From: Hansschlegelia quercus
Lineage (GTDB): Bacteria > Pseudomonadota > Alphaproteobacteria > Rhizobiales > Methylopilaceae
Assembly: GCF_004310425.1 (NCBI RefSeq)
Contig: NZ_SIUB01000004.1
Location: forward strand, 186,001 to 250,000
Length of the DNA stretch: 64,000 bases
Reading direction: 5' to 3'
The notes below the pieces were generated by a model, which was given only the letters and a program-made list of their open reading frames with translations, had not been told where the DNA came from and searched no databases. Numbering within the stretch: the first letter of the stretch is position 1; every line of letters begins with the position of its first letter. Position numbers and translations under genes: made by a program. Shown here in pieces: positions 1 to 64,000 of this stretch.

Positions 1-12
1 AGGTTGTCGGAG

Positions 13-852
13 CTAGATCATTGGAAGATGACGCGGCTTCGGTCCGACGGGAAACGCCGCATCGATGCGCTCGAACTGCGCGGACGTGAGCCGCAGGTCG
101 CCCGCCGCGGCGTTGTCGAGCGCGTGAGCCGTGCTCGACGCTTTCGGAATCGCCACGACCGACGGCCGCCGCGTCAGCGCCGCCAGCGCTACCTGCCGCG
201 GCGTGGCGCCCGCCTCGGCCGCGATCTCCGCAAGGACTTGGCCGCCAGCCCCGTTCGAGCTCGGAAAGTCGCCGCTGCCGAACGGACTATAGGCGACCAC
301 GGTCACGCTATGCGCCTCGCACCACGGGATGACGGCGTGGTCGATGGCGCGCTCCTCCAGATGGTAGAGCACCTGATTGCAGGCGATCCGCCCTTCGCCT
401 GCGATCGCCAGCGCCTCCTCCAGATCGGCGACGTCGAAATTGCTGACGCCCCAGGACAGGATCTTGCCGTCTGCGCGCAACGTCTCGAACGCGTCGATCG
501 TCTCGGCGAGCGGGGTAGAGCCGCGCCAGTGCAGGAGGTAGCAGTCCAACCGATCGGTATTGAGGCGCGCGAGGCTCCGCTCGCAGGCTGCGATCGTGCG
601 GGCCTTGGACGCGTTCTGCGGCAGGACTTTCGAGACGAGGAAAACCTCGTCCCTGCGGCCGGCGACCGCCTCCGCGACGAGCGGCTCGGCCTCGCCATAC
701 ATCTCGGCGGTGTCGACATGCGTCATCCCGGCGTCGAGGCCGCGGCGCAGGGCCTCGAGCGCTCCAGCGCGGCGGTCCTCATCAAGCCGCCATGTGCCCT
801 GACCGATGACAGGAACCGTGACGCCAAGCGATCCGAAAGTCGTCGTGCGCAT
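13..852 (-). CDS. Aldo/keto reductase
   Basis: Cytosolic NAD(P)H-dependent carbonyl reductase of the AKR superfamily, about 279 aa, the usual length for prokaryotic AKR3/AKR5-like enzymes. The catalytic tetrad is visible: Asp47 and Tyr52 in HVDTAEMYG, Lys75 in FLVSK and His108 in YLLHW. The barrel end keeps the cofactor-binding block around AIPKASS. A TTG six bases upstream (856-858) could also start the frame, but the in-frame ATG at 850-852 is preferred. No strong ribosome binding site is seen for either. It lies downstream of the small transporter on the same strand with a gap of about 170 nt, so cotranscription is uncertain. The substrate cannot be read from sequence. Family assignment is secure. 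Confidence 0.9.
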   Translation of the reverse strand: MRTTTFGSLGVTVPVIGQGTWRLDEDRRAGALEALRRGLDAGMTHVDTAEMYGEAEPLVAEAVAGRRDEVFLVSKVLPQNASKARTIAACERSLARLNTDRLDCYLLHWRGSTPLAETIDAFETLRADGKILSWGVSNFDVADLEEALAIAGEGRIACNQVLYHLEERAIDHAVIPWCEAHSVTVVAYSPFGSGDFPSSNGAGGQVLAEIAAEAGATPRQVALAALTRRPSVVAIPKASSTAHALDNAAAGDLRLTSAQFERIDAAFPVGPKPRHLPMI

Positions 853-1023
853 GTTCAACTTTCAATCATTGCCCGCAGCCCGCCAAGCGGCGCATCGCCG
901 CGCTGTTAGCGGGTAACAAGAAATCGGAATGACTCTCCAGCGCCCTCGCTGGCGCTTCGAGCCCCCCGAATACTGGGCCGTGGAGCGTAGGGCGGTATGG
1001 CTTCGTCCGCCAATCCGCAGCCG

Positions 1024-1470
1024 CTACCGGCGGATCAGGATGACGCCGGCGACGAGAAGCGCGATCCCGATCATGCGCGGCGGATCGATGGCCCGTTGGG
1101 CGAGACCCAGCACGCCGAAATGGTCGAAGGCGACGGAGGTCAGCATCTGCCCCGCGACCAGCAACGCGATGAAGGTCGCGGCCCCGAGTTGAGGGACGAT
1201 CCAGATCGCGAGCACGATATAGACGGCGCCGAACGCGCCTCCCGTCCATGTCCACCATGGCGCGCGCGCCATGAACGCCGCCGAGGGGATAGGCTCCCTG
1301 GCGACCGCCACGAACAGCGCCATGCAGAGCAGCCCGCCCACATAGCTCACCATGCCGGCCCAGGCGGCCGAGCCGAGGTCGGAGCGCAGATCGGAGTTCA
1401 GGACCTGCTGGATGACGAGGCTGACGCCAGCCGCCATGGCGAGCGATGCAGGGACCAGCAGGTTCAGCAT
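1024..1470 (-). CDS. DMT-superfamily small transporter (YdcZ/DUF606)
   Basis: Inner-membrane protein of 148 aa with about five hydrophobic helices, beginning MLNLLVPASLAMAAGVSL. Length and layout fit the YdcZ/DUF606 family, half-size relatives of the drug/metabolite transporters. Recognisable family features are the N-terminal helix with VIQQVLNSDLR, the WxWxGGxxGAVYI block in the middle, and the C-terminal motif with a short basic tail ending LIRR. Members probably work as dimers, and their substrates are mostly unknown. It stands alone between the tRNA-Val terminator and the aldo/keto reductase gene. Confidence 0.85.
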   Translation of the reverse strand: MLNLLVPASLAMAAGVSLVIQQVLNSDLRSDLGSAAWAGMVSYVGGLLCMALFVAVAREPIPSAAFMARAPWWTWTGGAFGAVYIVLAIWIVPQLGAATFIALLVAGQMLTSVAFDHFGVLGLAQRAIDPPRMIGIALLVAGVILIRR

Positions 1471-1560
1471 GGGGTTCTCTGGGAAGGCGAAGCGCGCCGC
1501 CTGATCTTACATCGCCGCCCCGCAGGCTGCGCCCCGCCGTGCTGGAAATCTGCAGCTCAG

Positions 1561-1602
1561 AAAAAAAGAGGGCCTCCGGAATGACCGGAAGGCCCTCTTT
1601 TC
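1561..1602 (-). terminator. Rho-independent terminator after tRNA-Val
   Basis: On the minus strand an 8-bp stem (AGAGGGCC/GGCCCTCT) continues as a second 5-bp GC stem past one bulged T, closes on a TCAT loop and is followed by seven T. It starts within 10 nt of the tRNA-Val 3' end. The A-rich left flank and T-rich right flank make it potentially bidirectional. Confidence 0.85.
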
Positions 1603-1606
1603 AAAA

Positions 1607-1681
1607 TGGTGCGCCCGACAGGGATCGAACCTGTGACCCCTACCATGTCAAGGTAGTGCTCTCCCGCTGAGCTACGAGCGC
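1607..1681 (-). tRNA. tRNA-Val (GAC anticodon)
   Basis: Cloverleaf read on the minus strand. The acceptor stem GCGCTCG pairs with CGGGCGC, the D arm is GCTC/GAGC, and the anticodon stem CTACC/GGTAG holds the loop TTGACAT, so the anticodon is GAC (valine). The T arm CACAG-GTTCGATCC-CTGTC is standard. CCA is encoded in the genome (1607-1609). It is followed directly by an intrinsic terminator, so it is probably its own transcription unit. Confidence 0.95.
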
Positions 1682-1793
1682 ATGGATGTTCGGGAAACCC
1701 GAACGTCCTGAATTCGCTCCGGAGGGTGCGGGACATCCGCCGGACAGGTGGGCGGCTATATCGGATCGTCCGACGGCTGGCAAGCCGCCGAGA

Positions 1794-2168
1794 TCACGCC
1801 GCCAGGAGCTTGTCGACTTCGGACACCAGCTCGCGCAGATGGAAGGGCTTCGACAGGATCTTCGCGTCTTTGGGCGTCTGCGAGTCCGGGTTCAGCGCGA
1901 CCGCCGCAAAGCCGGTGATGAACATGACCTTGATGTCGGGGTCGAGCTGGGTCGCGCGCCGCGCGAGCTCGATGCCGTCCATCTCGGGCATCACGATGTC
2001 GGTGAGCAGCAGCTCGAACGGCTCTTCCCGCAGGCGGTGGTAGGCAGACAGGCCGTTGTCGAACGACACCACTGTGTGGCCCGCGTTTTCGAGCGCGCGG
2101 ACCAAGAAGCGACGCATGTCGTCGTCGTCTTCGGCGAGGAGTATCTTGGATGTCGGGATGACGGACAA
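1794..2168 (-). CDS. cpdR: CpdR-type single-domain response regulator
   Basis: Stand-alone receiver domain of 124 aa with no output domain. Residues visible are the acidic pocket LLAEDDDD, phosphoacceptor Asp57 in LLTDIVMPEMDGIELAR, Thr85 in FITGFAAVAL and Lys107 in LSKPFHLRELV. The FITGFAAVAL and LSKPFHLRxLV blocks are characteristic of CpdR. In Caulobacter CpdR is an adaptor that primes ClpXP for cell-cycle proteolysis when unphosphorylated and is controlled by the CckA-ChpT phosphorelay. That role is inferred here from family membership. It is divergent from the N-formylglutamate amidohydrolase gene and shares a 5' region that contains a perfect inverted repeat. Confidence 0.93.
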   Translation of the reverse strand: MSVIPTSKILLAEDDDDMRRFLVRALENAGHTVVSFDNGLSAYHRLREEPFELLLTDIVMPEMDGIELARRATQLDPDIKVMFITGFAAVALNPDSQTPKDAKILSKPFHLRELVSEVDKLLAA

Positions 2169-2226
2169 GGCAGGCTCTGGAGGTTCGCTGGGGCTGCGTC
2201 TGAGACAATTCCATAAGCCGCCGGTT

Positions 2227-2247
2227 AGGTAAACAGGTGGTTTACCT
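2227..2247. promoter_or_regulatory. Inverted repeat between cpdR and divergent amidohydrolase
   Basis: AGGTAAAC and GTTTACCT form perfect 8-bp arms around a 5-nt spacer. It lies 59 nt upstream of cpdR and 11 nt upstream of the likely ATG of the N-formylglutamate amidohydrolase gene. It could be an operator for either gene, or a hairpin near the start of the amidohydrolase mRNA. There is no T-tract, so a terminator is unlikely. Confidence 0.5.
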
Positions 2248-2257
2248 GTCGCTTGCG

Positions 2258-3223
2258 ATGGACAGCCTGCGCTCGCTACGCAACAATCCTGCGCTCCAGC
2301 GCCGCCCCATCGAGCGGCCTGCGGAAGGCGCGGATTTGGACGGCAACGACATCATAGAGGACGCCTTCGAGGTCGCCGAGCCGACGGGCTCGCCGGCGCC
2401 GGCGACGTTCAACTCCCCGCATTCCGGCGCGCGCTACGCCCCCGAATTCCTCGCCTCCTCTAGGCTCGGCGCCCGTGCGCTGCGTCGCTCGGAGGACGCG
2501 TTCGTCGACGAGCTGTTTTCGACCGCGCCCGAACACGGCGCGCCGCTGATGCGGGCGCATTTCCCGCGCGCCTTCCTCGACGTGAACCGCGAGCCCTACG
2601 AACTCGACCCCCGGATGTTCGAGGGCCGGCTGCCGCCTTTCGCGAACACCCGCTCGCTGCGGGTCGCAGGCGGCCTCGGCACGATCGCGCGGATCGTCGG
2701 CGAGTCGCAGGAGATCTATGCCGGTCGCCTGCCCGTCGCCGAAGCGCTCGACAGGATCGAGACGATCTACAAGCCGTATCACCGCACATTGCGGCGGCTG
2801 ATCACGCGCGCCCATCGCCTGCACGGGGTGGCGGCGCTGTTCGACTGCCATTCGATGCCCTCGATCGGGCTCGCGCGCGACGAGCGGCCGCGCGCCGACA
2901 TCGTGCTCGGCGATCGCTACGGATCGAGCTGCGCGCCCGAACTCGTCGACCTCGCCGAGCAGACGCTGCGCGACCTCGGCTTCGCGGTGGTGCGCAATCG
3001 GCCTTACGCCGGAGGGTACATCACCGAGCATTACGGCGCGCCGGCGAGCGGCTTCCACGCGCTGCAGATCGAGGTGAACCGCGCGCTTTATATGGACGAG
3101 GCGAAGCACGAGAAGATCGCCGGCTTCGCAGACGTCAAACGCGCGCTGTCGTCCTTCATCGCTGAGATCGCCGAGGCGCCCTTCGTCGGCTACGGCGGAC
3201 CGAGCCAGCTCGCCGCTGAATGA
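2258..3223 (+). CDS. N-formylglutamate amidohydrolase family protein
   Basis: Predicted cytosolic metalloamidase of about 321 aa in the N-formylglutamate amidohydrolase (HutG/FGase) family, which hydrolyses N-formylglutamate to formate and glutamate, the last step of one histidine degradation route. Family motifs are FNSPHSGARY near the N terminus, LDVNREPYELDPRMF, the GRLP block, FDCHSMPSIG and IEVNRALYMDE. No other hut genes are nearby, so a histidine-catabolic role is not supported by context. The ATG at 2258 is chosen over a GTG at 2237 that falls inside an inverted repeat. The gene lies beside a suhB-type sRNA and an inositol-monophosphatase-family gene. Confidence 0.85.
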   Translation: MDSLRSLRNNPALQRRPIERPAEGADLDGNDIIEDAFEVAEPTGSPAPATFNSPHSGARYAPEFLASSRLGARALRRSEDAFVDELFSTAPEHGAPLMRAHFPRAFLDVNREPYELDPRMFEGRLPPFANTRSLRVAGGLGTIARIVGESQEIYAGRLPVAEALDRIETIYKPYHRTLRRLITRAHRLHGVAALFDCHSMPSIGLARDERPRADIVLGDRYGSSCAPELVDLAEQTLRDLGFAVVRNRPYAGGYITEHYGAPASGFHALQIEVNRALYMDEAKHEKIAGFADVKRALSSFIAEIAEAPFVGYGGPSQLAAE

Positions 3224-3314
3224 GCGGCACGCCGCCTTAGCCTATCGTCTCATAGGCTTGCTGTTGCAATGAGCGACGTCTGGGATCACATTCCCCGCGC
3301 CTAGACGAAAGACG

Positions 3315-3388
3315 AAAAAAAGGGGCCGCCCGCAAAAGCGAACGGCCCTTAAGTCTAGGGAGGAAACGCCCAAGGAGGGCTGGCGGCG
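3315..3388 (-). ncRNA. suhB/MmgR-type (alpha-r8 family) small RNA
   Basis: The minus strand shows the features I recall for the suhB (MmgR) sRNA family of Rhizobiales. First comes a short hairpin GCCC-TCCTT-GGGC, then an unpaired conserved stretch GTTTCCTCCCTAGACTTAA, then a strong hairpin GGGCCG...CGGCCC and seven T (A-run 3315-3321 on the plus strand). The length of about 70-75 nt fits. The CCUCCC core is complementary to ribosome binding sites. The family takes its name from its position near suhB-like genes, and the next gene here is an inositol-monophosphatase-family member. The 5' end is estimated. A 7-bp dyad (TGCGATC/GATCGCA, 3390-3405) sits at the presumed promoter edge. Family assignment is from memory of the motif. 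Confidence 0.8.
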
Positions 3389-3466
3389 GTGCGATCGAGA
3401 TCGCAATGCCGCGCTGCAAAAAGATGCGGCCGCGCCGCACAAAACGCAAGCCTAAATCGAGTTAAT

Positions 3467-3508
3467 CGCCGGATGCGACTGCCTGTCGCATAGTCCGGCG
3501 AATTTTTT
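3467..3508 (+). terminator. Strong hairpin plus T-run, plus strand
   Basis: A two-part stem is formed by CGCCGGA/TCCGGCG (outer, 7 bp) and TGCGAC/GTCGCA (inner, 6 bp). It has a 5-nt loop and a TAG bulge, followed by AA and six T at 3503-3508. It has the form of an intrinsic terminator on the plus strand. It is about 245 nt beyond the amidohydrolase stop, so it may end that transcript or an unrecognised plus-strand RNA. The rest of 3224-3595 shows no coding gene beyond the sRNA. Confidence 0.6.
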
Positions 3509-3595
3509 GCCTTCGCCTCAAGTCCGGGTTAACGGCCTGTACGCCAGCCCCGGCGTCGCGTCGCCGCGGCGCTCGCCCAACCAGGAGACCGAGGC

Positions 3596-4381
3596 ATGAC
3601 GGCCGTTGATTTCTCAGCCTTTGTCGACCGTCTGGCGACCGCGTCGGGCGACGCCATCCTGCCCTTCTTCCGCACCTCGCTCGGCGTCGAAGACAAGAGC
3701 CGCGGCGAGTTGTTCGACCCGGTGACCGCGGCTGACCGGGCGGGCGAGCAAGTCATGCGCCGGTTGATCCGCGAGACCTTTCCGGGACATGGAATTATCG
3801 GCGAGGAATTCGGCGACGAGGATCGCGACGCCGAATTCGTCTGGGTGCTCGACCCCATCGACGGCACGCGCTCGTTCATCCTCGGCATGCCGATCTGGGG
3901 GACGCTGATCGGCCTGCTGCGCGGCGGCAAACCCTGTTTCGGGCTGATGCACCAGCCCTTCATCGGCGAGCGTTTCTCGAGCGACGGCGCGAGCGCAATC
4001 TGGCGCGGCCGGAGCGGCGAACGCCATCTGCGCACGCGGGCCTGCTCCAGCCTGTCGGACGCCATGCTGATGTCGACCTCGCCGACGATGTTCACCGGCG
4101 CGGAAGCCGAAGCGTTCAACGGCGTCTCCGCCGAGACGAAGCTGACCCGCTGGAGCGCGGACTGCTACGCCTACGCGATGCTTGCGGCCGGCCATGTCGA
4201 CCTCGTCGTCGAGGCGGACCTTAAGCCGTTCGACATCGTGGCGCTGATCCCGATCGTCGAAGGCGCCGGTGGGGTCGTCACGACCTGGGAAGGAGGTCCG
4301 GCGACCGACGGCGGGCGTATCGTGGCTGCGGGCGACCGCCGTATACACGAGGCGGCGCTGGAGCGGCTCGCCAAGGGCTGA
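3596..4381 (+). CDS. hisN: Histidinol-phosphatase (inositol monophosphatase family)
   Basis: Mg2+-dependent phosphatase of 261 aa. Metal-binding residues are visible: Glu70 in GEEFG, the signature WVLDPIDGTRSF with Asp86 and Asp89, and the late Asp in DLKPFDIVALIP. The variant DLKPFDIVALIPIVEGAGG is typical of HisN-type histidinol-phosphatases, which make histidinol in histidine biosynthesis. Related members act on inositol phosphates or PAP, so the substrate is inferred. It starts with ATG after AGGAGACCGAGGC. The DUF805 gene follows after 10 nt on the same strand and may be cotranscribed. Confidence 0.82.
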   Translation: MTAVDFSAFVDRLATASGDAILPFFRTSLGVEDKSRGELFDPVTAADRAGEQVMRRLIRETFPGHGIIGEEFGDEDRDAEFVWVLDPIDGTRSFILGMPIWGTLIGLLRGGKPCFGLMHQPFIGERFSSDGASAIWRGRSGERHLRTRACSSLSDAMLMSTSPTMFTGAEAEAFNGVSAETKLTRWSADCYAYAMLAAGHVDLVVEADLKPFDIVALIPIVEGAGGVVTTWEGGPATDGGRIVAAGDRRIHEAALERLAKG

Positions 4382-4391
4382 ACCGGGCAAG

Positions 4392-4811
4392 ATGATCAGG
4401 CGGATCGCGCAGGACTATTTCAGCTTCTCCGGCCGGCTGCCGCGCGGGGCCTATTGGTTGCGCTCGGTCGTCAGCGGTCTGATCGGCGCCGTGCTCGCGG
4501 GGCTTGCCGCCCTGGTTCAGCCTGTCGGTCTCGCGATCGTCCTGCCATTGGCGACGCTCGCCTTCGTCGGCTCGCTCGTGATCGCCGCCTCGCTGGTCGT
4601 CCGCCGCTTCCACGATCTCGGCCGGCGCGGCTGGGCCGGCCTCGCTGTCGTCATGCTCGCGGGGGTGGCGTCTTATGCCGGGCAATACGGCCTCGCGCCC
4701 TGGGCGGCGTCAGTCTTCGCGGCTGTCGTGAGCCTCGCTTTGTTCGTCTATCTCGGCTTCGTCCGCGGCACGAAAGGCGACAACGCCTACGGCCCGGACC
4801 CGCTCGGCTGA
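4392..4811 (+). CDS. DUF805 membrane protein
   Basis: Small inner-membrane protein of 139 aa with four hydrophobic segments. DUF805 hallmarks are present: the N-terminal FSFSGRLPRGAYWLR, the central VRRFHDLGRRGWAGL and the C-terminal FVRGTKGDNAYGPDPLG. The frame is open upstream into hisN, but the ATG at 4392 begins the conserved domain, so it is chosen. Function is unknown for the family, although some members are linked to membrane stress. It is likely cotranscribed with hisN. Confidence 0.88.
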   Translation: MIRRIAQDYFSFSGRLPRGAYWLRSVVSGLIGAVLAGLAALVQPVGLAIVLPLATLAFVGSLVIAASLVVRRFHDLGRRGWAGLAVVMLAGVASYAGQYGLAPWAASVFAAVVSLALFVYLGFVRGTKGDNAYGPDPLG

Positions 4812-4819
4812 CGGGCGCA

Positions 4820-4846
4820 AACCGCCCGCTCGGCGAGCGGGCGGTT
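4820..4846. terminator. GC-rich hairpin between convergent genes
   Basis: Arms AACCGCCCGCTC and GAGCGGGCGGTT (12 bp, perfect) close on a GGC loop just after the DUF805 stop and before the convergent SEC-C gene. There is no T-run, so it may act as an mRNA 3'-end stabiliser rather than a classic terminator. Confidence 0.5.
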
Positions 4847-4860
4847 GCTGGTTTCAGTCT

Positions 4861-5104
4861 CTAAAAGTAATGCGCCCGCTCAGCGCCTTCATAGCGGCCG
4901 CTCTTAAGGCAGCACGCCTTGAAGCGCTTGCCCGAGTTGCATGGGCAAGGATCGTTTCGGCCGAGCTTCTCCAAAGGTCCACGTGGCCGTGCACGATCCG
5001 GAGTCCGCGTTTGACGCGGGTCTCGGACGGGAAAGGATTTACGCCGCTTGCTCGTGCGCTCGAAAGCACGGCAGGTCGTCGTCGCGCGTGCGTTTATTCG
5101 TCAT
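4861..5104 (-). pseudogene. SEC-C zinc-motif protein, apparently frameshifted
   Basis: The minus strand encodes a SEC-C metal-binding motif just before the TAG at 4861: LGRNDPCPCNSGKRFKACCL (C-x-C-x8-C-C, a zinc ligand set found at the end of SecA and in small stand-alone proteins). That frame has no ATG; the only in-frame candidate close by is a TTG at 4972-4974, which would give 37 aa. A well-placed GGAGG (5110-5114) and ATG (5102-5104) open a different frame, beginning MTNKRTRDDDLPCF, that stops at 5039-5041. A one-base shift near 5050-5070 would join them into a protein of about 80 aa, the usual size of such proteins. Either the gene is decayed, the base call is wrong or a programmed frameshift is used. 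Confidence 0.65.
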
Positions 5105-5186
5105 CGTCGCCTCCGGTCGCGGGGATTGCGGGCCTGACAGCCCGCCCACTCATACTGGAACGGCGTCAAACCAGCGAATCGTCACC

Positions 5187-6356
5187 TCACGCCTGCCCCA
5201 TCGCGGGTTTCGCCGCAGGCCGTCGCGGCGTGCGGGCCTTCTCGGACCTCGATGGCCGCCGCTCTGTCGCTCCCGCGAGCTGCCGGCCGAGGTCGTTGCG
5301 ATGGCGCGGCAGCGCCTCCGGATGCTCGACGTTCAGCCAGGCGATCATTTTCTCGCGCACCTCGCAGCGAAGATCCCACGCCTTGGGCGAGGTTCCGGAG
5401 GAGACCAACAGGCGGACTTCGATCGTGAACTCCTTGGCGTCGGAGACCTGCAGGTTCACCACCTGCCCGTCCCAGAGCGCGGATTCCTTCACGAACTCCT
5501 CAAGCTTCGCCCGCATGGCCGGGATCGGCGCGGAATGATCGCAGTAGATCATCACCGTCCCGATGATCGAGGCTCCATCACGGGTCCAGTTCTGGAACGG
5601 ATGCTCGATGAAGTACTTCAACGGCAGCACGAGGCGGCGCCAGTCCCAGAGCCGCACGACCACATAGGTCGAGGTGATCTCCTCGACCCAGCCCCACTCG
5701 CCCTCGACGACGATGGCGTCCTCGAGCCGGATCGGCTGGGTGATGGCGAGCTGGATGCCGGCGGCGAGGTTCGCCAGCACCGGCTGCATCGCGAGGCCGA
5801 GAATGAGGCCCGCGGCGCCGGCGGACGCGAGCAGGCTGACGCCGTACTGACGCACGCCGTCGAAGGTCATCAGGGCGGCGCCGAGCGTGAGGGTGATGGC
5901 GAGCGTGACGCCGGCGCGCTTCAGAATGGAGATCTGCGTCGCATGCTTGCGCGCGAGCAGATTGTCCTCGGCGTCGAGCTTGAAACGCCGCATGTAGACG
6001 ACGGTCCAGATGTGCAGCGCCGTGATGGCGGTCCATCCGACGAGGACCATGAAGGCGATGAGCAGGCCGTGCCGCGCCGCGTCCGAGACCGCTGGCGGCA
6101 ATGGCGCGGCGGCCGTCGCGATGCTGACCGTCAGGATAAGGAGCGCGAGCCGCGAAGGTCCCTGCGTGCGCTGGACGAGCGAGCGCCAGAACAGCGAACG
6201 GTTCGCGACCGCTCTCTGCAGCCGCCGGAATAGCGCGCCATGGGCGAGCAGCACGATCGCGACGGCGCCCGCGAACAGCAAGGCAGAGACCGCCCAATCC
6301 GGCAGCCAATCCAGCCGGTTTGCGCCCTGTTCGACGACGGTGACGATTTCCTCCAT
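5187..6356 (-). CDS. MscS-family mechanosensitive channel
   Basis: Inner-membrane protein of 389 aa. Four to five N-terminal transmembrane helices are followed by the MscS pore helix and beta domain: LLASAGAAGLILGLAMQPVLANLAAG matches the TM3 pore segment rich in Gly and Ala, and IRLEDAIVVEGEWGWVEEIT matches the start of the beta domain. The C-terminal alpha/beta vestibule (RCEVREKMIAWLNVEHPEAL) is followed by an Arg-rich, probably disordered tail. Channels of this family open under membrane tension during osmotic downshock. A gap of about 140 nt separates it from the upstream FAD enzyme gene on the same strand. No ion selectivity can be read. Confidence 0.9.
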   Translation of the reverse strand: MEEIVTVVEQGANRLDWLPDWAVSALLFAGAVAIVLLAHGALFRRLQRAVANRSLFWRSLVQRTQGPSRLALLILTVSIATAAAPLPPAVSDAARHGLLIAFMVLVGWTAITALHIWTVVYMRRFKLDAEDNLLARKHATQISILKRAGVTLAITLTLGAALMTFDGVRQYGVSLLASAGAAGLILGLAMQPVLANLAAGIQLAITQPIRLEDAIVVEGEWGWVEEITSTYVVVRLWDWRRLVLPLKYFIEHPFQNWTRDGASIIGTVMIYCDHSAPIPAMRAKLEEFVKESALWDGQVVNLQVSDAKEFTIEVRLLVSSGTSPKAWDLRCEVREKMIAWLNVEHPEALPRHRNDLGRQLAGATERRPSRSEKARTPRRPAAKPAMGQA

Positions 6357-6496
6357 GCGCGACTTACCCCTTTAGTCGAGCCAGACTGGAGAACAACTGC
6401 CGGAGCAAAGGGTTCCCGCACTTGCGAAGACGGTTTCATGACAGGCATGGGAAGTGCGGCGTTCGCCAAGACTCCGGCCCGCATACGAGACGCGGC

Positions 6497-7450
6497 TTAG
6501 ACCAGCGTCGCGCGCAACGCTTCGCCGGCAGCGCGGCCGCTGTCGAACGCGGCCTCCACGCGAGGCCCGAGGCAGTAATCTCCGCAGAAGGCGAGCCTGG
6601 CGTCCGCGTCGAAGACGCAGGCGACGCCGAGAGCCTGCTCCACCCGCGCATAGAGCCAGCGATGAGCGTCGACGTGAGTCGGCTCGCCAAGCGCCGGATG
6701 GCGCGCCTTCAGCGCCATGAGCAGAGCGGCCGCGACGGCGCCCTTCGGGGTCTCCAGATGGCTCTGCGACCAGTCCGCTCCGGCATGGACCGCGATCGTC
6801 GCGGCCTCCCCTCGCCCCGGCTTGCCGCCGTCATGCGCCACCCAGGCGAGCGGGCCATCCTCCTCGCGGGCGACCTCCGGCATGCCGGACAGGCTTTCGA
6901 AGGCGAACAGGCCGGCGAGGCAGGGCGCATAGGTGGCGCCGAGCAGCGGATCCGCCACGGGATGGCCTTCGAACAGCTCGAGCGCCTGCGGCGCCGGGAT
7001 CGCCACGACAAGCGCGTCGAAGCGGCCGAGAAAGCTGTCGTCGTCGGCGCCCAGCCGCCAGCCGTCGTCCGACAAAGAGGCCGCCGCGACGGTCACTCCG
7101 CTCAGGATGTCCAGCCCTTTGGCGAGCGGCGCGACAAGCCCGCTCATGCCGGGCGCGCCGACATAGACAGGCCGGCCGTCGCCCGCAGCGGCCTCCATTG
7201 CCGGCCAGCGCGCGATCGCGCCCGCTTGTTCGGCCTCTTCGAGATAGAATCGGAACGTCTCGCCCTCGGCGCGGACATATTGCGCGCCGTGGTCAAAGCC
7301 GCCGAAGTCCGAGCGGCGATGTGCGAGCCTGCCGCCGATCGCCCTGCCCTTGTCGAAGACGCGCACGGCGCAGCCGGCGTCGGCGAGCACGCGCGCCGCG
7401 GCAAGACCAGCAATGCCTGCGCCGACGATCGCGACGCGGGGTGTCGCCAT
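6497..7450 (-). CDS. FAD-dependent amine-oxidase-like oxidoreductase
   Basis: Cytosolic flavoprotein of 317 aa. The N-terminal Rossmann dinucleotide-binding motif VAIVGAGIAGLAAARVL is followed by the acidic end of strand 2 (VFDKGRAIGGRLA) and the GG motif of the amine oxidase/renalase group. A C-terminal FAD-contacting block is seen near LAFCGDYCLGPRVEAAFDSG. Length and pattern fit short renalase-like proteins of proteobacteria. The substrate is unknown. Only 2 nt separate it from the upstream WD40 gene, so both are probably translated from one mRNA that starts at the CobW GTPase gene. Confidence 0.85.
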   Translation of the reverse strand: MATPRVAIVGAGIAGLAAARVLADAGCAVRVFDKGRAIGGRLAHRRSDFGGFDHGAQYVRAEGETFRFYLEEAEQAGAIARWPAMEAAAGDGRPVYVGAPGMSGLVAPLAKGLDILSGVTVAAASLSDDGWRLGADDDSFLGRFDALVVAIPAPQALELFEGHPVADPLLGATYAPCLAGLFAFESLSGMPEVAREEDGPLAWVAHDGGKPGRGEAATIAVHAGADWSQSHLETPKGAVAAALLMALKARHPALGEPTHVDAHRWLYARVEQALGVACVFDADARLAFCGDYCLGPRVEAAFDSGRAAGEALRATLV

Positions 7451-7452
7451 CT

Positions 7453-8466
7453 TCAGGCTTCCGGCAGCGCGACAATCCCGGCTTCGCCATCCTCCGTGCC
7501 GAAGGCGAGGCGCGCGCCGACCGCGTCCCAGGCGAGCGCGGTGACAGGGCCGCCCGGGATGGCGGGGCGGGCAAGAATCTCGGCGCCGTCGGAGAGGCGA
7601 GCGATCAGGATGCAGCCGTCCTCATAGCCGAGCGCGACGACAGGCGCCTTGGGATGGCTCGCGACATGGCTCACGCGCGCTGGCCGGACGCCGATCTCCT
7701 TCGGCGCCTTGCCCATCGGTCCATCCTTCGACTGGAACGGCCAGACGATGGCGGCGTCCGCGCCGGAGGTCGCGAGCTGCTGGCCGTCGCCGGTCCAGTC
7801 GATGGAGCGGACCTTGCCGGGATAGCCCGACATCCGCATGTGCTGGCCGTCGGACACGCGCCAACCGTGCAGCGCGGGCTCCTGCATCGTGGTGACGACG
7901 AAGCGTCCGTCTGGCGAGAACGTCACGCCGATATGCGAGCCCTTCCAGGCGAGCTCCTTGGGAGCGGCATCCAGCCTTGGGAACCACAGCGACACGCCGC
8001 CATAGCGGGCGATCGCGAGTTGATAGCCTTTCGGCGCAAAGGCGAGCCCGCGGGCGGCGCTTGGCGCTTCCAGGGTCCGCACGGCGCCCTTGCCGTCGCG
8101 CGCGAATACCTGCTTGCCCGACGACCATGCGAGCGACCCGTCCGGCCCGATCGCCAGCGCGTCGATCCAGCCGCTTTTCGCCTCCCCGACCGGCTCGGGC
8201 GTGTGGCCCGCGGCGAACTTCAGCACCTTGCCGTCGGCGCCGCCGGTGAGCAGGACGCCCTTGGCGACCGACGCGACGAGCAAGCCCCCGTCATGCGCCG
8301 GCACGCGCAGCTCTCCGCCCTCATCCACGAACAGAACCTCGCCGTCGCCCAGCGCGAACACGGCGGCGTTCCCAAGGAAGGTCGTGGCGATGACGTAGGA
8401 GCCGGCCTCGATCGCGGTCGTGCGGTCGACGAGCGAGGGATAGCCGGCTTCAGTGGTCATGGACAT
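7453..8466 (-). CDS. WD40 repeat protein
   Basis: Predicted seven-bladed beta-propeller of 337 aa, without a signal peptide. WD40-like blades can be traced through repeated S/A-PDG and GADG...W segments (for example VTFSPDGRFVVTT, IDWTGDGQQLATSGADAAIVWPF and LAWDAVGARLAFGTEDG). Such propellers are scaffolds for protein interactions and have no own chemistry. It lies between a CobW/ZNG1-type GTPase gene (36 nt upstream) and an FAD enzyme gene (2 nt downstream), all on the minus strand. A link to metal handling is an inference from this order only. Confidence 0.85.
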   Translation of the reverse strand: MSMTTEAGYPSLVDRTTAIEAGSYVIATTFLGNAAVFALGDGEVLFVDEGGELRVPAHDGGLLVASVAKGVLLTGGADGKVLKFAAGHTPEPVGEAKSGWIDALAIGPDGSLAWSSGKQVFARDGKGAVRTLEAPSAARGLAFAPKGYQLAIARYGGVSLWFPRLDAAPKELAWKGSHIGVTFSPDGRFVVTTMQEPALHGWRVSDGQHMRMSGYPGKVRSIDWTGDGQQLATSGADAAIVWPFQSKDGPMGKAPKEIGVRPARVSHVASHPKAPVVALGYEDGCILIARLSDGAEILARPAIPGGPVTALAWDAVGARLAFGTEDGEAGIVALPEA

Positions 8467-8502
8467 CGGTTGGCGCTCAGTCGGAAGCGAGCTTCAGGAT
8501 TT

Positions 8503-9636
8503 CTACGCCGCGCAGGCCTCGAACTCACGCCGCAGCTTCGGCTCGTCGAGCTCCTTGCCGATGAAGACGAGCTTGGAGCTCCGCTTCTCGTCCGGCTTCC
8601 ATTCGCGCTGGAGATCGCCGTCCAGGATCATGTGCACGCCCTGGAAGACGAAGCGGCGCGGCTCGTCCTTGAAGGACAGGATGCCCTTCCAGCGCAGGAA
8701 GTGCTGCCCCTCGGTTTGCGCAAGGTCATTCACCCAAGGCATGAACTTCGCAGGATCGACGTCGCCGGGAATCTCGAGAGCAACCGACTGCATGTCCTCG
8801 TCGTGATAGTGCTTCAACCCGCCGTGGCTGTGCTCGCCATGGCCATGGTCATGGTGCTCGTGGCCGTGGTCTTCGCTCGCCGCGTGGTCGTGGCCGCAGC
8901 CGCAATCCGGCCCGTGCTCATGATCGTGGCCATGATGATGGTGGTGGCCGTGATCGTGGTCATGGTCGTGCTCGTCCGCCTCCAGGAAGGCCGGCTCGAG
9001 CGCCAGGATGCGGTCGAGGTCGAACGCGCCCTTGTCGAGCACGGCGTCGAGCGGCACGTCGCACTTCGTCGTGCGAATGACGCGGGCGTAGGGGTTGATG
9101 GCGCGGATGCGGCCCTCGACCTCGGCGAGCTCGTCCTTCGAGACCAGATCCGCCTTGTTGAGCAGGATGACGTCGGCGAAGGCGATCTGGTTCTTGGCCT
9201 CGGGCGCGTCCTTCAGGCGTTCGGTCAGCCACTTGGCGTCAGCCACCGTCACCACCGCGTCGAGGCGCGCCTTACGGCCGACCTCCTCGTCAATGAAGAA
9301 GGTCTGCGCCACCGGCGCGGGGTCGGCGAGGCCGGTCGTCTCGACGATGATAGCGTCGAACTTCCCCTTGCGCTTCATCAGGCCTTCGAGGATGCGGATC
9401 AGGTCGCCGCGCACGGTGCAGCAGATGCAGCCGTTGTTCATCTCGAAGACTTCTTCGTCGGCGCCGACGACGAGGTCGTTGTCGATGCCGATCTCGCCGA
9501 ACTCGTTGACGATCACGGCGTATTTCTTGCCATGCGGCTCGGAGAGGATGCGGTTCAGGAGCGTCGTCTTGCCGGCGCCGAGATAGCCGGTGAGGACGGT
9601 GACAGGCGTCTTGTCCGACGACTGGGGATCGAGCAT
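8503..9636 (-). CDS. CobW/ZNG1-family GTPase with His-rich metal-binding stretch
   Basis: Cytosolic G3E-family P-loop GTPase of 377 aa. Walker A is GYLGAGKTT, the metal-site motif is CICC in NNGCICCTVRGD, the switch/Walker B region is IIVETTGLADPAP, and the guanine-specificity motif is NKAD. A long His/Asp-rich insert between the GTPase and CobW C-terminal domains (roughly residues 220-275, many HDHDH and HGHDHEHG runs) would hold zinc or another divalent metal. Family members act as metal insertases or zinc chaperones, some under Zur control. Upstream there is a lone half-site-like GTTATAT (9694-9700, minus strand), too weak to call a Zur box. It heads the CobW-WD40-FAD gene run. Confidence 0.9.
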   Translation of the reverse strand: MLDPQSSDKTPVTVLTGYLGAGKTTLLNRILSEPHGKKYAVIVNEFGEIGIDNDLVVGADEEVFEMNNGCICCTVRGDLIRILEGLMKRKGKFDAIIVETTGLADPAPVAQTFFIDEEVGRKARLDAVVTVADAKWLTERLKDAPEAKNQIAFADVILLNKADLVSKDELAEVEGRIRAINPYARVIRTTKCDVPLDAVLDKGAFDLDRILALEPAFLEADEHDHDHDHGHHHHHGHDHEHGPDCGCGHDHAASEDHGHEHHDHGHGEHSHGGLKHYHDEDMQSVALEIPGDVDPAKFMPWVNDLAQTEGQHFLRWKGILSFKDEPRRFVFQGVHMILDGDLQREWKPDEKRSSKLVFIGKELDEPKLRREFEACAA

Positions 9637-9755
9637 GGAAAGCCTCCGGAGGGCTGCGCCCGCGTTAGGCGGCGAGGCGGGAATTCCGGCCTGATATAAC
9701 GATGGCCCTCGCGTTCGTCATCCCGCCGCGATTCCGGAGCGTTACCGCAATGGCG

Positions 9756-9796
9756 CAAAAACAAAGGCCCGGGCGGAGCCGATCCGCGCCGGGCCT
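9756..9796 (-). terminator. Terminator after bfr
   Basis: On the minus strand the arms AGGCCCGG(C) and CCGGGCCT, extended by GCGGA/TCCGC around a short loop, are followed by TTGTTTTTG. It begins 24 nt past the bfr stop and fits an intrinsic terminator for bacterioferritin mRNA. Confidence 0.75.
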
Positions 9797-9819
9797 CTCG
9801 ATATCGGGTGCGCTGCGTC

Positions 9820-10326
9820 TCAGGCGACGCCTTCAACCCCGGTGCCGCCAGCGTCCGGTCGGCCGATGTGGTGCTGCGCGTAGAGCTGTTCGCCGAGCTT
9901 GGCCACGAGGTCGAGCTGGGTTTCGAGGAAGTCGATGTGGCCTTCCTCGTCGGTCATCAGGCTCTCGAACAGGATCTTGCTCGGGAGGTCGCCGATCTCC
10001 TGGCAATATTTCGCGGCTTCCTGGTAAAGCGCGCGGGCGTCGAGCTCCGCTGCGAGGTCACACTCAAGGACCTCCTTCACGCTCTGCCCGATGCGCAGCG
10101 GATCGAGCACCTGCATGTTGGGGAAGCCTTCGAGGAAGATCAGCCGGGTGACGAACCGGTCGGCATGGTTCATCTCCTCGATCGATTCCTTGCGCCACTG
10201 ATGCGCGAGGTCCTTGTAGCCCCAGTCGTCCAGCATGCGGTAATGCAGCCAGTACTGGTTGATTGCCGTCAGCTCGGAGCGGAGCCCGCGGTTCAGATAG
10301 TCGATAACCTTCGCGTCGCCCTTCAT
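9820..10326 (-). CDS. bfr: Bacterioferritin
   Basis: Haem-containing ferritin of 168 aa that forms 24-mer cages, oxidises Fe2+ at a dinuclear site and stores iron. The sequence aligns well with E. coli Bfr from its start MKGD.KVI. The haem ligand Met52 is kept in [11 protein letters not shown], and the ferroxidase residues Glu18 (SELTAINQY), Glu51, His54 and the [15 protein letters not shown] block are all present. A C-terminal extension of about 10 residues is unusual. The 27-bp iron-control dyad upstream and the neighbouring bfd gene point to iron-dependent control by Irr. Confidence 0.95.
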
Positions 10327-10361
10327 GGCGCTCCTCCTTCAAGCCGTTGCCGGCCACTTCG

Positions 10362-10388
10362 AGTAGTCTAGAAGCGTTCTAAACTACT
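10362..10388 (-). promoter_or_regulatory. Iron-control element (Irr box) upstream of bfr
   Basis: A dyad reads TCTAGAA-GCG-TTCTAAA, matching the ICE/Irr consensus TTTAGAA-N3-TTCTAAA closely. It is flanked by further perfect arms AGTAG and CTACT, giving a 27-bp symmetrical element 36-62 nt upstream of the bfr ATG. In Rhizobiales, Irr binds such boxes and represses iron-storage genes when iron is low. Binding here is inferred. Confidence 0.8.
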
Positions 10389-10445
10389 GGGCGGAGGGGC
10401 GCAAGAGCGCGCTTTCGCGTCCTAAAAACCCGTAATTGGCGGAAT

Positions 10446-10742
10446 TTAGCGGTTCAAGGCCGCGAGTTCGACCACGTCACCGACGATGTCGAGAACCGGG
10501 CCCGTGCCCACCGTGACCGCGGGGCACGCCGCAGGACAGGCGCCGCAAGCATGCGGCTCGGTCTGGTCGAGGCCGCGGATGTCGGCGAGCATCGCCTTGA
10601 TCGTGCGGGCGCAGCGGCCGCATTGCGGGCTGCATCCTAGGCAGCGATACACCTGACCCGGCGTTTGCGGCTTTGCGGATTCGTCGCCGATCGTCGCGCG
10701 AATCTGCACGTCGCTCAATACGTTGCAGGAACAAACGATCAT
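10446..10742 (-). CDS. bfd: Bacterioferritin-associated ferredoxin, Cys-rich tail
   Basis: [2Fe-2S] protein of 98 aa that accepts or donates electrons to bacterioferritin so that stored iron is released. The Bfd cluster ligands are visible as Cys4 and Cys6 (MIVCSC) and Cys41 and Cys44 (PQCGRC). It is longer than the usual 60-75 aa: a tail with HACGACPAACPA adds three cysteines, and Cys34/Cys37 add a further CxxC. The tail may hold a second metal site, which is not described as far as I know. It lies 120 nt upstream of bfr on the same strand, with its own ICE-like dyad. Confidence 0.88.
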   Translation of the reverse strand: MIVCSCNVLSDVQIRATIGDESAKPQTPGQVYRCLGCSPQCGRCARTIKAMLADIRGLDQTEPHACGACPAACPAVTVGTGPVLDIVGDVVELAALNR

Positions 10743-10778
10743 GGAGGCTGCCAGCCCGGACGCTTGTGACTTCGAACT

Positions 10779-10803
10779 GTAGTTTTGAAAAGGTCTAAAC
10801 TAC
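10779..10803 (-). promoter_or_regulatory. ICE-like Irr box upstream of bfd
   Basis: GTAG-TTTTGAA-AAG-GTCTAAA-CTAC resembles the bfr box. The outer GTAG/CTAC arms are perfect and the inner arms are imperfect (5 of 7). It lies 37-61 nt upstream of the bfd ATG. The shared TAGTTTAGA half suggests the same regulator with lower affinity. Confidence 0.65.
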
Positions 10804-10949
10804 TGGTCCCGCTAGGTAATTTCATATGATTGCAGATCATGGCGAGTCAAGCGGGCGCGATCGCGAGCAAAATCTGCAAGCGCTGAGAATGGCTTAAATC
10901 TGGTCTTTCGGAGCCGCGGAGGGTCCGCTCGATAGCGACAGCGGTTTTT

Positions 10950-13520
10950 CTAGACCGCCATCGCGCGATTGGCTGGAAAGGTGAGCTCGACGACGGTTCC
11001 TTCGCCGGGCTCGCTGTGGATCTCGAAGCTTGCGTCGTTCGCCTCAGCGAGCGCCTTCACGATCGGCAAATCGAGGCTGCCGTCCCCGTCTCCCAGCGGC
11101 CGGAACGGCTCGAGCGCAAGGGCGATCTGCCGGCGCGACATGCCGGCGCCGGAATCCCGCACCCGAATCACCGCCTGTCCGAGATCGCCGACGCTGGTCG
11201 CGACGATCACCTGCCCCCCCGCCTTCGAATTCCTGACCGCGTTCGCGATCAGGTTCGACAGCATCTGTCGGACGGAGCGCTGGTCGGCGCTCGGCTGCGG
11301 CAGGCCGCGGGCGAGCGAGGTGCGGATGATGACGTGGTCGCGATTGGCCTGCGGCTGCATGAGCGCCGCCGCCTGGCTCGCGATGTCGTTCAGGTCCACC
11401 GGCGCGAGGTCGAGCTTCGCCCCGCCGCTCTCGACGTTCGCGAGATCGACCAGATCGTCCACAAGCCCGACGAGGTGGCGGCCCGCGAGTCTGATGTCGC
11501 GCAGATAGTCCTTGTAGCGCGGCGAGCCGATCGGCCCGAAGCGCTCCTCCTCCATGACCTCGGCGAAGCCGATCATGGCGTTCAGCGGCGTGCGGATCTC
11601 GCGGCCGACGCGCGTGAGGAAGTCGGACTTCTGCGCGCTCGTCCGCTCGGCCTGGCGGCGGGCGGCAAGCAGTTGCTCCTCCGCTTTCTTCCAGGGCGTG
11701 ATGTCACGCAGGACCGCGCAATAGCGCGCATCGCCATCGCCGATCCGGCCGATCGTCAGGAAGAGCGGAATCGCCCCGCCGTCGCGCGAAAGCCCGAGCA
11801 CCTCGCAGCCGTGGTTCATCAGCGCGCCGACGCCTTCGGTCTTGAGCCCGTCGAGATAATCGAGCGCCGCACGGCGGCTTTCGGGCGCGAAGGACAGCGT
11901 GAACAGGCTGCCGATCACCTCGCGCGCCTCGAAGCCGAACAGCGCCTCCATGCTGCGATTGACCGAGACGATCCGTCCGACTGAATCGAGCGTCATCACG
12001 CCGTCGGTCGCGGTGTCGAGGATATCGGTGATCTCGCCTTCGCGACGGATCGCGGCGACCGCCGCCGCGTTTGGCGCCTCGACGCGCTTCAGCGACACGA
12101 GCGTCGCGGGACGCCCACGCCAGAACACGGCGACCAGACGCGCCTCGACCTCCACGTCGCCCGCTCCCGACGCGAGGCGGAGCGAGGCGGGGCCGGCGCC
12201 GCCGCGCGGCTCGGCGAAGATCCGCTGGGGACCGCGCCCGACGAGCTCCTCGAGATCGGGCGCGCCCGTCATCTCCAGGGCCGCCCGGTTGGCGTAGACC
12301 AGCGCGCCGCCGCTCAGCACCAGAACGCCGAGCGCAAGCCGGTCGATGAGCCGCATCGCCTCTTGAACGGACGGCCGCGCGCCGTCGTCCTCGGCCGGGC
12401 CTGCGGGCTCCGGCGCGAGGTCGTCGGGTTCCTCGACATGCGTGCGGAAGCCGCTGAGCCGGCGGGCGATCTCGTCGAACGCGCTCTCCTCGACGGCCGA
12501 GAGCGTGAGGGTCGACCGCATGTCCGCGTGATCGCGCAACGGCACGACGTTGCCGGACAGCGCATCCCGCGGCTCCGCGGCGGAGAAGATCGCGGGCAGT
12601 TCCTCCACCGGCGGGATCCAGACCGGCTGCTCCGGCTCCGCGTCGATGGTTTCGGCGGCTGCTTCGGGCGCCGAAGTTTGGAAGCTCTCCGGCTCCGGCC
12701 CGGCCGCCTCAGGCTCCGCGAACTCGTCGCCGGTGGGCTCCTCGTCCGCCTCGGTCTCGCGCACCTGATCCGGCTCGCCGACCGGAGAGCCGTCGTCCGG
12801 AGCGAAAGCCGCCCGGCCAAGGCCCCGGAAACCGACGAAGACCTCGCCATTGTCGAAGATCGGAAGCGCCGAGAGCAGCAGACGAACCGAGCCATCCGCG
12901 GCCGGCCAGTCGACCGCGACGTCGCTCCAGCCTTTGCGGCTTTCCAGGCAGGAGGCGATAACCCCCTCCGGGTCGAGCCCGAGTTCGCCCTCGATCTCAA
13001 CCCAGTTCTGGCCAAGCAAATCCTTCGCGCTTTCGCCGACGGCCTCGGCGAGATCGGGCGACAGGAAGGCGAGCCGACGCTCGGAATCGATCTCGAAGAT
13101 GAAACGTAGATGCTCGACCGGGAGCAGCAGCCGCGCGGGCTTGGCGGGCGGCGCCGCGGGCTCTTCGGCGACGGAGGCGGGACCAGCCTCCGCCTGAGTC
13201 TCAGCCTCACTCGTCTGCTCATCGACCGGCTGGATCAGGATGCATGGAGCGCCGTCGAAATCGAGCGCGCTCGTGCGGAAGATGCGCGCGGTCTTCTCTG
13301 TCCCGACCCGCAGGCGCGCGAGGCCTTCCGAGCCCGACGCGCCGACCCGGGCGACTGCCGCCCGCGACGCAGGCGCGAGCCCGCCCGGCGCGTCGAGAGC
13401 GCGCCCGGCCTCGTTCGCCCAGACGATGGCGCCTTGGCGATCGACCACGATCGCGGGTGCCGCAGCGCTCTCGAGCCCCGTCAAGACAGATCGATCTGGA
13501 GGGAAGTCGTCGACCTTCAT
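10950..13520 (-). CDS. Four-PAS histidine kinase, degenerate (pseudokinase)
   Basis: Protein of 856 aa without clear membrane helices. PAS-like modules can be placed at about residues 20-70, 125-245, 390-440 and 490-620, with an acidic, low-complexity linker at 250-360. The HisKA and ATPase region resembles the PdhS/PleC/DivJ kinases of alphaproteobacteria (IRTPLNAMIGFAEVMEEERFGPIG). The phosphoacceptor position reads VGREIRTPLN: His is replaced by Arg640 (codon CGC, 11601-11603). The N-box (NLIANAVRNS) and G1 box (DSGAGM) remain, but the G2 box usually GTGLGLP reads DGSLDLP (813-819), losing both glycines. It is probably a signalling scaffold, allosteric regulator or phosphatase, like DivL, which has Tyr instead of His. 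CtrA-like sites lie upstream. Confidence 0.85.
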   Translation of the reverse strand: MKVDDFPPDRSVLTGLESAAAPAIVVDRQGAIVWANEAGRALDAPGGLAPASRAAVARVGASGSEGLARLRVGTEKTARIFRTSALDFDGAPCILIQPVDEQTSEAETQAEAGPASVAEEPAAPPAKPARLLLPVEHLRFIFEIDSERRLAFLSPDLAEAVGESAKDLLGQNWVEIEGELGLDPEGVIASCLESRKGWSDVAVDWPAADGSVRLLLSALPIFDNGEVFVGFRGLGRAAFAPDDGSPVGEPDQVRETEADEEPTGDEFAEPEAAGPEPESFQTSAPEAAAETIDAEPEQPVWIPPVEELPAIFSAAEPRDALSGNVVPLRDHADMRSTLTLSAVEESAFDEIARRLSGFRTHVEEPDDLAPEPAGPAEDDGARPSVQEAMRLIDRLALGVLVLSGGALVYANRAALEMTGAPDLEELVGRGPQRIFAEPRGGAGPASLRLASGAGDVEVEARLVAVFWRGRPATLVSLKRVEAPNAAAVAAIRREGEITDILDTATDGVMTLDSVGRIVSVNRSMEALFGFEAREVIGSLFTLSFAPESRRAALDYLDGLKTEGVGALMNHGCEVLGLSRDGGAIPLFLTIGRIGDGDARYCAVLRDITPWKKAEEQLLAARRQAERTSAQKSDFLTRVGREIRTPLNAMIGFAEVMEEERFGPIGSPRYKDYLRDIRLAGRHLVGLVDDLVDLANVESGGAKLDLAPVDLNDIASQAAALMQPQANRDHVIIRTSLARGLPQPSADQRSVRQMLSNLIANAVRNSKAGGQVIVATSVGDLGQAVIRVRDSGAGMSRRQIALALEPFRPLGDGDGSLDLPIVKALAEANDASFEIHSEPGEGTVVELTFPANRAMAV

Positions 13521-13547
13521 CGCCCCCGATGCGCCGCAGCTTCTTGT

Positions 13548-13568
13548 GTTTCGTTAACGAAACCTTAG
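13548..13568. promoter_or_regulatory. Palindrome overlapping CtrA-like site upstream of histidine kinase
   Basis: GTTTCGTTAACGAAAC (13548-13563) is a perfect 16-bp palindrome 28 nt upstream of the kinase start. It overlaps TTAA-N7-TTAG (13554-13568), one base from the CtrA consensus TTAA-N7-TTAA. A second TTAA-N6-TTAA lies at 13633-13646, nearer the divergent phasin gene. This is suggestive only. Confidence 0.4.
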
Positions 13569-13728
13569 TAACCGCCGGGGGCCCCCCCGTCCACACGCCG
13601 CAGCGGCCATCCAACGCTTGCGCACGACATGGTTAACGGGCGTTAAGCCCTAAGTCGGTTTGCGCGGTCACAGGCGCGCTGTTACGCCTGTCGAGGCGCC
13701 GAAGATGGCTTGCCGGAGGACCTGAGCG

Positions 13729-14097
13729 ATGGCCGATTCGGAGCGTTCCGCTTACGAGATTCCGAACGAGATGCGCGATTTCGCCGATCGCAGCGTTGAG
13801 CAGGCGCGCAAGGCGTTCGACGGGTTCGTGGATGCGGCCTTCAAGGCTTCGAGCGCGATCGAAACGCAGACCGAAAGCGCTCAGGGCGACCTGCGCGCGG
13901 TCGCCGGCGCGGCGGTCTCCTACGCCGAGCAGAACGTGCAGGCGAGCTTCGCCTACGCCCAAAAACTGGTCCGGGCGAACTCGCTCGAGGAAGTGATGTC
14001 GATCCAGAGCGAATTTGCGCGCTCCCAGATCGAGACGTTGACCCGCCAACTTCGTGACATGTCGACGGTTGCGGGAAAAGGTCGTTCTGGCGGCTGA
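13729..14097 (+). CDS. Phasin family protein
   Basis: Protein of 122 aa, almost wholly alpha-helical and amphipathic, matching the Phasin_2 family, which coats polyhydroxyalkanoate granules. Family features are the helix around EMRDFADRSVEQARKAFDGF, a central AQGDLRAVAGAAVSYAEQN and the C-terminal NSLEEVMSIQSEFARSQIETLTRQLRD. The ATG follows a GGAGGA 14 nt upstream. No PHA synthase gene is in the window. A second, longer phasin gene follows on the same strand. The suhB/MmgR-type sRNA 10 kb away belongs to a family reported in Sinorhizobium to limit PHB and phasin production. Confidence 0.88.
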   Translation: MADSERSAYEIPNEMRDFADRSVEQARKAFDGFVDAAFKASSAIETQTESAQGDLRAVAGAAVSYAEQNVQASFAYAQKLVRANSLEEVMSIQSEFARSQIETLTRQLRDMSTVAGKGRSGG

Positions 14098-14274
14098 ATT
14101 CTTAGGACGGCCGCTTGATCGTATTGCACCGCACCATTATGCTGCAGCGCATCAAAGACACGGTCTGTCCGCTTCATCTCTTCGCATCGGGCAGGCGCGG
14201 TTCTCGGCGCGATGGCGGAGCGCGCGTAGACCGTTGATCACGACGTCCGCCACACCCAGAGTGAGGATGACGAC

Positions 14275-14742
14275 ATGGCCACGACCAGCAAAGCCGCTCT
14301 TTCGAAGACTGAAGACACGGTGACCGAGACCATCGACGCCGCCGCGGGGGCAGCGCCGGCCCAGGTCCGGGACCTTGCGGAGAAATCCGTGAAGCAGGCG
14401 AAGGACGGCTACGCCCGTCTGAAGTCCGTCGCCGAAGAGACGTCCGACACGATCGAGGACGCCTACGCGACCGCGACGAAGGGCTACAAGGAGCTCGGCC
14501 GCAAGTCGGTGGATGCCGCGCGCTCGAACCTCAACGCGCATTTCGACTTCCTGCACGCGCTGATCGGCGCGAAGTCGTTGAGCCAGGCGGTAGAGCTGCA
14601 GAGCTCGTATGCGCGCCAGCAGTTCGAGGTGATGTCGAGCCAGGTGAAGGAGCTGTCCTCGCTCGCGCAGAAAACCGCGACCGAAAGCTCGAAGCCGTTC
14701 CAGCAGCTGGCTTCCAAGAGCGCGCGCTACGCGCAAGCCTGA
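14275..14742 (+). CDS. Phasin family protein (second copy)
   Basis: Phasin of 155 aa, rich in Ala, Lys and Glu, predicted all-helical. The core resembles the preceding phasin: QVRDLAEKSVKQAKDGYARLK, then an Ala/Ser linker, then SLSQAVELQSSYARQQFEVMSSQVKELSSLAQKTA, where the LQSSYARQQFE segment parallels IQSEFARSQIE of its neighbour. The two are probably diverged tandem duplicates. It begins with ATG after GTGAGGATGACGAC and ends before a strong intrinsic terminator. The likely role is granule surface protein or general amphipathic chaperone. Confidence 0.9.
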   Translation: MATTSKAALSKTEDTVTETIDAAAGAAPAQVRDLAEKSVKQAKDGYARLKSVAEETSDTIEDAYATATKGYKELGRKSVDAARSNLNAHFDFLHALIGAKSLSQAVELQSSYARQQFEVMSSQVKELSSLAQKTATESSKPFQQLASKSARYAQA

Positions 14743-14772
14743 TTATCGGCCAACTAACGACCAATCAATTCG

Positions 14773-14805
14773 ACGCCCGGGCAGGCCTCTCTGCCCGGGC
14801 GTTTT
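14773..14805 (+). terminator. Terminator after second phasin
   Basis: A perfect 12-bp stem ACGCCCGGGCAG/CTGCCCGGGCGT with loop GCCTCT runs into TTTT, 31 nt after the phasin stop. Confidence 0.9.
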
Positions 14806-14886
14806 CGCGCCCGAAAAGGTCGCGATCGACGCTTGCCCGCGCGAATGGTTTCACATAGGTTCCGCCGCGCCGAAAAGGCTGGTCAC

Positions 14887-14963
14887 GCCGCCATAGCTCA
14901 GTTGGTTAGAGCGCTAGATTGTGGATCTAGAGGTCCCTGGTTCGAGCCCAGGTGGTGGTACCA
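14887..14963 (+). tRNA. tRNA-His (GTG anticodon), alphaproteobacterial type
   Basis: Acceptor GCCGCCA pairs with TGGTGGT including G1-U72 and a G-U at position 4. The D arm is GCTC...GAGC and the anticodon stem CTAGA/TCTAG holds TTGTGGA (anticodon GTG). The T arm is CCTGG-TTCGAGC-CCAGG and the encoded end is ACCA. There is no G at -1 to pair with position 73, and the discriminator is A73. This is the known exceptional identity set of many alphaproteobacteria, whose HisRS does not need G-1. Confidence 0.95.
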
Positions 14964-15041
14964 GCCTTCGGCAACCTTCAGGAACTCTGTGATGAGATGA
15001 CCGTCGCCGGCGCATGCAGCCGCGACGAAGCCGATCGCTCG

Positions 15042-15518
15042 TCAGTCGTGCGGATGCTTGTGGATCGGATCCACCCAGTAGACCGCCTCGGGCTGCTCGA
15101 CGGGCTCCACATCGGTGATGTTGACCACCACCGCCTCGTTGTCTGAGCGCACCAGAACGCATTGCAGCGGGTTTGCGGGGTCGGCGTTGATCTCCTGGTG
15201 CGGCACATATGGCGGCACATAGATGAAGTCGCCTGGGCCAGCCTCCGCCACGAACTCGAGCCGATCGCCCCACCGCATCCGGGCGCGGCCTGAGACCACG
15301 TAGATCACGCTTTCCAGCGCGCCGTGATGGTGGACGCCGGTCTTCGCGTCCGGCTCTATCGAGACGGTGCCCGCCCAGATCTTCTGCGCGCCGACGCGGG
15401 CGTGGTTAATCGCGGCCTGACGGAACATGCCGGGCGTCTGAGGGGTGTTGGAATCGAGCGCGTCGCCGGCGATGACCCGAACGCCGTGATGCTTCCAGCG
15501 CTGTTCGGCGTCGCTCAT
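15042..15518 (-). CDS. Cupin domain protein
   Basis: Single-domain cupin of 158 aa. Motif 1 is seen in GVHHHGALESVIYVVSGRARMRWG, with the metal-binding His triad and Glu, and motif 2 in GPGDFIYVPPYVPHQEIN. The fold is a small beta-barrel that usually binds one divalent metal. The substrate is unknown, and such proteins range from isomerases to stress-related dioxygenase-like proteins. The frame is open further upstream, but the ATG at 15516-15518 with GGAGG just before it starts the domain. It ends 78 nt after the tRNA-His on the opposite strand. Confidence 0.85.
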   Translation of the reverse strand: MSDAEQRWKHHGVRVIAGDALDSNTPQTPGMFRQAAINHARVGAQKIWAGTVSIEPDAKTGVHHHGALESVIYVVSGRARMRWGDRLEFVAEAGPGDFIYVPPYVPHQEINADPANPLQCVLVRSDNEAVVVNITDVEPVEQPEAVYWVDPIHKHPHD

Positions 15519-15622
15519 CGCCTCCGCCTCTTGTCGACGGGTAACTGTTCCGTGGGATCGAGCCATTTGCAAGGGCCGGAACAACACGGGCGCCGCTTGC
15601 AACAAAGCAGCGTTTGATGTCG

Positions 15623-16720
15623 TCAGGGCGCCACCGTATCCGCCATCTTCGCGCCTCGCATGCCAAGCGGCTTCGGCGCGCCGACGGTCGTATCCTTCAC
15701 CGTCTGATGCTCCATCTCCGCGTTGAGCTCGCCGCCGAGCAGCACGACGATTACCGACATCCAGATCCAGGTCATGAAGGCGATGGCTGCGCCGAGCGAG
15801 CCGTAGGTCTTGTCGTAGCTCGCGAAATTCTCGGCGTAGAACGAGAAGGCCAAGGAACCCGCGATCCACAGCACGGCGGCCAGCAGCGATCCGGGCGCGG
15901 CCCAGCGCCATTTCGGACTGCGCCGACTTGGACCGAACCGGTACACCATGGCGAGCCCGCTCAGCATGCACAGGAGCAGAGCCGGCCAGCGCGCGAACGA
16001 CAGCAGCGCCTCGGCCGCGCTTCCGAGCCAGATGTATTGAAGCACGATCGGCAGCACCACCACCGCATTGAACGCGATGATGACGAAGGCGAGGCTCGCC
16101 CCAGTGAAGGCGAGCGACAGCGCGTTCAGCATCACGAAGGAGCGCTTCTCGTGCTCGCCATAGACGACGTTGAGCGCATCGAACAACGCCTTCATCCCGG
16201 CGTTCGCGCTCCAGATCGCGGCGCCGAGGCCGAAGACGAAGGCGAAGCCGAGCGTACCGTCGCTCTTCGTGACAAGGCGCGTGACCTGATCGCGGATCAG
16301 CTCGATCCCCGAGCGCGGAATAAGCCCTGAAAACGCCGCGAGATGATCGTTCAACGTGCCGACGTCGGCGGTAAGCCCGTAAAGCGAGACCAGCGCGACC
16401 ATGGCGGGAAAAATGGCGAGCAGGGCGTAGAAGGTGACGCCCGCCGCGACGGCGAGCAGCCGGTCTTCGGCGATTTCGGAATAGACACGGAAGACGATCT
16501 CCTTCCAGCCCCGCGCCGGCAGCTTGACCGGCGTCGCGACATCCTTGCCGCGGGAATGGAGGTCGCCCTCGGGCGACAGCGCCGCCTCAGCCCGGGGCGC
16601 CCTCGCCCCGTCATAGGCTGCGGCCGCCGCCACTCCCAGCGCCGCAAGCGCGGACGCCCCAAGCAACAAACCTCCCGCGACCCCACCGATCGCGCCGCCC
16701 GCCTTCTGCATCCCCGCCAT
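15623..16720 (-). CDS. YihY/BrkB family membrane protein
   Basis: Inner-membrane protein of 365 aa. After a hydrophobic N-terminal segment and a polar linker of about 50 residues, the YihY (BrkB) domain begins near GWKEIVFRVYSEIAEDRLLAVAAGVTFYALLAIFPAMVALVSLYGL and shows six transmembrane helices. Conserved blocks include GFAFVFGLGAAIWSANAGMKALFDALNVVY and the C-terminal YGSLGAAIAFMTWIWMSVIVVLLGGELNAEMEHQT. Once thought to be RNase BN, this family is now regarded as a transporter or channel of unknown substrate. It is divergent from the carboxypeptidase gene. Confidence 0.9.
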   Translation of the reverse strand: MAGMQKAGGAIGGVAGGLLLGASALAALGVAAAAAYDGARAPRAEAALSPEGDLHSRGKDVATPVKLPARGWKEIVFRVYSEIAEDRLLAVAAGVTFYALLAIFPAMVALVSLYGLTADVGTLNDHLAAFSGLIPRSGIELIRDQVTRLVTKSDGTLGFAFVFGLGAAIWSANAGMKALFDALNVVYGEHEKRSFVMLNALSLAFTGASLAFVIIAFNAVVVLPIVLQYIWLGSAAEALLSFARWPALLLCMLSGLAMVYRFGPSRRSPKWRWAAPGSLLAAVLWIAGSLAFSFYAENFASYDKTYGSLGAAIAFMTWIWMSVIVVLLGGELNAEMEHQTVKDTTVGAPKPLGMRGAKMADTVAP

Positions 16721-16881
16721 GCTTTCGCCCTCTTAACGCCGGCGGGAGAACGCGCAATGGCTTGATTTCGTTGCCTTGAGCGGCGGCGCAGACAACCATT
16801 TGCCGACACAGGCGACGCGGTCGCCATCTCGCGCTAATCCTCGCCCGCCGAAACGCCTCGCCTGAAGGAGCCCTGTCGCTC

Positions 16882-18372
16882 ATGACCGCCTACGCCGAGC
16901 TATCCGCCCACTTCGGCCGCATCGCCGCGCTGTCGAACGCGATCGGTATCCTTCACTGGGACAACGACGTGATGATGCCGAGGGGCGCCTCGCCCTCTCG
17001 GGCGGAGAGCATCGCGCTGCTCCACGTCATGAGGCACGACCTGACGACGGACGGCCGGATCGCCGACTGGCTCGACGCCGCGAACGAGAACGACCTCGAT
17101 CCCTGGCAGCAAGCGAACGTCCGCGAAATCCGGCGAATCTTCACCGTGGAGACGGCGCTTCCCTCCGACCTCGTCTCCGCCTCCAGCAAGGCGACCTCGA
17201 TCTGCGAGATGAAGTGGCGGCAGGCGCGCGCCGAATCCGACTTCGCGTCGCTGCTGCCTTACCTTGAGGAGGTCCTGAGGCTCCAACGCGAAATCGGACA
17301 GGCGAAGGGCGAGAAGCTCGGCCTGTCTCCTTACGACGCGCTTCTGAACGATTACGAGCCTGGCGGCCGCGCCGAAAAGATCGACGCGTTGTTCGACGAT
17401 CTCGCGGCCTTCCTACCGGGCTTTCTCGGCGAGGCCGTCGAGGCGCAGGCGAAGCGCCCGCAGGGGCCCGCGCCAGAAGGCCCCTTCCCCGTCGAGGCGC
17501 AGCGGGCGCTCGGACAGCGCATGATGGCGACGCTCGGCTACGATTTCGAGCGCGGCAGGCTCGACGTCTCGACCCACCCGTTCTGCGGAGGAGCGGACAA
17601 CGACGTGCGCATCACCACCCGCTACGATGAGGCGGACTTCTCGAGCGCGCTGATGGGCGTGCTGCACGAGACGGGACATGCGCTCTACGAACAGGGTCGC
17701 CCCGCGGCTTATCTCGACCAGCCGGTCAGCCACGCCCGCGGCATGAGCCTTCACGAGAGCCAGTCGCTGCTGATCGAGATGCAGGCCTGCCGCAGCCGCG
17801 AGTTCATTCTCTTCGCGGCGCCTTTGATGCGCGAGGCGTTTGGCGGCGAGGGGGCGGCCTGGGATGCGGAGGCGGTCTGGCGGCGCTACACCAAGGTCGC
17901 GCCCGGCTTCATTCGCGTCGACGCCGACGAGGTGACGTATCCCGCCCATGTCATCCTGCGCTACCGGCTCGAAAAGGCGCTCATCGCGGGCGAGATGGCG
18001 CTCGCCGACCTGCCCGCCGCGTGGTCCGAGGGCATGCGGAACCTGCTCGGAATCACGCCGCCATCCGACCGGCTCGGCTGCCTTCAGGACGTTCACTGGC
18101 CGAGCGGCGGCTGGGGCTATTTCCCGACCTATACGCTCGGCGCGATGACCGCCGCGCAGATCTTCGACGCCGCCAAGCTTAGCCAGCCGGACGTCCTGCC
18201 CGGCATCGCCCGCGGCGATTTCGCGCCGCTGGTGACGTGGCTGCGCGAAAACATCCACGGCAAGGGCTCGCTGCTGACGACGGACGAGTTGCTGACGCAG
18301 GCGACCGGCCGCCCGCTAGACCCTGCGGTGTTCAAGGCGCATCTGCGCAGGAGATACGTGGACGAGGCGTGA
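16882..18372 (+). CDS. Carboxypeptidase M32 (Taq type)
   Basis: Zinc carboxypeptidase of 496 aa, the normal length of the M32 family (Thermus Taq carboxypeptidase). The zinc-binding HExxH is seen as HETGH near residue 262 in GVLHETGHALYEQGRP, and the downstream helix HESQSLLIEMQACRS supplies the third ligand. The family signature block IRVDADEVTYPAHVILRYRLEKAL is also present. It removes C-terminal residues from peptides in the cytosol. ATG follows GGAGCCCTGTCGCTC. It sits alone between a divergent BrkB gene and an ABC exporter gene 108 nt downstream. Confidence 0.93.
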   Translation: MTAYAELSAHFGRIAALSNAIGILHWDNDVMMPRGASPSRAESIALLHVMRHDLTTDGRIADWLDAANENDLDPWQQANVREIRRIFTVETALPSDLVSASSKATSICEMKWRQARAESDFASLLPYLEEVLRLQREIGQAKGEKLGLSPYDALLNDYEPGGRAEKIDALFDDLAAFLPGFLGEAVEAQAKRPQGPAPEGPFPVEAQRALGQRMMATLGYDFERGRLDVSTHPFCGGADNDVRITTRYDEADFSSALMGVLHETGHALYEQGRPAAYLDQPVSHARGMSLHESQSLLIEMQACRSREFILFAAPLMREAFGGEGAAWDAEAVWRRYTKVAPGFIRVDADEVTYPAHVILRYRLEKALIAGEMALADLPAAWSEGMRNLLGITPPSDRLGCLQDVHWPSGGWGYFPTYTLGAMTAAQIFDAAKLSQPDVLPGIARGDFAPLVTWLRENIHGKGSLLTTDELLTQATGRPLDPAVFKAHLRRRYVDEA

Positions 18373-18480
18373 GACCTCCACGACGCGCCAAGAACCTCCA
18401 AGACAGCGCGCCGGAGGAAGCGCTTTATCCCGGCGCGCCCTTCGAATAGACCCGCGGCGCATCCCTCTCGTAAGACGTCC

Positions 18481-20205
18481 ATGTTGAAGCGCTTCTTCGC
18501 CTATTACCGCCCCTATCGCGGGCTGTTCATGCTCGATTTCTCCTGCGCGGTCCTGTCGGGCCTGCTGGAGCTCGGCTTCCCCATGGCGGTGAAGCTGTTC
18601 GTCGACCGGCTGCTGCCGAGCCAGCAATGGGGCCTTGTGGTCGCCGCGACGCTTGTCTTGCTGGCGATCTATGTCGCGAACACCGGACTGATGGCGGTGG
18701 TCGTCTATTGGGGCCACATGCTCGGCATCAACATCGAGACCGAGATGCGCAGGCGCGCTTTCGAGCACCTGCAGAAGCTGTCCTTCGGCTTCTTCGACAA
18801 CCAGAAGACCGGTCATCTCGTCGGGCGTCTCACCAAGGACCTCGAGGAGATCGGCGAGGTCGCCCATCACGGGCCGGAAGACTTGTTCATCGCGGTGATG
18901 ACGCTGATCGGCGCCTTCGCCTTGATGTTCTCCGTCAATGTGCAGCTTGCGCTGCTGACCGCCGCGATCGTGCCGCTCACCGCCTGGGTCACAAGCCGCT
19001 ATGGCGGGCGGATGACGTTGAACTGGCGCGATCTTTACAGCGGCGTCGGAGCGTTCAACGCCCGGATCGAGGAGAATGTCGGCGGCATTCGCGTGGTGCA
19101 GGCCTTCGCGAACGAGGAGCACGAGAAGCGGCTGTTCGCCGAGGACAACGCGCGCTACCGCGCGACCAAGCTCACCGCCTACCGGATCATGGCGGCCTCG
19201 ACTTCGCTCAGCTACCTCTCGATGCGGCTGATCCAGATCGTGGTGATGATCGCCGGCTCGTATTTCGTGCTGACCGGAAGCCTCAGCCATGGCGGCTTCG
19301 TCGGCTTCCTGCTGCTGATCGGCGTGTTTTTCCGTCCGATCGAGAAGATCAACGCGGTGATCGAGACCTATCCGAAGGGCGTCGCGGGTTTCCGGCGGTA
19401 TTGCGAGTTCCTCGACACCGCTCCAGACATCGTCGACCGCCCCGACGCGATCTCCGTGGGTTCGCTAAAGGGCGAGATCGCCTACGAGGACGTCAGCTTC
19501 GGCTATTCCGCGGACAAGCCCGTGCTCTCCAACGTCTCGCTGAAGATCCGCGCAGGCGAGACGATCGCCTTTGTCGGTCCTTCGGGCGCCGGCAAGACGA
19601 CGCTGTGCTCGCTTTTGCCACGCTTCTACGAGGTCGGCTCCGGCCGGGTGACGATCGACGGGATCGACGTGCGTGACATGACGATGGCCTCGCTGCGCCG
19701 CCAGATCGGGGTCGTTCAGCAGGACGTCTTCCTGTTTGCAGGGACGATCCGCGAGAACGTCGCTTACGGCCGCCTCGAAGCGAAGGAGGCCGATATCATG
19801 GAGGCGATCCGCCGCGCCCAGCTCGACGACTTCGTCGCGCGACTGCCTGACGGGCTCGACACGATCATCGGCGAGCGCGGGGTGAAGCTGTCAGGCGGGC
19901 AGAAGCAGCGGCTAGCGATCGCGCGCATGTTCCTGAAGAACCCGCCGATCCTCATCCTCGACGAGGCGACCTCCGCACTCGACGCGGAAACGGAAGCCGC
20001 GATCCAGGCCTCGCTCGCGGAGCTTTCGAAGGGCCGCACCACGCTGGTGATCGCCCACCGGCTCGCAACGATCCGCAACGCCGATCGCATCGTCGTGGTG
20101 GATTCGAGCGGCATAGCCGAACAGGGCCGGCACCAGGACCTCGTCGCGCGCGCCGGACTGTACCGGCGTCTGCATGATGCGCAGGCTCTGGTGTCGCATG
20201 GCTGA
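18481..20205 (+). CDS. ABC exporter, fused membrane and ATPase domains (MsbA-like)
   Basis: Half-transporter of 574 aa acting as a dimer in the inner membrane. Six transmembrane helices (about residues 15-310) precede the nucleotide-binding domain. Walker A is GPSGAGKTT, the Q-loop is VVQQDVFLF, the ABC signature is LSGGQKQRLAIARMF, Walker B is ILILDEATSALD and the H-loop His is in VIAHRLAT. The membrane part resembles MsbA/BmrA-type lipid or multidrug exporters. The substrate cannot be named. Nearby genes give no hint; fpr follows after about 100 nt. Confidence 0.9.
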   Translation: MLKRFFAYYRPYRGLFMLDFSCAVLSGLLELGFPMAVKLFVDRLLPSQQWGLVVAATLVLLAIYVANTGLMAVVVYWGHMLGINIETEMRRRAFEHLQKLSFGFFDNQKTGHLVGRLTKDLEEIGEVAHHGPEDLFIAVMTLIGAFALMFSVNVQLALLTAAIVPLTAWVTSRYGGRMTLNWRDLYSGVGAFNARIEENVGGIRVVQAFANEEHEKRLFAEDNARYRATKLTAYRIMAASTSLSYLSMRLIQIVVMIAGSYFVLTGSLSHGGFVGFLLLIGVFFRPIEKINAVIETYPKGVAGFRRYCEFLDTAPDIVDRPDAISVGSLKGEIAYEDVSFGYSADKPVLSNVSLKIRAGETIAFVGPSGAGKTTLCSLLPRFYEVGSGRVTIDGIDVRDMTMASLRRQIGVVQQDVFLFAGTIRENVAYGRLEAKEADIMEAIRRAQLDDFVARLPDGLDTIIGERGVKLSGGQKQRLAIARMFLKNPPILILDEATSALDAETEAAIQASLAELSKGRTTLVIAHRLATIRNADRIVVVDSSGIAEQGRHQDLVARAGLYRRLHDAQALVSHG

Positions 20206-20302
20206 GCGACCATCGCGGCCGCTTTATTTTCCGATGGAATGACTATATCGGCTCCGCACGCCAGAAGCGCCGCACGACCGATCGCACTGAAAGCACGCCC
20301 TA

Positions 20303-21076
20303 ATGAGCAAATATCTCGAAGAGCGGGTGACCCACGTCCATCACTGGACGGACACGCTGTTCTCCTTCCGCACGACGCGCGATCCGTCGTTCCGCTTCCG
20401 GAACGGCGAGTTCACGATGATCGGCATCGAAGTCGAGGGAAAGCCGCTGGTGCGCGCCTATTCCGTGGTGTCGGCCAACTATGACGAAGAGCTCGAGTTC
20501 TTCTCGATCAAGGTGCAGGACGGCCCGCTCACCTCCAAGCTCCAGCACCTGAAGGTCGGCGACCCGATCCTGGTCGGCAAGAAGCCGACCGGAACGCTCG
20601 TCCTCGACAATCTGCTGCCCGGCGAGAACCTCTATCTGCTCGGCACCGGCACCGGCCTCGCGCCCTTCATGTCGATCATCAAGGATCCGGAGACCTACGA
20701 GCGCTTCAAGAAGGTCGTCCTCGTCCATGGCTGCCGGCAGGTGGCGGAGCTCGCTTACGGCGACACGATCACCGAGGCGCTGCCGAAGGACGAGCTTCTC
20801 GGCGAGATGATCTCGGAGGGCCTCGTCTACTATCCGACCGTCACCCGTGAGCCGTTCCGCAACACCGGCCGGATCACCGACCTCATGCGGTCCGGCAAGC
20901 TTTTCGAGGATGTCGGGCTGCCGCTGATGTCGACCGAGCGCGACCGCTTCATGCTGTGCGGCTCGCCGGAGATGATCCGCGACACCCGCGAGCTGCTGAT
21001 CGAGGGCGGCTACATCGAAGGCAATCACGGCGAAGCCGGCCATTTCGTCATCGAAAAGGCCTTTGTCGAGAAGTGA
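20303..21076 (+). CDS. fpr: Ferredoxin--NADP(+) reductase
   Basis: FAD enzyme of 257 aa that moves electrons between NADP(H) and ferredoxin or flavodoxin, important in oxidative stress and iron-sulfur metabolism. The FAD-binding motif [21 protein letters not shown], the NADP-binding [15 protein letters not shown] and [14 protein letters not shown] near the end are visible. The C terminus [12 protein letters not shown] is typical of the subclass I bacterial type, where a terminal aromatic is replaced by an extension. It could supply electrons to Bfd or to haem and cobalamin pathways nearby, but that is inference. Confidence 0.93.
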
Positions 21077-21123
21077 GGTAAGGGGCTGCGGCTGCCATCG
21101 ATGGCGACCGCGCCCTATCTCCC

Positions 21124-21163
21124 AGCTCCTAGCGACGGCTTCCGCCGTCGCATATCAGGAGCT
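21124..21163 (+). promoter_or_regulatory. Leader hairpin that hides the ribosome binding site
   Basis: AGCTCCT (21124-21130) pairs perfectly with AGGAGCT (21157-21163), and inside it GCGACGGC/GCCGTCGC forms an 8-bp stem with a TTCC loop. The AGGAG in the outer arm is the Shine-Dalgarno of the downstream gene (ATG at 21171). Folding would block translation. There is no T-run, so this is not an ordinary terminator. It could be a translational switch or thermometer, or chance. Confidence 0.5.
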
Positions 21164-21170
21164 TAGTTTC

Positions 21171-21605
21171 ATGCACATCACAGCCGAAAACGCCCAGGCT
21201 GCGATCGCCAAGGCGATCGAGAAGGCTCGCGCGACCGAAACCTTCATGTGCATCGCGATCGTCGATTCAGGCGCGGACCTGAAGGCGTTCCATCGCATGG
21301 ACGACGCCTGGGTCGGCTCGATCGACATCGCGATCAAGAAGGCGAAGACCGCCGTGTTCTTCGGCATGCCGACCGGCGAGATCGGCAAGCTCTCGCAGCC
21401 GGGCGGTCCGCTCTACGGCATCGAGCATTCCAATGACGGCCTGATCACCTTCCCAGGCGGCCTGCCGATCGTCGACAGCGAAGGGGTGATGATCGGCGCG
21501 ATCGGCGTCTCGGGCTCGTCGGTCGACAAGGATCATGCGGTCGCGACCGCCGGCGTCGAGGCGCTCGGCTCGAGCGAGCTGCCCGCGCATCCCTGGCGCA
21601 CTTGA
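21171..21605 (+). CDS. GlcG/HbpS family haem-binding-like protein
   Basis: Small protein of 144 aa in the GlcG/HbpS (DUF336) family, with no signal peptide. Family blocks are [85 protein letters not shown]. Some members bind haem (HbpS), others accompany glycolate oxidase (GlcG) or degrade small molecules, so the function here is open. The frame continues upstream but the ATG at 21171 has AGGAG at a suitable distance. That site is buried in a predicted hairpin. The cobF gene begins 56 nt downstream. Confidence 0.85.
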
Positions 21606-21661
21606 TCTTCATTCCGCGCGCCGCCGATAAGGTGGCGCGCGGACCTTGGAGGCCTGAGCGA

Positions 21662-22429
21662 GTGGGCAAGACCATCCTTCTGATCGGCATCGGCGCGGGC
21701 GACCCCGAGCAGATCACGATCCAGGCGATCAATGCGCTGAATCGGACCGACGCCTTCTTCCTGATGGACAAGGGCGCGTCGAAGGAAAAGCTGAACGCGC
21801 TCCGCAAGGACATCCTCGACCTCTACGCGACGGAGCGCCCCCACCGCTTCATCGACGGGACGATGCCTGAGCGCGAGCGGGAAGGCGTCGCATACGACGC
21901 CGCGGTCGCTGACCTTAACGCGCGCAAGCTCGCCGTCTTCGACCGGATGATCGGGGAAGAGCTCGGCGACGGCGAGACCGGCGCCTTCCTCATCTGGGGC
22001 GATCCCGCGCTCTACGACAGCACCATCCGCATCATGGAGGAGATCGAGGCTACGGGCCGTCATGACCTTTCCTGGGAGGTCATTCCCGGCATCTCCAGCG
22101 TGCAGGCGCTCGCCGCCAAGCATCGCGTGACGCTGAATACGATCGGCGGCGCGTTCACGGTCACGACCGGCCGGCGTCTCGTCCAGGGCTGGCCCGCGGG
22201 CGTCGACACCGCGATCGTCATGCTGGACGCCGATAACGCCTATGCCTCGCTGCCCGCCGCCGACTCGATCGACATTTATTGGGGGGCCTATGTCGGCTCG
22301 AACGACGAAATACTGATCAGCGGCCGGCTCGATCAGGTCGCGGATGAGATCGTCGAGAGGCGCGCTGCGGCGCGCAGTGCCAATGGCTGGATCATGGACA
22401 GCTACCTGCTCAGGAAGCGCGGACCCTAA
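21662..22429 (+). CDS. cobF: Precorrin-6A synthase (deacetylating)
   Basis: SAM-dependent methyltransferase of 255 aa in the aerobic cobalamin pathway: it methylates precorrin-5 at C-1 and releases acetate, giving precorrin-6A. The tetrapyrrole methylase signature appears as ILLIGIGAGDPEQITIQAINAL at the start, followed by the CobF-typical DAFFLMDKG, FLIWGDPALYDSTIRI and EVIPGISSVQALAAKH. The GTG start at 21662 is chosen because GGAGG lies 9 nt upstream and the SAM-site strand begins just after it. No other cob genes and no cobalamin riboswitch are visible nearby, so the rest of the pathway must lie elsewhere. Confidence 0.93.
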   Translation: MGKTILLIGIGAGDPEQITIQAINALNRTDAFFLMDKGASKEKLNALRKDILDLYATERPHRFIDGTMPEREREGVAYDAAVADLNARKLAVFDRMIGEELGDGETGAFLIWGDPALYDSTIRIMEEIEATGRHDLSWEVIPGISSVQALAAKHRVTLNTIGGAFTVTTGRRLVQGWPAGVDTAIVMLDADNAYASLPAADSIDIYWGAYVGSNDEILISGRLDQVADEIVERRAAARSANGWIMDSYLLRKRGP

Positions 22430-22599
22430 GCCGAAAGCCTTTCGCGGTATTCCGCTCGCGATGCTTGCGTTTTCCGCGTCCCGGCTCCTCGCGAGGACCG
22501 AGCGGTGAAATTCAGGCGAACGGCGGCGGAATCTCGTGGGCTGGCTCTGGTCGCGCGACCGCCGCGCATCATTTTAACCGTCTCTCCGGAGGACGAACG

Positions 22600-22791
22600 A
22601 TGCACACATACAAGGTTGGGGCTCGCGCCCATTTCGTCGGAAGCCCGCTCGGCTCGAAGCCGCAGCCGGCCGAGATCGTAGCCTGCCTTCCATCGGAGAA
22701 CGGTCAGCCGGGCTATCGCGTCCAATGTCTCGACGACGGCCGCGAGCGCCACGTGACCGAATCGGAACTCGAACCCGAGGCGGTCGGCTGA
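22600..22791 (+). CDS. Small conserved-looking hypothetical protein
   Basis: Protein of 63 aa, beginning MHTYKVGARAHFVGSPLGSK and ending near RHVTESELEPEAVG. GGAGG lies 9 nt before the ATG, a good translation start. The short beta-rich pattern (YKVGA, AEIVACLP, YRVQCLDDGRERHV) resembles small SH3-like barrel proteins of alphaproteobacteria, but I do not recognise a named family. It has no Cys pair, signal or membrane segment. It stands alone between cobF and the ELM1-like gene. Confidence 0.65.
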   Translation: MHTYKVGARAHFVGSPLGSKPQPAEIVACLPSENGQPGYRVQCLDDGRERHVTESELEPEAVG

Positions 22792-22855
22792 GGCTTACGG
22801 CGCCGGGTCGCCGTGCTATCCCGCAGAGAGGAATTCTGCGGGGGATTGAGCGCCA

Positions 22856-23911
22856 ATGGCGCCGGATGATTCTGAAGCGCCGGTTTGGGTTCTGCTCGGC
22901 CGACGCGCGGGGGACAATGCGCAGCTCCTGACGCTGGCGGCTGCAACCAGCCTGCCCTTTCGTGAAAAGCGCCTCGCCTTCAACGGCCTCAGCAGCCTGC
23001 CGAACGTGCTGCTGAGGGCGACTGCGGCTTCGCTGAAGCCGCAGGCCCGCGCGATCCTCTCGCCACCCTGGCCCCGGGTTGTGTTCGCCGCCGGAAAGCG
23101 CTCGGCGCCGGCCGCGCGGTGGATCAAGGCGCAATCAGGCGGCGCGACGCGCCTCGTCCATATCGGGCGGCCCTGGGCGCCGCTCGACTGGTTCGACCTG
23201 ATCGTCACCACCGCGCAATACGGGCTGCCCGAACGTCCGAATGTCCTCGTCAACGCTCTGCCGCTCAGCCGCACACCGGCCGACGCGCCGATCCGGGACG
23301 ACCTCGCGGCATTGCCCCAGCCGCGCCTGATGGCGATCGCGGGCGGCCCGAGCCGTCCTTTGGCCTTCGACGCCGAGACCGCCCGCGCCTTCGCCCAAGA
23401 AGCGCTGGAGCGGGCGCGGATCGGTGGCGGCTCGCTCCTCGTCGCGACATCTCCTCGCACGCCGCCGGCTGCGGTGGCCGCGATCAAGGACGGCCTGAGC
23501 GGCGCCGCCGTCCCCACCCGGCTTTCGGTCTTCGGCGAAGGCGAAAGCGGGTGGGAGGCGTTCCTCGCTGCGGCCGACAGGTTCCTCGTGACGGAAGACA
23601 GCGCGGCGATGGCGGCGCAGGCGGCGTTGCGCGGCAAGCCGGTGAGCCTGTTCGCTTTGCCTCGGCAGCGGGACGCGCGGCTTCGGTTCGCCGCGGCTCT
23701 GCGGGACGGACCGGCCCGCGGCCTCTTCGAAACGCTGCGCGACGCGGGGCTAGTGACGTCAACCCGCGACCTCAGCGCCTTTATGGCCCGCCTCGAGCGT
23801 GAGGGCCTGCTCGCCGGCGGCGACGCGGCGCGCCTCGTCGCCGAGCGTGAGCTCGCCGCGACCGCAGCGCGCGTTCGCGCGCTTGCGGAGCAATCGCCGG
23901 GCGTGGGATAG
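22856..23911 (+). CDS. ELM1/DUF1022-family putative glycosyltransferase
   Basis: Protein of 351 aa of the mitochondrial-fission-ELM1-like family (DUF1022), built on a GT-B-like fold. It starts with the family pattern VWVLLGRRAGDNAQLLTLA, followed by KRLAFNGL, the VHIGRPWAPLDWFDLIVTTAQYGLP block, LMAIAGGPSR and the C-terminal LVTEDSAAMAAQAALRGKPVSLF. In bacteria these genes often lie in envelope-glycan loci. It is followed after 26 nt by a GT29-like gene, and the group continues into GT4 and exporter genes, so a surface-glycan or glycolipid role is likely. The acceptor is unknown. Confidence 0.78.
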   Translation: MAPDDSEAPVWVLLGRRAGDNAQLLTLAAATSLPFREKRLAFNGLSSLPNVLLRATAASLKPQARAILSPPWPRVVFAAGKRSAPAARWIKAQSGGATRLVHIGRPWAPLDWFDLIVTTAQYGLPERPNVLVNALPLSRTPADAPIRDDLAALPQPRLMAIAGGPSRPLAFDAETARAFAQEALERARIGGGSLLVATSPRTPPAAVAAIKDGLSGAAVPTRLSVFGEGESGWEAFLAAADRFLVTEDSAAMAAQAALRGKPVSLFALPRQRDARLRFAAALRDGPARGLFETLRDAGLVTSTRDLSAFMARLEREGLLAGGDAARLVAERELAATAARVRALAEQSPGVG

Positions 23912-23937
23912 GCGGAGACGGCCTCCGAGTGACTTTC

Positions 23938-24609
23938 ATGACCCGTCTTCCGAAATGGATCGCAAACGCCTTCGCGCCGCGCGCGAACCGTCTGCCGACG
24001 GTTTCGGGGCGCGTTTTCGTCGTCGGCTCAGCCCCGCGCAACGCACCGCCGCCGCCGGGCGTGGCATGGACCTACGCTACGGTGAACGGATCCCAGACGG
24101 TTCTCGCCGGCTGGGGCGGCGCGCCGACGCTCACCTTGTTCGGCCGGACCTGGCAGAGGCTCACCGAGGCCAACCTGTCCGCCCGCGAGGTGCTGCGCGG
24201 CAGCCGCACTAAACATCTCGTCTGCGTCGGAGCGCCGCGCGAGCACGCTTACTTCCGCGACACCGCCCGCACCCTCGACTATGGCTACGACGACCTGACC
24301 ATGCTCACGCCGGCGCTTCGCGAAGAGATCACCGAGCGGTTCCTTGGCGCCGATTTCGACGCGCCGGATAAGCCTTCGAACGGCGTCATGCTCGCGCTGC
24401 TTTCGCTCCATCTCGGCGCGAGCGACGTAACGATGAGCGGCTTCTCGCTCACCCTTCACGGCCACGCTTATAACGACAAGGCGCTGAAGCGCGAGCACAT
24501 GGAGGCCGATCGCATGGCGCTCGAGCGCTTCAGGCGCTTCGATCTTCCGATCTCGACCAACGACCCCGTGCTCGCCGAGGAGAGCGGCCTCAGGCTGCGG
24601 ACGGACTGA
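23938..24609 (+). CDS. Putative glycosyltransferase, GT29/sialyltransferase-like
   Basis: Protein of 223 aa from the ATG at 23938 (a GTG lies three codons upstream). The pattern is an early VFVVGSAPR, then AWTYATVNGSQTVL, then a late SNGVMLALLSLHLGASDVTMSGFSLTLHGHAYNDK. This SNG...L.A..LGA..V...GF arrangement recalls the sialyl motifs of GT29-like bacterial proteins, with His as a possible catalytic residue in GHAYNDK. Assignment is tentative and could equally be a DUF115-like nucleotide-sugar enzyme. Its last 20 nt overlap the convergent GT4 gene. Confidence 0.5.
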   Translation: MTRLPKWIANAFAPRANRLPTVSGRVFVVGSAPRNAPPPPGVAWTYATVNGSQTVLAGWGGAPTLTLFGRTWQRLTEANLSAREVLRGSRTKHLVCVGAPREHAYFRDTARTLDYGYDDLTMLTPALREEITERFLGADFDAPDKPSNGVMLALLSLHLGASDVTMSGFSLTLHGHAYNDKALKREHMEADRMALERFRRFDLPISTNDPVLAEESGLRLRTD

Positions 24610-25780
24610 GCGCGGCCTCGCGCGGGCTCATTTCTTCGAACAACGTCTCGTAGCGGGCGACCGCGACGTCCGTCGCGAACAGTTCGGCCCGCCGCCTCAG
24701 CCGCTCGGGATCGCGCGGCTCAGAGAGCGTCGCCGCCATCGCTTGCGTCATGGCGTCCGCATCGCCGACCGGCGTCAGGCGGCCATAGACGCCGCCGTCC
24801 AGGATTTCGCGGGGTCCGCTCGGACAGTCGGTGCTGACGACGGGCGTTCCGCAGCCGATGGCCTCGATCAGAACGCCCGGCAGTCCCTCCCAGCGCGAAC
24901 TCAGCACGAAGAGGTCGGCGCGCGCGAGGTAAGGCACCGCAAGCGGGACGGCGCCCGGCAGATCGACGTCCTCGCCGACGCCGAGGGAAGACGCCAACGC
25001 CTTGAGCTCGTCGCGCGCGCCGGGCTTGTCGTCGCCCCCGAGGATCAGAAGCCGCGCATTGACGCCCCGGCCCCTGAGGCCTGCGAAGGCGCGGATCAGC
25101 ATGTCGAAGTTCTTTTGCACGCCGACGCGTCCGGCGGCGACGATCAGTGGTCGGCCGGGGACCGCGAACCAGGAGTGGGAGACTTCCGTCGCGGCGGCGG
25201 CCTCGAACGCCGGACCAAGCACGGGATTGTAGATCGTCCTGATCTTCGCGCGCGGCAGACCGAGCGCGGCCATGTCCTCCGCGACGCCTTGGGAGACGGT
25301 GACGATCTGGTCGGCCAGCGGATAGAGCCCGCGAATCCTTTCGATCAACCCGGATTTTTTCGCCGCATAGGCCGAGGCGTTGTTGCGCTGGCTGACGACC
25401 AATCCGACGGCGACGTCCGCCTCCTGACGCGCTTCGATGGCGGCGAAGTTCGCGTAATTGTCGGCCGAGAACAGGACGTCAGGCGCCTCGCGGCGCAAGT
25501 AGCGGACCAGCGGACGAACCGTCAGGGCGAATTGGCGCCGCCGCTTGCTCCGCACGAAAGGCAGGCGAGCGAGCCAGCCACCGATCTCGAGCACTCTGAC
25601 GGCCGGGTTTACGGTCGAGCGGAGATCGCCGCTGGCGTCGACCACCAGCAGGTCGACGCGCCAGTCTCTTTCGGCGAGCGCATTGGCGAGCGTGATGACG
25701 CGCCGCGGCACGCCGCCGCCGGAGAGCCCATACATGAAGAGCCCGACGTGGCGTCGCCCGTCCATACCGCTTGCCCGCAT
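24590..25780 (-). CDS. GT4-type glycosyltransferase
   Basis: Retaining glycosyltransferase of 396 aa with a GT-B fold. The N-terminal acceptor domain opens VGLFMYGLSGGGVPRRVITLANALAERDW. The donor domain shows the GT4 pattern: IVAAGRVGVQKNFDMLIRAFAGL, LILGGDDKPG, and EGLPGVLIEAIGCGTPVVSTDCPSGPREIL with the E-x7-E motif. A start at 25780 is favoured by GGAG just upstream; an internal ATG at 25763-25765 is possible. It is divergent from a second GT4 gene whose donor domain is closely similar, suggesting an old duplication. The sugar and acceptor are unknown. Confidence 0.88.
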   Translation of the reverse strand: MRASGMDGRRHVGLFMYGLSGGGVPRRVITLANALAERDWRVDLLVVDASGDLRSTVNPAVRVLEIGGWLARLPFVRSKRRRQFALTVRPLVRYLRREAPDVLFSADNYANFAAIEARQEADVAVGLVVSQRNNASAYAAKKSGLIERIRGLYPLADQIVTVSQGVAEDMAALGLPRAKIRTIYNPVLGPAFEAAAATEVSHSWFAVPGRPLIVAAGRVGVQKNFDMLIRAFAGLRGRGVNARLLILGGDDKPGARDELKALASSLGVGEDVDLPGAVPLAVPYLARADLFVLSSRWEGLPGVLIEAIGCGTPVVSTDCPSGPREILDGGVYGRLTPVGDADAMTQAMAATLSEPRDPERLRRRAELFATDVAVARYETLFEEMSPREAALSPSAA

Positions 25781-25885
25781 CGCTCCGTCAGCCTATGGGG
25801 TCGGCCCCTGACGCCCGAGGTTCGCGCTTAAACCTCAACCCCGGAGCCGGTGCAAGCGGAGGCGGCCGGAGCCGACGACCAGGAC

Positions 25886-27106
25886 ATGACCGAGCGCTCT
25901 CCTCGCCCGCAAACACGTCTCGCGCTCTTCATCCGTTCGCTGAAGGCGGGCGGGGCGGAGCGGTCGACGGTCAATCTGGCGGGGGCGCTGGCCAAGCGCG
26001 GTTACGCGGTCGATCTCGTTCTCGGCCGCGCCGAAGGGCCGTTCCTCGCCGACGTGCCGTCCGCGGTCAGGGTGGTCGACCTCGCCGCGCGCTCGGCGCT
26101 GCCCGTCCTCGCTGTCGCGCCCTGGCGGCCCGGCGACTTCATCGCCCTCGTGCCGGTTCTGCTGGACAACCCGCCCCGGACGCTGGGCGCAATCCCTGCC
26201 CTCGCCCGCTATCTGCGGCGGGAGCGGCCTGCGGCCATGCTCTCGGCGCTCGATCACGGCAACGTCGCGGCAGTGATCGCCCGCGATCTCGCGGGCGTCG
26301 GCACGCGCCTGACGCTCAGCCAGCGCAATCATCTGACATCCGACCTCGCGGCGGCGCACGAGCCCCGCGTCACCAAGCTCGCGCCGCTCATCCGGCGGTT
26401 CTATCCCCGCGCTGACGCGATCGTCGCCGTGTCCGACGGCGTCGCCGACGACCTTGCGGCTGTCGCCGAAATCCCGCGCGAAAGGATCCGGGCGATCTAC
26501 AACGCCGTCGCGACGCCGGAGCTTTACGCGCAGGCGGCGGCTCCGCTCGACCACCCATGGTTCGTCGAAGGCGCCAAGCCGGTCATCCTGTCCGTCGGCA
26601 AACTGAAGCCGCAAAAGGATTATCCGACGCTTATCCGGGCCTTCGCCCTGCTGCGGCGAGAGCGCGATGCGCGGCTCGTGATCCTCGGCGACGGCCCGGA
26701 CCGGGAGGCGCTCGCCGCGCTTGCCGCCGAACTCGGCGTCGCCGAGGATCTCGACATGCCGGGCTTCGCGCCGAACCCGTTCGCTTACATGGCGCGCGCC
26801 GATCTCTTCGTGCTGTCGTCGGCTTTCGAGGGCCTGCCAGGCGTGCTGATCCAGGCGCTCGCCTGCGGTTGCCCGGTCGTCAGCACGGACTGCCCGAGCG
26901 GTCCGCGCGAGATTCTCGAAGGCGGCGTTTACGGCCCGCTGACGCCCGTCGGAGACGCCGCTGCGCTGAAGGAAGCCATGGCGGCGACGCTCGCTTCGCC
27001 GCCTGACCGGGAGGCGCTGCGCCAGCGAGGGGCGTGGTTCTCGCCGGAGCGGGCGGCGGACGCCTATCTCGATGTCATGCTGGGGGCGGAGACCGCCCGG
27101 ACTTGA
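25886..27106 (+). CDS. GT4-type glycosyltransferase (divergent paralogue)
   Basis: Glycosyltransferase of 406 aa. The acceptor domain has LALFIRSLKAGGAERSTVNLAGALAKRGY, and the donor domain ILSVGKLKPQKDYPTLIRAFALL, VILGDGPDREAL and FEGLPGVLIQALACGCPVVSTDCPSGPREIL, followed by EGGVYGPLTPVGD. The last block is nearly the same as in the divergent neighbour (DGGVYGRLTPVGD), so the two genes are paralogues. The ATG at 25886 is chosen; a GTG at 25850 with CGGAG before it would add 12 residues. The ABC exporter gene follows after about 60 nt, then the acyl-AMP ligase gene, all in one direction. Confidence 0.88.
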   Translation: MTERSPRPQTRLALFIRSLKAGGAERSTVNLAGALAKRGYAVDLVLGRAEGPFLADVPSAVRVVDLAARSALPVLAVAPWRPGDFIALVPVLLDNPPRTLGAIPALARYLRRERPAAMLSALDHGNVAAVIARDLAGVGTRLTLSQRNHLTSDLAAAHEPRVTKLAPLIRRFYPRADAIVAVSDGVADDLAAVAEIPRERIRAIYNAVATPELYAQAAAPLDHPWFVEGAKPVILSVGKLKPQKDYPTLIRAFALLRRERDARLVILGDGPDREALAALAAELGVAEDLDMPGFAPNPFAYMARADLFVLSSAFEGLPGVLIQALACGCPVVSTDCPSGPREILEGGVYGPLTPVGDAAALKEAMAATLASPPDREALRQRGAWFSPERAADAYLDVMLGAETART

Positions 27107-27167
27107 GGCGACGGACGTTTGGCGATACCCCGTGCCGCGCACTATCCCGCGGTCGGGCGAAGGCCGC

Positions 27168-28991
27168 GTGGCCCGAGCCCTCTTTCAGAGCCCAGTGTCC
27201 TTGAACGACGCACCGACGATCCGTCAGCGCAAGAAGGGCCGTTTTGAGAACCTGAAGCGGCTCGCCTCGGTCATCCCGCTGCGGCGCTCCGCGCTGACGC
27301 TGTTCTGTCTTGTGCTGGCCGGGATCGCAGAGGGCGTCGGCGTCGCGAGCCTGCTGCCGCTCGTCACGCTGATGGGACAGACCGGCTCGCAGCCCAAGGG
27401 GATCGCGGGCGCGATCTTCAACTTCCTGCACGGCTACGGCATCGAGCCGACGGTCGGCCTGTTCCTCTCCGTGCTGGTCTTCGGCATGCTGCTGAAGGCG
27501 ACGCTTAGTTTGGTCGCGCTCCATCAAGTCGGTCGCGCCGTCGCGGACGTCACGGTGCGCATGCGGCTCCAGCTCATCGACGCGCTGCTTGCGGCGCGCT
27601 GGTCCTACTATGTCCGCCAGCCCGTAGGCCGCTTCGCGAACGCGCTTGGCGCGGAGGCGAACGACGCCGGGGCGGCCTATCATCAAAGCGCCCAACTCAC
27701 GGCCGAGTTGATCCAGATCGCGACCTACTTCGCGATCGTCATGATCTTTTCCTGGAAGCTCGCTCTGGTGGCGATCGGCGTCGGGCTGATCATGGTCCTG
27801 ACGCTCAATCGTTTCGTGATCATCGCGAAGCGGACCGCTCGAAAGCAGAACCGCCATATCAAGCGGATGATCGCCGGCCTCACCGACCTCCTGGTCGGAC
27901 TGAAGCCGATGAAGGCGATGGGCCGCCAGGGCCGCTTCCAGACGCTGTTCGAGCGCGACGCCCGCATCATCCGCAAGGCTCAGCGTAAGCAGTCCTTTGC
28001 GCGCCACGCCAACAAGGCGCTGCAGGAGCCGATCCTCGCGGCCTGTCTGGCCATCGGCCTCTATGGCGCGCTGGTGATCTGGCAGGCGCAGCCTGGCGAA
28101 GTGCTCATCATGGCCGTGCTGCTGGTGCGCATGGTCACGACCATCGGCAAGGCCCAGGAGGGTCTGCAAGCGGTCCGCATCGCCGAAGTCGGCTTCGTCT
28201 CGATCATCGAGGCGATCGACTACGCCCGCTCCGCGCGCGAGCCCGCTCATGTCGGCGCGGACCCGACCTTCGAGCGCGGTGTGACGTTCCGCGACGTCAC
28301 CTTCGCCTATGACGACACGACGATCATCGAGCGCGCGTCGTTCGAAGTGCCGAGAGGCCTCGTCACCACGATCACCGGCGGCTCGGGCGCGGGCAAGACG
28401 ACGACGGTCGACCTGCTGCTCGGCCTTCATGAGCCGCAATCCGGCGAAATCCTGATCGACGGCAAGCCGCTCTCAGAGATCGACCTCGTCAGCTGGCGGC
28501 GGATGACCGGCTACGTGCCGCAGGAGCTGATCCTGTTCCACGACACGCTGCTGTCGAACGTCACGCTCGGCGAGCCGGAATTCACCCAGGAGGACGTCGA
28601 GCGCGCCATCGAGGCGGCCGGCGCGTCGGATTTCGTCTCCCGCCTACCAGAGGGCGTACAGACGATCGTCGGCGAACGCGGCGCGCGCCTGTCGGGCGGC
28701 CAGCGCCAGCGCATAGCGATCGCCCGCGCGCTGATCCATCGGCCGAAGATCCTGATCCTCGACGAGGCGACAACCGCCCTCGACCCCGAGACGGAAGCGA
28801 ACATCGTCCGCAACGTGCTGGAGCTCGCCCGCTCGACAGGTCTGACGGTGCTCGCGATCTCGCACCAGCCGGCCTGGGCGCGCGCCTCCGACCATGTCGT
28901 TAGACTGGAGGGCGGGCGAGTCGTAACCGTCGAACGGCGCGTCGATTTCACGGCCGAGACGCCCGAGCCCGCGTCGAGCGCGTCCGCCTGA
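27168..28991 (+). CDS. ABC exporter, PglK-like lipid flippase type
   Basis: Fused ABC half-transporter of about 607 aa. The start is uncertain: GTG at 27168 has GAAGG upstream, and GTG at 27195 is possible. Membrane part: LKRLASVIPLRRSALTLFCLVLAGIAEGVGVASLLPL, a layout typical of PglK-type flippases of lipid-linked sugars. ATPase part: Walker A GGSGAGKTT, Q-loop GYVPQELIL, signature LSGGQRQRIAIARAL, Walker B ILILDEATTALD and His in ISHQPAW. It sits between a GT4 gene and, 34 nt downstream, an acyl-AMP ligase gene, so it may flip a glycosylated lipid made by this locus. The substrate is inference. Confidence 0.85.
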   Translation: MARALFQSPVSLNDAPTIRQRKKGRFENLKRLASVIPLRRSALTLFCLVLAGIAEGVGVASLLPLVTLMGQTGSQPKGIAGAIFNFLHGYGIEPTVGLFLSVLVFGMLLKATLSLVALHQVGRAVADVTVRMRLQLIDALLAARWSYYVRQPVGRFANALGAEANDAGAAYHQSAQLTAELIQIATYFAIVMIFSWKLALVAIGVGLIMVLTLNRFVIIAKRTARKQNRHIKRMIAGLTDLLVGLKPMKAMGRQGRFQTLFERDARIIRKAQRKQSFARHANKALQEPILAACLAIGLYGALVIWQAQPGEVLIMAVLLVRMVTTIGKAQEGLQAVRIAEVGFVSIIEAIDYARSAREPAHVGADPTFERGVTFRDVTFAYDDTTIIERASFEVPRGLVTTITGGSGAGKTTTVDLLLGLHEPQSGEILIDGKPLSEIDLVSWRRMTGYVPQELILFHDTLLSNVTLGEPEFTQEDVERAIEAAGASDFVSRLPEGVQTIVGERGARLSGGQRQRIAIARALIHRPKILILDEATTALDPETEANIVRNVLELARSTGLTVLAISHQPAWARASDHVVRLEGGRVVTVERRVDFTAETPEPASSASA

Positions 28992-29025
28992 TGCGCACGG
29001 ACCATTCTGCGAGGTTTGCAAGTCT

Positions 29026-30741
29026 ATGATCGAGAACGGCGCGTTCGTCATGACCCCCGAGATCGCGGCGGAGCGCGGGCTGACGATCCTCGACGCCCTT
29101 GAGATCGCCGGCCAGGGCGAGGAAGGCTTCAACTTCCATACCGGCCGGGGCGTCCTCTCCGAGGCCCTGCCCTATGCGCGACTGAAGGACGAGGCGCGCG
29201 CGCTGGCGGCGAAGCTGCTCGGCGCGGGCGTGAAGCCGGGCGACCGGGTGGCGCTGATCGCCGACACCGAGGGCGATTTCGTCCGGCTTTTCTTCGCCTG
29301 CGGCTATGCCCGCATCGTGCCGGCCCCGATGCCGCTGCCGATGGCGTTCGGCGGGCGCGACGCCTATCTCGCTCATATCAGAAAGATGATCGAATCCGCC
29401 GACGCAGCGGCGGCCTTCGCCCCCGTCGCAATGAGGGACTGGCTGCTCGAGGCCGCAGACGGCCTCACCCTCGTGATGACAGGGACGATCGCAGACCTCG
29501 AAGCGGCTGCGCCGGTCGAAGGGCCGCTGACGCGGCCGGAGCTCGACGATCTCGCTTATATCCAGTTCTCGTCAGGCAGCACGCGGTTCCCGAAGGGAGT
29601 CTCGGTCACCCACCGCGCGCTGATGGCGAACGCGACGGCGATCAGCCGTCACGGCCTGGTGGTGCGCCCCGGCGACCGCTGCGTCTCCTGGCTGCCGTTC
29701 TACCACGACATGGGCCTAGTCGGCTTCATGCTGGCCCCGATCGTCGCGAACCTGACGGTCGACTACCTCGCCACCCGCGACTTCGCACGACGCCCGCTGC
29801 TGTGGCTCGAGATGATCGGGCGGGCGAAGGCGACGATCTCCTATTCGCCGAGCTTTGGCTTCGAGCTCGCCGCCCAGCGCGCGGCGACGCTGGATCTTGG
29901 CGACCTCGACATCTCGACCTGGCGCTGCGCCGGCATCGGCGGCGATATGATCCGTCCCCACGTGCTGCGCCGCTTCGCCGACCGTTTCCGAGCGCACGGC
30001 TTTGACCAGCGCGCCTATGTCGCGAGCTACGGCATGGCGGAGGCGACGCTCGCGCTGACCTTCGCGCCGCTCGATCACGGCCTGCGCGCCGACATGCTGG
30101 ACCTCGACGCGCTCGAGAACGAGGGCGTCGCCTCGCCCTCGACCTCCGAAGAGCGCGCCCGCGAATTCGTCCTGTGTGGGCCGGTTCTCCCCGGCCATGC
30201 GATCGAGGTTCGTTCGCCCGAAGGCGAGACGCTGCCGGAACGCCGCGTGGGACGCATCTTCGCGCGGGGGCCGAGCCTGATGCGCGACTATTTCCGCGAG
30301 CCGGAGGCGACGGCCGAGACGCTCTCGCCCGACGGCTGGCTCGACACCGGCGACCTCGGTTATGTCGCCGACAAGCAGATCGTGATCACGGGCCGAGCGA
30401 AGGACCTCATCCTCGTCAACGGGCGCAACGTCTGGCCGCAGGATCTCGAATGGGCGGTGGAGAGCGGCGTCGAGGGCCTGCGGAGCGGCGACGTTGCGGT
30501 GTTCTCGGTCGACCATGCGGAGGGCGAAGAGGTGGTCGCGCTCGTCCAGGCCCGCAGTGGGGCGCCGGAGGTTCGCGAAAAACTCACCACTGACGTCGCC
30601 TCGCTGCTCCGCCAGCGATTCGGCACTCCGGTCGTCGTGCGCCTTGTCGGCGCGCACGCGCTGCCGCTCACCTCGTCCGGCAAGCTCAGCCGCGCGCGCT
30701 CGCGCGAACTCTATTTGTCGTTGAAGGCCGAAACCGCCTGA
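29026..30741 (+). CDS. Fatty acyl-AMP ligase / acyl-ACP synthetase
   Basis: Adenylating enzyme of 571 aa (FAAL group of the ANL superfamily), which activates a fatty acid with ATP and loads it on an acyl carrier protein. The P-loop is YIQFSSGSTRFPKGVSVTH, followed by SWLPFYHDMGLVG (FAAL-type), ASYGMAEATLA, the TGD aspartate in DGWLDTGDLGYV, and the C-terminal lysine region TSSGKLSRARSRELYL. HDMGLVG and the long insert after GMAEA are features that separate FAALs from acyl-CoA ligases. An alternative ATG lies at 29050. An ACP and a serine palmitoyltransferase gene follow, matching the acyl-ACP synthetase role described for Caulobacter ceramide synthesis. Confidence 0.88.
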   Translation: MIENGAFVMTPEIAAERGLTILDALEIAGQGEEGFNFHTGRGVLSEALPYARLKDEARALAAKLLGAGVKPGDRVALIADTEGDFVRLFFACGYARIVPAPMPLPMAFGGRDAYLAHIRKMIESADAAAAFAPVAMRDWLLEAADGLTLVMTGTIADLEAAAPVEGPLTRPELDDLAYIQFSSGSTRFPKGVSVTHRALMANATAISRHGLVVRPGDRCVSWLPFYHDMGLVGFMLAPIVANLTVDYLATRDFARRPLLWLEMIGRAKATISYSPSFGFELAAQRAATLDLGDLDISTWRCAGIGGDMIRPHVLRRFADRFRAHGFDQRAYVASYGMAEATLALTFAPLDHGLRADMLDLDALENEGVASPSTSEERAREFVLCGPVLPGHAIEVRSPEGETLPERRVGRIFARGPSLMRDYFREPEATAETLSPDGWLDTGDLGYVADKQIVITGRAKDLILVNGRNVWPQDLEWAVESGVEGLRSGDVAVFSVDHAEGEEVVALVQARSGAPEVREKLTTDVASLLRQRFGTPVVVRLVGAHALPLTSSGKLSRARSRELYLSLKAETA

Positions 30742-30748
30742 ACACGAT

Positions 30749-30767
30749 TTGAAACACTTCGTTTCAA
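30749..30767 (+). repeat. Inverted repeat after acyl-AMP ligase
   Basis: TTGAAAC-ACTTC-GTTTCAA, 7-bp perfect arms, 7 nt after the stop codon. It lacks a T-run, so it is at most a weak terminator or mRNA end stabiliser. As duplex DNA it could also be an operator. Confidence 0.45.
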
Positions 30768-30853
30768 GCGCGTCGTTCCCAGTCGGACGACAGCCAAGAA
30801 GCCCTTCGCGCAAGCGCCTCCCACTCCGCCCGCTCGACCGGATCAGCAGCGGC

Positions 30854-30876
30854 GTTGACCGAACGGTTCGGTCAAC
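30854..30876. promoter_or_regulatory. 23-bp perfect palindrome, TetR-operator-like
   Basis: GTTGACCGAAC-G-GTTCGGTCAAC: 11-bp perfect arms around one base. Size and symmetry fit the operator of a TetR-family or similar dimeric repressor. It lies in the promoter region upstream of the ACP and serine palmitoyltransferase genes and is the longest perfect palindrome I noticed in the window. No TetR gene is nearby. Confidence 0.6.
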
Positions 30877-31190
30877 GGTAAGGAATTCGTCAGGCTTATG
30901 AATGATGAAGGGATGCGAGCCGCCACGAAGTCTTCGGACTGGGGACCATGGGGCGACTGCGGGATGGCGGTGATGGGCGTTGAACGCCGAGCACGACATT
31001 TCCGCAACAGTCCGAATGCATCCAAGTTCGCTGGCTTCTCCAGCCTTCGCGACTCGTGCTCAATAACCGTTCGGCGCTGTAACATGCTGCATTGAAGAGT
31101 GTATCCTTCGATGTTGCGGAAGTAACGACCGATTTCTAGTTTACCGTCGTCCACTCGTCTTCGCGGCGGCGACCAAGCCAAGGCGCGAAG

Positions 31191-31439
31191 ATGACGGACG
31201 AAACGACGCTGATCCCGGAAATCTCTGACGTTCTGGAATCGGTGACGAACAAGCGGGTGGAGCTCTCGCCGGAGATGAACATCGTCAATGATCTTGGTCT
31301 CGATTCCATCGCGGTCATGAACTTCTGCATGGCGCTGGAAGACCGGTTCGACATCTCCATTCCGCTCAATGACATGGCCAGCGTTGTGACGGTCGCCGAT
31401 CTGGCGAACACGATCGAAACGCTGCGGAGTAACGCGTGA
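31191..31439 (+). CDS. Acyl carrier protein for sphingolipid synthesis
   Basis: Acidic four-helix carrier of 82 aa. The phosphopantetheine attachment serine is Ser39 in DLGLDSIAVMNF, where the DSI variant replaces the usual DSL. It starts ATG after AAGGCGCGAAG and overlaps the serine palmitoyltransferase start (TGATG). It is separate from the housekeeping AcpP type (no fab genes near). In Caulobacter a dedicated ACP next to spt, loaded by an acyl-ACP synthetase, is needed for ceramide formation. The gene order here is the same idea, so the role is inferred with good support. Confidence 0.9.
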   Translation: MTDETTLIPEISDVLESVTNKRVELSPEMNIVNDLGLDSIAVMNFCMALEDRFDISIPLNDMASVVTVADLANTIETLRSNA

Positions 31440-32758
31440 TGGCAATCCTCGATAAGTTCTCGCAGCTGGCGGCCCGCTACGACGCGCTGAAGCAGAGCGG
31501 CGGCGACCCGTTCTCGATCAAGTTCGACGACATCATTTCGTCGGTCGAGGGCGTGGTGAACGGCAAGCGCACGCTGCTGTTCGGCACCAACAACTATCTC
31601 GGCCTGACCTTCGACCCGGTTGCGATGGAGCGCTCGATCGAGGCGATCCGCACGCACGGCACCGGCACCACCGGCTCGCGCATCGCGAACGGCAGTTATC
31701 GCGAGCATGAGCGGCTCGAGCGCGAGCTCGCCGACTTCTACGGCCGCAAGCACTGCATGGTGTTCTCGACCGGCTATCAGGCGAACCTCGCCATGATCTC
31801 GACGCTGGTCGGCAAGGACGACCACCTGATCATCGACGCAGACAGCCACGCCTCGATCTACGACGCGTCGCGGCTCGGCCATGCGCCGGTCGTGCGCTTC
31901 CGCCACAACAATCCCGACGACCTCGCCAAGCGCCTCGCTCGGCTGAAGGACGTTCCCGGCGAGAAGCTGATCGTCGCAGAAGGCATCTACTCCATGCTCG
32001 GCGACACCGCGCCGCTGAAGGAGTTCGTCGACGTGAAGCGCGAGTTCGGCGCTTACCTCATGGTCGACGAGGCGCACTCGATGGGCGTGCTCGGGCAGCG
32101 CGGCCGCGGCCTCGCGGAGCGTGAGGGCGTCGAGGACGACGTCGACTTCGTGGTCGGCACCTTCTCGAAGAGCCTCGCCAGCGTCGGCGGCTTCTGCGTC
32201 TCGAGCATCGAAGGCTTCGAAATCCTGCGCCTCGCCGCCCGCCCCTACATGTTCACGGCCTCGCTGCCGCCGGCGGTGATTTCGTCGACGATCTCCGCGC
32301 TCGAGACGCTCCGCAAGGAGCCGCAGCGCCGCCAGAAGCTGCGCGCCAACTCGCGCCGCTTCTACGACGGCCTCAAGAACGCCGGCTTCACCGTCGGGCC
32401 GGAGGCGAACCCGATCGTCGCCGTGATCCTGAACGACGCCGCGGTGGCGACCGCGTTCTGGCGCCGTCTGGTCGACGAGGGCATGTACCTCAACCTGGCG
32501 CTGCCGCCCGCAACGCCGAACTCCTCGGCCTTCCTGCGGTCGAGCGTGAGCGCGGCGCACACGAATGAGCACATCGACTTCGCGATCGAGCTGATGACCC
32601 GCATCGGCCGCGAGTTCGGCATCTTGCCCGACGCCGAGGCCGTCGATTACTCGAACGTGACGCAGTTCCCGCGCGTCAGCGCAGAACGCCCTGGCGCCAG
32701 AGCCGCCAAAGCGCCGGCCCGGCGGCCAGCAGCGGATGTCGGCGCTGGAATGGCGTGA
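31439..32758 (+). CDS. spt: Serine palmitoyltransferase
   Basis: PLP enzyme of the alpha-oxoamine synthase family, about 439 aa, condensing L-serine with an acyl thioester to 3-ketosphinganine. The schiff-base lysine is Lys244 in GTFSKSLASVGGF. Asp210 and His213 lie in VDEAHSMG, and His137 in DADSHASIYD. Segments diagnostic for SPT rather than KBL, AONS or ALAS are VRFRHNNPDDL, EGIYSMLGD.APLKEFV, RPYMFTASLPP and YLNLALPPATP. ATG at 31439 overlaps the ACP stop by one base (a GTG three bases earlier is possible). The last 26 residues are Ala/Arg-rich and overlap the convergent gene by 83 nt, so the tail may be a recent extension. Confidence 0.93.
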   Translation: MAILDKFSQLAARYDALKQSGGDPFSIKFDDIISSVEGVVNGKRTLLFGTNNYLGLTFDPVAMERSIEAIRTHGTGTTGSRIANGSYREHERLERELADFYGRKHCMVFSTGYQANLAMISTLVGKDDHLIIDADSHASIYDASRLGHAPVVRFRHNNPDDLAKRLARLKDVPGEKLIVAEGIYSMLGDTAPLKEFVDVKREFGAYLMVDEAHSMGVLGQRGRGLAEREGVEDDVDFVVGTFSKSLASVGGFCVSSIEGFEILRLAARPYMFTASLPPAVISSTISALETLRKEPQRRQKLRANSRRFYDGLKNAGFTVGPEANPIVAVILNDAAVATAFWRRLVDEGMYLNLALPPATPNSSAFLRSSVSAAHTNEHIDFAIELMTRIGREFGILPDAEAVDYSNVTQFPRVSAERPGARAAKAPARRPAADVGAGMA

Positions 32759-33614
32759 TCTCGATCTTGTGGCCGGAGTGCCGCTCGATCTTCCAGGCGA
32801 TGTAATCCACGCCGCCTGAAAACGTGAATGCGGCCTTCGCGAGCCGCGCAAGATTCAAGGGCTTGGCGACGCGCTTCCGGCGCGCCCAAGCCCTTTCTGC
32901 ATCCGCTCTCGCCTGATCGTTGAGATCGGGTGCGATCTCGCCCTCACTTTCCACAAAGCCGATCCCCTCCGCCGCAAGCGCAAGCGGCAGAATCGCGGCA
33001 TAGCGCTCCGGCGCGGCGTCGACGATCGAGCTCGATCGGTTAGCGCCTTCGACACGAAGCTCGGAGGCGTAGGTCCGCGCGAACAGCGCGCGCCAGAATG
33101 CGTCCGCCGGAGCGGAGCGCGGGCCGAGATGCGCCGCCCACCATGCCGCCCCGCCGACGGCCAGAGCGACCGCCTCCGCCACAGCCGCTCGCGCGGCGTC
33201 GTCACGCGCGAAAACCAACGCGCAGGGCTGCGCGAAACGCGCCCAAATCGTGGTGTCGTAGCTCTTCGCCTGTGCGTGGTCGCGGAACTGGGCGAGCGAC
33301 ATGATCGCGATCTTGGCGCGCAGCGTCATGCCGGCGGCGGTGGCCTCGGCATATTCCACGTTCGGCGGCAAGGTTTTCGCGCCCCGTGCGGCCGCCTTGC
33401 CCCAGTCCCACGCCGCGAAGTCGTCGAGCAGGACGTAGAAATCGAGCAGCCCGTCGGTCGCGCCAGTGCGCAGCGCCGAGCCGTAGAACAGCACGCCGAC
33501 CACGCCGCTTCCGCCCCGCCCCGCGATCTCCGTCGCGAACGCGGCGACGGCCGGCGCAACGGGACACAAGAGTTCGTCGGCGACGAAGGCGGAGAGGCTG
33601 GCGGGCGCGCTCAT
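32676..33614 (-). CDS. Tam41-like nucleotidyltransferase (putative CDP-lipid synthase)
   Basis: Protein of 312 aa. The N-terminal half carries a pol-beta-type nucleotidyltransferase motif: VLFYGSALRTG (Gly45-Ser46) and LLDFYVLLDD with Asp58. The pattern afterwards resembles mitochondrial Tam41/MMP37, which makes CDP-diacylglycerol from phosphatidate: a LPPNVEYAEA stretch, LRAKIAIMSLAQF (like the GVIS..AL..DL segment), WARFAQPCALVF (like AGRLHKPV) and RTYASELRVEG...SIVDAAPERYAAIL. Context suggests the substrate could be ceramide 1-phosphate. It is the third gene of a minus-strand operon, joined to the kinase gene by an ATGA overlap. The similarity is judged by eye. Confidence 0.65.
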   Translation of the reverse strand: MSAPASLSAFVADELLCPVAPAVAAFATEIAGRGGSGVVGVLFYGSALRTGATDGLLDFYVLLDDFAAWDWGKAAARGAKTLPPNVEYAEATAAGMTLRAKIAIMSLAQFRDHAQAKSYDTTIWARFAQPCALVFARDDAARAAVAEAVALAVGGAAWWAAHLGPRSAPADAFWRALFARTYASELRVEGANRSSSIVDAAPERYAAILPLALAAEGIGFVESEGEIAPDLNDQARADAERAWARRKRVAKPLNLARLAKAAFTFSGGVDYIAWKIERHSGHKIEITPFQRRHPLLAAGPALWRLWRQGVLR

Positions 33615-34543
33615 AAGCTCACGAACCTGATCGCCGACCCGGCCTTCAGCTCGACGCGACCGTCCGGCCCCGGCGAGAAGGCGTCGCCATCCAATATGAA
33701 GGGATCAGACAGCGTCAGAGACACCTGGTCGGCGCGCAGGCTGGCGTATCCCTCTTTATCGGCGAAGGACGGCTTGCGGCCCAGGCCGAGCGCCAGGAAC
33801 CCGCGCGCAAGGCGCCGCGGCGGAGCGGCGATCTCTGTCAGCCGGATCGCGCCCTCTCCCTCGCCCCAGAAGGGGTAGAGCCTGAGGATCAGCCGGTGAA
33901 GCGAGGTCGCGAGCAGCACGAAGCTGTGGCCGCTGCGGGCGGGCGCGCCATCGACTGCGATCGAAAGCGGGACGCCGCTCCGCCAGATCTGGCGGTCCTT
34001 GCCGAAGGCGGCCGCGCCGCCCATCAACACGCCGAGCGCAACCCCGATCCCTTGCGCGAAGCCGCGCGAATGCACCCTCTCGTTCACGAGCCGCGTTGTG
34101 CGTTCGTAGGCGCCGAGACCGAACACGAAGCCGATCCGTGTCCAGCCATCCGTCGTCACCATGATCGGCCGCCGGATCTCCTCCGCTCGCCATGCTCCAC
34201 TCGTCGCCGCTTGCGCGAGCCGCTCCAGTCCCTCCGCGCTCCGCGCGACGCCGCCGACGTCGAGCGCGGCGACGTTGGTCTTGCCGCTCGGAATGATGGC
34301 GATCGAGGGCGGCTTGTCGCCATAGGCCTGCGGGAGCGCGCTCAGAACGTCCCGGAGCGTGCCGTCGCCGCCATCGACCGCCACCACGGACACGCCTGCT
34401 TGAGCGAAGCGCGTCAGCGCGGCGGGGTAGCCGTCCAGGGTCTCGGGCGCTTCGACGAGAACTCCGGGCGGCGCGTGGTTCAGAACCGCCTCGCGCGTGT
34501 TCCGCCAGCTCCGTCCGTTCGCAATGATCCCGACGACGCTCAC
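33611..34543 (-). CDS. DAG-kinase-family lipid kinase, ceramide-kinase-like
   Basis: Protein of 310 aa of the diacylglycerol/sphingosine/ceramide kinase catalytic family. ATP site: VVAVDGGDGTLRDVLSAL (GGDGT at residues 58-62) and the second conserved block IAIIPSGKTNVAALDVG. The C-terminal beta-sandwich runs to FILDGDAFSPGPDGRVELKAGSAIRFV. GTG at 34541-34543 is the start, overlapping the upstream stop as GTGA. It is placed between the CDP-alcohol phosphotransferase and Tam41-like genes. In Caulobacter a member of this family (CpgB) phosphorylates ceramide, and the sphingolipid context makes ceramide the best guess here. YegS-like lipid kinase is the alternative. Confidence 0.85.
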   Translation of the reverse strand: MSVVGIIANGRSWRNTREAVLNHAPPGVLVEAPETLDGYPAALTRFAQAGVSVVAVDGGDGTLRDVLSALPQAYGDKPPSIAIIPSGKTNVAALDVGGVARSAEGLERLAQAATSGAWRAEEIRRPIMVTTDGWTRIGFVFGLGAYERTTRLVNERVHSRGFAQGIGVALGVLMGGAAAFGKDRQIWRSGVPLSIAVDGAPARSGHSFVLLATSLHRLILRLYPFWGEGEGAIRLTEIAAPPRRLARGFLALGLGRKPSFADKEGYASLRADQVSLTLSDPFILDGDAFSPGPDGRVELKAGSAIRFVSL

Positions 34544-35676
34544 GCCTCGAGCCAGGAGGTGAGCCGCCCCTTTCGACGCGCCCAAAAGCCCTGGACGATC
34601 TGCGCAGCGTGGACGACGAGCGACAGCACGATCCACCACGCAGTCGCGATCATGCCGAGGTCGGGCCGGCCGAACAGCGTGAAGACGGTGAGGATCACGA
34701 GGTTCGGGTTCCGCCGCGCCGTGATCAGCCGGAAGAAGCTGTCGAACGGCCGCCAGACGTGCATGTGCATGCCGAAGGCGCGCACGAAGATGCCCTCGAG
34801 GATGCGCTGGACGACATAACCGCCGAAGATGATCCAGACGACGAGGTCCGGCCGCTCGATCGGCAGGCCGTAGGCCGGCAATCCGATGACCCACGCCCAC
34901 CACCAGAACGGCGGGTGGATCAGGTCGACGCCGTGGTCGAGCACGTCGCCGAACTTGGAATAGGTCATCGTCACGCGGGCGAGCTTGCCGTCGACCGTGT
35001 CGAGGAAGGTCATGATCCAGGCTGGGATAAGGCCGGTCAGGTACCAGCCTTGCCAGAACAGCCCGAGCGCCAGGAACATCAGCGCGATGCCGAGATAAGT
35101 CACCTGGTTCGGCGTGATGGCGCGCTCGGCGCACCATTTGGTGACGATCTGCGCCGGGACCGGCCAGACATATTTGGTGATCCCGTCCGTCACGCCTTTG
35201 TAGGAGGCGGCGAAGCTGCGGTCCTCGACCTCCTTTACGGTGGTCGCGTCGAGCGGAACGGCGTAGGCGATCTCGCGCTTGCGGAGCTGGAAATTGTAGG
35301 AGCCGCCAAGACCTTCGGCGTCGAGCCCATCGACGCCCACCGGAAGCGGCCCGCGGCCTCCGAGCGCCGCCATCGCGGTCGCGACGTCAGACGCCGAGAC
35401 GTTGGCGGCGACAGGAACGCCGGCGACGATGAGCGCGCAGTCCGGCCGCTCTGCGAGCGCTGCGATCAGCCGCTGCTCGTAGGCATGGTCGACGCGCAGC
35501 AGGATCACCCGTCCGCCGGTAGCGGCGGCGGCGATATCTTGGCCGACGTTGGTGATCTTGACCTTCAGGAGCTGCCGCCGCAGCCTCTCGGCCGAGCTCA
35601 TGCCCCAGATGCGCACCTCGGAGACGCCGAGCAGGACTGCAGTCGTCGCCTGCGCGCTTTTGCCCGTTTCCGTCAT
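34540..35676 (-). CDS. CDP-alcohol phosphatidyltransferase with N-terminal NTase-like domain
   Basis: Membrane enzyme of 378 aa. The C-terminal half has the complete CDP-alcohol phosphotransferase motif: Asp226, Asp229, Gly230, Ala233, Arg234, Gly243, Asp247 and Asp251 (DTVDGKLAR...GDVLDHGVD), with about six helices. Residues 1-150 are soluble and look like a reduced nucleotidyltransferase domain (MSSAERLRRQL, VILLRVDHAYEQRLIAAL, CALIVAGVPVAANV), similar in layout to bifunctional inositol-phosphate cytidylyltransferase/DIPP synthases. The conserved ASYKGVTDGITKYVWP joins the two parts. It is first gene of the minus-strand lipid-headgroup operon and probably forms the phosphodiester headgroup of a sphingolipid. 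The exact alcohol is unknown. Confidence 0.87.
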   Translation of the reverse strand: MTETGKSAQATTAVLLGVSEVRIWGMSSAERLRRQLLKVKITNVGQDIAAAATGGRVILLRVDHAYEQRLIAALAERPDCALIVAGVPVAANVSASDVATAMAALGGRGPLPVGVDGLDAEGLGGSYNFQLRKREIAYAVPLDATTVKEVEDRSFAASYKGVTDGITKYVWPVPAQIVTKWCAERAITPNQVTYLGIALMFLALGLFWQGWYLTGLIPAWIMTFLDTVDGKLARVTMTYSKFGDVLDHGVDLIHPPFWWWAWVIGLPAYGLPIERPDLVVWIIFGGYVVQRILEGIFVRAFGMHMHVWRPFDSFFRLITARRNPNLVILTVFTLFGRPDLGMIATAWWIVLSLVVHAAQIVQGFWARRKGRLTSWLEA

Positions 35677-35770
35677 TCTTGTCGCATTTCCATTGCATGC
35701 CGAGATTTCGCGTGTCGTTTAGCGGCAAATAGCGCCGCTCGCCACCCGCTCTCCCGAGGAGCCGCCGCAA

Positions 35771-36208
35771 ATGGCCAACAGGACGATGGAGAAGTTCGGC
35801 TTTCCGCGCAGCCTCGTGGCGGAGGTCGGCGCGTGGAGCGTGCTGGTCCGGCCCAAGCAGCCGGCGCTCGGCTCCCTCGTGCTGGTCTGCCGGGAGGACG
35901 CCACGGCATTCTCCGCGCTGTCGCCGCAGGCCTTCAGCGATCTCGGCCGCGCGATTTCCGGGATCGAGGCGATGCTGAAGCCGTTCGCGGATTACGAACG
36001 GATCAACTATCTCATGCTGATGATGGTCGACCCGGACGTCCACTTCCACGTGATCCCTCGCTATGACGGGGCGCGAAGCTTCGGCGACCTCGAGATTTCG
36101 GACGCCGGCTGGCCGGGACCGCCGGACCTTTCGTCGGGGCCGGACCTCGATGAGGGCCAGATCGACGCGCTCGCGGGCGCGCTGAAGTCGCGCTGGGCTG
36201 GCGTCTGA
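35771..36208 (+). CDS. HIT family protein
   Basis: Protein of 145 aa of the histidine-triad nucleotide hydrolase/transferase superfamily. The triad reads PDVHFHVIPRYDG: the usual first His is Asp, while the catalytic middle His and the third His are kept. The N-terminal beta hairpin (SVLVRPKQPALGSLVLVCR) carries the phosphate-site region. It begins with ATG after GAGGAG, heads the plus-strand operon and overlaps the LptF-like start (TGATG). HIT enzymes cleave nucleotide-phosphate bonds (Ap4A, AMP-X), and a CDP-lipid or nucleotide intermediate of the locus would be a reasonable substrate, but this is inference. Confidence 0.85.
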   Translation: MANRTMEKFGFPRSLVAEVGAWSVLVRPKQPALGSLVLVCREDATAFSALSPQAFSDLGRAISGIEAMLKPFADYERINYLMLMMVDPDVHFHVIPRYDGARSFGDLEISDAGWPGPPDLSSGPDLDEGQIDALAGALKSRWAGV

Positions 36209-37422
36209 TGGGCCATCTCCTCGGCCTCAGGCTGCTCGAACGCTATGTCTTGAGGCTCGCGCTGAAGCCGATGTTCGGCGCGCTCGCCGTGGTGCTCGCC
36301 GCGCTGCTGCTGGAACGCGTGCTGAGGCTCGTCGATCTGCTCGCCACGGCCGGCGCGCCGGTCTTCCTCGTGTTCGCGCTGTCGGCCAATCTCGTGCCGC
36401 ATTATCTCGGCTTCGCGCTACCTGCGGGCTTCGCGCTCGGCGTGTTCAGCGCGATTTCGCGGCTCTCGCTGGGCGCCGAGCTGGAGGCCATGCTGGCGAG
36501 CGGCGTGTCGATCCCGTCGGTCACCCGGCCGCTGATCGCGCTCGGCTGTGTGCTCGCGGTGGTCAGCATCGCGGTCACGGGCTTCATCGCGCCGCTCTCC
36601 CGCTACGCCTATCGAGACATCCTGAATTCGGGCGTCACCTATGCCTGGCGCGCGCATGCGCCGGCCGCGACCTTCATCAGCGCCAAGGACGGGCTGACGA
36701 TCACCGCCGACGAGGTCGACAAGACCGGCCGCCAGCTCACAGGCGTCTTCATCCAGAACCGCGAGAACGGCGTCGAGGTGGTGACGACCTCGGTCAGCGG
36801 AACGCTGGAGCTGACCCCCGACAGAGCCCAGATCCAGCTTAGACTTCACAACGGCGTCGTGGTGCGGGATTACGGGGCGGCGCGGCCGAGCACGTTGCGT
36901 TTCCAGGAGCTCGTGCTCGACAAGAAGTTCGCCCTCGAGGCGCCGCCTTTCCGGCCGCGCGGCGGCAATGAGCGCGAGCTAACGCTGACCGAGCTCTGGA
37001 GCGAGATGAGCGCGCAGCCGCCGTCCTCTCCGCTGAATGAGCTGCAGGCGGAGTTCCATTCCCGCATCGTTCGGTCGCTGTCGCTGCCGTTCCTGCCGCT
37101 CCTCATCGTGCCGCTCAGCATGACGCTCCGCCGCAACACGCGCTTCGGCAACGCCGCTGCGGCCGCCGTGCTGATGATCCTGTTCCACAACGCGCTGCAG
37201 ATCGGCGAGACCTTCGCCCACAAGGGCCGCGCGCCCGCGGCCGTCGCGCTCTGGGTTCCGTTCATTCTCTTTGCCGCCTTCTCGACCTGGCTGTTCTTCA
37301 CCAGCACTGACCGGCCCGGCGACACCGCCGTCTCGCGCGCGATCGACAGGATGAGCGAAGCTGTCCAGGCGCTCGGGCGCCGCACGATCGGCCGCTTCCG
37401 CACAAGGACTGCGCAGGGCTAG
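36208..37422 (+). CDS. LptF/LptG (YjgP/YjgQ) family permease, first of pair
   Basis: Inner-membrane protein of 404 aa. Three helices at each end flank a periplasmic beta-jellyroll (about residues 130-260), the layout of LptF and LptG, which form the membrane part of the LPS extraction ABC transporter with LptB. Family marks: LLGLRLLERYVLRLALKPMFGALAVVLAALLLERVLRLVDL at the start and EFHSRIVRSLSLPFLPLLIVPLSM after the jellyroll. The usual neighbours in Hyphomicrobiales (lptD, surA, pdxA, ksgA) are absent. The pair lies between a HIT gene and a ceramide-synthase-like gene, so it may move a sphingolipid rather than LPS. Alternatively it is the only lptFG pair of the genome. Confidence 0.88.
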   Translation: MGHLLGLRLLERYVLRLALKPMFGALAVVLAALLLERVLRLVDLLATAGAPVFLVFALSANLVPHYLGFALPAGFALGVFSAISRLSLGAELEAMLASGVSIPSVTRPLIALGCVLAVVSIAVTGFIAPLSRYAYRDILNSGVTYAWRAHAPAATFISAKDGLTITADEVDKTGRQLTGVFIQNRENGVEVVTTSVSGTLELTPDRAQIQLRLHNGVVVRDYGAARPSTLRFQELVLDKKFALEAPPFRPRGGNERELTLTELWSEMSAQPPSSPLNELQAEFHSRIVRSLSLPFLPLLIVPLSMTLRRNTRFGNAAAAAVLMILFHNALQIGETFAHKGRAPAAVALWVPFILFAAFSTWLFFTSTDRPGDTAVSRAIDRMSEAVQALGRRTIGRFRTRTAQG

Positions 37423-38550
37423 ATGCGTTTCACCCGGTATCTCAGCGGCATGCTGATCCGCCGCGCGCTTTCCGCCGCGCTGATCCTCGCCTTCATCATG
37501 CAGGTTCTCGACCTCGTCGATAACGCCGGCGACATCCTCGACCAGGGCGAAGGCCTGGCCGGGCTGCTGCGCTACGCCGGACTCAAGATGCCAATGCTGC
37601 TGACCCGCGCGCTGCCGCTCGGCGCCTTGATCGGCGCCCTGCTGACCCTGCTGACGCTCGCCCGCAACAGCGAGATCGCGGCGATGCGCTCGGCCGGGCG
37701 CAGCACCTGGCTGATGTTCCTGATGATGCTGCCGGGCGCGATCGTGCTGACCCTGCTGCAGTCGACGCTGATCGACGTCGTCGTGCCGCGCTCGGAAGCG
37801 CGCCTCGCGATCCTCGCGACCCATGCCGCTGACGAGGAGGCGAGCCAGGACGGCAAAGACGTCAAGCCGACCTGGATCCGCGTGGGCGACGCGGTCGTGT
37901 CCTTCGACCGGGTCAACAATCGTGGCCGCAAGCTGAAATCGCTGAAGATCTACGATCGCGACGCGAGCAAGATCGTCACCTCCCGCACCGTCGCCAGCGA
38001 AGCGCGCTGGGAGAACGGCCGCTGGATCCTGAAGGATGCGGAACGGATCGACTGGACGCGGGCGAACTTCAACGTCCGCACGCCGGCCGACGGCCCGTGG
38101 GCGACGACCATGACGCCCGACGACGTGCTCTCGGCGCTGACGCCCGAAAGCCGCGTCTCGCTGACCGCGGCCCGCGCCGTGCTCGCGGGCGAGGCGACGC
38201 CGAACGCGCCGATCGCCTTCTATCAGACGCTGGTCGAGCGGGTTTACGCAGGCCCCCTCGGCACGATTGTCATGGTGCTGCTTTCGATGCCGGCCGCGCT
38301 GGTGAACTGGCGCGACCAGCGTTCGGCGCGCCATGCGGTCGTCGCGGTCGCCGGTGGGCTGATCTTCATGTTGTGCGACGGGCTGCTTTCGACGCTCGCG
38401 CTGACGGACGTGGTGCGCCCCGTCATCGGCGCCTGGTCCGGGCTCGTGATTTTCGCCGTCTATGGACTCTGGCGGCTGCGCCGGATCGATGGCGGTTGGC
38501 CGGCGCCGAAAGCGCCGGCGGGCCGGGACGCCCGGCTGGCGGAGGCCTGA
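37423..38550 (+). CDS. LptF/LptG (YjgP/YjgQ) family permease, second of pair
   Basis: Inner-membrane protein of 375 aa with the same 3+3 helix and jellyroll plan as its partner, to which it is directly adjacent with no spacing. The opening MRFTRYLSGMLIRRALSAALILAFIMQVLDLVDNAGDIL and the RALPLGALIGALLTLLTLARNSEIAAMRSAGRS segment follow the LptG pattern. The C-terminal helices include GGLIFMLCDGLLSTLALTDVVRPVIGAW. It should form a heterodimer with the upstream product and use an LptB-type ATPase encoded elsewhere. The acyltransferase gene starts 2 nt after its stop. Confidence 0.88.
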   Translation: MRFTRYLSGMLIRRALSAALILAFIMQVLDLVDNAGDILDQGEGLAGLLRYAGLKMPMLLTRALPLGALIGALLTLLTLARNSEIAAMRSAGRSTWLMFLMMLPGAIVLTLLQSTLIDVVVPRSEARLAILATHAADEEASQDGKDVKPTWIRVGDAVVSFDRVNNRGRKLKSLKIYDRDASKIVTSRTVASEARWENGRWILKDAERIDWTRANFNVRTPADGPWATTMTPDDVLSALTPESRVSLTAARAVLAGEATPNAPIAFYQTLVERVYAGPLGTIVMVLLSMPAALVNWRDQRSARHAVVAVAGGLIFMLCDGLLSTLALTDVVRPVIGAWSGLVIFAVYGLWRLRRIDGGWPAPKAPAGRDARLAEA

Positions 38551-38552
38551 AC

Positions 38553-39680
38553 ATGAGCGCGGTCGAAATCAAGCGCGTCGTCTCGAAAGCAGATTTCGAC
38601 GCCTTCATCGCGCTGCCGAAGCGGCTGAGCGCGGGCGACCCGAACTACATCGCGCCGCTCGACTTCGAGCGGAAGGAATCGCTGTCGCGCACCAAGAACC
38701 CGCTGTTCAATTACATGGAGGCCGAGTTCTTCCTCGCGATGAAGGGCGGGCGCCCCGTCGGCCGTATCTCCGCCCAGGTCGACCGGCGCACCGGCGAGGT
38801 CGGCCATTTCGGCCTCGTCTCCGGCGAGAACGATCCGGAGATCTTCGCGGCGCTGTTCGCCGAGGTCGAGCGCTTCCACCGCGCCCGCGGCAAGGCGGAG
38901 ATCCAAGGTCCGTTCAATCTCTCGATCAACGAGGAGATCGGCCTGCTAGTCGAGGGCCACGACACGCCCTCCATGCTGCTGATGCCGCACGACCCGCCTT
39001 ACCTCGCCCCCCACATCGAGGCGGCTGGCTATTCCAAGGCGATGGACCTCTACGCCTATCTGCTCGACACCGCGGTCCCTTTCCCCAAGGCGATCGAGCG
39101 CGTCTTTGCGCGGCCGGCGCCCGCGGGGCTGACGGTGCGCCATATCGACTGGAAGCAGTACGACCGCGAACTCGCGGCGATCATCGACATCTTCAACGAC
39201 GCCTGGGCCGACAATTGGGGCTTCGTGCCCTTCGCCAAGGATGAGCTCGATCATCTCGCGAAATCGATGAAGATGCTGCTCGACGAGGACCTCGTCTGGA
39301 TCGCGGAGGTGAACGGCAAGCCTGCCGCGTTCGGCGTCGGCCTGCCGAACCTCAACGAGATCATCCGCGATTTCCACGGCAAGCTGCTGCCGTTCAATTG
39401 GGCCAAGCTGATCTGGCGGCTGAAGGCGCGAAAATATTCGTCGGCGCGTTTCGCGCTGATGGGCGTCCGCCGCGAATACCACGGAACTTATCTCGGCAAC
39501 GTCATGCCGCTCTACCTCTTCAAGGAGTTCCGCGAGGTCGGCCGATCCCGGAAAATCCGCCACGTCGAGATGTCGTGGATCCTCGAGACGAACATGCCGA
39601 TGCGGCACATGGCCGAGGCCTTGAGCCACGGCGAGCCCTACAAGACCTATCGCGTCTACTCGAAGCGGCTCGTACCATGA
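38553..39680 (+). CDS. Bacterial ceramide synthase-like acyltransferase (GNAT fold)
   Basis: Protein of 375 aa without membrane segments, containing two GNAT-like halves. The N-terminal half has FIALPKRLSAGDPNYIAPLDFERKE, RPVGRISAQVDR and IQGPFNLSINEEIGLLVEGHDTPSMLLMPHDPPYL. The C-terminal half has IFNDAWADNWGFVPFAKDEL and HVEMSWILETNMPMRHMAEAL. These blocks match what I recall of the Caulobacter N-acyltransferase (CC_1154, bCerS), which acylates 3-ketosphinganine. GGAGG lies 7 nt before the ATG. It sits between LptG-like and nucleotidyltransferase genes in the same operon. Many databases list the family only as GNAT acetyltransferase, so a role in N-acylation is inferred. Confidence 0.8.
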   Translation: MSAVEIKRVVSKADFDAFIALPKRLSAGDPNYIAPLDFERKESLSRTKNPLFNYMEAEFFLAMKGGRPVGRISAQVDRRTGEVGHFGLVSGENDPEIFAALFAEVERFHRARGKAEIQGPFNLSINEEIGLLVEGHDTPSMLLMPHDPPYLAPHIEAAGYSKAMDLYAYLLDTAVPFPKAIERVFARPAPAGLTVRHIDWKQYDRELAAIIDIFNDAWADNWGFVPFAKDELDHLAKSMKMLLDEDLVWIAEVNGKPAAFGVGLPNLNEIIRDFHGKLLPFNWAKLIWRLKARKYSSARFALMGVRREYHGTYLGNVMPLYLFKEFREVGRSRKIRHVEMSWILETNMPMRHMAEALSHGEPYKTYRVYSKRLVP

Positions 39681-40414
39681 CCGTCACCGCGCTCGTGCTC
39701 GCGGGCGTCCGGCCGGGCAAGGACGCGCTCGCCGAATTCGCCGGCGTCTCCCACAAGGCGCTGATCCCCGTAGGCGGCGTCGCCATGCTCGACCGGGTGG
39801 TCAACGCACTCCGCGCGAGCGGCCGGGTCGGCCGGATCGCGGTCTCGATCGACCGGCCCGAGCTGGTGACGACCGAAGGCGTCGAGATCATCCGCTCGAA
39901 GGCGTCCTTGAGCGAAAGCGTGGCGGCCGCGGTCGCTCAGCTCGGGACGCCGCTGTTCGTCACGACCGCGGACCATGCGCTGCTCGAGCCGGAATGGGTC
40001 CGCTATTTCCTCGACAATACGCCCGACAGAACCGTCTCCGCCGCGCTTGCGCGCGACAGTGTGGTGATGGCGTCGACGCCTGGCACTAAGCGGACCTTCC
40101 TGAAGCTCGCGGACGGGGCGTTCTCGGGCTGCAACATGTTCTATTTCCGCGACGGCGAGGCGGTGAAGGCCGTCGAGATGTGGCGCTCGGTCGAGCAGCT
40201 GCGCAAAAAGCCGCTAAAACTCCTCCAAAAGCTCGGTCCCCGCGCGGTGCTGGACTATGCCCTCGGCCGGCTGACGCTCGCGCGCGGAGTAGCCGCGATC
40301 GAGCGGTTGTCGGGCGTCAGCGCGGGCGTCGTCGAGATGCCCTTCGGCCGCGCCGCGGTGGACGTCGACAAGCCGGCGGACCTGATTCTCGTGCGGCAGA
40401 TCGTAGAGGGCTGA
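39677..40414 (+). CDS. MobA-like NTP transferase
   Basis: Protein of 245 aa with an N-terminal Rossmann-like NTP-transferase fold: ALVLAGVRPGKDALAE (the LAGG/LAG.R...KD signature), HKALIPVGGVAMLDRVVNAL, and the metal-binding Asp in FVTTADHALLEP. GCNMFYFRDGEAVK and AAVDVDKPADLILVRQI near the end are typical of MobA/IspD-like enzymes that join CTP or GTP to a phosphorylated small molecule. The ATGA overlap with the acyltransferase stop shows translational coupling. In this locus it could activate the polar headgroup (for example as a CDP-alcohol) for the phosphotransferase. Substrate unknown. Confidence 0.82.
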   Translation: MTVTALVLAGVRPGKDALAEFAGVSHKALIPVGGVAMLDRVVNALRASGRVGRIAVSIDRPELVTTEGVEIIRSKASLSESVAAAVAQLGTPLFVTTADHALLEPEWVRYFLDNTPDRTVSAALARDSVVMASTPGTKRTFLKLADGAFSGCNMFYFRDGEAVKAVEMWRSVEQLRKKPLKLLQKLGPRAVLDYALGRLTLARGVAAIERLSGVSAGVVEMPFGRAAVDVDKPADLILVRQIVEG

Positions 40415-40421
40415 GCCCTCC

Positions 40422-42065
40422 TCACGCGTTCTCCCGCTCCTCGATCAGCCTCTCCAAGCTCTCGAGCCGATCCGCCTCGTGGGGCGGCTTGTCCCAGCGG
40501 ATGCGCGCGACCCTCGGGAATCGCATCGCGACGCCGGACTTGTGCCGCGCCGAGCGCGCGATGCCCTCGAAGGCGATCTCCAGCACCAGCCCGATTTCGC
40601 GCTCATGCGCCACCTCCCGCACCGGGCCGAAGCGGTTGATCGTGTTCTTGCGAACGAAACGGTCGAGCTCGACGAGCTCCTCGTCGGTGAAGCCGAAATA
40701 GGCCTTGCCGACCGGCGTGAGCTTCTCGCCCTCGTCGTCTTCGGTCCAAACGCCGAACGTGTAGTCCGAATAGAACGACGACCGTTTGCCGTGCCCGCGC
40801 TGGGCGTACATCAGCACGGCGTCGACCGTCATCGGGTCGTGCTTCCACTTGAACCACAGGCCCTTTGGCCGGCCGACGACATAAGGGCTGTCGTGGCGCT
40901 TCACCATCAGCCCCTCGACCGCGGCGGCGTCCTCGCCGGCGCCGGCGGACGCAGGATCGAGCCGCGCCGCGGCAAGTCCGTCCCAGTCCTCGAACGACAC
41001 GATCTGCGAGAGGTCGACCCGCGGATTGGCCTCGCGCGCGACGAACGCCTCCAGGCGCTTGCGCCGCTCGCTGAAAGGCAGCTCGCGCAGGTCCTCGCCC
41101 CCCTCGAACAGCAGGTCGTAGGCGCGGATATGCGCGGGGAACTCGGCAGTGAGCTTGGGCGTCACCGCCTTCCGATTCAGCCGCTGTTGCAGCACGTTGA
41201 AGGTCTGCACGCGACCGTCGCGCAGGATCAGCAGCTCGCCGTCGATCGCGCCGTCGAAGGTCAGAGCTTCGACGAGGTCCGGGAAAGCGCCGGATACATC
41301 CTCTCCCGACCGGCTCCACAGCCTGGCGACGTGTCGGCCGTCCGCGTCCTTACCGGCCGAGGCCTGCACGCGGATGCCGTCCCATTTCCACTCGGCGACG
41401 AAGGCCTGCGGATCAAAGCTCCGGAAGTCCGCGTCTTCGAGCGGATGAGCGAGCATCGGCGGCCGGAACGGCGCGGGGTCGTCGGCGAACGGCCGCTCCC
41501 CCCTGCCCTCCATCCAAGCGAACAGGTCTTCGTAAGGCGGGACAAGCCCCGGCCAGACGAGCTCGACGTCGTCCGGCTTATGGCTTTCGCCAAGCGCGGC
41601 GACCGCCGTCTTCGCGAGCCGGGCGGAGGCGCCGATGCGTAGCGAGCCAGTGATGAGCTTCAGAAGCGCCCAGCGACCGGTCTCGTCGAGCGCGTCCAGC
41701 CAGGCGGCGAGCCGCTTCGGCAAATCGAGCTTCGCCGTGGCGTGCAGACCCTCGACGATCTCGGAGAGCGGCGGCGCGCGGTTGGCGCGGGTCTCGCCCG
41801 GCCACATCAGAGCGACGGTCTCCGCGAGATCGCCGACATAGTCGTAGGACATGGCGAACAGCTCGGGGTCCGTCCGCTCCATGATGAGGCCGCGGATCAT
41901 GCCGGGCTTGGCGTGCCGGAACGACAGCGCCCCGGTCAGCGCCGCCAGCGCCCAGCCGCGCTCGGGGTCCGGCGTCTCGCGGAAGTAATCCGCCATCAGC
42001 CGGATCTTGGCGTTGCGTCGCGGCTCGTAAGAGAGGCGGTCAAGCAGGAAGGCAAAGCGATTCAT
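40422..42065 (-). CDS. ATP-dependent DNA ligase (damage-response associated)
   Basis: DNA ligase of 547 aa. The adenylated lysine is Lys227 in EWKWDGIRVQ. Later nucleotidyltransferase motifs are visible: DGELLI, the AYDLLFEGGEDL region, EGLMVKR and GLWFKWKHDP. An N-terminal DNA-binding domain precedes them, as in the family labelled cisplatin-damage-response ligase. The start overlaps the exonuclease stop as ATGA, so the two genes are coupled. It forms the known ligase-exonuclease-helicase-PdeM module of many proteobacteria, thought to act on crosslinked or damaged DNA. It ends 7 nt from the convergent NTP-transferase gene. Confidence 0.92.
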   Translation of the reverse strand: MNRFAFLLDRLSYEPRRNAKIRLMADYFRETPDPERGWALAALTGALSFRHAKPGMIRGLIMERTDPELFAMSYDYVGDLAETVALMWPGETRANRAPPLSEIVEGLHATAKLDLPKRLAAWLDALDETGRWALLKLITGSLRIGASARLAKTAVAALGESHKPDDVELVWPGLVPPYEDLFAWMEGRGERPFADDPAPFRPPMLAHPLEDADFRSFDPQAFVAEWKWDGIRVQASAGKDADGRHVARLWSRSGEDVSGAFPDLVEALTFDGAIDGELLILRDGRVQTFNVLQQRLNRKAVTPKLTAEFPAHIRAYDLLFEGGEDLRELPFSERRKRLEAFVAREANPRVDLSQIVSFEDWDGLAAARLDPASAGAGEDAAAVEGLMVKRHDSPYVVGRPKGLWFKWKHDPMTVDAVLMYAQRGHGKRSSFYSDYTFGVWTEDDEGEKLTPVGKAYFGFTDEELVELDRFVRKNTINRFGPVREVAHEREIGLVLEIAFEGIARSARHKSGVAMRFPRVARIRWDKPPHEADRLESLERLIEERENA

Positions 42066-43150
42066 GCCTCTGCGGCCTCTTCAAGCGGCGTCTCGTCCGC
42101 CTCTCCTTCGTCGCCATAGCCGACGAGCCTCAGCGGGCGCGCCTTGAGGCCTGACGTCCCGCACCAGTGGACCAGCGCGTCCTCCTCGCCGTGAGTGACC
42201 CAGATTTCTTCGGCGCCGGTGTCGAGGATCGTGCGTCGCAACTCGTCCCAGTCCGAATGGTCGGAGACCACAAGCGGCAGCTCGACGCCCTTCTGGCGGG
42301 CGCGAGCGCGCACCCGCATCCAGCCCGAGGCCGCCACCGCGACGGGATCGGGGAACTTGCGCGCCCAGAGCTCGCGCAGCGCCGAAGGCGGGCACAGCAC
42401 GATAGCGCCGCCGAGCTTCGCCCGCTCCTTGGGCTCGACGCGGACGGTCTCGCCGAGGTCGATCCCAAGCGCTTGGTAAGTCTCCGTCACCCGCACCATC
42501 GCGCCGTGGAGGTGGATCGGCTTCTCCCAACCGGCCATCCGCAGGAGCTTCATCAGCCGCTGCGCCTTCCCCAGCGAATAGGCTCCGACGAGATGCGCCC
42601 GCTCGGGAAACAGATCCACGCTGTCAAGGAGCTTCGCAATCTCGCCCTCCGCCGGCGGATGGCGGAACACCGGCAGCCCGAAGGTCGCCTCGGTGATGAA
42701 CAGGTCGCAGGGCACAACCTCGAAATCGGCGGCTGTCGGGTCGTAAGCGCGCTTGTAGTCGCCGGATATCACGGCGCGAAAACCCTTCCACTCCAGCCTG
42801 ATTTGCGCGGCCCCGAGCACATGGCCCGCAGGGTGAAAGCTCACCTTCACGCCGTTGACGTCGGTGGTCTTCCCGTAGGGCGCCGACTGGCGCGTCCTGC
42901 AGAAATCCTCGCCGTACCGCGCCGCCATAATGGCGAGCGTCTCCGGCGTCGCCATCACCGCGTCGTTGCCCGGCCGCGCGTGATCAGCGTGGCCATGGGT
43001 CACGAACGCCCGCTCCACAGGCCGCATCGGGTCGATATAGGCGTCGGCCGGCGGGCAAAAGAGGCCGCGGGGGGTGGGACAGAGCAGATCTTCGGGGCGC
43101 ATGCGGAAGGAGAGATGGGGCTTTGCGGGCCGAGAAACAGGCGGGCGCAT
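42062..43150 (-). CDS. Ligase-associated DNA exonuclease (metallo-beta-lactamase fold)
   Basis: Protein of 362 aa with the metallo-beta-lactamase/beta-CASP plan of SNM1/Artemis-like nucleases. Metal ligands: VTHGHADHARPG (HxHxDH), SFHPAGHVLGAAQI, VISGDYK with the Asp, and WVTHGEEDALVHW near the end. The start at 43150 is supported by GGAGAGG five bases upstream; ATG 43100-43102 would give a shorter form beginning with the conserved MRPEDLL. It is divergent from the helicase gene. As a 5'-end-processing DNA exonuclease it is expected to prepare ends for the overlapping ligase gene product. Confidence 0.9.
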   Translation of the reverse strand: MRPPVSRPAKPHLSFRMRPEDLLCPTPRGLFCPPADAYIDPMRPVERAFVTHGHADHARPGNDAVMATPETLAIMAARYGEDFCRTRQSAPYGKTTDVNGVKVSFHPAGHVLGAAQIRLEWKGFRAVISGDYKRAYDPTAADFEVVPCDLFITEATFGLPVFRHPPAEGEIAKLLDSVDLFPERAHLVGAYSLGKAQRLMKLLRMAGWEKPIHLHGAMVRVTETYQALGIDLGETVRVEPKERAKLGGAIVLCPPSALRELWARKFPDPVAVAASGWMRVRARARQKGVELPLVVSDHSDWDELRRTILDTGAEEIWVTHGEEDALVHWCGTSGLKARPLRLVGYGDEGEADETPLEEAAEA

Positions 43151-43220
43151 CGAAGCCTCTCCGGCGATCGCGCGCTACTCAGCCCCTCCTCTCGACGCCT
43201 GCAGCTCTTATCTATCTCCC

Positions 43221-45743
43221 GTGTCCACCGCCCGCCGCACCGAGGCCGTCCCGCTGCTGCCCGACCGGTTCCTGCGATGGTTCGCTGGGCGCGGGTGGAC
43301 GCCGCGTGCGCATCAGCTCGAACTGCTTTCGCTCGCCAAGGCCGACAAGGACGCGCTGCTGATCGCGCCGACGGGCGCCGGCAAGACGCTCGCGGGCTTC
43401 CTGCCTACGCTGGTCGAGCTCGCGGAAAGCCCGCGAGGCGACAATCCGGGCATCCACACGCTCTATGTCTCGCCGCTGAAGGCCCTTGCGGTCGACGTCG
43501 CGCGCAACCTCGAACGGCCCGTCGCGGAGATGGGCCTGAACATCCGCATCGAGGGGCGCACCGGCGATACGCCGGCCAGCCGCCGCCAGCGGCAGAAGCG
43601 AGAACCGCCGGACATCCTCCTGACGACGCCAGAGCAACTCGCCCTCCTGATCGGCGATCCCGGCGCGAGCCGGCTGTTCGAGACTGTGCGGCGCGTCGTA
43701 GTGGACGAATTGCACGCGCTCGCGCCGACCAAGCGTGGCGATCAGCTCGCCCTTGCCCTCGCCCGCATCCGCGCCCTCGCGCCCGATCTCGTCATGGCCG
43801 GCCTTTCGGCGACGGTGAAGGGGCCGGAGGAGCTCCGTCGCTGGCTGGTCGATCCGCGGCGCGGCGCGGCGATGGCTGAGCTTGTGGAGATCAAAGACGG
43901 GGCCGCGCCGGACATCACGATCCACGCGACCGACGAGCGGCTGCCCTGGTCGGGGCACACGGCGCGTCACGCGATCCCCGAGATCTACGAGGCGATCAAG
44001 CGCCACAAGACGACGCTGCTGTTCGCCAACACGCGCGCTCAGGCGGAGATGACGTTCCAGGAGCTGTGGAAGGTCAACGAGGACACGCTACCGATCGCGC
44101 TCCACCACGGATCGCTCGACGTCGGCCAGCGCCGTCGGGTTGAGGCGGCGATGGGGGAAGGCCGGCTGAAGGCCGTCGTGGCGACCTCGACGCTCGATCT
44201 CGGCATCGACTGGGGCGACGTAGACCTCGTCGTCCATATCGGCTCGCCCAAGGGTTCGTCGCGCCTGCTCCAGCGCACCGGCCGCGCCAACCACCGGTTG
44301 GACGAACCGTCTAAGGCCCTGATGGTGCCGGCGAACCGGTTCGAGGTCATCGAATGCGAGGCCGCCCGGGAAGCGGCGCTCGCAGGCGAGCAGGACGCGG
44401 AGACGGTGAAGCCCGGCGGGCTCGACGTGCTGGCGCAGCACGTGCTCGGCGTCGCCTGCGGCGGTCCGTTCGACGCCGACGCGCTCTATTCGGAGGTGAC
44501 GTCGGCGTCCCCGTACGCCGCCCTCGACCGCGCGACATTCGACGACGTCGTCGAATTCGTTGCGACCGGCGGCTACTCGCTCCGCTCCTATGAACGCTAC
44601 GCCAAGATCCGCCAGACGCAGGACGGCCTGTGGCGCGTCGCCAATCCCGGCGTCGCGCAGCGCTGGCGGATGAATATCGGCACGATCATCGAGGCCGTCT
44701 CCTACAAGGTCCGGCTGGGCAAGGTCCGGCGCGCGGCCGGCGGCGTCGTTGGGAAGGCCAACTTCGGCGGGCGGGTCCTCGGTGAGATCGAGGAATATTT
44801 CGTCGCGACCATGTCGCCGGGCGACACCTTCATGTTCGGCGGCGAGATCCTGCGCTACGAGGCGCTGATCGAGAACGAGATCTACGTCTCGCGCTCGTCT
44901 TCCGAAGCGCCGAAGGTGCCGACCTATGTCGGCGGGCGCATGCCGCTGACGACCGACGTCGCGGCGCGGGTGCGCGCCATTCTCGACGCGCCCGAGACCT
45001 GGGACACGCTGCCGACTCAGGTCCGGGAATGGCTAACCTACCAAGCCGAGCGCTCGGTGATTCCGGACCGAAACCGGCTTCTCGTCGAGACTTTCCCACG
45101 CGCTGGAAAGCACTTCCTCGTGACCTACCCCTTCGAAGGCCGTCTGGCGCACCAGACGCTCGGCATGCTGCTCACGCGCCGGCTTGAGCGCGCTCACGCA
45201 CGGCCGATGGGATTCGTGGCGAGCGACTACGCACTGGCGATCTGGGGCCTGTCCGACATGAGCGCGATGCTCGACGGCGATCTTCTGTCGCTCGACGGCC
45301 TTTTCGACCAGGACATGCTCGGCGACGACCTGGAAGCCTGGATGGCCGACAGCGCGCTGATGAAGCGGACCTTCCGCAACTGCGCGATCATCGGCGGCTT
45401 GATAGATCGCAACGTCGTCGGAGCCGCCCGGAAGATGGGCCGGCAGATCACGATGTCGACCGACCTGATCTACGACGTGCTCCGCCGTCACGAGCCCGGC
45501 CATGTGCTGTTGCGCGCCGCCCGCGCCGACGCCGCGCGCGGCCTCATCGACCTCGAACGCGTCGTCGAGTTCCTGGACCGCACCAAGGGCCGGATCGAAC
45601 ACCGCGCGCTCGATCGCGTCTCCCCGCTTGCGGTCCCGATCCTGCTCGAGGTCGGCCGCGAGCCCGTCTACGGCGCCTTTCAGGACATGCTGCTCAAGGA
45701 GGCGGCGGAGACGCTGGTGGAAGAGGCGATGGGGCCGCGATGA
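43221..45743 (+). CDS. Ligase-associated DEXH-box DNA helicase (Lhr-like)
   Basis: Superfamily 2 helicase of 840 aa, the Lhr-core type. Motif I is LLIAPTGAGKTLAGFLP, motif Ia LYVSPLKALAVD, motif II VDELHAL, motif III GLSATVKG, motif IV LLFANTRAQAE, motif V VATSTLDLGIDWGDVDLVVHIGSP and motif VI LLQRTGRANHRL. Winged-helix and C-terminal beta-barrel parts follow. It is an ATP-driven 3'-to-5' single-strand DNA translocase in the studied homologues. The GTG at 43221 is the likely start because VSTARRTEAVPLLPDRFLRWF opens the conserved part, although no ribosome binding site is evident. PdeM lies 58 nt downstream. Confidence 0.92.
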   Translation: MSTARRTEAVPLLPDRFLRWFAGRGWTPRAHQLELLSLAKADKDALLIAPTGAGKTLAGFLPTLVELAESPRGDNPGIHTLYVSPLKALAVDVARNLERPVAEMGLNIRIEGRTGDTPASRRQRQKREPPDILLTTPEQLALLIGDPGASRLFETVRRVVVDELHALAPTKRGDQLALALARIRALAPDLVMAGLSATVKGPEELRRWLVDPRRGAAMAELVEIKDGAAPDITIHATDERLPWSGHTARHAIPEIYEAIKRHKTTLLFANTRAQAEMTFQELWKVNEDTLPIALHHGSLDVGQRRRVEAAMGEGRLKAVVATSTLDLGIDWGDVDLVVHIGSPKGSSRLLQRTGRANHRLDEPSKALMVPANRFEVIECEAAREAALAGEQDAETVKPGGLDVLAQHVLGVACGGPFDADALYSEVTSASPYAALDRATFDDVVEFVATGGYSLRSYERYAKIRQTQDGLWRVANPGVAQRWRMNIGTIIEAVSYKVRLGKVRRAAGGVVGKANFGGRVLGEIEEYFVATMSPGDTFMFGGEILRYEALIENEIYVSRSSSEAPKVPTYVGGRMPLTTDVAARVRAILDAPETWDTLPTQVREWLTYQAERSVIPDRNRLLVETFPRAGKHFLVTYPFEGRLAHQTLGMLLTRRLERAHARPMGFVASDYALAIWGLSDMSAMLDGDLLSLDGLFDQDMLGDDLEAWMADSALMKRTFRNCAIIGGLIDRNVVGAARKMGRQITMSTDLIYDVLRRHEPGHVLLRAARADAARGLIDLERVVEFLDRTKGRIEHRALDRVSPLAVPILLEVGREPVYGAFQDMLLKEAAETLVEEAMGPR

Positions 45744-45801
45744 CGCTTTGGCGGTATCCCGCCATGGACCCGCCTACGCGGTTCCTGCTACGTTCCTCCG
45801 C

Positions 45802-46512
45802 ATGATTCTTTCCGCCGTCCTCCGCCGCGACATCGTCGAGCCCACGATCTCCGTCGCCGGCGTCGCGCTCGTGGCCGACGTCGCCGGCGCGCTCTACGAG
45901 CCGTCGTCGAGCGCGCTGATCGTCGCGGATCTCCATCTCGAGAAGGGATCGTCCTATGCGCGGCGCGGGCAGTTCCTGCCGCCTTACGACACCGCGACGA
46001 CGCTCGGTCGCCTAGCGCAGTTGATCGACACCTACCGGCCACGGGCAGTGATCGCGCTCGGTGACAGTTTCCACGATCGCGCGGCGCCAGCCCGGCTGAA
46101 CGAAGCTGACCGCGTCTCGCTCGCCGCGCTCCAGAACGGCCGCGACTGGATCTGGGTCGCGGGCAATCACGATCCCGAACCGCCTGCAGGCTGCGGAGGA
46201 GAGTCGCTGGCTGTGATGAGCCTTGGGGCTCTGACGCTGAGACATGAGCCGAGCGCCGGCGCGCAGGGCGAGCTTGCCGGCCACCTGCATCCCGTCGCGA
46301 AAATCGAAGTTCGTGGCCGGCGACTCAGGCGGCGATGCTTCGCGACCGATGGTGCGCGGGTCGTGCTGCCGGCCTTCGGCGCCTATGCGGGCGGATTGAA
46401 CGTGCGGGACGCCGCCTTCGGCAGCCTGTTCCGACCCGGCGCGCTGACGGCCTGGATGCTGGGCGAAGAAGGCGTCTACGCCATTCCCACCCACGGGCTC
46501 AGGCCTGACTGA
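45802..46512 (+). CDS. pdeM: Ligase-associated metallophosphoesterase PdeM
   Basis: Calcineurin-like phosphoesterase of 236 aa. Dimetal ligands are in order: VADLHLEKG (D-x-H), ALGDSFHD, WVAGNHDPEP and LAGHLHPVAKI. This spacing and the YARRGQFLPPYDT block are those of PdeM, an endonuclease/phosphodiesterase encoded with the Lhr-like helicase, ATP ligase and MBL exonuclease. The frame is open far upstream through the helicase gene, but ATG 45802 begins the domain. It completes the four-gene damage-response module here. It is convergent with the outer-membrane protein gene. Confidence 0.9.
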   Translation: MILSAVLRRDIVEPTISVAGVALVADVAGALYEPSSSALIVADLHLEKGSSYARRGQFLPPYDTATTLGRLAQLIDTYRPRAVIALGDSFHDRAAPARLNEADRVSLAALQNGRDWIWVAGNHDPEPPAGCGGESLAVMSLGALTLRHEPSAGAQGELAGHLHPVAKIEVRGRRLRRRCFATDGARVVLPAFGAYAGGLNVRDAAFGSLFRPGALTAWMLGEEGVYAIPTHGLRPD

Positions 46513-46536
46513 GCCGCCCTCAAGCCGCTCGTCGGA

Positions 46537-47226
46537 TCACCACGTGTAGCGCAGGCCAACCGTTTGATACTGAGCGCCGCCGCTGTTGTCGTTGAACACG
46601 CCAAGCTTGCCGCCCGAGCGGTGATGGAAGCGCAAAACCAGGTTCCAATTCGGCTGGTCGGGCAGACCGAACGTGATCTCCGGCGCAAGGTAATGCAGAA
46701 GGTGCGAGTTGCTCGTGGACTTCTCATCCTCGATGCGGTCGATCTTGCTCGCGACGTTCAGGCCGGTCGACACCGCGACGGTGGTGCGGATGTAGTCGTT
46801 CCAGGGGAAGTAGTTCCAGCGCCAGTACATGGCGGTCCAGACCTCCCCGCCGTTCAGCCCTGATCCGAAGCGCTTGCCGATCCCAACCTCGGCCTCGAGA
46901 TCCCAGAGGTTCTCGTAGGTCGCGAACTTGCGCGAAGCAGACGCGCCGATGAACTGGTTGTCCGTCGTGTCCCAGGTCCAGGGCGCGAACAAGCGGCCCT
47001 TGAGGAAAAGGCTCGACATCGCGGTCGCGACATAGACGCCGGCGTAGCCGGTGACCGAACAGGTCATGGCGCAAGGTTCGCTGCCCCAGGGCAGGAACTG
47101 GAAGCCGCTTCCGGTCTCCGTGGCCGCCGCCGGCGCGGGATCCGCGGCCTGGGCAGGCGCGCCAAAAGACAGCGCCGCGACCGAAATCATGGCCGCGCCG
47201 GCGCGCTTCAGATGACTCGAACTCAC
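46537..47226 (-). CDS. Outer-membrane beta-barrel protein, perhaps PagL-like
   Basis: Precursor of 229 aa: GTG start, basic HLKR then AGAAMISVAALSFGAPAQA, a signal peptide with cleavage after AQA. The mature part has alternating aromatic strands (YWRWNYFPWNDYIRT, NWNLVLRFHHRSG) and ends in GLRYTW, an outer-membrane insertion signature with a terminal aromatic. HHRSG near the end recalls the His-x-Ser of PagL-type lipid A deacylases, but I cannot find a convincing Glu partner. The frame is open far upstream, so the GTG choice rests on the signal peptide. It might alternatively be a structural barrel. Confidence 0.7.
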   Translation of the reverse strand: MSSSHLKRAGAAMISVAALSFGAPAQAADPAPAAATETGSGFQFLPWGSEPCAMTCSVTGYAGVYVATAMSSLFLKGRLFAPWTWDTTDNQFIGASASRKFATYENLWDLEAEVGIGKRFGSGLNGGEVWTAMYWRWNYFPWNDYIRTTVAVSTGLNVASKIDRIEDEKSTSNSHLLHYLAPEITFGLPDQPNWNLVLRFHHRSGGKLGVFNDNSGGAQYQTVGLRYTW

Positions 47227-47318
47227 TGGAATGACCGCTCCCGCCGATGGCGCCTGCGCGCCGCTCCCCGTGCCGAAACTAGCACCGCCAAATACGTTCG
47301 CCAAACTCGGGAGGCCTT

Positions 47319-47801
47319 TCAGCCTCCATACGCGACCACCACCGCTGCGGCGATCATCGAAACCGTCGCTAGCGCCGCAAGCAGAAGCCTGAGACGCCCG
47401 TACCATCGCGGCGCGGCGAACCGCGTCGCGAATGCGCCGTCCACCGCGCCATGGACGACGAGGCCGACGACCATCATGGCGAGGCCGATCGATCCTCCGA
47501 CGATCAGGCCCGCCCAACCCCATAGCGGCGGCGCCATCGCGCCGACGTAGAGCTTCGCTCTCAAGCTCCCGTTCGGGTGCCGGAGGGCGAGGCCCCAATG
47601 CGCCCCTCCGAGGAAGGACAGAATAGTCGCGCCGTAGCCCAGCAGCGCCATGGCGGGCGCGACGTCCCAAAACGGCGGCGCGCCCAGCGCGACGCAGAGC
47701 GCGAGCCCGATGAAGGGCGCGAGACCCGCGAGGCCGAGCGCAAGCGGCAATTCCGGTATCTCGGAATCGTCCCCTACCGGCTCCGATGCGATCAGCGTCA
47801 T
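47319..47801 (-). CDS. DUF3429 membrane protein
   Basis: Inner-membrane protein of 160 aa with about five hydrophobic helices: ALGLAGLAPFIGLALCVALGAP, ALLGYGATILSFLGGAHWGLAL (the DUF3429 signature FLGGxHWG), WGWAGLIVGGSIGLAMMVVGL and a C-terminal pair. No function is known for the family. It begins 12 nt after the TIGR02186 gene on the same strand and is probably the third gene of an operon with the TauE/SafE permease. Confidence 0.85.
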   Translation of the reverse strand: MTLIASEPVGDDSEIPELPLALGLAGLAPFIGLALCVALGAPPFWDVAPAMALLGYGATILSFLGGAHWGLALRHPNGSLRAKLYVGAMAPPLWGWAGLIVGGSIGLAMMVVGLVVHGAVDGAFATRFAAPRWYGRLRLLLAALATVSMIAAAVVVAYGG

Positions 47802-47813
47802 GGTCGCAAGCTC

Positions 47814-48542
47814 TCAGTCGCGGCGGAACATAGCAGACGCGGCCCATCCGAAAAGCAGCGCCAGGCCTGCGACCCCCACGCCGTAACCCAGCCGTATCCT
47901 TTCGGCGACATCGGCGACCTTCGCTTCGAAGCCGGCCTTCGCCACGCGGAAGGTAATCGTACGGCGCGCGACGAGCGTCTTGTCGGCGTAGAGCATGCCC
48001 TCGACCTCGAACGCGCCGAAGGGCGTGTTGGACGGCAGGTGCACGGTCGCGTGGAAGAGCTGCGGGTCGAACGAGACCCCCTCGTCGTCCTCGATCCACA
48101 GGCCGCGTTCGGCCTGCAGGCGCATGAGGGCTTGGCGCGCGGCCTGAGGGGCCGATCCGTCGCCGCGGGCGTATTCGGCGAGGCCGAGACGCGCGCGCGT
48201 TCTCTCCGCAGGATCGACGGTCTCGTCGAGCGGCGCATTCGACAGCACGCTCAGGAAGGACGGCGCCTCGGGAAAGCGCGAATTCTTCTTCGTGACCCAA
48301 AGTCCCGCGACCCGCCCTTTCTCGCGCACCACAAGCGTTTCCGCCGGTCCGCGCGTCGTGATCACGAGCTGATAGGCGCGACCGGGGATCGGTTCGCGCA
48401 CAGTGCCGAACACCGTGACGTCGGCGCCCGCCCAGTTCGAGGCGATCGTGACGTCGAGCGAAGAGAGCGCGAGCAGGAGGTCTTCCGCGCGCGTCGGCGT
48501 GGAGAACACGACGAGCGCGGCAAGGCCGGCCGCCAGCTTCAT
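47814..48542 (-). CDS. TIGR02186 family protein
   Basis: Predicted envelope protein of 242 aa: an N-terminal signal (MKLAAGLAALVVFSTPTRAEDLL), a soluble part with VTIASNWAGADVTVFGTV, and one C-terminal transmembrane helix (VGVAGLALLFGWAASAMF) with a short basic tail. This signal-domain-anchor plan and the start pattern of sulfur-regulon partners correspond to TIGR02186, alphaproteobacterial proteins nearly always encoded next to a TauE/SafE permease. The function is unknown. The ATG overlaps the permease stop by 4 nt, showing coupling. Confidence 0.82.
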   Translation of the reverse strand: MKLAAGLAALVVFSTPTRAEDLLLALSSLDVTIASNWAGADVTVFGTVREPIPGRAYQLVITTRGPAETLVVREKGRVAGLWVTKKNSRFPEAPSFLSVLSNAPLDETVDPAERTRARLGLAEYARGDGSAPQAARQALMRLQAERGLWIEDDEGVSFDPQLFHATVHLPSNTPFGAFEVEGMLYADKTLVARRTITFRVAKAGFEAKVADVAERIRLGYGVGVAGLALLFGWAASAMFRRD

Positions 48543-49459
48543 CGCGCGCCTTCCGCGATGACGACGGAGAACGGTTCGATCGGCGTCAGCGTCAGATCCG
48601 CGAGGAAGCGGCCGGCGACTGCGAGCAGGAGGAGCGCCAGCAGCAGGCGGAGTTGCTCGCCCTTCATCGTCTGGCCGACCCGAACGCCGAACTGCGCTCC
48701 GATCGCGCCGCCCAGCATCAGGATCATCGCGAGCACGACGTCGACCGAGGCGTTGGTCGTAGCGTGCATCACCGTCGCGGCCATCATCGTCACGAAGATC
48801 TGGAACAGCGACGTGCCGACCACCACAGCCGTCGGAACGCGGAAGACGTAGACCAGCGCCGGCACGAGCAGGAAGCCGCCGCCGATGCCGAGCACCGCTC
48901 CTAGAAAGCCTACGCCCGCTCCGAGGGCGAGCAGCGGCAGCGCGCTGACATGGATCATCGAACGGCGGAATCGCATCTTGAACGGCAGGCGATCGACGAA
49001 GGTGCGCTTCACGCCGCGCGGCTTGGACGGAGGCGGCGCCTTGCGCATGAGCGCTCTCGTCGACTCGACCAGCATCAGCCCGCCGATCGCGCCGAGCACG
49101 ATGACGTAGGAGACAGCGATGATGGCGTCGAGCTGGCCGGCGTCGCGCATGAGGTTGAAGAACCAGACGCCGAGCGCGGTGCCGGCCACGCCGCCTCCCA
49201 GCAGCACCCCGCCGAGCTTGAAATCGATCGCCTGCTTTCGCTGGTAGGCGAGCACGCCGGTGAAGGCGGAGGCCGCGATCTGCGGGGCCTCTGAGGCGAC
49301 GGCGACAGCCGTCGGCACGCCGATGAAGATGAGCAGCGGCGTCATCAGGAACCCGCCGCCGATTCCAAACATGCCGGAGACGAAGCCGACGGCGAGCGCC
49401 ATCCCGAGCACGAGCAGGACGTCGACGGGCAGTTCGGCGATCGGAAGGTAGGTCTGCAT
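48539..49459 (-). CDS. TauE/SafE family permease (TSUP)
   Basis: Inner-membrane transporter of 306 aa with about eight helices in two repeats. The repeat hallmark GxFGIGGGFLMTPLLIFIGVP appears at the start and GAVLGIGGGFLLVPALVYVFRVP in the second half. TSUP proteins export sulfite, sulfoacetate or other small organic acids. The TIGR02186 gene overlaps its end and DUF3429 follows, a grouping common in alphaproteobacteria. No sulfur metabolism genes are nearby, so the substrate is left open. Confidence 0.9.
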   Translation of the reverse strand: MQTYLPIAELPVDVLLVLGMALAVGFVSGMFGIGGGFLMTPLLIFIGVPTAVAVASEAPQIAASAFTGVLAYQRKQAIDFKLGGVLLGGGVAGTALGVWFFNLMRDAGQLDAIIAVSYVIVLGAIGGLMLVESTRALMRKAPPPSKPRGVKRTFVDRLPFKMRFRRSMIHVSALPLLALGAGVGFLGAVLGIGGGFLLVPALVYVFRVPTAVVVGTSLFQIFVTMMAATVMHATTNASVDVVLAMILMLGGAIGAQFGVRVGQTMKGEQLRLLLALLLLAVAGRFLADLTLTPIEPFSVVIAEGAR

Positions 49460-49551
49460 CTCAGGCCGCCGGCGGATCGCCCCACTGGATAGCGGGCCGA
49501 TCCGGGCGCGTCATTGGTCGCAGCGCCAAAAGGCGGCGCCGCGCTGCTGAG

Positions 49552-52500
49552 TCACGGGGCGGCGGTGGCGCTCGCGCTGGTCGCGGCGACGTCCCAACCG
49601 CCGGGAGGCGACGGGATGTCGTTCGCGGCGGCGTCGAGCGGGCGGGGAACGAAGGCCGCGACGGTCGCCTTCGCGGAGTCGAGGCTCTTGCCGAGCGCCT
49701 TCGCGACTTCGTCGCGCTTGCGGCCGGCATCCTCGTCGCCCTGATCGGCCGCGAGAGCGAACCACTTGTAGGCGTCCATCAAGTTGCGCTTGCCGCCGAG
49801 CCCGCGGGCGTTCAGCACGCCGAGATTGTACTCGCTGTCGACGAGCCCACGCTCGGCCGCCAGCCGGAACCAGACGGCCGCGGCGTCGAAGTCCGGTCGG
49901 CCAAGGCCGCCCTCGGCATGGATGACGCCGAGATTGTGCATGGCGCGCACGTTGCCGGCGGCCGCGGCGCGCTCGTACCAGATGCGGGCCTTGGAGAGAT
50001 CGCGAGTAACGCCTGAGCCCTTTTCGTAGAGCGATCCGAGACGATGCTGCGCCGGGGCAAGGCCCTGGGAGGCGGCCTTTTCGAGCCAGATGGCCCCGGC
50101 GACGGGATCCGGCGCGACGTTGTTGTGGCCTGACAGCAGGCGGTCGGCGACCTCGAGCTGCGCGGCGGGATCGCCGGAGACCGCGCGGAGACGCAGCGTC
50201 GCGCCGCCGATCGCGTCAGGCAGACCGCCGCGGGTGGGCGCGATGGAGCCGGTGGTCGCGGGCTCCGCCTTCTGCCAGTCGGGCTTACCCTTGGGATCGG
50301 TTGAGCCTGCAAACGCGAAGTCGGTGAGGTCGGCCGCCTTGGCGCGCGGCAGGGGCGCGGCTTCGGTCGGAGCCGGCGTCTCGGCCCGCGCCTGAAGCTC
50401 GACCTTCGCGGCTTCAGTCTTCGCGGCTTCAGACTTAGGGGCTTCCTGGGAAGGCGCGGGCGTGGGGAGTTCGGCCTGAGCGACTTCCGGCGGGGTCCCC
50501 TCGTCCTTAAGCCCGGCGATCGTGGTCGTCTCCACCCTGCGGGCGTCGACGGCCGAATGGTTTTCCAGACCAGGCGCGGCCGGATGCTCGGGGGCCGGCG
50601 GTAGGTCCGACAAGGCGGCCGTGACGTCGTCCGAGGCGGCAGGCGCTTCGGCCATGGACGTGATTGGCTCGTCGAGTGACGGCGGCTGAAGCTCCGCCTC
50701 TTCGACGAAGGCGGCGTCGCGGGCGACGTAGAGCCCGGCGAGCACGACAAGCGAGGCCGCGATCGCGACCAGCATCGGGCGCTTGCGCGCCTTCAGCGAG
50801 GCGAACATTCCGGAATAGCGAGAGGATTTCGGATCGCTGGCGATCGCGACGGCGGGCGCGGCCGTGTCCTCCTCGGACGTCGTCTGCATCGCGGCGCGAC
50901 GGGCGGCTGCGATAAAGGACGCCGCGGTCTGGGCGGCGACGAGTTCGGGCCGGCTGCCGGCGGCGCCGGGCTCGATCGGATGATCGGGGCCGAAGCCCGT
51001 GATTGGACGGAAGCTTGCGGCCTCCGGCTCAGCGTCTTCGGCGCGGTCGACGCCGGCTTCAGCGAGCGCGCGGCGGGCGGCTGCGCGAGCGGCCTCCGTG
51101 GCGTCGAGATTGGGCGCGATCGTCGCTTCGCGCGCGGCCGTCATATGTTCGGCGAGACCCGCCGAGATCGGGCCGCGCTCGACGCGATCGACCAGACGCT
51201 CGAGCGTGCCGCGGACGGACTCGAGAGCTTCGGCGGAACGGCGTTCGGCAAGCGAGGACGCGGCGCGCAGCTCTTCCAGCGCGCGGGCGATCTCGCCGCC
51301 TGCGTCTGTACCGGAAACGCCGGCTGCGGATGCGCCGAGGGCCTCGCAGCTCTGCTCGATGCGTGAAGCAAGGCCGTAGAAGGCGGCGTTGAGATCTTCG
51401 AGGCGACCGTCATTGCGGTCGAGCCCATCGACGAGCCGCGAAACCTGCGCCTCGATGGCGCCGGTATCGACGAACGGCGTCGCGGGCGCAGCGCGCATCT
51501 GCTCGGCGATGATGCGGACCGCGTCCTCCACCCGCTCCAGTGAGGAACTGGTCGAGCGGCTGGAGATCGACAGCATGTCGACCCGGTCGTTCAGGCCGTC
51601 GACCTTGTCGGCGAAAAGCTCGATCGTCCTTGGCGACGCAGAAAGCTGGAGCTGCTCGGCGAGCGTCGCGAGCTTGTCGTCCATTGAGGCGACCCGGGTC
51701 GACAGCGCGTTGATCACGCTCGGCGCGGCGACCGGCTGACCGCGGGCCTTCAGGCCGTCGGTCAACGCCTCGATCTGCCGGCCGAGATCCGCCATGGCCG
51801 ACTTGCTCGGCAGGCCTTCGAGATCGGCATGGCGTTCGTCGCCGCGCGTCATCGCCATCACGTCGATCTTGTGGTCGAGCGCGGCGACGCGGGTCGTCAG
51901 CCCCTCGACCGCCTTGCGTGTGGGCGCCGCGGCCTTTTCCTGTTCGTCCAGTCGGGCGACGAGAGCCTTGATCTGGGTCGCGAGGTCGCCGACGGCCTCC
52001 ATGCGGGGAAAAGCGTCGAGCTCGGCCTTGATGCCGTCGATCCGTTCCGCTAGCGCGTCGATCGCAGCGGCGCTGCGTGGGGTGAGCACGTCGAGCCGCG
52101 CGGAAATCGCACCGAGCTCCTCGGCGAGGCCGGAGATCATGCTTGGGGTGGCGGCTTCGCCGCGCATGCGCTCGACCTGGCCGACGAGCATGTCGATCGC
52201 CCGGAGCGCTTCCGGGTCGAGGGCCGCAGGGCGCGTCTCCACGAGACGCGCGGAAAGCGCCCCGATTTCGCGGATCAGGCCGTCGATCTCGACGCGGGTC
52301 GGCAGCGAGCCGACAGTTTGGCCAAGGCGTCCAATCTCGGACCGCATCTCGGCGAGAGCCTCGGGCGAGATGGTGCGGCGGCGCAAGGCTTCGACCTCGC
52401 GTCCGAGCTCGACCTCGAGGGCCGGCGCAGAGTCGGACGGATCAGATTCGTATTCGGAGTCGAGCGCCTTCTGGCGATTGGCGATCTCGGCCAGCGCGGC

Positions 52501-53052
52501 GCGCAATGAAGCGATCGGCGGGGCCTTGGCCGCAGGCTCCTGAGCGGCGGCGCGCGCCGGCCTGAGCGTCGAGACCGAAGCGGACGCGGCGGTTTGGCCG
52601 GGAACGAGCACCGGTACAGAGAGGCGCGGCGTTTCGAGGCGGGGCCGCTCGGTCAGAGTGCGCGCGAAGGCCGCCAGCCTCTCCTCGAGATCGGGCGAAA
52701 CGGGATCGGTCGCGCGGCCGGCAGGCTTGGGGAGGGGCTCGGGGCTGCGCTCGGTCCTGATGCTGCGCACAGGGGCCAGCTGGCGCTCGACGACCCGCTC
52801 GGGACGATGCTCCCGGGCAGGCTCCGGCGTCGCGGTCCAGCGCGAAAGGCCCTCGAGAGCCTTGGAAAGCCGCTCTTCAGCGCCGCCGCGGTTGGTGAGC
52901 ATGCCGACGAGGCGGTCGAGTTCGGGCGCGGCGGAGCCTGATCTTGCGGAAGGCCGTGACGCCAGCCTGCCCGACAGCGGAGCAGACTCGTCGATCGCCT
53001 CCTCGTACCGCTCGATCTGACGGATCTTGGGGTCGCTCGCGCTCATCGACAT
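49552..53052 (-). CDS. PodJ-like polar protein: coiled coil, TM helix, Sel1 repeats
   Basis: Protein of 1166 aa. Residues 1 to about 640 are cytoplasmic and mostly coiled coil with repeated segments of the type IDALAERIDGIKAELD, LSTRVASMDDKLATLAEQL. One transmembrane helix (about 759-776, MLVAIAASLVVLAGLYVA) follows. The periplasmic part has a Pro/Ala/Glu-rich linker and then Sel1/TPR repeats (DRLLSGHNNV, KAASQGLAPAQHRLGSLYEKGSGVTRDLSKARIWYERAAAAGNVRAMHNLGV). The plan matches PodJ, which organises the cell pole in Caulobacter and Agrobacterium. A C-terminal peptidoglycan-binding domain, expected for full PodJ, is not seen. Upstream lies TTAA-N6-TTAA (53155-53168), near a CtrA site. Confidence 0.75.
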   Translation of the reverse strand: MSMSASDPKIRQIERYEEAIDESAPLSGRLASRPSARSGSAAPELDRLVGMLTNRGGAEERLSKALEGLSRWTATPEPAREHRPERVVERQLAPVRSIRTERSPEPLPKPAGRATDPVSPDLEERLAAFARTLTERPRLETPRLSVPVLVPGQTAASASVSTLRPARAAAQEPAAKAPPIASLRAALAEIANRQKALDSEYESDPSDSAPALEVELGREVEALRRRTISPEALAEMRSEIGRLGQTVGSLPTRVEIDGLIREIGALSARLVETRPAALDPEALRAIDMLVGQVERMRGEAATPSMISGLAEELGAISARLDVLTPRSAAAIDALAERIDGIKAELDAFPRMEAVGDLATQIKALVARLDEQEKAAAPTRKAVEGLTTRVAALDHKIDVMAMTRGDERHADLEGLPSKSAMADLGRQIEALTDGLKARGQPVAAPSVINALSTRVASMDDKLATLAEQLQLSASPRTIELFADKVDGLNDRVDMLSISSRSTSSSLERVEDAVRIIAEQMRAAPATPFVDTGAIEAQVSRLVDGLDRNDGRLEDLNAAFYGLASRIEQSCEALGASAAGVSGTDAGGEIARALEELRAASSLAERRSAEALESVRGTLERLVDRVERGPISAGLAEHMTAAREATIAPNLDATEAARAAARRALAEAGVDRAEDAEPEAASFRPITGFGPDHPIEPGAAGSRPELVAAQTAASFIAAARRAAMQTTSEEDTAAPAVAIASDPKSSRYSGMFASLKARKRPMLVAIAASLVVLAGLYVARDAAFVEEAELQPPSLDEPITSMAEAPAASDDVTAALSDLPPAPEHPAAPGLENHSAVDARRVETTTIAGLKDEGTPPEVAQAELPTPAPSQEAPKSEAAKTEAAKVELQARAETPAPTEAAPLPRAKAADLTDFAFAGSTDPKGKPDWQKAEPATTGSIAPTRGGLPDAIGGATLRLRAVSGDPAAQLEVADRLLSGHNNVAPDPVAGAIWLEKAASQGLAPAQHRLGSLYEKGSGVTRDLSKARIWYERAAAAGNVRAMHNLGVIHAEGGLGRPDFDAAAVWFRLAAERGLVDSEYNLGVLNARGLGGKRNLMDAYKWFALAADQGDEDAGRKRDEVAKALGKSLDSAKATVAAFVPRPLDAAANDIPSPPGGWDVAATSASATAAP

Positions 53053-53260
53053 GGCCCCTGGCCGCCAAGCCGGGCGACCGGTTAAGAAAATATTGGGCGG
53101 CGCGAACCGCCGCTTCGCCAGGTCCCAATTTTCCCGGGTACGGTAAACAAGTGGTTAACAACGGTTAATTGGGACGCAGCATTTCGTTAATGCTTGGCTT
53201 GGGTGGCGTCCCGGCCGCTTTTCGGTGCAGAACGACCGCCCCGCCACACCGCCCTCCCCG

Positions 53261-55090
53261 ATGCCAAAGATCAAATCCTCCTCCGTCCCAAAGCGGGGCT
53301 TCGTCGCGACCTACGAGCGCGCGATCGCGCTGCTCGGCCCGGAACGGCCGCTCGCGTTCTGGCTCGCGATCGGCAATGTCGCGCTTGCGATCGCAGCCTT
53401 CGCGGAGCCCGTCCTGTTCGGCCGGATCATCGACCGGCTGACGTCTGGCGGTGGGAGCGGCGTCGCCGAGATCGCGGCGCTCTGGGCGGCGCTTGCGCTC
53501 GCCGCCATTGGAGGCCGCGTCTGGGTTTCGCTGAACGCCGACCGGCTGTCGCACCGCAGACGGCTCGCGGTGATGACGGAGGTTTTCGGCCACGCGCTGT
53601 CGTTGCCGCTCTCGTTCCACCGCCGCACCCATTCCGGGCGGATCGTGAAGGCGCTGACGTCCGGGTCCAATGCGCTCGCGGACGTTTGGCTGTCGCTCTT
53701 CCGGTCGGGCCTCGCGACCCTGGTCGGCCTCGTCGCGCTGCTGCCGGCGACGCTGGCGCTGAACCTCAGGCTCGGGCTGATACTGGTCGCGCTCGTCGTC
53801 ATCTTCGCGATCGCCACGACGATCCTGCTCCGCCGCACCCAGGCGCGGCAGGAGAACATCGAGGGTCATCATTCCGACCTCGCCCAGCGCGCGGCCGACG
53901 CGGTGTCGCAGGTCGCGGTGGTGCAGAGTTTCGCCCGCGTCCGCGCCGAGATGCAGGGCCTGTCCAGCGTCATGCAGCGGCTCCTCGACGTGCAGATGCC
54001 GCTGCTCTCGATGTGGGCGCTCGCCGCCGCCGCGACGCCCGCGGCCGGCACTCTGACCGTGCTCGGCGTCGTGCTCGCGGGCGCGGCGCTCAACGCGCAG
54101 GGCCTTGCGAGCGTCGGCGAGATCGTCACCTTCGCCTCGCTCGCGACCCTTGTGATCGGCCGGCTGGGCGACGCGGTCGCGCTGATCAACATGCTGATGC
54201 TGAACGCGCCGAAGATCGGCGAGATGCTCGACCTGCTCGAGGTCGCCCCCGATGTCGCCGAACGTCCCGACGCGCGGGATCCCGCCCGATCGAGCGGACG
54301 CGTGGCGTTCGACGCAGTCTCCTTCGCCTATGAGGCCGGCCGTCCGACGCTGGTCGACGTGTCGTTCGAGGCTCGGCCGGGCGAGACGATTGCGCTGGTC
54401 GGCGCGACCGGCTCCGGCAAATCGACCTGCCTCGCCCTGCTGTCGCGCACCTTCGACCCGCAGGCCGGGCGGGTCACGATCGACGGCGCCGATATCCGCG
54501 ATCTCACCCTCGAAGGCCTCCGTCGCAATGTCGGCGTGGTGTTCCAGGAGCCGATGCTGTTCGCCCGCACGATCGCCGAGAACCTGCGCGTCGGCCGGCC
54601 TGACGCCACCGAGGCGGAGCTCGAGGCGGCCTGCGTGAAGGCGCAGGTGCTCGACGTCGTTCGTCGCCTGCCGATGGGGTTCGATACGCTTCTCGGCGAG
54701 CGCGGCGCGTCGCTCTCCGGCGGCGAGCGTCAGCGGCTCGCGATCGCCAGGGCGCTGCTCAAGGACCCGCCGATCCTTGTGCTGGACGAAGCGACCAGCG
54801 CGCTCGACGCCGGCACGGAGACGCGCGTGCAGGCCGCGCTCGACGAGGCGCGGCGCGGACGCACGACGCTCGTGATCGCCCATCGGCTTGCGACAGTGAG
54901 GGACGCCGATCTCGTGCTGGTGTTCGAGGATGGCCGGATCGTCGAGCGCGGCGCGTTCAAAGATCTGGTCGCGGCGGGCGGCGCCTTCGCCAAACTGGTC
55001 GCGGCGCAGGCGTTGACGAGCGCAAAATCGCCGGCGTCACCGCTCTTGGACAGCGGACGGCCTCTCCTCCCTATTGGAACAGGCGGCTGA
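53261..55090 (+). CDS. ndvA: Cyclic beta-glucan ABC exporter NdvA/ChvA
   Basis: Fused ABC exporter of 609 aa, matching the NdvA/ChvA family, which carries cyclic beta-1,2-glucan to the periplasm. Family-specific blocks: FAEPVLFGRIIDRLTSGG, LHADRLSHRRRLAVM-like (NADRLSHRRRLAVM), LSLPLSFHRRTHSGRIVKAL and GRLGDAVALINMLMLNAPK. Walker A GATGSGKST, Q-loop VVFQEPMLF, signature LSGGERQRLAIARAL and Walker B ILVLDEATSALD are complete. ATG at 53261 is preferred; GTG at 53225 is possible. The partner glucan synthase gene ndvB is not in the window. Its end overlaps the convergent ParB-fold gene by 20 nt. Confidence 0.9.
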   Translation: MPKIKSSSVPKRGFVATYERAIALLGPERPLAFWLAIGNVALAIAAFAEPVLFGRIIDRLTSGGGSGVAEIAALWAALALAAIGGRVWVSLNADRLSHRRRLAVMTEVFGHALSLPLSFHRRTHSGRIVKALTSGSNALADVWLSLFRSGLATLVGLVALLPATLALNLRLGLILVALVVIFAIATTILLRRTQARQENIEGHHSDLAQRAADAVSQVAVVQSFARVRAEMQGLSSVMQRLLDVQMPLLSMWALAAAATPAAGTLTVLGVVLAGAALNAQGLASVGEIVTFASLATLVIGRLGDAVALINMLMLNAPKIGEMLDLLEVAPDVAERPDARDPARSSGRVAFDAVSFAYEAGRPTLVDVSFEARPGETIALVGATGSGKSTCLALLSRTFDPQAGRVTIDGADIRDLTLEGLRRNVGVVFQEPMLFARTIAENLRVGRPDATEAELEAACVKAQVLDVVRRLPMGFDTLLGERGASLSGGERQRLAIARALLKDPPILVLDEATSALDAGTETRVQAALDEARRGRTTLVIAHRLATVRDADLVLVFEDGRIVERGAFKDLVAAGGAFAKLVAAQALTSAKSPASPLLDSGRPLLPIGTGG

Positions 55091-56432
55091 GGAAACCGGC
55101 CCTGGCGCGCGCGGACGTCGGCTTCGGCTCGCCAAGCAATATGTCGACCTGAGCCTGGATCGCCGCCAGCTCGCTCTGCAGACGCCGCAACTGCTTCGGC
55201 GACATGCAGCCGATATCAAGTTCGCTCAACGCGCTCTTCGCCCTGGACATCTGCTTCAGCGCGGCGTTGGGAGCGCGGCGGTCGCGATGCTCCGCCCGTA
55301 TCATCTCCGAGATGTCGAACAGCATCGCCGCGAACTCAGCCGACCGGCCGGAGTTTCGCAGTATCAGGACCTCGATCTCGGCCAGCTTGGCGGCAGAGAG
55401 CGGCCCCTCGGCGTCGGTCGTCGTCGACAGCTCGCTCTCCGCCGAAAACCTCCGCAGCGCCTCCTCAGGCAGGGCGGCCGGGACAGGATCCGCGAATGGG
55501 AAGTAGCGATCCATCGGCCCTTTGATCGCGGAGCGGCCGTCGATCATCGCAAACCCCGCCGCCCGCCAGCAGGCTCTGAGTCGCGGCGGCGTCCGGCTCA
55601 ACTGAGCGCCAAGGCCGACAAACAGATCTTCGAGCTGCGTGACCTCCTCGTAAGCCCCCGGCGCGCCGCGATAGGCGAGATAGGACTGGGCCAAGCTCAG
55701 TTCCTCGATCTCCGCCTTGATCTGGTCAGCGGACTCGAAGCGATAGGCGTCGATGATTTCCGCGAGCGGCAGCTTGAGCTCTTCGGTCTGGCGCCGGAGT
55801 TTCATCCGCCGGTTCACCCAGCCATAGGCGAGCTTCACGTCCGGAGCCATCTGGAGGGCGGCTTCGATGAAGTCGTAATCCGCCTCTTCCGCCTCCGCAG
55901 GCAGGACGGCCGCAGCGACTAAGGCGAAGTCCGCGTATCGCACAGGATCGTGCGCCAGCAGCTCGCGCATCGCGGAGAGCCTGCGGTTGCCGTTGACGAC
56001 GACCCCATCGGAGGAGATCAGCAGCGGCTCGGTCTGCTTCGCGTGGCGCTGAAGCTCCTGAAAAACCGGGCCTTCCGCGTCGGACGCCTTGACGATCAAC
56101 AACCGGTGCAGAAGCGCCTGCACCTCGCGATCGTCCTCGGCGTCTGCGAGCCTCGCGACGCTCGTTCCCGCTCGCCGGGCGTGCGCCTCGAGTTCGGCGA
56201 CGATCCGACCGTTCTCCGCCCGATAGACGAGCACCCCGTGCGGAACTGAGATCACTGGAAGATCCCGGTAGTCGCCCCGGAACGGCGTCAGACGTCTAGC
56301 GATCTCCTTCGATCCGCGGATCGCCTCAGCCCTCGCCGCTTTCGCTGGAGGCGTCGCAACGTCGTATCGGGCGGAAGCAAATGGATTTTGGAACATATCT
56401 TCCACAGTAAGCGGGGTCCGCGGCGTCGGCAC
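55071..56432 (-). CDS. ParB/Srx-fold protein of unknown function
   Basis: Protein of 453 aa. Residues about 60-165 look like a ParB/sulfiredoxin-fold domain: LPVISVPHGVLVYRAENGR, then LLISSDGVVVNGNRRLSAMRELL, where NGNRRLSAM takes the place of the GxRRLxA nucleotide-binding motif. The remainder is mainly helical and includes a pattern DVKLAYGWVNRRMKLRRQTEELKLPLAEIIDAYRF like the helix-turn-helix of ParB-type proteins. The C terminus is coiled coil. Such stand-alone ParB-fold proteins occur in islands and defence loci as well as in transcription control. I see no partner gene. The true role is unknown. Confidence 0.6.
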   Translation of the reverse strand: MPTPRTPLTVEDMFQNPFASARYDVATPPAKAARAEAIRGSKEIARRLTPFRGDYRDLPVISVPHGVLVYRAENGRIVAELEAHARRAGTSVARLADAEDDREVQALLHRLLIVKASDAEGPVFQELQRHAKQTEPLLISSDGVVVNGNRRLSAMRELLAHDPVRYADFALVAAAVLPAEAEEADYDFIEAALQMAPDVKLAYGWVNRRMKLRRQTEELKLPLAEIIDAYRFESADQIKAEIEELSLAQSYLAYRGAPGAYEEVTQLEDLFVGLGAQLSRTPPRLRACWRAAGFAMIDGRSAIKGPMDRYFPFADPVPAALPEEALRRFSAESELSTTTDAEGPLSAAKLAEIEVLILRNSGRSAEFAAMLFDISEMIRAEHRDRRAPNAALKQMSRAKSALSELDIGCMSPKQLRRLQSELAAIQAQVDILLGEPKPTSARARAGFLSRLFQ

Positions 56433-56603
56433 GAAATGGGCCGCGCGACAGCGATCGGCAACTCGCCGGCCACGCTGAATCAGAGCGCCGCTCCCCGCAG
56501 CGCCGCTCCCCCGACATTGATTGGCAATCCGGCTTTGCGCGCGTAAAGCTTGGCCTGTCCGACGCCTTCATGCGCCGCCACCAGCACGGGTCCAGTCAAG
56601 CTG

Positions 56604-57947
56604 ATGTCGATGCCGTTCCAACGCCTCGCGGCGCCCTTCCTCTGCCTCACGCTGGCGTTCGCCGCCACAGCGGCTTCCGCTAACCCGGTAATCGTCGTCG
56701 ACGTGAAGACCGGCGGCGTGATCGAAGCGAACGAGGCGACAGCGCCTTGGTATCCGGCCTCGCTCACCAAGCTGATGACCACGCTCGTCGTGCTGAACGC
56801 CATGAAGGCCGGCAAGCTGTCGGGCGACACGCCGCTCGTCTACAGCGCCCGGGCGCAGGCCGAGCCGCCGAGCAAGATGGGCTTCCAGGTCGGCCAGACC
56901 GTGACGACCGACGACGCGCTCAAGATGCTGATGGTGCAGTCGGCCAATGACATCGCGGTGACGCTCGCCGAAAGCGTCTCCGGCAGTGTCGAGGCCTTTG
57001 TCGTGGAGATGAACCGCACGGCGCGACAGATCGGCATGACGAACACCGTTTTCGTGAATCCGAACGGTCTGCCGGTCCGGCCGGGCCCGGACCAGCAACA
57101 CAGCACGGCGCGGGACCTCGCGGTGCTCGCCGTCACATTGCTGCGCCTCCACCCCGAACACGCTCCGCTGTTCAAGATCGACGCCATCCGCATCGGCGAC
57201 CGCGTCATCCGCAACCACAATGGTCTCGTAGGGCGCTATCCCGAAACGGACGGCATGAAGACAGGCTACACCTGCTCGGCCGGCTACAACGTGGTCGCGA
57301 GCGCGACGCGCGGGGAGCGCCAGCTCGTAACCGTCGTGCTCGGCGCGGAATCGCCGATGATCCGTTCGGAGACCGCGATCGACGCCTTCGAGCGGGGCTT
57401 CGCCGCCTCCTCGGCCAGGACCACGCTCGGCGCGCTCGACGGAGGCTCCGGCGCTTTTGCGATCGATCTCCGCGAGCAGATGTGCGGCGCAGCCGCGGCC
57501 AAGGCCCGGCAGGCGCGCGCCAAGCTGAAGCCCGACACCCATCCCTGGCGGGACCGCCTGATGGCCAAGATCCCCGTGACGCCGGAGCCGGTCTACGCCT
57601 CCGCGGCGCCAGGCGGCGTTCAGGTCGCAGCGCAGCCGAGCGGGGCCGACGAGGACGCGCCGGCCTTCGCGCCGAACCCGGGCTCTACGCCCTCGATCGC
57701 AGGGCAGACGGTGAAGCCCGGCTCCGCCAAGGTCGGTCCGTTGAAGGCCGACGCGAAGAAGACCAAGGCCCAGCGGGCGCGCGAGGCGAAGGCGGCGAAA
57801 AGCGCCAAGCCGGTGAAGGACGCCAAGGGCCGCATGAAGATCGAACTCACGCCGCCAGGCTCCGCTTCCGCCGCGAACGGCGCGCAGGCGGTGCCGGGCT
57901 CGATCTACCGCAACGCCACGCCGGCGGACGGCAAGTCGGCGTTCTGA
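56604..57947 (+). CDS. Serine D-Ala-D-Ala carboxypeptidase (DacA/PBP5 type)
   Basis: Penicillin-binding protein of 447 aa with a signal peptide (MSMPFQRLAAPFLCLTLAFAATAASA). Active-site motifs: SLTK with Ser53 and Lys56 in YPASLTKLMT, SAN in VQSANDIAVTL, and KTG in DGMKTGYTCSAGYN. It trims the terminal D-Ala of peptidoglycan stem peptides. After the peptidase domain comes a long Lys/Ala/Pro-rich tail (KAQRAREAKAAKSAKPVKDAKGRM) of about 100 residues with no membrane anchor helix, so it may be free in the periplasm or bound to the wall by charge. ATG at 56604 is followed by another at 56610. Confidence 0.9.
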   Translation: MSMPFQRLAAPFLCLTLAFAATAASANPVIVVDVKTGGVIEANEATAPWYPASLTKLMTTLVVLNAMKAGKLSGDTPLVYSARAQAEPPSKMGFQVGQTVTTDDALKMLMVQSANDIAVTLAESVSGSVEAFVVEMNRTARQIGMTNTVFVNPNGLPVRPGPDQQHSTARDLAVLAVTLLRLHPEHAPLFKIDAIRIGDRVIRNHNGLVGRYPETDGMKTGYTCSAGYNVVASATRGERQLVTVVLGAESPMIRSETAIDAFERGFAASSARTTLGALDGGSGAFAIDLREQMCGAAAAKARQARAKLKPDTHPWRDRLMAKIPVTPEPVYASAAPGGVQVAAQPSGADEDAPAFAPNPGSTPSIAGQTVKPGSAKVGPLKADAKKTKAQRAREAKAAKSAKPVKDAKGRMKIELTPPGSASAANGAQAVPGSIYRNATPADGKSAF

Positions 57948-57972
57948 GAATTACAGGCTCAGGATGCGCGGC

Positions 57973-58066
57973 GCCGTCATGCCCGCCTCCGGGCATCCAC
58001 GACTTGATCGCATCGCTCTGCGATCCCAGTAAGTCGTGGATACCCGGCTCCGCCGGGCATGACGGC
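57973..58066. repeat. REP-like palindromic intergenic element
   Basis: Nested dyad: outer arms GCCGTCATGCCCG (57973-57985) and CGGGCATGACGGC (58054-58066), inner arms ATCCACGACTT (57995-58005) and AAGTCGTGGAT (58031-58041). Such GTCATGCCCG...CGGGCATGAC elements are dispersed in many Hyphomicrobiales genomes. It could also work as an mRNA 3' hairpin for the carboxypeptidase gene. Confidence 0.75.
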
Positions 58067-58098
58067 TTGAGACGGCGCGAGAGACTGAACCGAAAACC

Positions 58099-59127
58099 AT
58101 GGCCGAACGCCCCGCCCCCATTCCCTTCACGCTGCTCACCGGCTTCCTCGGCGCGGGCAAGACGACGCTGCTCAACCGGCTGTTGCGCGATCCCGCGCTC
58201 GCCGATGCTGCGGTGGTGGTCAACGAGGCCGGCGAGATCGGCGTCGACCATCTTCTCGTCGAGCATGTCGCCGACGGCGTGGTGGCGCTCGCCGGCGGAT
58301 GCCTGTGCTGCTCGCTCCGCGGCGACCTGATCGCCACGCTCGAAGACCTGCTCCGGGCGCGCGATAACGGGCGCATTCCGCCGTTCCGCCGGATCGTGCT
58401 GGAGACGAGCGGGCTCGCCGATCCCGTTCCCGTGCTGCAGACACTGACGCTCCATCCCTACCTCGCCATGCGCTACCGGTTGGAAGGCGTGGTCGCGGCG
58501 CTCGACGCGGTCGCGGGGCCGGAGACGGTCGCCGAGCGCCCCGAGGCTGCACGGCAGGTCGCGATGGCGGACCATGTGGTGCTGTCGAAGACCGACCTCG
58601 CGACAGCGGAACAGGTCGTCGCCGCCCGCGCGCTGGTCGCGCGGCTGGCGCCGGCGGCGACGCTGCAGGACGCAGGCGCGCTCAATGTCGCGGCCCTGCT
58701 GGCCCCGTCGCTCGGGATCAAGCCTTCGCTCGAGGTCTTGCCCGAGGCGCATGGCGCGGTGCGCACGATCGCGATGGCGAGCGAAGCGGCGCTCAGCCGT
58801 GAAGCCTACGACTTGTTCGTGGAGCTTCTGCGTTCCGCCCATGCTCCCAAGCTATTGCGGCTCAAAGGCCTGATCCGGATCGTCGGCGACGAGCGGCCGC
58901 TCGTCGTCCAAGGGGTGCGCCACGTTTTCGCTGAGCCGCGGTTTCTGGAGAATTGGCCGGATGGCGACGTCCGCACCCGCCTCGTTGCGATCGGCGAGGA
59001 CCTCGCGCCTGACCTGCTGCCCCGCCTCTACGCGGCGTTCGCAGGAACCGTTGCGCCCGACCGGCCAGACCGCGCGGCCCTGATGGAGAATCCACTGAGC
59101 CTCAGGACAGGCGGACTGTTGGGCTGA
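58099..59127 (+). CDS. CobW/HypB-family GTPase (second)
   Basis: G3E-family GTPase of 342 aa. Walker A is TGFLGAGKTTLLNRLL, the CxCC metal motif is GGCLCCSLRGDL, the switch region is VLETSGLADPVPV, and the specificity motif is SKTD in place of NKxD. The C-terminal CobW domain spans roughly residues 225-320 (LLRLKGLIRIVGDERPLVVQGVRHVF). Unlike its relative at 8503-9636 it has no His-rich insert, so it may serve another metal or have lower capacity. It lies between a REP-like element and a terminator and appears to be a single-gene unit. Confidence 0.9.
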   Translation: MAERPAPIPFTLLTGFLGAGKTTLLNRLLRDPALADAAVVVNEAGEIGVDHLLVEHVADGVVALAGGCLCCSLRGDLIATLEDLLRARDNGRIPPFRRIVLETSGLADPVPVLQTLTLHPYLAMRYRLEGVVAALDAVAGPETVAERPEAARQVAMADHVVLSKTDLATAEQVVAARALVARLAPAATLQDAGALNVAALLAPSLGIKPSLEVLPEAHGAVRTIAMASEAALSREAYDLFVELLRSAHAPKLLRLKGLIRIVGDERPLVVQGVRHVFAEPRFLENWPDGDVRTRLVAIGEDLAPDLLPRLYAAFAGTVAPDRPDRAALMENPLSLRTGGLLG

Positions 59128-59173
59128 GAAACGCCCAAGCGTCGCGCGCGATCTAAGAAGTGGGCGTCCGCTG

Positions 59174-59198
59174 AAAACGCTGCAATTCGAGCGTTTTT
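59174..59198 (+). terminator. Terminator after CobW-family gene
   Basis: AAAACGCT/AGCGTTTT, 8-bp stem with an 8-nt loop and a run of five T, 46 nt after the GTPase stop. Confidence 0.75.
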
Positions 59199-59268
59199 AC
59201 TTAGCCTTCGTTTACGCTCTTCCCGAACGGTCTTTCAACGAAACTGCGGTAGTCCTCTTGGCCGAACG

Positions 59269-61896
59269 ATGAGGACGAAACCCAAGATGAGCATCGACGC
59301 GAGCGCGCCGTTCGAGGCCGCGACGGCAAGAAGCAACGCGCTCGGCGCGTTGATCGGCCGCGCGCGGCGGCTGCTTGCCGACCGCTCCGACACCGCGGTC
59401 GCCCAGAAGGCGGCCGGGGGCGCGTTCCTCATCCGCATCGTCAACGCCGTCATCGCCTTCGCATCGCAGATCCTTCTGGCGCGCTGGATGGGCGACGCGG
59501 AATACGGCGTCTACGTCTATGTCTGGACCTGGGTGCTGCTGCTCGGCGGCACGACCAGCCTCGGCCTCGCCTCGGCGCCGCAGCGCTTCATCCCGGAATA
59601 TGCCGAGAGCGGCCAGCACGGCCTGCTGCGCGGCTTCCTGCTCGGCAGCCGCCTAATGGCGATGGCGACCTCGACGGTCATCGCGGCGATCGGACTCGCG
59701 GGGATCTGGCTGTTCTCGGAACATCTGAACAGCTGGGCGGTCGTCCCGCTCTACCTCGCGATGGTCTGCATCCCGCTGTACGTGCTGACCGACGTTCAGG
59801 ATGGCATCTCGCGCACCTACAATTGGATCGACGTCGCGCTGGCGCCGGCCTTCTTCGTCCGCCCGATCCTGATCCTGCTGCTGCTGGGCGCCCTGAGCTC
59901 GCTGAGCTTCGCGCCGACCGCGACGACCGCGATGGCCGCGACGATCGTCGCCACCTGGGCGACGGCGCTGGCGCAGCTCGCGATGCTCGAGCGCCGGCTT
60001 AAGACAAAGACGGTCGCCGCCCCGCGCGCTTATGCGCCCAAGACCTGGATGAAGGTGTCGCTGCCGATCTTCATGGTCGAGGGCTTCTACCTGCTGCTCG
60101 CCTATACCGACGTGATCGTGCTCTCCGCCTTCCGCGAGCCGCACGAGGTCGGCGTCTACTACGCGGCGGTGAAGGTGATGTCGCTGGTCGCCTTCGTGTC
60201 CTTCTCGGTGTCGGCCGCCGTCGCGCATCGCTTCACCGAATACGCCGTGGCCGGCGATCGCGAAAAGCTGTCGACGATGGTGATCGACGCCGCGCGCTGG
60301 ACCTTCTGGCCCTCGCTCGGCGGCTCAGTCATCGTGCTCGCGCTCGGCTGGCCGATCCTGTGGCTGTTCGGCGAGAACTTCACGGCGGGCTATCCGCTGC
60401 TGTTCGTCATCGCGATCGGCTTGCTCGCCCGCGCCAGCGTCGGGCCGCTCGAGCGGCTGCTGAACATGCTCGGTGAGCAGAACCTGTGCGCCGGCGTCTA
60501 CGCCTCGGCCTTCGTGCTGAACATCGCGCTCTGCGTTCTGCTCGTGCCGGCCTTCGGCGCCATGGGCGCGGCCGCCGCGACCGCTTCGACCCTCGTGATC
60601 GAGACCGTGATCCTGTTCACGCTGACCCGCCGCAGGCTCGGCCTCGGCGCCCTGCCGTGGACCGCGCGTCAGCCTTATGTCCCGCGCGAGGTTCCCGGAG
60701 ACGCCATGACTGCCGCGAACGCGCTTCCCCTAGACCTGGCCGCGCCGATCGAACGGCAGGCGGTTTCTCCTCTGGACTTCAGGCTGGTCACCATCGCCGA
60801 ACTCGGCCGCTCCCACGCCGCCTGGGATGATCTCGCCGCCCGCGCTCTGGAGCCGAACCTGTTCTGCGAGGCGGATTTCGCGATCCCGGCCTCCGCGATC
60901 AAGGCGGTCGGCGGGGCCGACAAGGTCCGCATCGCCACCGTCTGGGACGGCGACCGGCTGATGGCCGCCGCGGCAGTCGTCACCCGAGGCGCGCCGCCGA
61001 TCGCTGCGATGCTTTCGACCACCCCATGGGCGTTCTTTGGAGCGCTCGGCGCGCCGCTGCTCGATGCAGGCCAGCCGGTCCGCGCGGCTGAAGGCCTGCT
61101 GGACGGGCTCGCCCGCCGCGGCGACGCCGCCTTCCTGCTGCGCCTTCTGCCCGAGGGCGGCGCGACGGCGGCGGCGTTCCGCGAAGCTTGCGCCGCCACC
61201 GGCCGCAAGATCGTCCGTATCGACAGCCACGAGCGCGCCGCGCTTTCGACCGACGCCGCGGCCGAGGACTATCTGACGGAATCCCTGTCCTCGAAGAAGC
61301 TGAAGGAGCTGCGCCGGCAACTCCGCCGGCTCGGCGACGAGGCCCCGGTCACCTTCCGCGAGGCCCGCTCGGAGGAGGACGTCACGGCTGCGCTCGAACG
61401 CTTCCTCAAGCTCGAGACGCTCGGCTGGAAGGGCGAAAACGGCTCCGCCATGGCGAGCAATCCGGACCAGCTCGGCTTCGTCCGCGCGCTGTTCGCGGCC
61501 CGCGCCGCGAAGGGCTCGGCCCGCGTGATCGAGCTCTGCGTCGGCGAAGAGACCGCCGCCGCAGGCCTCGTTCTCACCGGCGGTCGTCAAGCCTGGTTCT
61601 ACAAGATCGCCTATGACGAGCGCTATTCGAAGTGCTCGCCCGGCGTGCAGCTCACGATCGAGCTGACGAAGCGCCTGATCGAGGATCCCTCGATCGATAC
61701 GGTCGACTCCACGGCCATCGCCAACCACCCGATGATCGACCACATCTGGCGCGAGCGGTTGGCGCTCGGTGACTGGATGATCGCCGTCCGCCCCCGCGCC
61801 GCCTCGCTGTTTGCGATCGCCGGCCTCGTCGAAACCTCGCGGCGGCGCGCCCGCACGCTCGCCCGCGATCTCTATCACCGCCTGAAGGACCGCTAA
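59269..61896 (+). CDS. Flippase fused to GNAT/CelD-like acyltransferase
   Basis: Protein of 875 aa made of two parts. Residues 50 to about 470 form a polysaccharide flippase of the MOP superfamily (Wzx/MATE-like) with 12-14 helices, from GAFLIRIVNAVIAFASQILLARWMGDAEYGVYVYVWTW to LVIETVILFTLTRRRLG. Residues about 500-870 form a soluble GNAT domain of the CelD/FemAB-like (Acetyltransf_6) type, with SSKKLKELRRQLRRLGDE, ETLGWKGENGSAM and VDSTAIANHPMIDHIWRERL. Such a fusion would couple modification and transport of an envelope glycan. ATG 59269 is used; ATG 59287, with GAGGA 11 nt upstream, is an alternative. The JmjC-like gene follows after 3 nt. Confidence 0.85.
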   Translation: MRTKPKMSIDASAPFEAATARSNALGALIGRARRLLADRSDTAVAQKAAGGAFLIRIVNAVIAFASQILLARWMGDAEYGVYVYVWTWVLLLGGTTSLGLASAPQRFIPEYAESGQHGLLRGFLLGSRLMAMATSTVIAAIGLAGIWLFSEHLNSWAVVPLYLAMVCIPLYVLTDVQDGISRTYNWIDVALAPAFFVRPILILLLLGALSSLSFAPTATTAMAATIVATWATALAQLAMLERRLKTKTVAAPRAYAPKTWMKVSLPIFMVEGFYLLLAYTDVIVLSAFREPHEVGVYYAAVKVMSLVAFVSFSVSAAVAHRFTEYAVAGDREKLSTMVIDAARWTFWPSLGGSVIVLALGWPILWLFGENFTAGYPLLFVIAIGLLARASVGPLERLLNMLGEQNLCAGVYASAFVLNIALCVLLVPAFGAMGAAAATASTLVIETVILFTLTRRRLGLGALPWTARQPYVPREVPGDAMTAANALPLDLAAPIERQAVSPLDFRLVTIAELGRSHAAWDDLAARALEPNLFCEADFAIPASAIKAVGGADKVRIATVWDGDRLMAAAAVVTRGAPPIAAMLSTTPWAFFGALGAPLLDAGQPVRAAEGLLDGLARRGDAAFLLRLLPEGGATAAAFREACAATGRKIVRIDSHERAALSTDAAAEDYLTESLSSKKLKELRRQLRRLGDEAPVTFREARSEEDVTAALERFLKLETLGWKGENGSAMASNPDQLGFVRALFAARAAKGSARVIELCVGEETAAAGLVLTGGRQAWFYKIAYDERYSKCSPGVQLTIELTKRLIEDPSIDTVDSTAIANHPMIDHIWRERLALGDWMIAVRPRAASLFAIAGLVETSRRRARTLARDLYHRLKDR

Positions 61897-61899
61897 GCC

Positions 61900-62853
61900 A
61901 TGACCGCAACCATCCGGGCCGACGCGGCGACTCTCGCCGCGAGCTATCCCACCCGCCACTTCCGCATCAGCCACGATCTCGCGAGCCACCCGCTGCTGCA
62001 GCTGCCGCGGCTGATCGAGCTCACCAAGGAGCTCGAGAAGGACCGGTTCGAGTACAATTCCGGCAAGCTCCAGCCGAACCAGAAGGCGGAGGACACTCCC
62101 CTCGTCGACCTCACGCCCGAGCAGGTCGTCTCCCAGATCGAGACCGCCGGCGCATGGATGGTGCTGAAGCGCGTCGAGAGCGTGCCGGCCTATCGCGCGA
62201 TGATGGAGGAGGCGCTGCTTTCGATCGCCAAGCAGCTTGGCTATGAGAGCCTCGACGGCGCCAGCTTCCGCGACATCGAAGGCTACATCTTCGTCTCGTC
62301 CGCGAATTCGGTGACGCCGTTCCACTGCGACAACGAAGACAATTTCTTCGTGCAGATCCGCGGCCCGAAGTTCTTCCACCTGTTCGATAATGACGACCGC
62401 TCCCTGGTCTCCGAGGAGATGCTAGAGAGCGCGCCGTCCAAGCACCGCAACCTGCCTTACGATCCCTCGTTCGAGGCCCGCGCCAAGGTCTACGACCTGA
62501 AGCCCGGCGAAGGCGTGTTCGTGCCCTACCAGGTGCCGCACTGGGTGCGCACGGGCGACGATTATTCGATCTCGATGGCGATCACCTGGCGCTCGGACGC
62601 CGTTGTCCGTCGCAACAAGCTGATCTTCATGAACGCCTGGCTGCGCGAGAAGGGCTATCCGCAGGCGGCCCCCGGCGTGAACGCCACGCTCGACGGCCTG
62701 AAGGTCGCGGCCTACACCGCCGCCCGTTCGGCGCTGGAGCCGCTCCGCCGCAACGAGACCATGCGCCGCCTGCTCCGCAGCGCGGTGTTCGGCAAGAAGG
62801 CGAACTACTATTACGAGGCGCAGAAGGCCGCGGAGCAGAAGAAGGCGGCTTGA
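61900..62853 (+). CDS. JmjC/cupin-like Fe(II)/2-oxoglutarate oxygenase family protein
   Basis: Protein of 317 aa. The pattern TPFHCDNEDNFFVQIRGPKFFHLF gives the first His and Asp of a 2-His-1-Asp iron site, and VFVPYQVPHWVRTGDDYSISMAITW gives the second His. The C-terminal RRNKLIFMNAWLREKGYP and the helix rich in Arg are outside the barrel. This is the JmjC/cupin_8 family, whose members hydroxylate proteins, sugars or small molecules with 2-oxoglutarate, and some of which are misnamed transcriptional regulators. Only 3 nt separate it from the flippase-GNAT gene, so a shared glycan or lipid modification pathway is plausible. Confidence 0.8.
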   Translation: MTATIRADAATLAASYPTRHFRISHDLASHPLLQLPRLIELTKELEKDRFEYNSGKLQPNQKAEDTPLVDLTPEQVVSQIETAGAWMVLKRVESVPAYRAMMEEALLSIAKQLGYESLDGASFRDIEGYIFVSSANSVTPFHCDNEDNFFVQIRGPKFFHLFDNDDRSLVSEEMLESAPSKHRNLPYDPSFEARAKVYDLKPGEGVFVPYQVPHWVRTGDDYSISMAITWRSDAVVRRNKLIFMNAWLREKGYPQAAPGVNATLDGLKVAAYTAARSALEPLRRNETMRRLLRSAVFGKKANYYYEAQKAAEQKKAA

Positions 62854-62882
62854 GCGAAACGCTCGACGCTTCGGACTGAGAC

Positions 62883-62984
62883 GTCATCCCGGACGGCCGA
62901 ACACGGCCGATCCGGGATCGTCCCCCGAAATGGCCCCTTTTTCTGCGTAAGATTCCGGCTCTCGCTTCGCTCGGCCGGGATGAC
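62883..62984. repeat. REP-like intergenic dyad with T-run
   Basis: Outer arms GTCATCCCGG (62883-62892) and CCGGGATGAC (62975-62984) enclose a second partly paired segment and a CCCTTTTTC tract at about 62935-62942. The GTCATCCCGG theme resembles the other element at 57973-58066. It could end transcription from the JmjC-like gene. Confidence 0.65.
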
Positions 62985-62986
62985 GG

Positions 62987-64000
62987 CTACTCCCGCTCCC
63001 TCAGCGCTTTCCGGATGACCTTGCCGCTGGTCGTCAACGGAATCTCGTCCACGAACTCCACCTCTCGGGGATATTCGTGGGCCGAGAGCCGGTCGCGAAC
63101 GAAGTGGCTAAGCTCTTCGCCCAGCGCCTCGCTCGGGTCGACGCCTGGCTTCAGCTGCACGAACGCCTTCACCACGCTCGTCCTGAGCGGGTCCGGCCTA
63201 CCGACCACTGCCGCGAGCGCGACCGCGGGGTGGCGAGCGAGGCAGTCCTCGATGTCGGCGGGACCGATCCGGTAGCCGGATGAGGTGATGACGTCGTCCT
63301 CCCTGCCAACGAAGCGGAAGAAGCCGTCAGCGTCGACCGCCGCCTGATCGCCGGTGCAGAACCACTCGCCTTCGAACTTGTCCGCGGTCGCTTCCGGCTG
63401 GCGCCAATAGCAGAGAAACATCACGGGGTCCGGCCGCCGGATGCGGATTTCGCCGATCTCGCCAAATGCCGCGCAGCGCCCGTCGCCCGTGAACACGCCA
63501 ACCTCGTGGCCGGGGCTGCTGAGGCCTGTGAAGCCCGGCCGCGAGGCCCCGTGGGCCGCCGACGAGACGATGACGTAGTTGCACTCTGTCTGGCCGTAGA
63601 CCTCGTTGACCGGAACACCGAGCGCCGTTCGCGACCACTCCCACGACGCCTCGCCCAGCCGCTCGCCGGCCGAGACCACGCTGCGCAGCCTGAGCCCCGT
63701 CGCCGGGCGCTCGACCCGCGCCATGAGGCGAAGCGCGGTCGGTGGGATGAAGGCCCGCGTGACGCCGGCTTCCGCCATCAGCACGAAGGCGCCCTCAGGG
63801 TCGAACTTGCTGGTGGGCTGGGCGAGCACGGGAACGCCGTCGTGGAGCGCGGGCATCATCAGGTTGAGCAGGCCGCCAGCCCAGGCCCAATCCGCCGGGG
63901 TCCAGGCGACGTCGCCTTCGGCCGGGAAACCCGCGTGGGTCAGGCGGAAGCCGGGCAGATGGCCGAGAAGCACGCGCCCCCCATGCAGCGCGCCTTTCGG
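62987..64000 (-). CDS. Acyl-CoA/acetyl-CoA synthetase-like AMP ligase (partial, 5' end outside window)
   Basis: C-terminal 338 residues of an ANL-superfamily acyl-CoA synthetase; the frame runs off the right edge of the window. Visible: the end of the P-loop region (PKGALHGGRVLL), HLPGFRLTHAGFPAEGDVAWTPADWAWAGGLLNLM, the YGQTE motif in VNEVYGQTECNYV, WFCTGDQAAVDADGFF with the Asp, FVGREDDVITSSGYRIGP and the C-terminal lysine in LTTSGKVIRKALRERE. The DVAWTPADWAW block and TSGKV end match acetyl/medium-chain acyl-CoA ligases rather than FAALs. A stop lies at 62987. The substrate is unknown. Confidence 0.85.
   Translation of the reverse strand, partial: PKGALHGGRVLLGHLPGFRLTHAGFPAEGDVAWTPADWAWAGGLLNLMMPALHDGVPVLAQPTSKFDPEGAFVLMAEAGVTRAFIPPTALRLMARVERPATGLRLRSVVSAGERLGEASWEWSRTALGVPVNEVYGQTECNYVIVSSAAHGASRPGFTGLSSPGHEVGVFTGDGRCAAFGEIGEIRIRRPDPVMFLCYWRQPEATADKFEGEWFCTGDQAAVDADGFFRFVGREDDVITSSGYRIGPADIEDCLARHPAVALAAVVGRPDPLRTSVVKAFVQLKPGVDPSEALGEELSHFVRDRLSAHEYPREVEFVDEIPLTTSGKVIRKALRERE

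Follow-up and report, generated by a model that had tools for sequence, protein, structure and literature searches.

The closest described counterpart of the locus studied here is the CPG/CPG2 region of Caulobacter crescentus (CC_1168-CC_1152). The genetics of its genes are reported in PMC11324152, CpgD was the subject of work in the same organism (PMC12275187), and the activities of CpgB and CpgD have been shown there by others. A second comparison is offered by the LPS-lacking sphingomonads, in which a sphingolipid takes the place of LPS according to two 2024 papers (PMC11324152, PMC11087976); both papers call sphingolipid transport to the bacterial outer membrane unsolved. The third is the canonical Lpt pathway, encoded by the lptFG-lptD operon.

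A sphingolipid locus within a 64,000-nucleotide stretch of the Hansschlegelia quercus genome (the window) was compared with these systems. The ceramide-phosphoglycerate gene set is the known part of the locus and its genomic surroundings, that is the loss of LPS genes and the presence of a sole LptFG pair, are the new part; among the literature matches listed, none reports sphingolipids in Hansschlegelia or Methylopila, or a loss of LPS in either. It is quite likely that the locus makes and exports an anionic phosphosphingolipid of the CPG/CPG2 type, which would replace LPS as the lipid of the outer leaflet with LptF2G2 as its sole extractor.

Gene Content and Order of the Locus

All 11 open reading frames listed at 29026-40414 in the first-pass annotation are present and are of the types given there (table 1). 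Compared with the Caulobacter region, for which C. vibrioides DSM 9893 provided the gene order, the locus matches CC_1165-CC_1153 minus cerR and CC_1158: the two share the order and relative orientation of aasR, acpR, spt, cpgC, cpgB, cpgA, HIT, lptF2, lptG2, cerS and CC_1153. The window contains no homologue of cerR, CC_1158, CC_1166 or lptC2. Unlike in Caulobacter, cpgD is located elsewhere in the genome and an ABC exporter adjoins aasR.

Table 1. Features of the Sphingolipid Locus and Its Upstream Neighbor in the Window
Feature	Position	Strand	Evidence
MsbA/HepA-type ABC exporter and putative inner-membrane flippase, 639 aa	27072..28991	+	PF00664 + PF00005
aasR-type fatty acyl-AMP ligase	29026..30741	+	NF006624 fatty acyl-AMP ligase, 813 versus 600 bits; 55% to C. 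vibrioides
aasR-acpR gap, 449 nt, cerR position of other loci	30742..31190	.	no cerR remnant detected
acpR-type acyl carrier protein	31191..31439	+	PF00550; DSI site at residue 38; 47% to C. vibrioides
spt, serine palmitoyltransferase	31436..32758	+	NF047599 above cut-off; PDB 2x8u E 2e-129; 61% to C. vibrioides
cpgC (CC_1161-like), putative nucleotidyltransferase	32676..33614	-	45% to C. vibrioides; Pfam matches 0
cpgB, ceramide kinase (DAGK family)	33611..34543	-	PF00781; GGDG at 58; 36% to C. vibrioides
cpgA, CDP-alcohol phosphotransferase	34540..35676	-	PF01066; D..DG..AR-x8-G...D...D motif; 50% to C. vibrioides
HIT-family protein (CC_1157-like)	35771..36208	+	PF01230 weak, under cut-off; 56% to C. 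vibrioides
lptF2, sphingolipid-locus LptF	36208..37422	+	PF03739 E 1.2e-62; locus-type clade 100/100
lptG2, sphingolipid-locus LptG	37423..38550	+	PF03739 E 6e-61; locus-type clade 100/100
cerS, bacterial ceramide synthase (GNAT-like)	38553..39680	+	48% over 371 aa to C. vibrioides counterpart of CC_1154; PF00583 weak, under cut-off
CC_1153-like CofC/MobA-type nucleotidyltransferase	39677..40414	+	PF12804; CofC model weak; 47% to C. vibrioides

The division into three transcription units (29026-32758 on the plus strand, 35676-32676 on the minus strand and 35771-40414 on the plus strand) was retained, and the first unit may start further upstream with the ABC transporter. Overlaps of 1-4 nt had been described; this is accurate for acpR/spt, cpgC/cpgB, cpgB/cpgA and cerS/cofC (4 nt each) and for HIT/lptF (1 nt) but not for lptF/lptG (0 nt), lptG/cerS (2 nt apart) or aasR/acpR (449 nt apart). 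The convergent spt and cpgC genes share 83 nt at their 3' ends and the start codon of the cpgB kinase gene is a GTG at 34543. All 11 genes recur in 6 out of 6 Methylopilaceae loci. Of 74 other loci, some truncated by contig ends, between 43 and 74 carry any given one of the genes; the grouping of the genes is therefore not due to chance.

Ceramide Synthesis and Headgroup Genes

The spt product scores 673.8 bits against the NCBIfam serine palmitoyltransferase cut-off of 500, and a comparison with solved structures retrieves serine palmitoyltransferases (down to the E value in table 1) well ahead of the best KBL (E 2e-68). Both the bit score and the structure matches speak against a grouping of the protein with the KBL/AONS enzymes. 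The spt gene together with aasR and acpR, the cerS gene, and cpgA, cpgB and cpgC were each assigned to the Caulobacter-type CPG/CPG2 locus, as was a cpgD gene outside the window (G000:C12:245411-246151, 58% identity) encoding the CDP-glycerate synthase (phosphoglycerate cytidylyltransferase).

The label Tam41-like for the cpgC product lacks Pfam support. The protein has no Pfam match, the Tam41 model is absent from the five weak Pfam families found for 35 homologues, and no sequence relative was found among solved structures. The protein does keep a YGS-x-DF stretch, presumably a nucleotidyltransferase-type motif, and residues Y44, G45, D58 and Y60 are invariant in an alignment of 35 sequences. 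In CpgA, the residues D226, D229, D247 and D251 are invariant in an alignment of 17.

Orthology bears out the first-pass prediction of phospho-ceramide biosynthesis, but not its proposal of a headgroup not yet described. Every gene has a match in the Caulobacter region and CpgD is encoded elsewhere in the genome, which speaks against a new headgroup system and makes ceramide mono- or diphosphoglycerate the expected product. A headgroup other than that of CPG2, with the CofC-like enzyme as the possible source of a different nucleotide-activated group, is unlikely: that enzyme is without an assigned substrate and both CerR and the CC_1158 phosphoesterase are absent from all seven Methylopilaceae loci, but cpgA, cpgB, cpgC and the CofC-like gene are present in 7 out of 7 of these loci, CpgD is found in 13 out of 13 genomes of the genus (56-60% identity), and CC_1158 is dispensable for CPG2 in Caulobacter according to PMC11324152. 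The HIT gene is present in 6 out of 6 Methylopilaceae loci and 64 out of 74 other loci.

Loss of Lipid A Genes and of the LPS-Type LptFG Pair

The H. quercus genome (rated 100% complete) was screened for the lipid A genes LpxC and LpxK and for LptF, LptG and LptD. Neither LpxC nor LpxK was found, as would be expected of an LPS-lacking bacterium, and the only two LptF/LptG matches are lptF2 and lptG2 of the locus. The first-pass annotation, which had given the locus its own LptFG pair, thus understated the case: the pair is the only one found in the genome, and in this and in the lack of LpxC and LpxK Hansschlegelia differs from the Caulobacter CPG/CPG2 system. The interval between pepA and lptD contains no lptFG in this genome and seven congeners, whereas lptF and lptG are located there in 11 out of 11 other genomes. 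LptD is present in all 45 genomes searched, the genome itself included.

Among 34 locus-bearing genomes (G299, in which the search found no SPT, was counted with them), 14 have LpxK, an ordinary LpxC and a second LptFG pair, and the other 20 have none of the three, with no exceptions. Eleven relatives without a locus-type SPT contain LpxC (11/11) and LpxK (10/11) and never more than two LptF/LptG matches (G310 has one). The LptF tree and the LptG tree each separate an LPS-type from a locus-type clade (100/100); the proteins of the window group with the sphingolipid-locus pairs and not with the lptFG-lptD pairs, and the 16 out of 20 single-pair genomes that were placed in the trees all carry the locus type. 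Accordingly, the locus pair shares with the canonical Lpt pathway the PF03739 family and a retained LptD, but differs in forming a separate clade and in not adjoining lptD.

On a tree of the locus-type LptF from 20 genomes, the LPS state requires five changes, with four independent contrasts on supported branches; with four to five independent transitions, the contrast test cannot reach significance. Because each of the 20 genomes has the same coding for the LPS state as for the second LptFG pair, the sign test is no separate test of their link. In a sample of the class, LpxC is absent from 12 out of 20 CpgA-positive and 34 out of 269 CpgA-negative genomes (Fisher p 3e-6, uncorrected for kinship); the 34 CpgA-negative genomes indicate that LpxC loss has other causes as well.

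With LpxC, LpxK and the LPS-type LptFG lost, the sphingolipid probably replaces LPS in the outer leaflet of Hansschlegelia and is probably exported by LptF2G2 and LptD, with LptF2G2 as the only extractor. The competing explanation is that LPS synthesis continues along a divergent or unrecognised pathway and that the locus pair serves both lipids. It could draw on the retention of LptD, on the restriction of the lipid A evidence to LpxC and LpxK, and on an LpxC-like protein of divergent sequence (E 1e-53 to 1e-70) that persists in 6 out of 8 genus members scored as LPS-negative, all with one pair. However, this protein is also encoded as a second copy in 5 out of 5 congeners that hold an ordinary LpxC, no LpxC of any kind was found in the H. 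quercus genome or in G293, LpxK is lacking in all 20 one-pair locus-bearing genomes, and none of those placed in the trees retains an LPS-type pair. Continued LPS synthesis is therefore considered improbable, and replacement by the sphingolipid is the preferred reading.

On genomic grounds, a sphingolipid would take the place of LPS here as in the sphingomonads. The Methylopilaceae are a different group, the loss falls inside a single genus, with LpxC and LpxK retained in its other members, and the fate of both LptFG types could be traced. A genus with both kinds of genomes (lipid A genes plus two LptFG pairs in one kind, a single pair without these genes in the other) represents a natural experiment that links the locus LptFG to the sphingolipid, LptD being retained once LpxC and LpxK are gone. 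The locus is thus a good test of sphingolipid delivery to the bacterial outer membrane and provides named strains predicted to be LPS-free, together with a ceramide pathway free of CerR.

Predicted Route to the Outer Membrane

On the basis of gene content, AasR would load a fatty acid onto AcpR, Spt would condense the AcpR-bound fatty acid with serine, and CerS would N-acylate the product. The ceramide would be phosphorylated by CpgB and CpgC would be required for ceramide phosphoglycerate, while CpgD, encoded outside the window, would provide the CDP-glycerate that CpgA is predicted to use for the addition of a second phosphoglycerate. The ABC protein may flip the sphingolipid across the inner membrane, from which LptF2G2, LptB and the Lpt bridge would extract it for insertion into the outer membrane by LptD.

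Absence of CerR and the Upstream ABC Exporter

CerR is needed for ceramide formation in Caulobacter. The cerR gene is absent from all seven Methylopilaceae loci but present in 40 out of 40 other loci in which aasR, acpR and spt are all found, and no CerR orthologue was found elsewhere in the H. quercus genome, which leaves a hole in the pathway. A tblastn search with 51 CerR queries gave no match at E<=1 to the aasR-acpR gap of the window; weak matches were confined to the corresponding gaps in relatives (best E 0.003, L039), and a cerR remnant in the gap was rejected. A CerR-like protein encoded 75 nt upstream of cpgD was likewise rejected as CerR, its clade in the tree being made up of proteins from locus-less genomes; it is a possible substitute reductase.

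The hole could be taken as a sign of a silent or vestigial locus, with an outer membrane built from other lipids. This is very improbable given 11 intact open reading frames with the expected motifs wherever tested and an SPT conserved at 79-93% identity in 11 out of 12 congeners searched. For a functional locus a broader scenario can be put forward tentatively, with somewhat less than even confidence: locus-bearing lineages of the Alphaproteobacteria would repeatedly have shed lipid A and its LptFG pair, leaving the LptD route to the sphingolipid alone, and the Methylopilaceae, without CerR, may have a surface built from 3-keto-ceramide phosphoglycerates, or else from ceramides that another enzyme reduces. 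Either surface, if real, would represent a chemistry not described in the literature examined.

Like the absence of CerR, the ABC exporter was not part of the first-pass list. Its gene ends 34 nt upstream of aasR and adjoins it in all six Methylopilaceae loci (64-69% identity), and homologues with 39-44% identity are found within the loci of G124, G307 and Taklimakanibacter.

Gene Content of the Sphingolipid Locus

All eleven open reading frames of the first-pass annotation were found in the window as described. The gene types it had proposed were backed by Pfam and NCBIfam for eight of them (acyl-AMP ligase, ACP, serine palmitoyltransferase [SPT], DAG-kinase-family kinase, CDP-alcohol phosphotransferase, LptF, LptG, and MobA/CofC-like nucleotidyltransferase); the HIT and GNAT matches fell under the profile cut-off and the cpgC product matched no Pfam or NCBIfam family. 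The weakly matching genes were identified by orthology and gene order in Caulobacter vibrioides DSM 9893, which has a counterpart for all eleven genes in identical order (30–61% identity). The acpR, spt, cpgB, and cpgA genes encode the expected motifs. The GGDG motif is given in PMC10331486, where CpgB is described as a ceramide kinase. The SPT of the window is 93% identical to that of the relative G293.

A CpgA alignment built from 17 proteins was used to scan named genomes, and the best 80 of 562 confirmed loci were analyzed. The six nearest loci belong to Hansschlegelia (n = 2), Chenggangzhangella, Methylopila (n = 2), and a record named Chelatococcus sambhunathii. These are referred to as the six Methylopilaceae loci, with the window counted separately; the first three genera carry that family label and the C. 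sambhunathii record (G296) was placed in the window's own genus. All six hold the same eleven genes as the window, and none contains cerR, CC_1158, or cpgD within the locus stretches examined. This places the window close to Hansschlegelia. The HIT gene (table) is present in all six and in 64 of the 74 other loci among the best 80 of 562 confirmed, and it overlaps lptF2 by 1 nt. PMC11324152 deems the Caulobacter HIT protein CC_1157 probably unrelated; because the gene is kept across loci and overlaps lptF2, the HIT protein is likely part of the sphingolipid system.

Features with coordinates
Feature	Position	Context
ABC exporter	window 27072-28991	next to aasR
HIT protein	window 35771-36208	upstream partner of the lptF2 overlap
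CpgD homologue	G000 (genome of the window):C12:245411-246151	58% identity
Epimerase-family protein and cpgD	L137:7981-10161 = G000:C12:243980-246160	75 nt apart

Headgroup Synthesis and the Absence of cerR

The Caulobacter phosphosphingolipid locus of PMC11324152 (CC_1168-CC_1152) is described there as containing the ceramide genes aasR, cerR, acpR, spt, and cerS, six genes for CPG2, and lptC2, lptF2, lptG2, and CC_1166, for which a transport role is suggested. Compared with this region the window lacks cerR, CC_1158, and cpgD. A homologue of CpgD, a phosphoglycerate cytidylyltransferase (PMC12275187), is encoded elsewhere in the genome (table), and all 13 genomes searched within the genus have one with 56–60% identity. 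Of the headgroup set, only CC_1158 is therefore missing, a gene that according to PMC11324152 is not strictly needed in Caulobacter. In three relatives (G294, G297, and G299) cpgD lies ~1.7 kb beyond the CofC-like gene. The headgroup not yet described that had been proposed for this locus is not supported: the gene set matches the published CPG2 region, and the biosynthesis it encodes is of a known kind. An NAD-dependent epimerase-family protein is encoded upstream of cpgD in the genome of the window and, at about 70–90 nt, in G290 and G293.

In some loci of beta-, gamma-, and alphaproteobacteria (L054, L058, L061, L062, L066, L086, L090, L091, L100, L107, L111, L115, and L118), lptG2 (or lptF2) is separated from cerS by a gene for a second, divergent CDP-alcohol phosphotransferase (30–40% identity to cpgA), which possibly specifies another headgroup. 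In several of these loci a nearby cpgB is absent or only 28–30% identical.

The cerR gene is present in all 40 non-Methylopilaceae loci that have aasR, acpR, and spt (best 80 of 562 confirmed) and absent from the window and the six Methylopilaceae loci. Genome-wide, the best CerR matches show 32–37% identity across the 13 genomes of the genus. In a phylogenetic analysis covering nine of the 13 (G296, G297, G298, and G300 were left out) these matches group with proteins of three locus-less genomes, separated at 100/100 from 28 locus-type CerR (26 of the 51 in-locus proteins plus G307 and G309). In Caulobacter CerR is reported as a periplasmic reductase whose loss leaves oxidized ceramide (PMC11087976); therefore, the Methylopilaceae either use a different reductase or retain keto-ceramide.

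Concerted Absence of Lipid A Genes and LPS-Type LptFG

A PF03739 search of the genome of the window identified a single LptFG pair, that of the locus. Among 26 relatives, ordinary LpxC (match E below 1e-90), LpxK, and a second LptFG pair are all present in six (G291, G292, G294, G297, G299, and G309), and all three are missing from the window's genome, G289, G290, G293, G295, G296, G298, G300, and G307. A further 19 class-sample genomes with full-length CpgA divide into eight with all three and eleven with none, so that the three agree in 34 of 34 genomes (Fisher p 7e-10, uncorrected for kinship). LptD is present in 45 of 45 genomes searched. The LptFG pair of G295 is in four pieces, apparently frameshifted, and G027 and G309 have five LptF/LptG matches each, some of those in G027 partial. 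G299 was scored as locus-bearing on cpgA, cpgB, HIT, lptF2, lptG2, cerS, cofC, and cpgD; SPT was not found in this genome, whose contig stops ~1.2 kb past cpgB, where cpgC and spt would come.

The other eleven relatives have SPT matches of at most 36% identity and no CpgD-type match better than 9e-21. All eleven have LpxC, ten have LpxK, and LptF/LptG matches number two in each genome but G310, which has a single partial one. The relative with no LpxK match is G308, which has LpxC, weak LptF/LptG matches, and no locus-type SPT.

Six one-pair congeners (G289, G290, G295, G296, G298, and G300) encode an LpxC-like protein that is divergent (E 1e-53 to 1e-70); G291, G292, G294, G297, and G299 carry it beside their ordinary LpxC, and the window's genome and G293 lack it. 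Across 289 Alphaproteobacteria LpxC is missing from 12 of the 20 that have full-length CpgA versus 34 of the 269 that do not (Fisher p 3.3e-6, uncorrected for kinship), CpgA-positive genomes being delimited at a gap in best E-values (≤2.3e-81 vs. ≥3.2e-9).

Eleven of the genomes examined have lptF and lptG between pepA and lptD: five congeners, three further family members, G305, G309, and G313. In the window's genome and seven congeners both genes are missing there and lptD comes next after pepA, at a spacing of 206 nt and 446–902 nt (tblastn bounds), respectively. The G307 stretch reads lptD-pdxA-ksgA, and neither lptF nor pepA was seen in it. Trees of LptF (47 rows) and LptG (48 rows) each separate an LPS-type from a locus-type side at 100/100. 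The one-pair locus-bearing genomes placed in them (16 of 20; G295 in the LptG tree only, four congeners represented by their named records) all fall on the locus side. Among them are G195 and G080, whose LptFG pair and cpgA are on different contigs; in the remaining four (G289, G296, G300, and G263) no more than about 6 kb separates the pair from spt or cpgA. When the LPS state is mapped for 20 genomes on the locus-LptF tree, a gene tree and so no more than a proxy for species relationships, five changes are required, with four independent contrasts on supported branches.

Among the matches listed in open-licence literature, no description was found for the Methylopilaceae of lipid A genes and LPS-type LptFG being lost together while LptD and locus-type LptFG are kept; in sphingomonads, sphingolipids replacing LPS are already known.

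A Candidate Flippase

Sphingolipid transport is called unsolved in passages of PMC11324152 and PMC11087976. The ABC exporter (table) is the neighbour of aasR in each of the six Methylopilaceae loci and would act as a flippase, a candidate role assigned by inference only; it differs from the Caulobacter flippase candidate, CC_1166. Homologues are located next to aasR in G124 and next to cerS in G307 and Taklimakanibacter.
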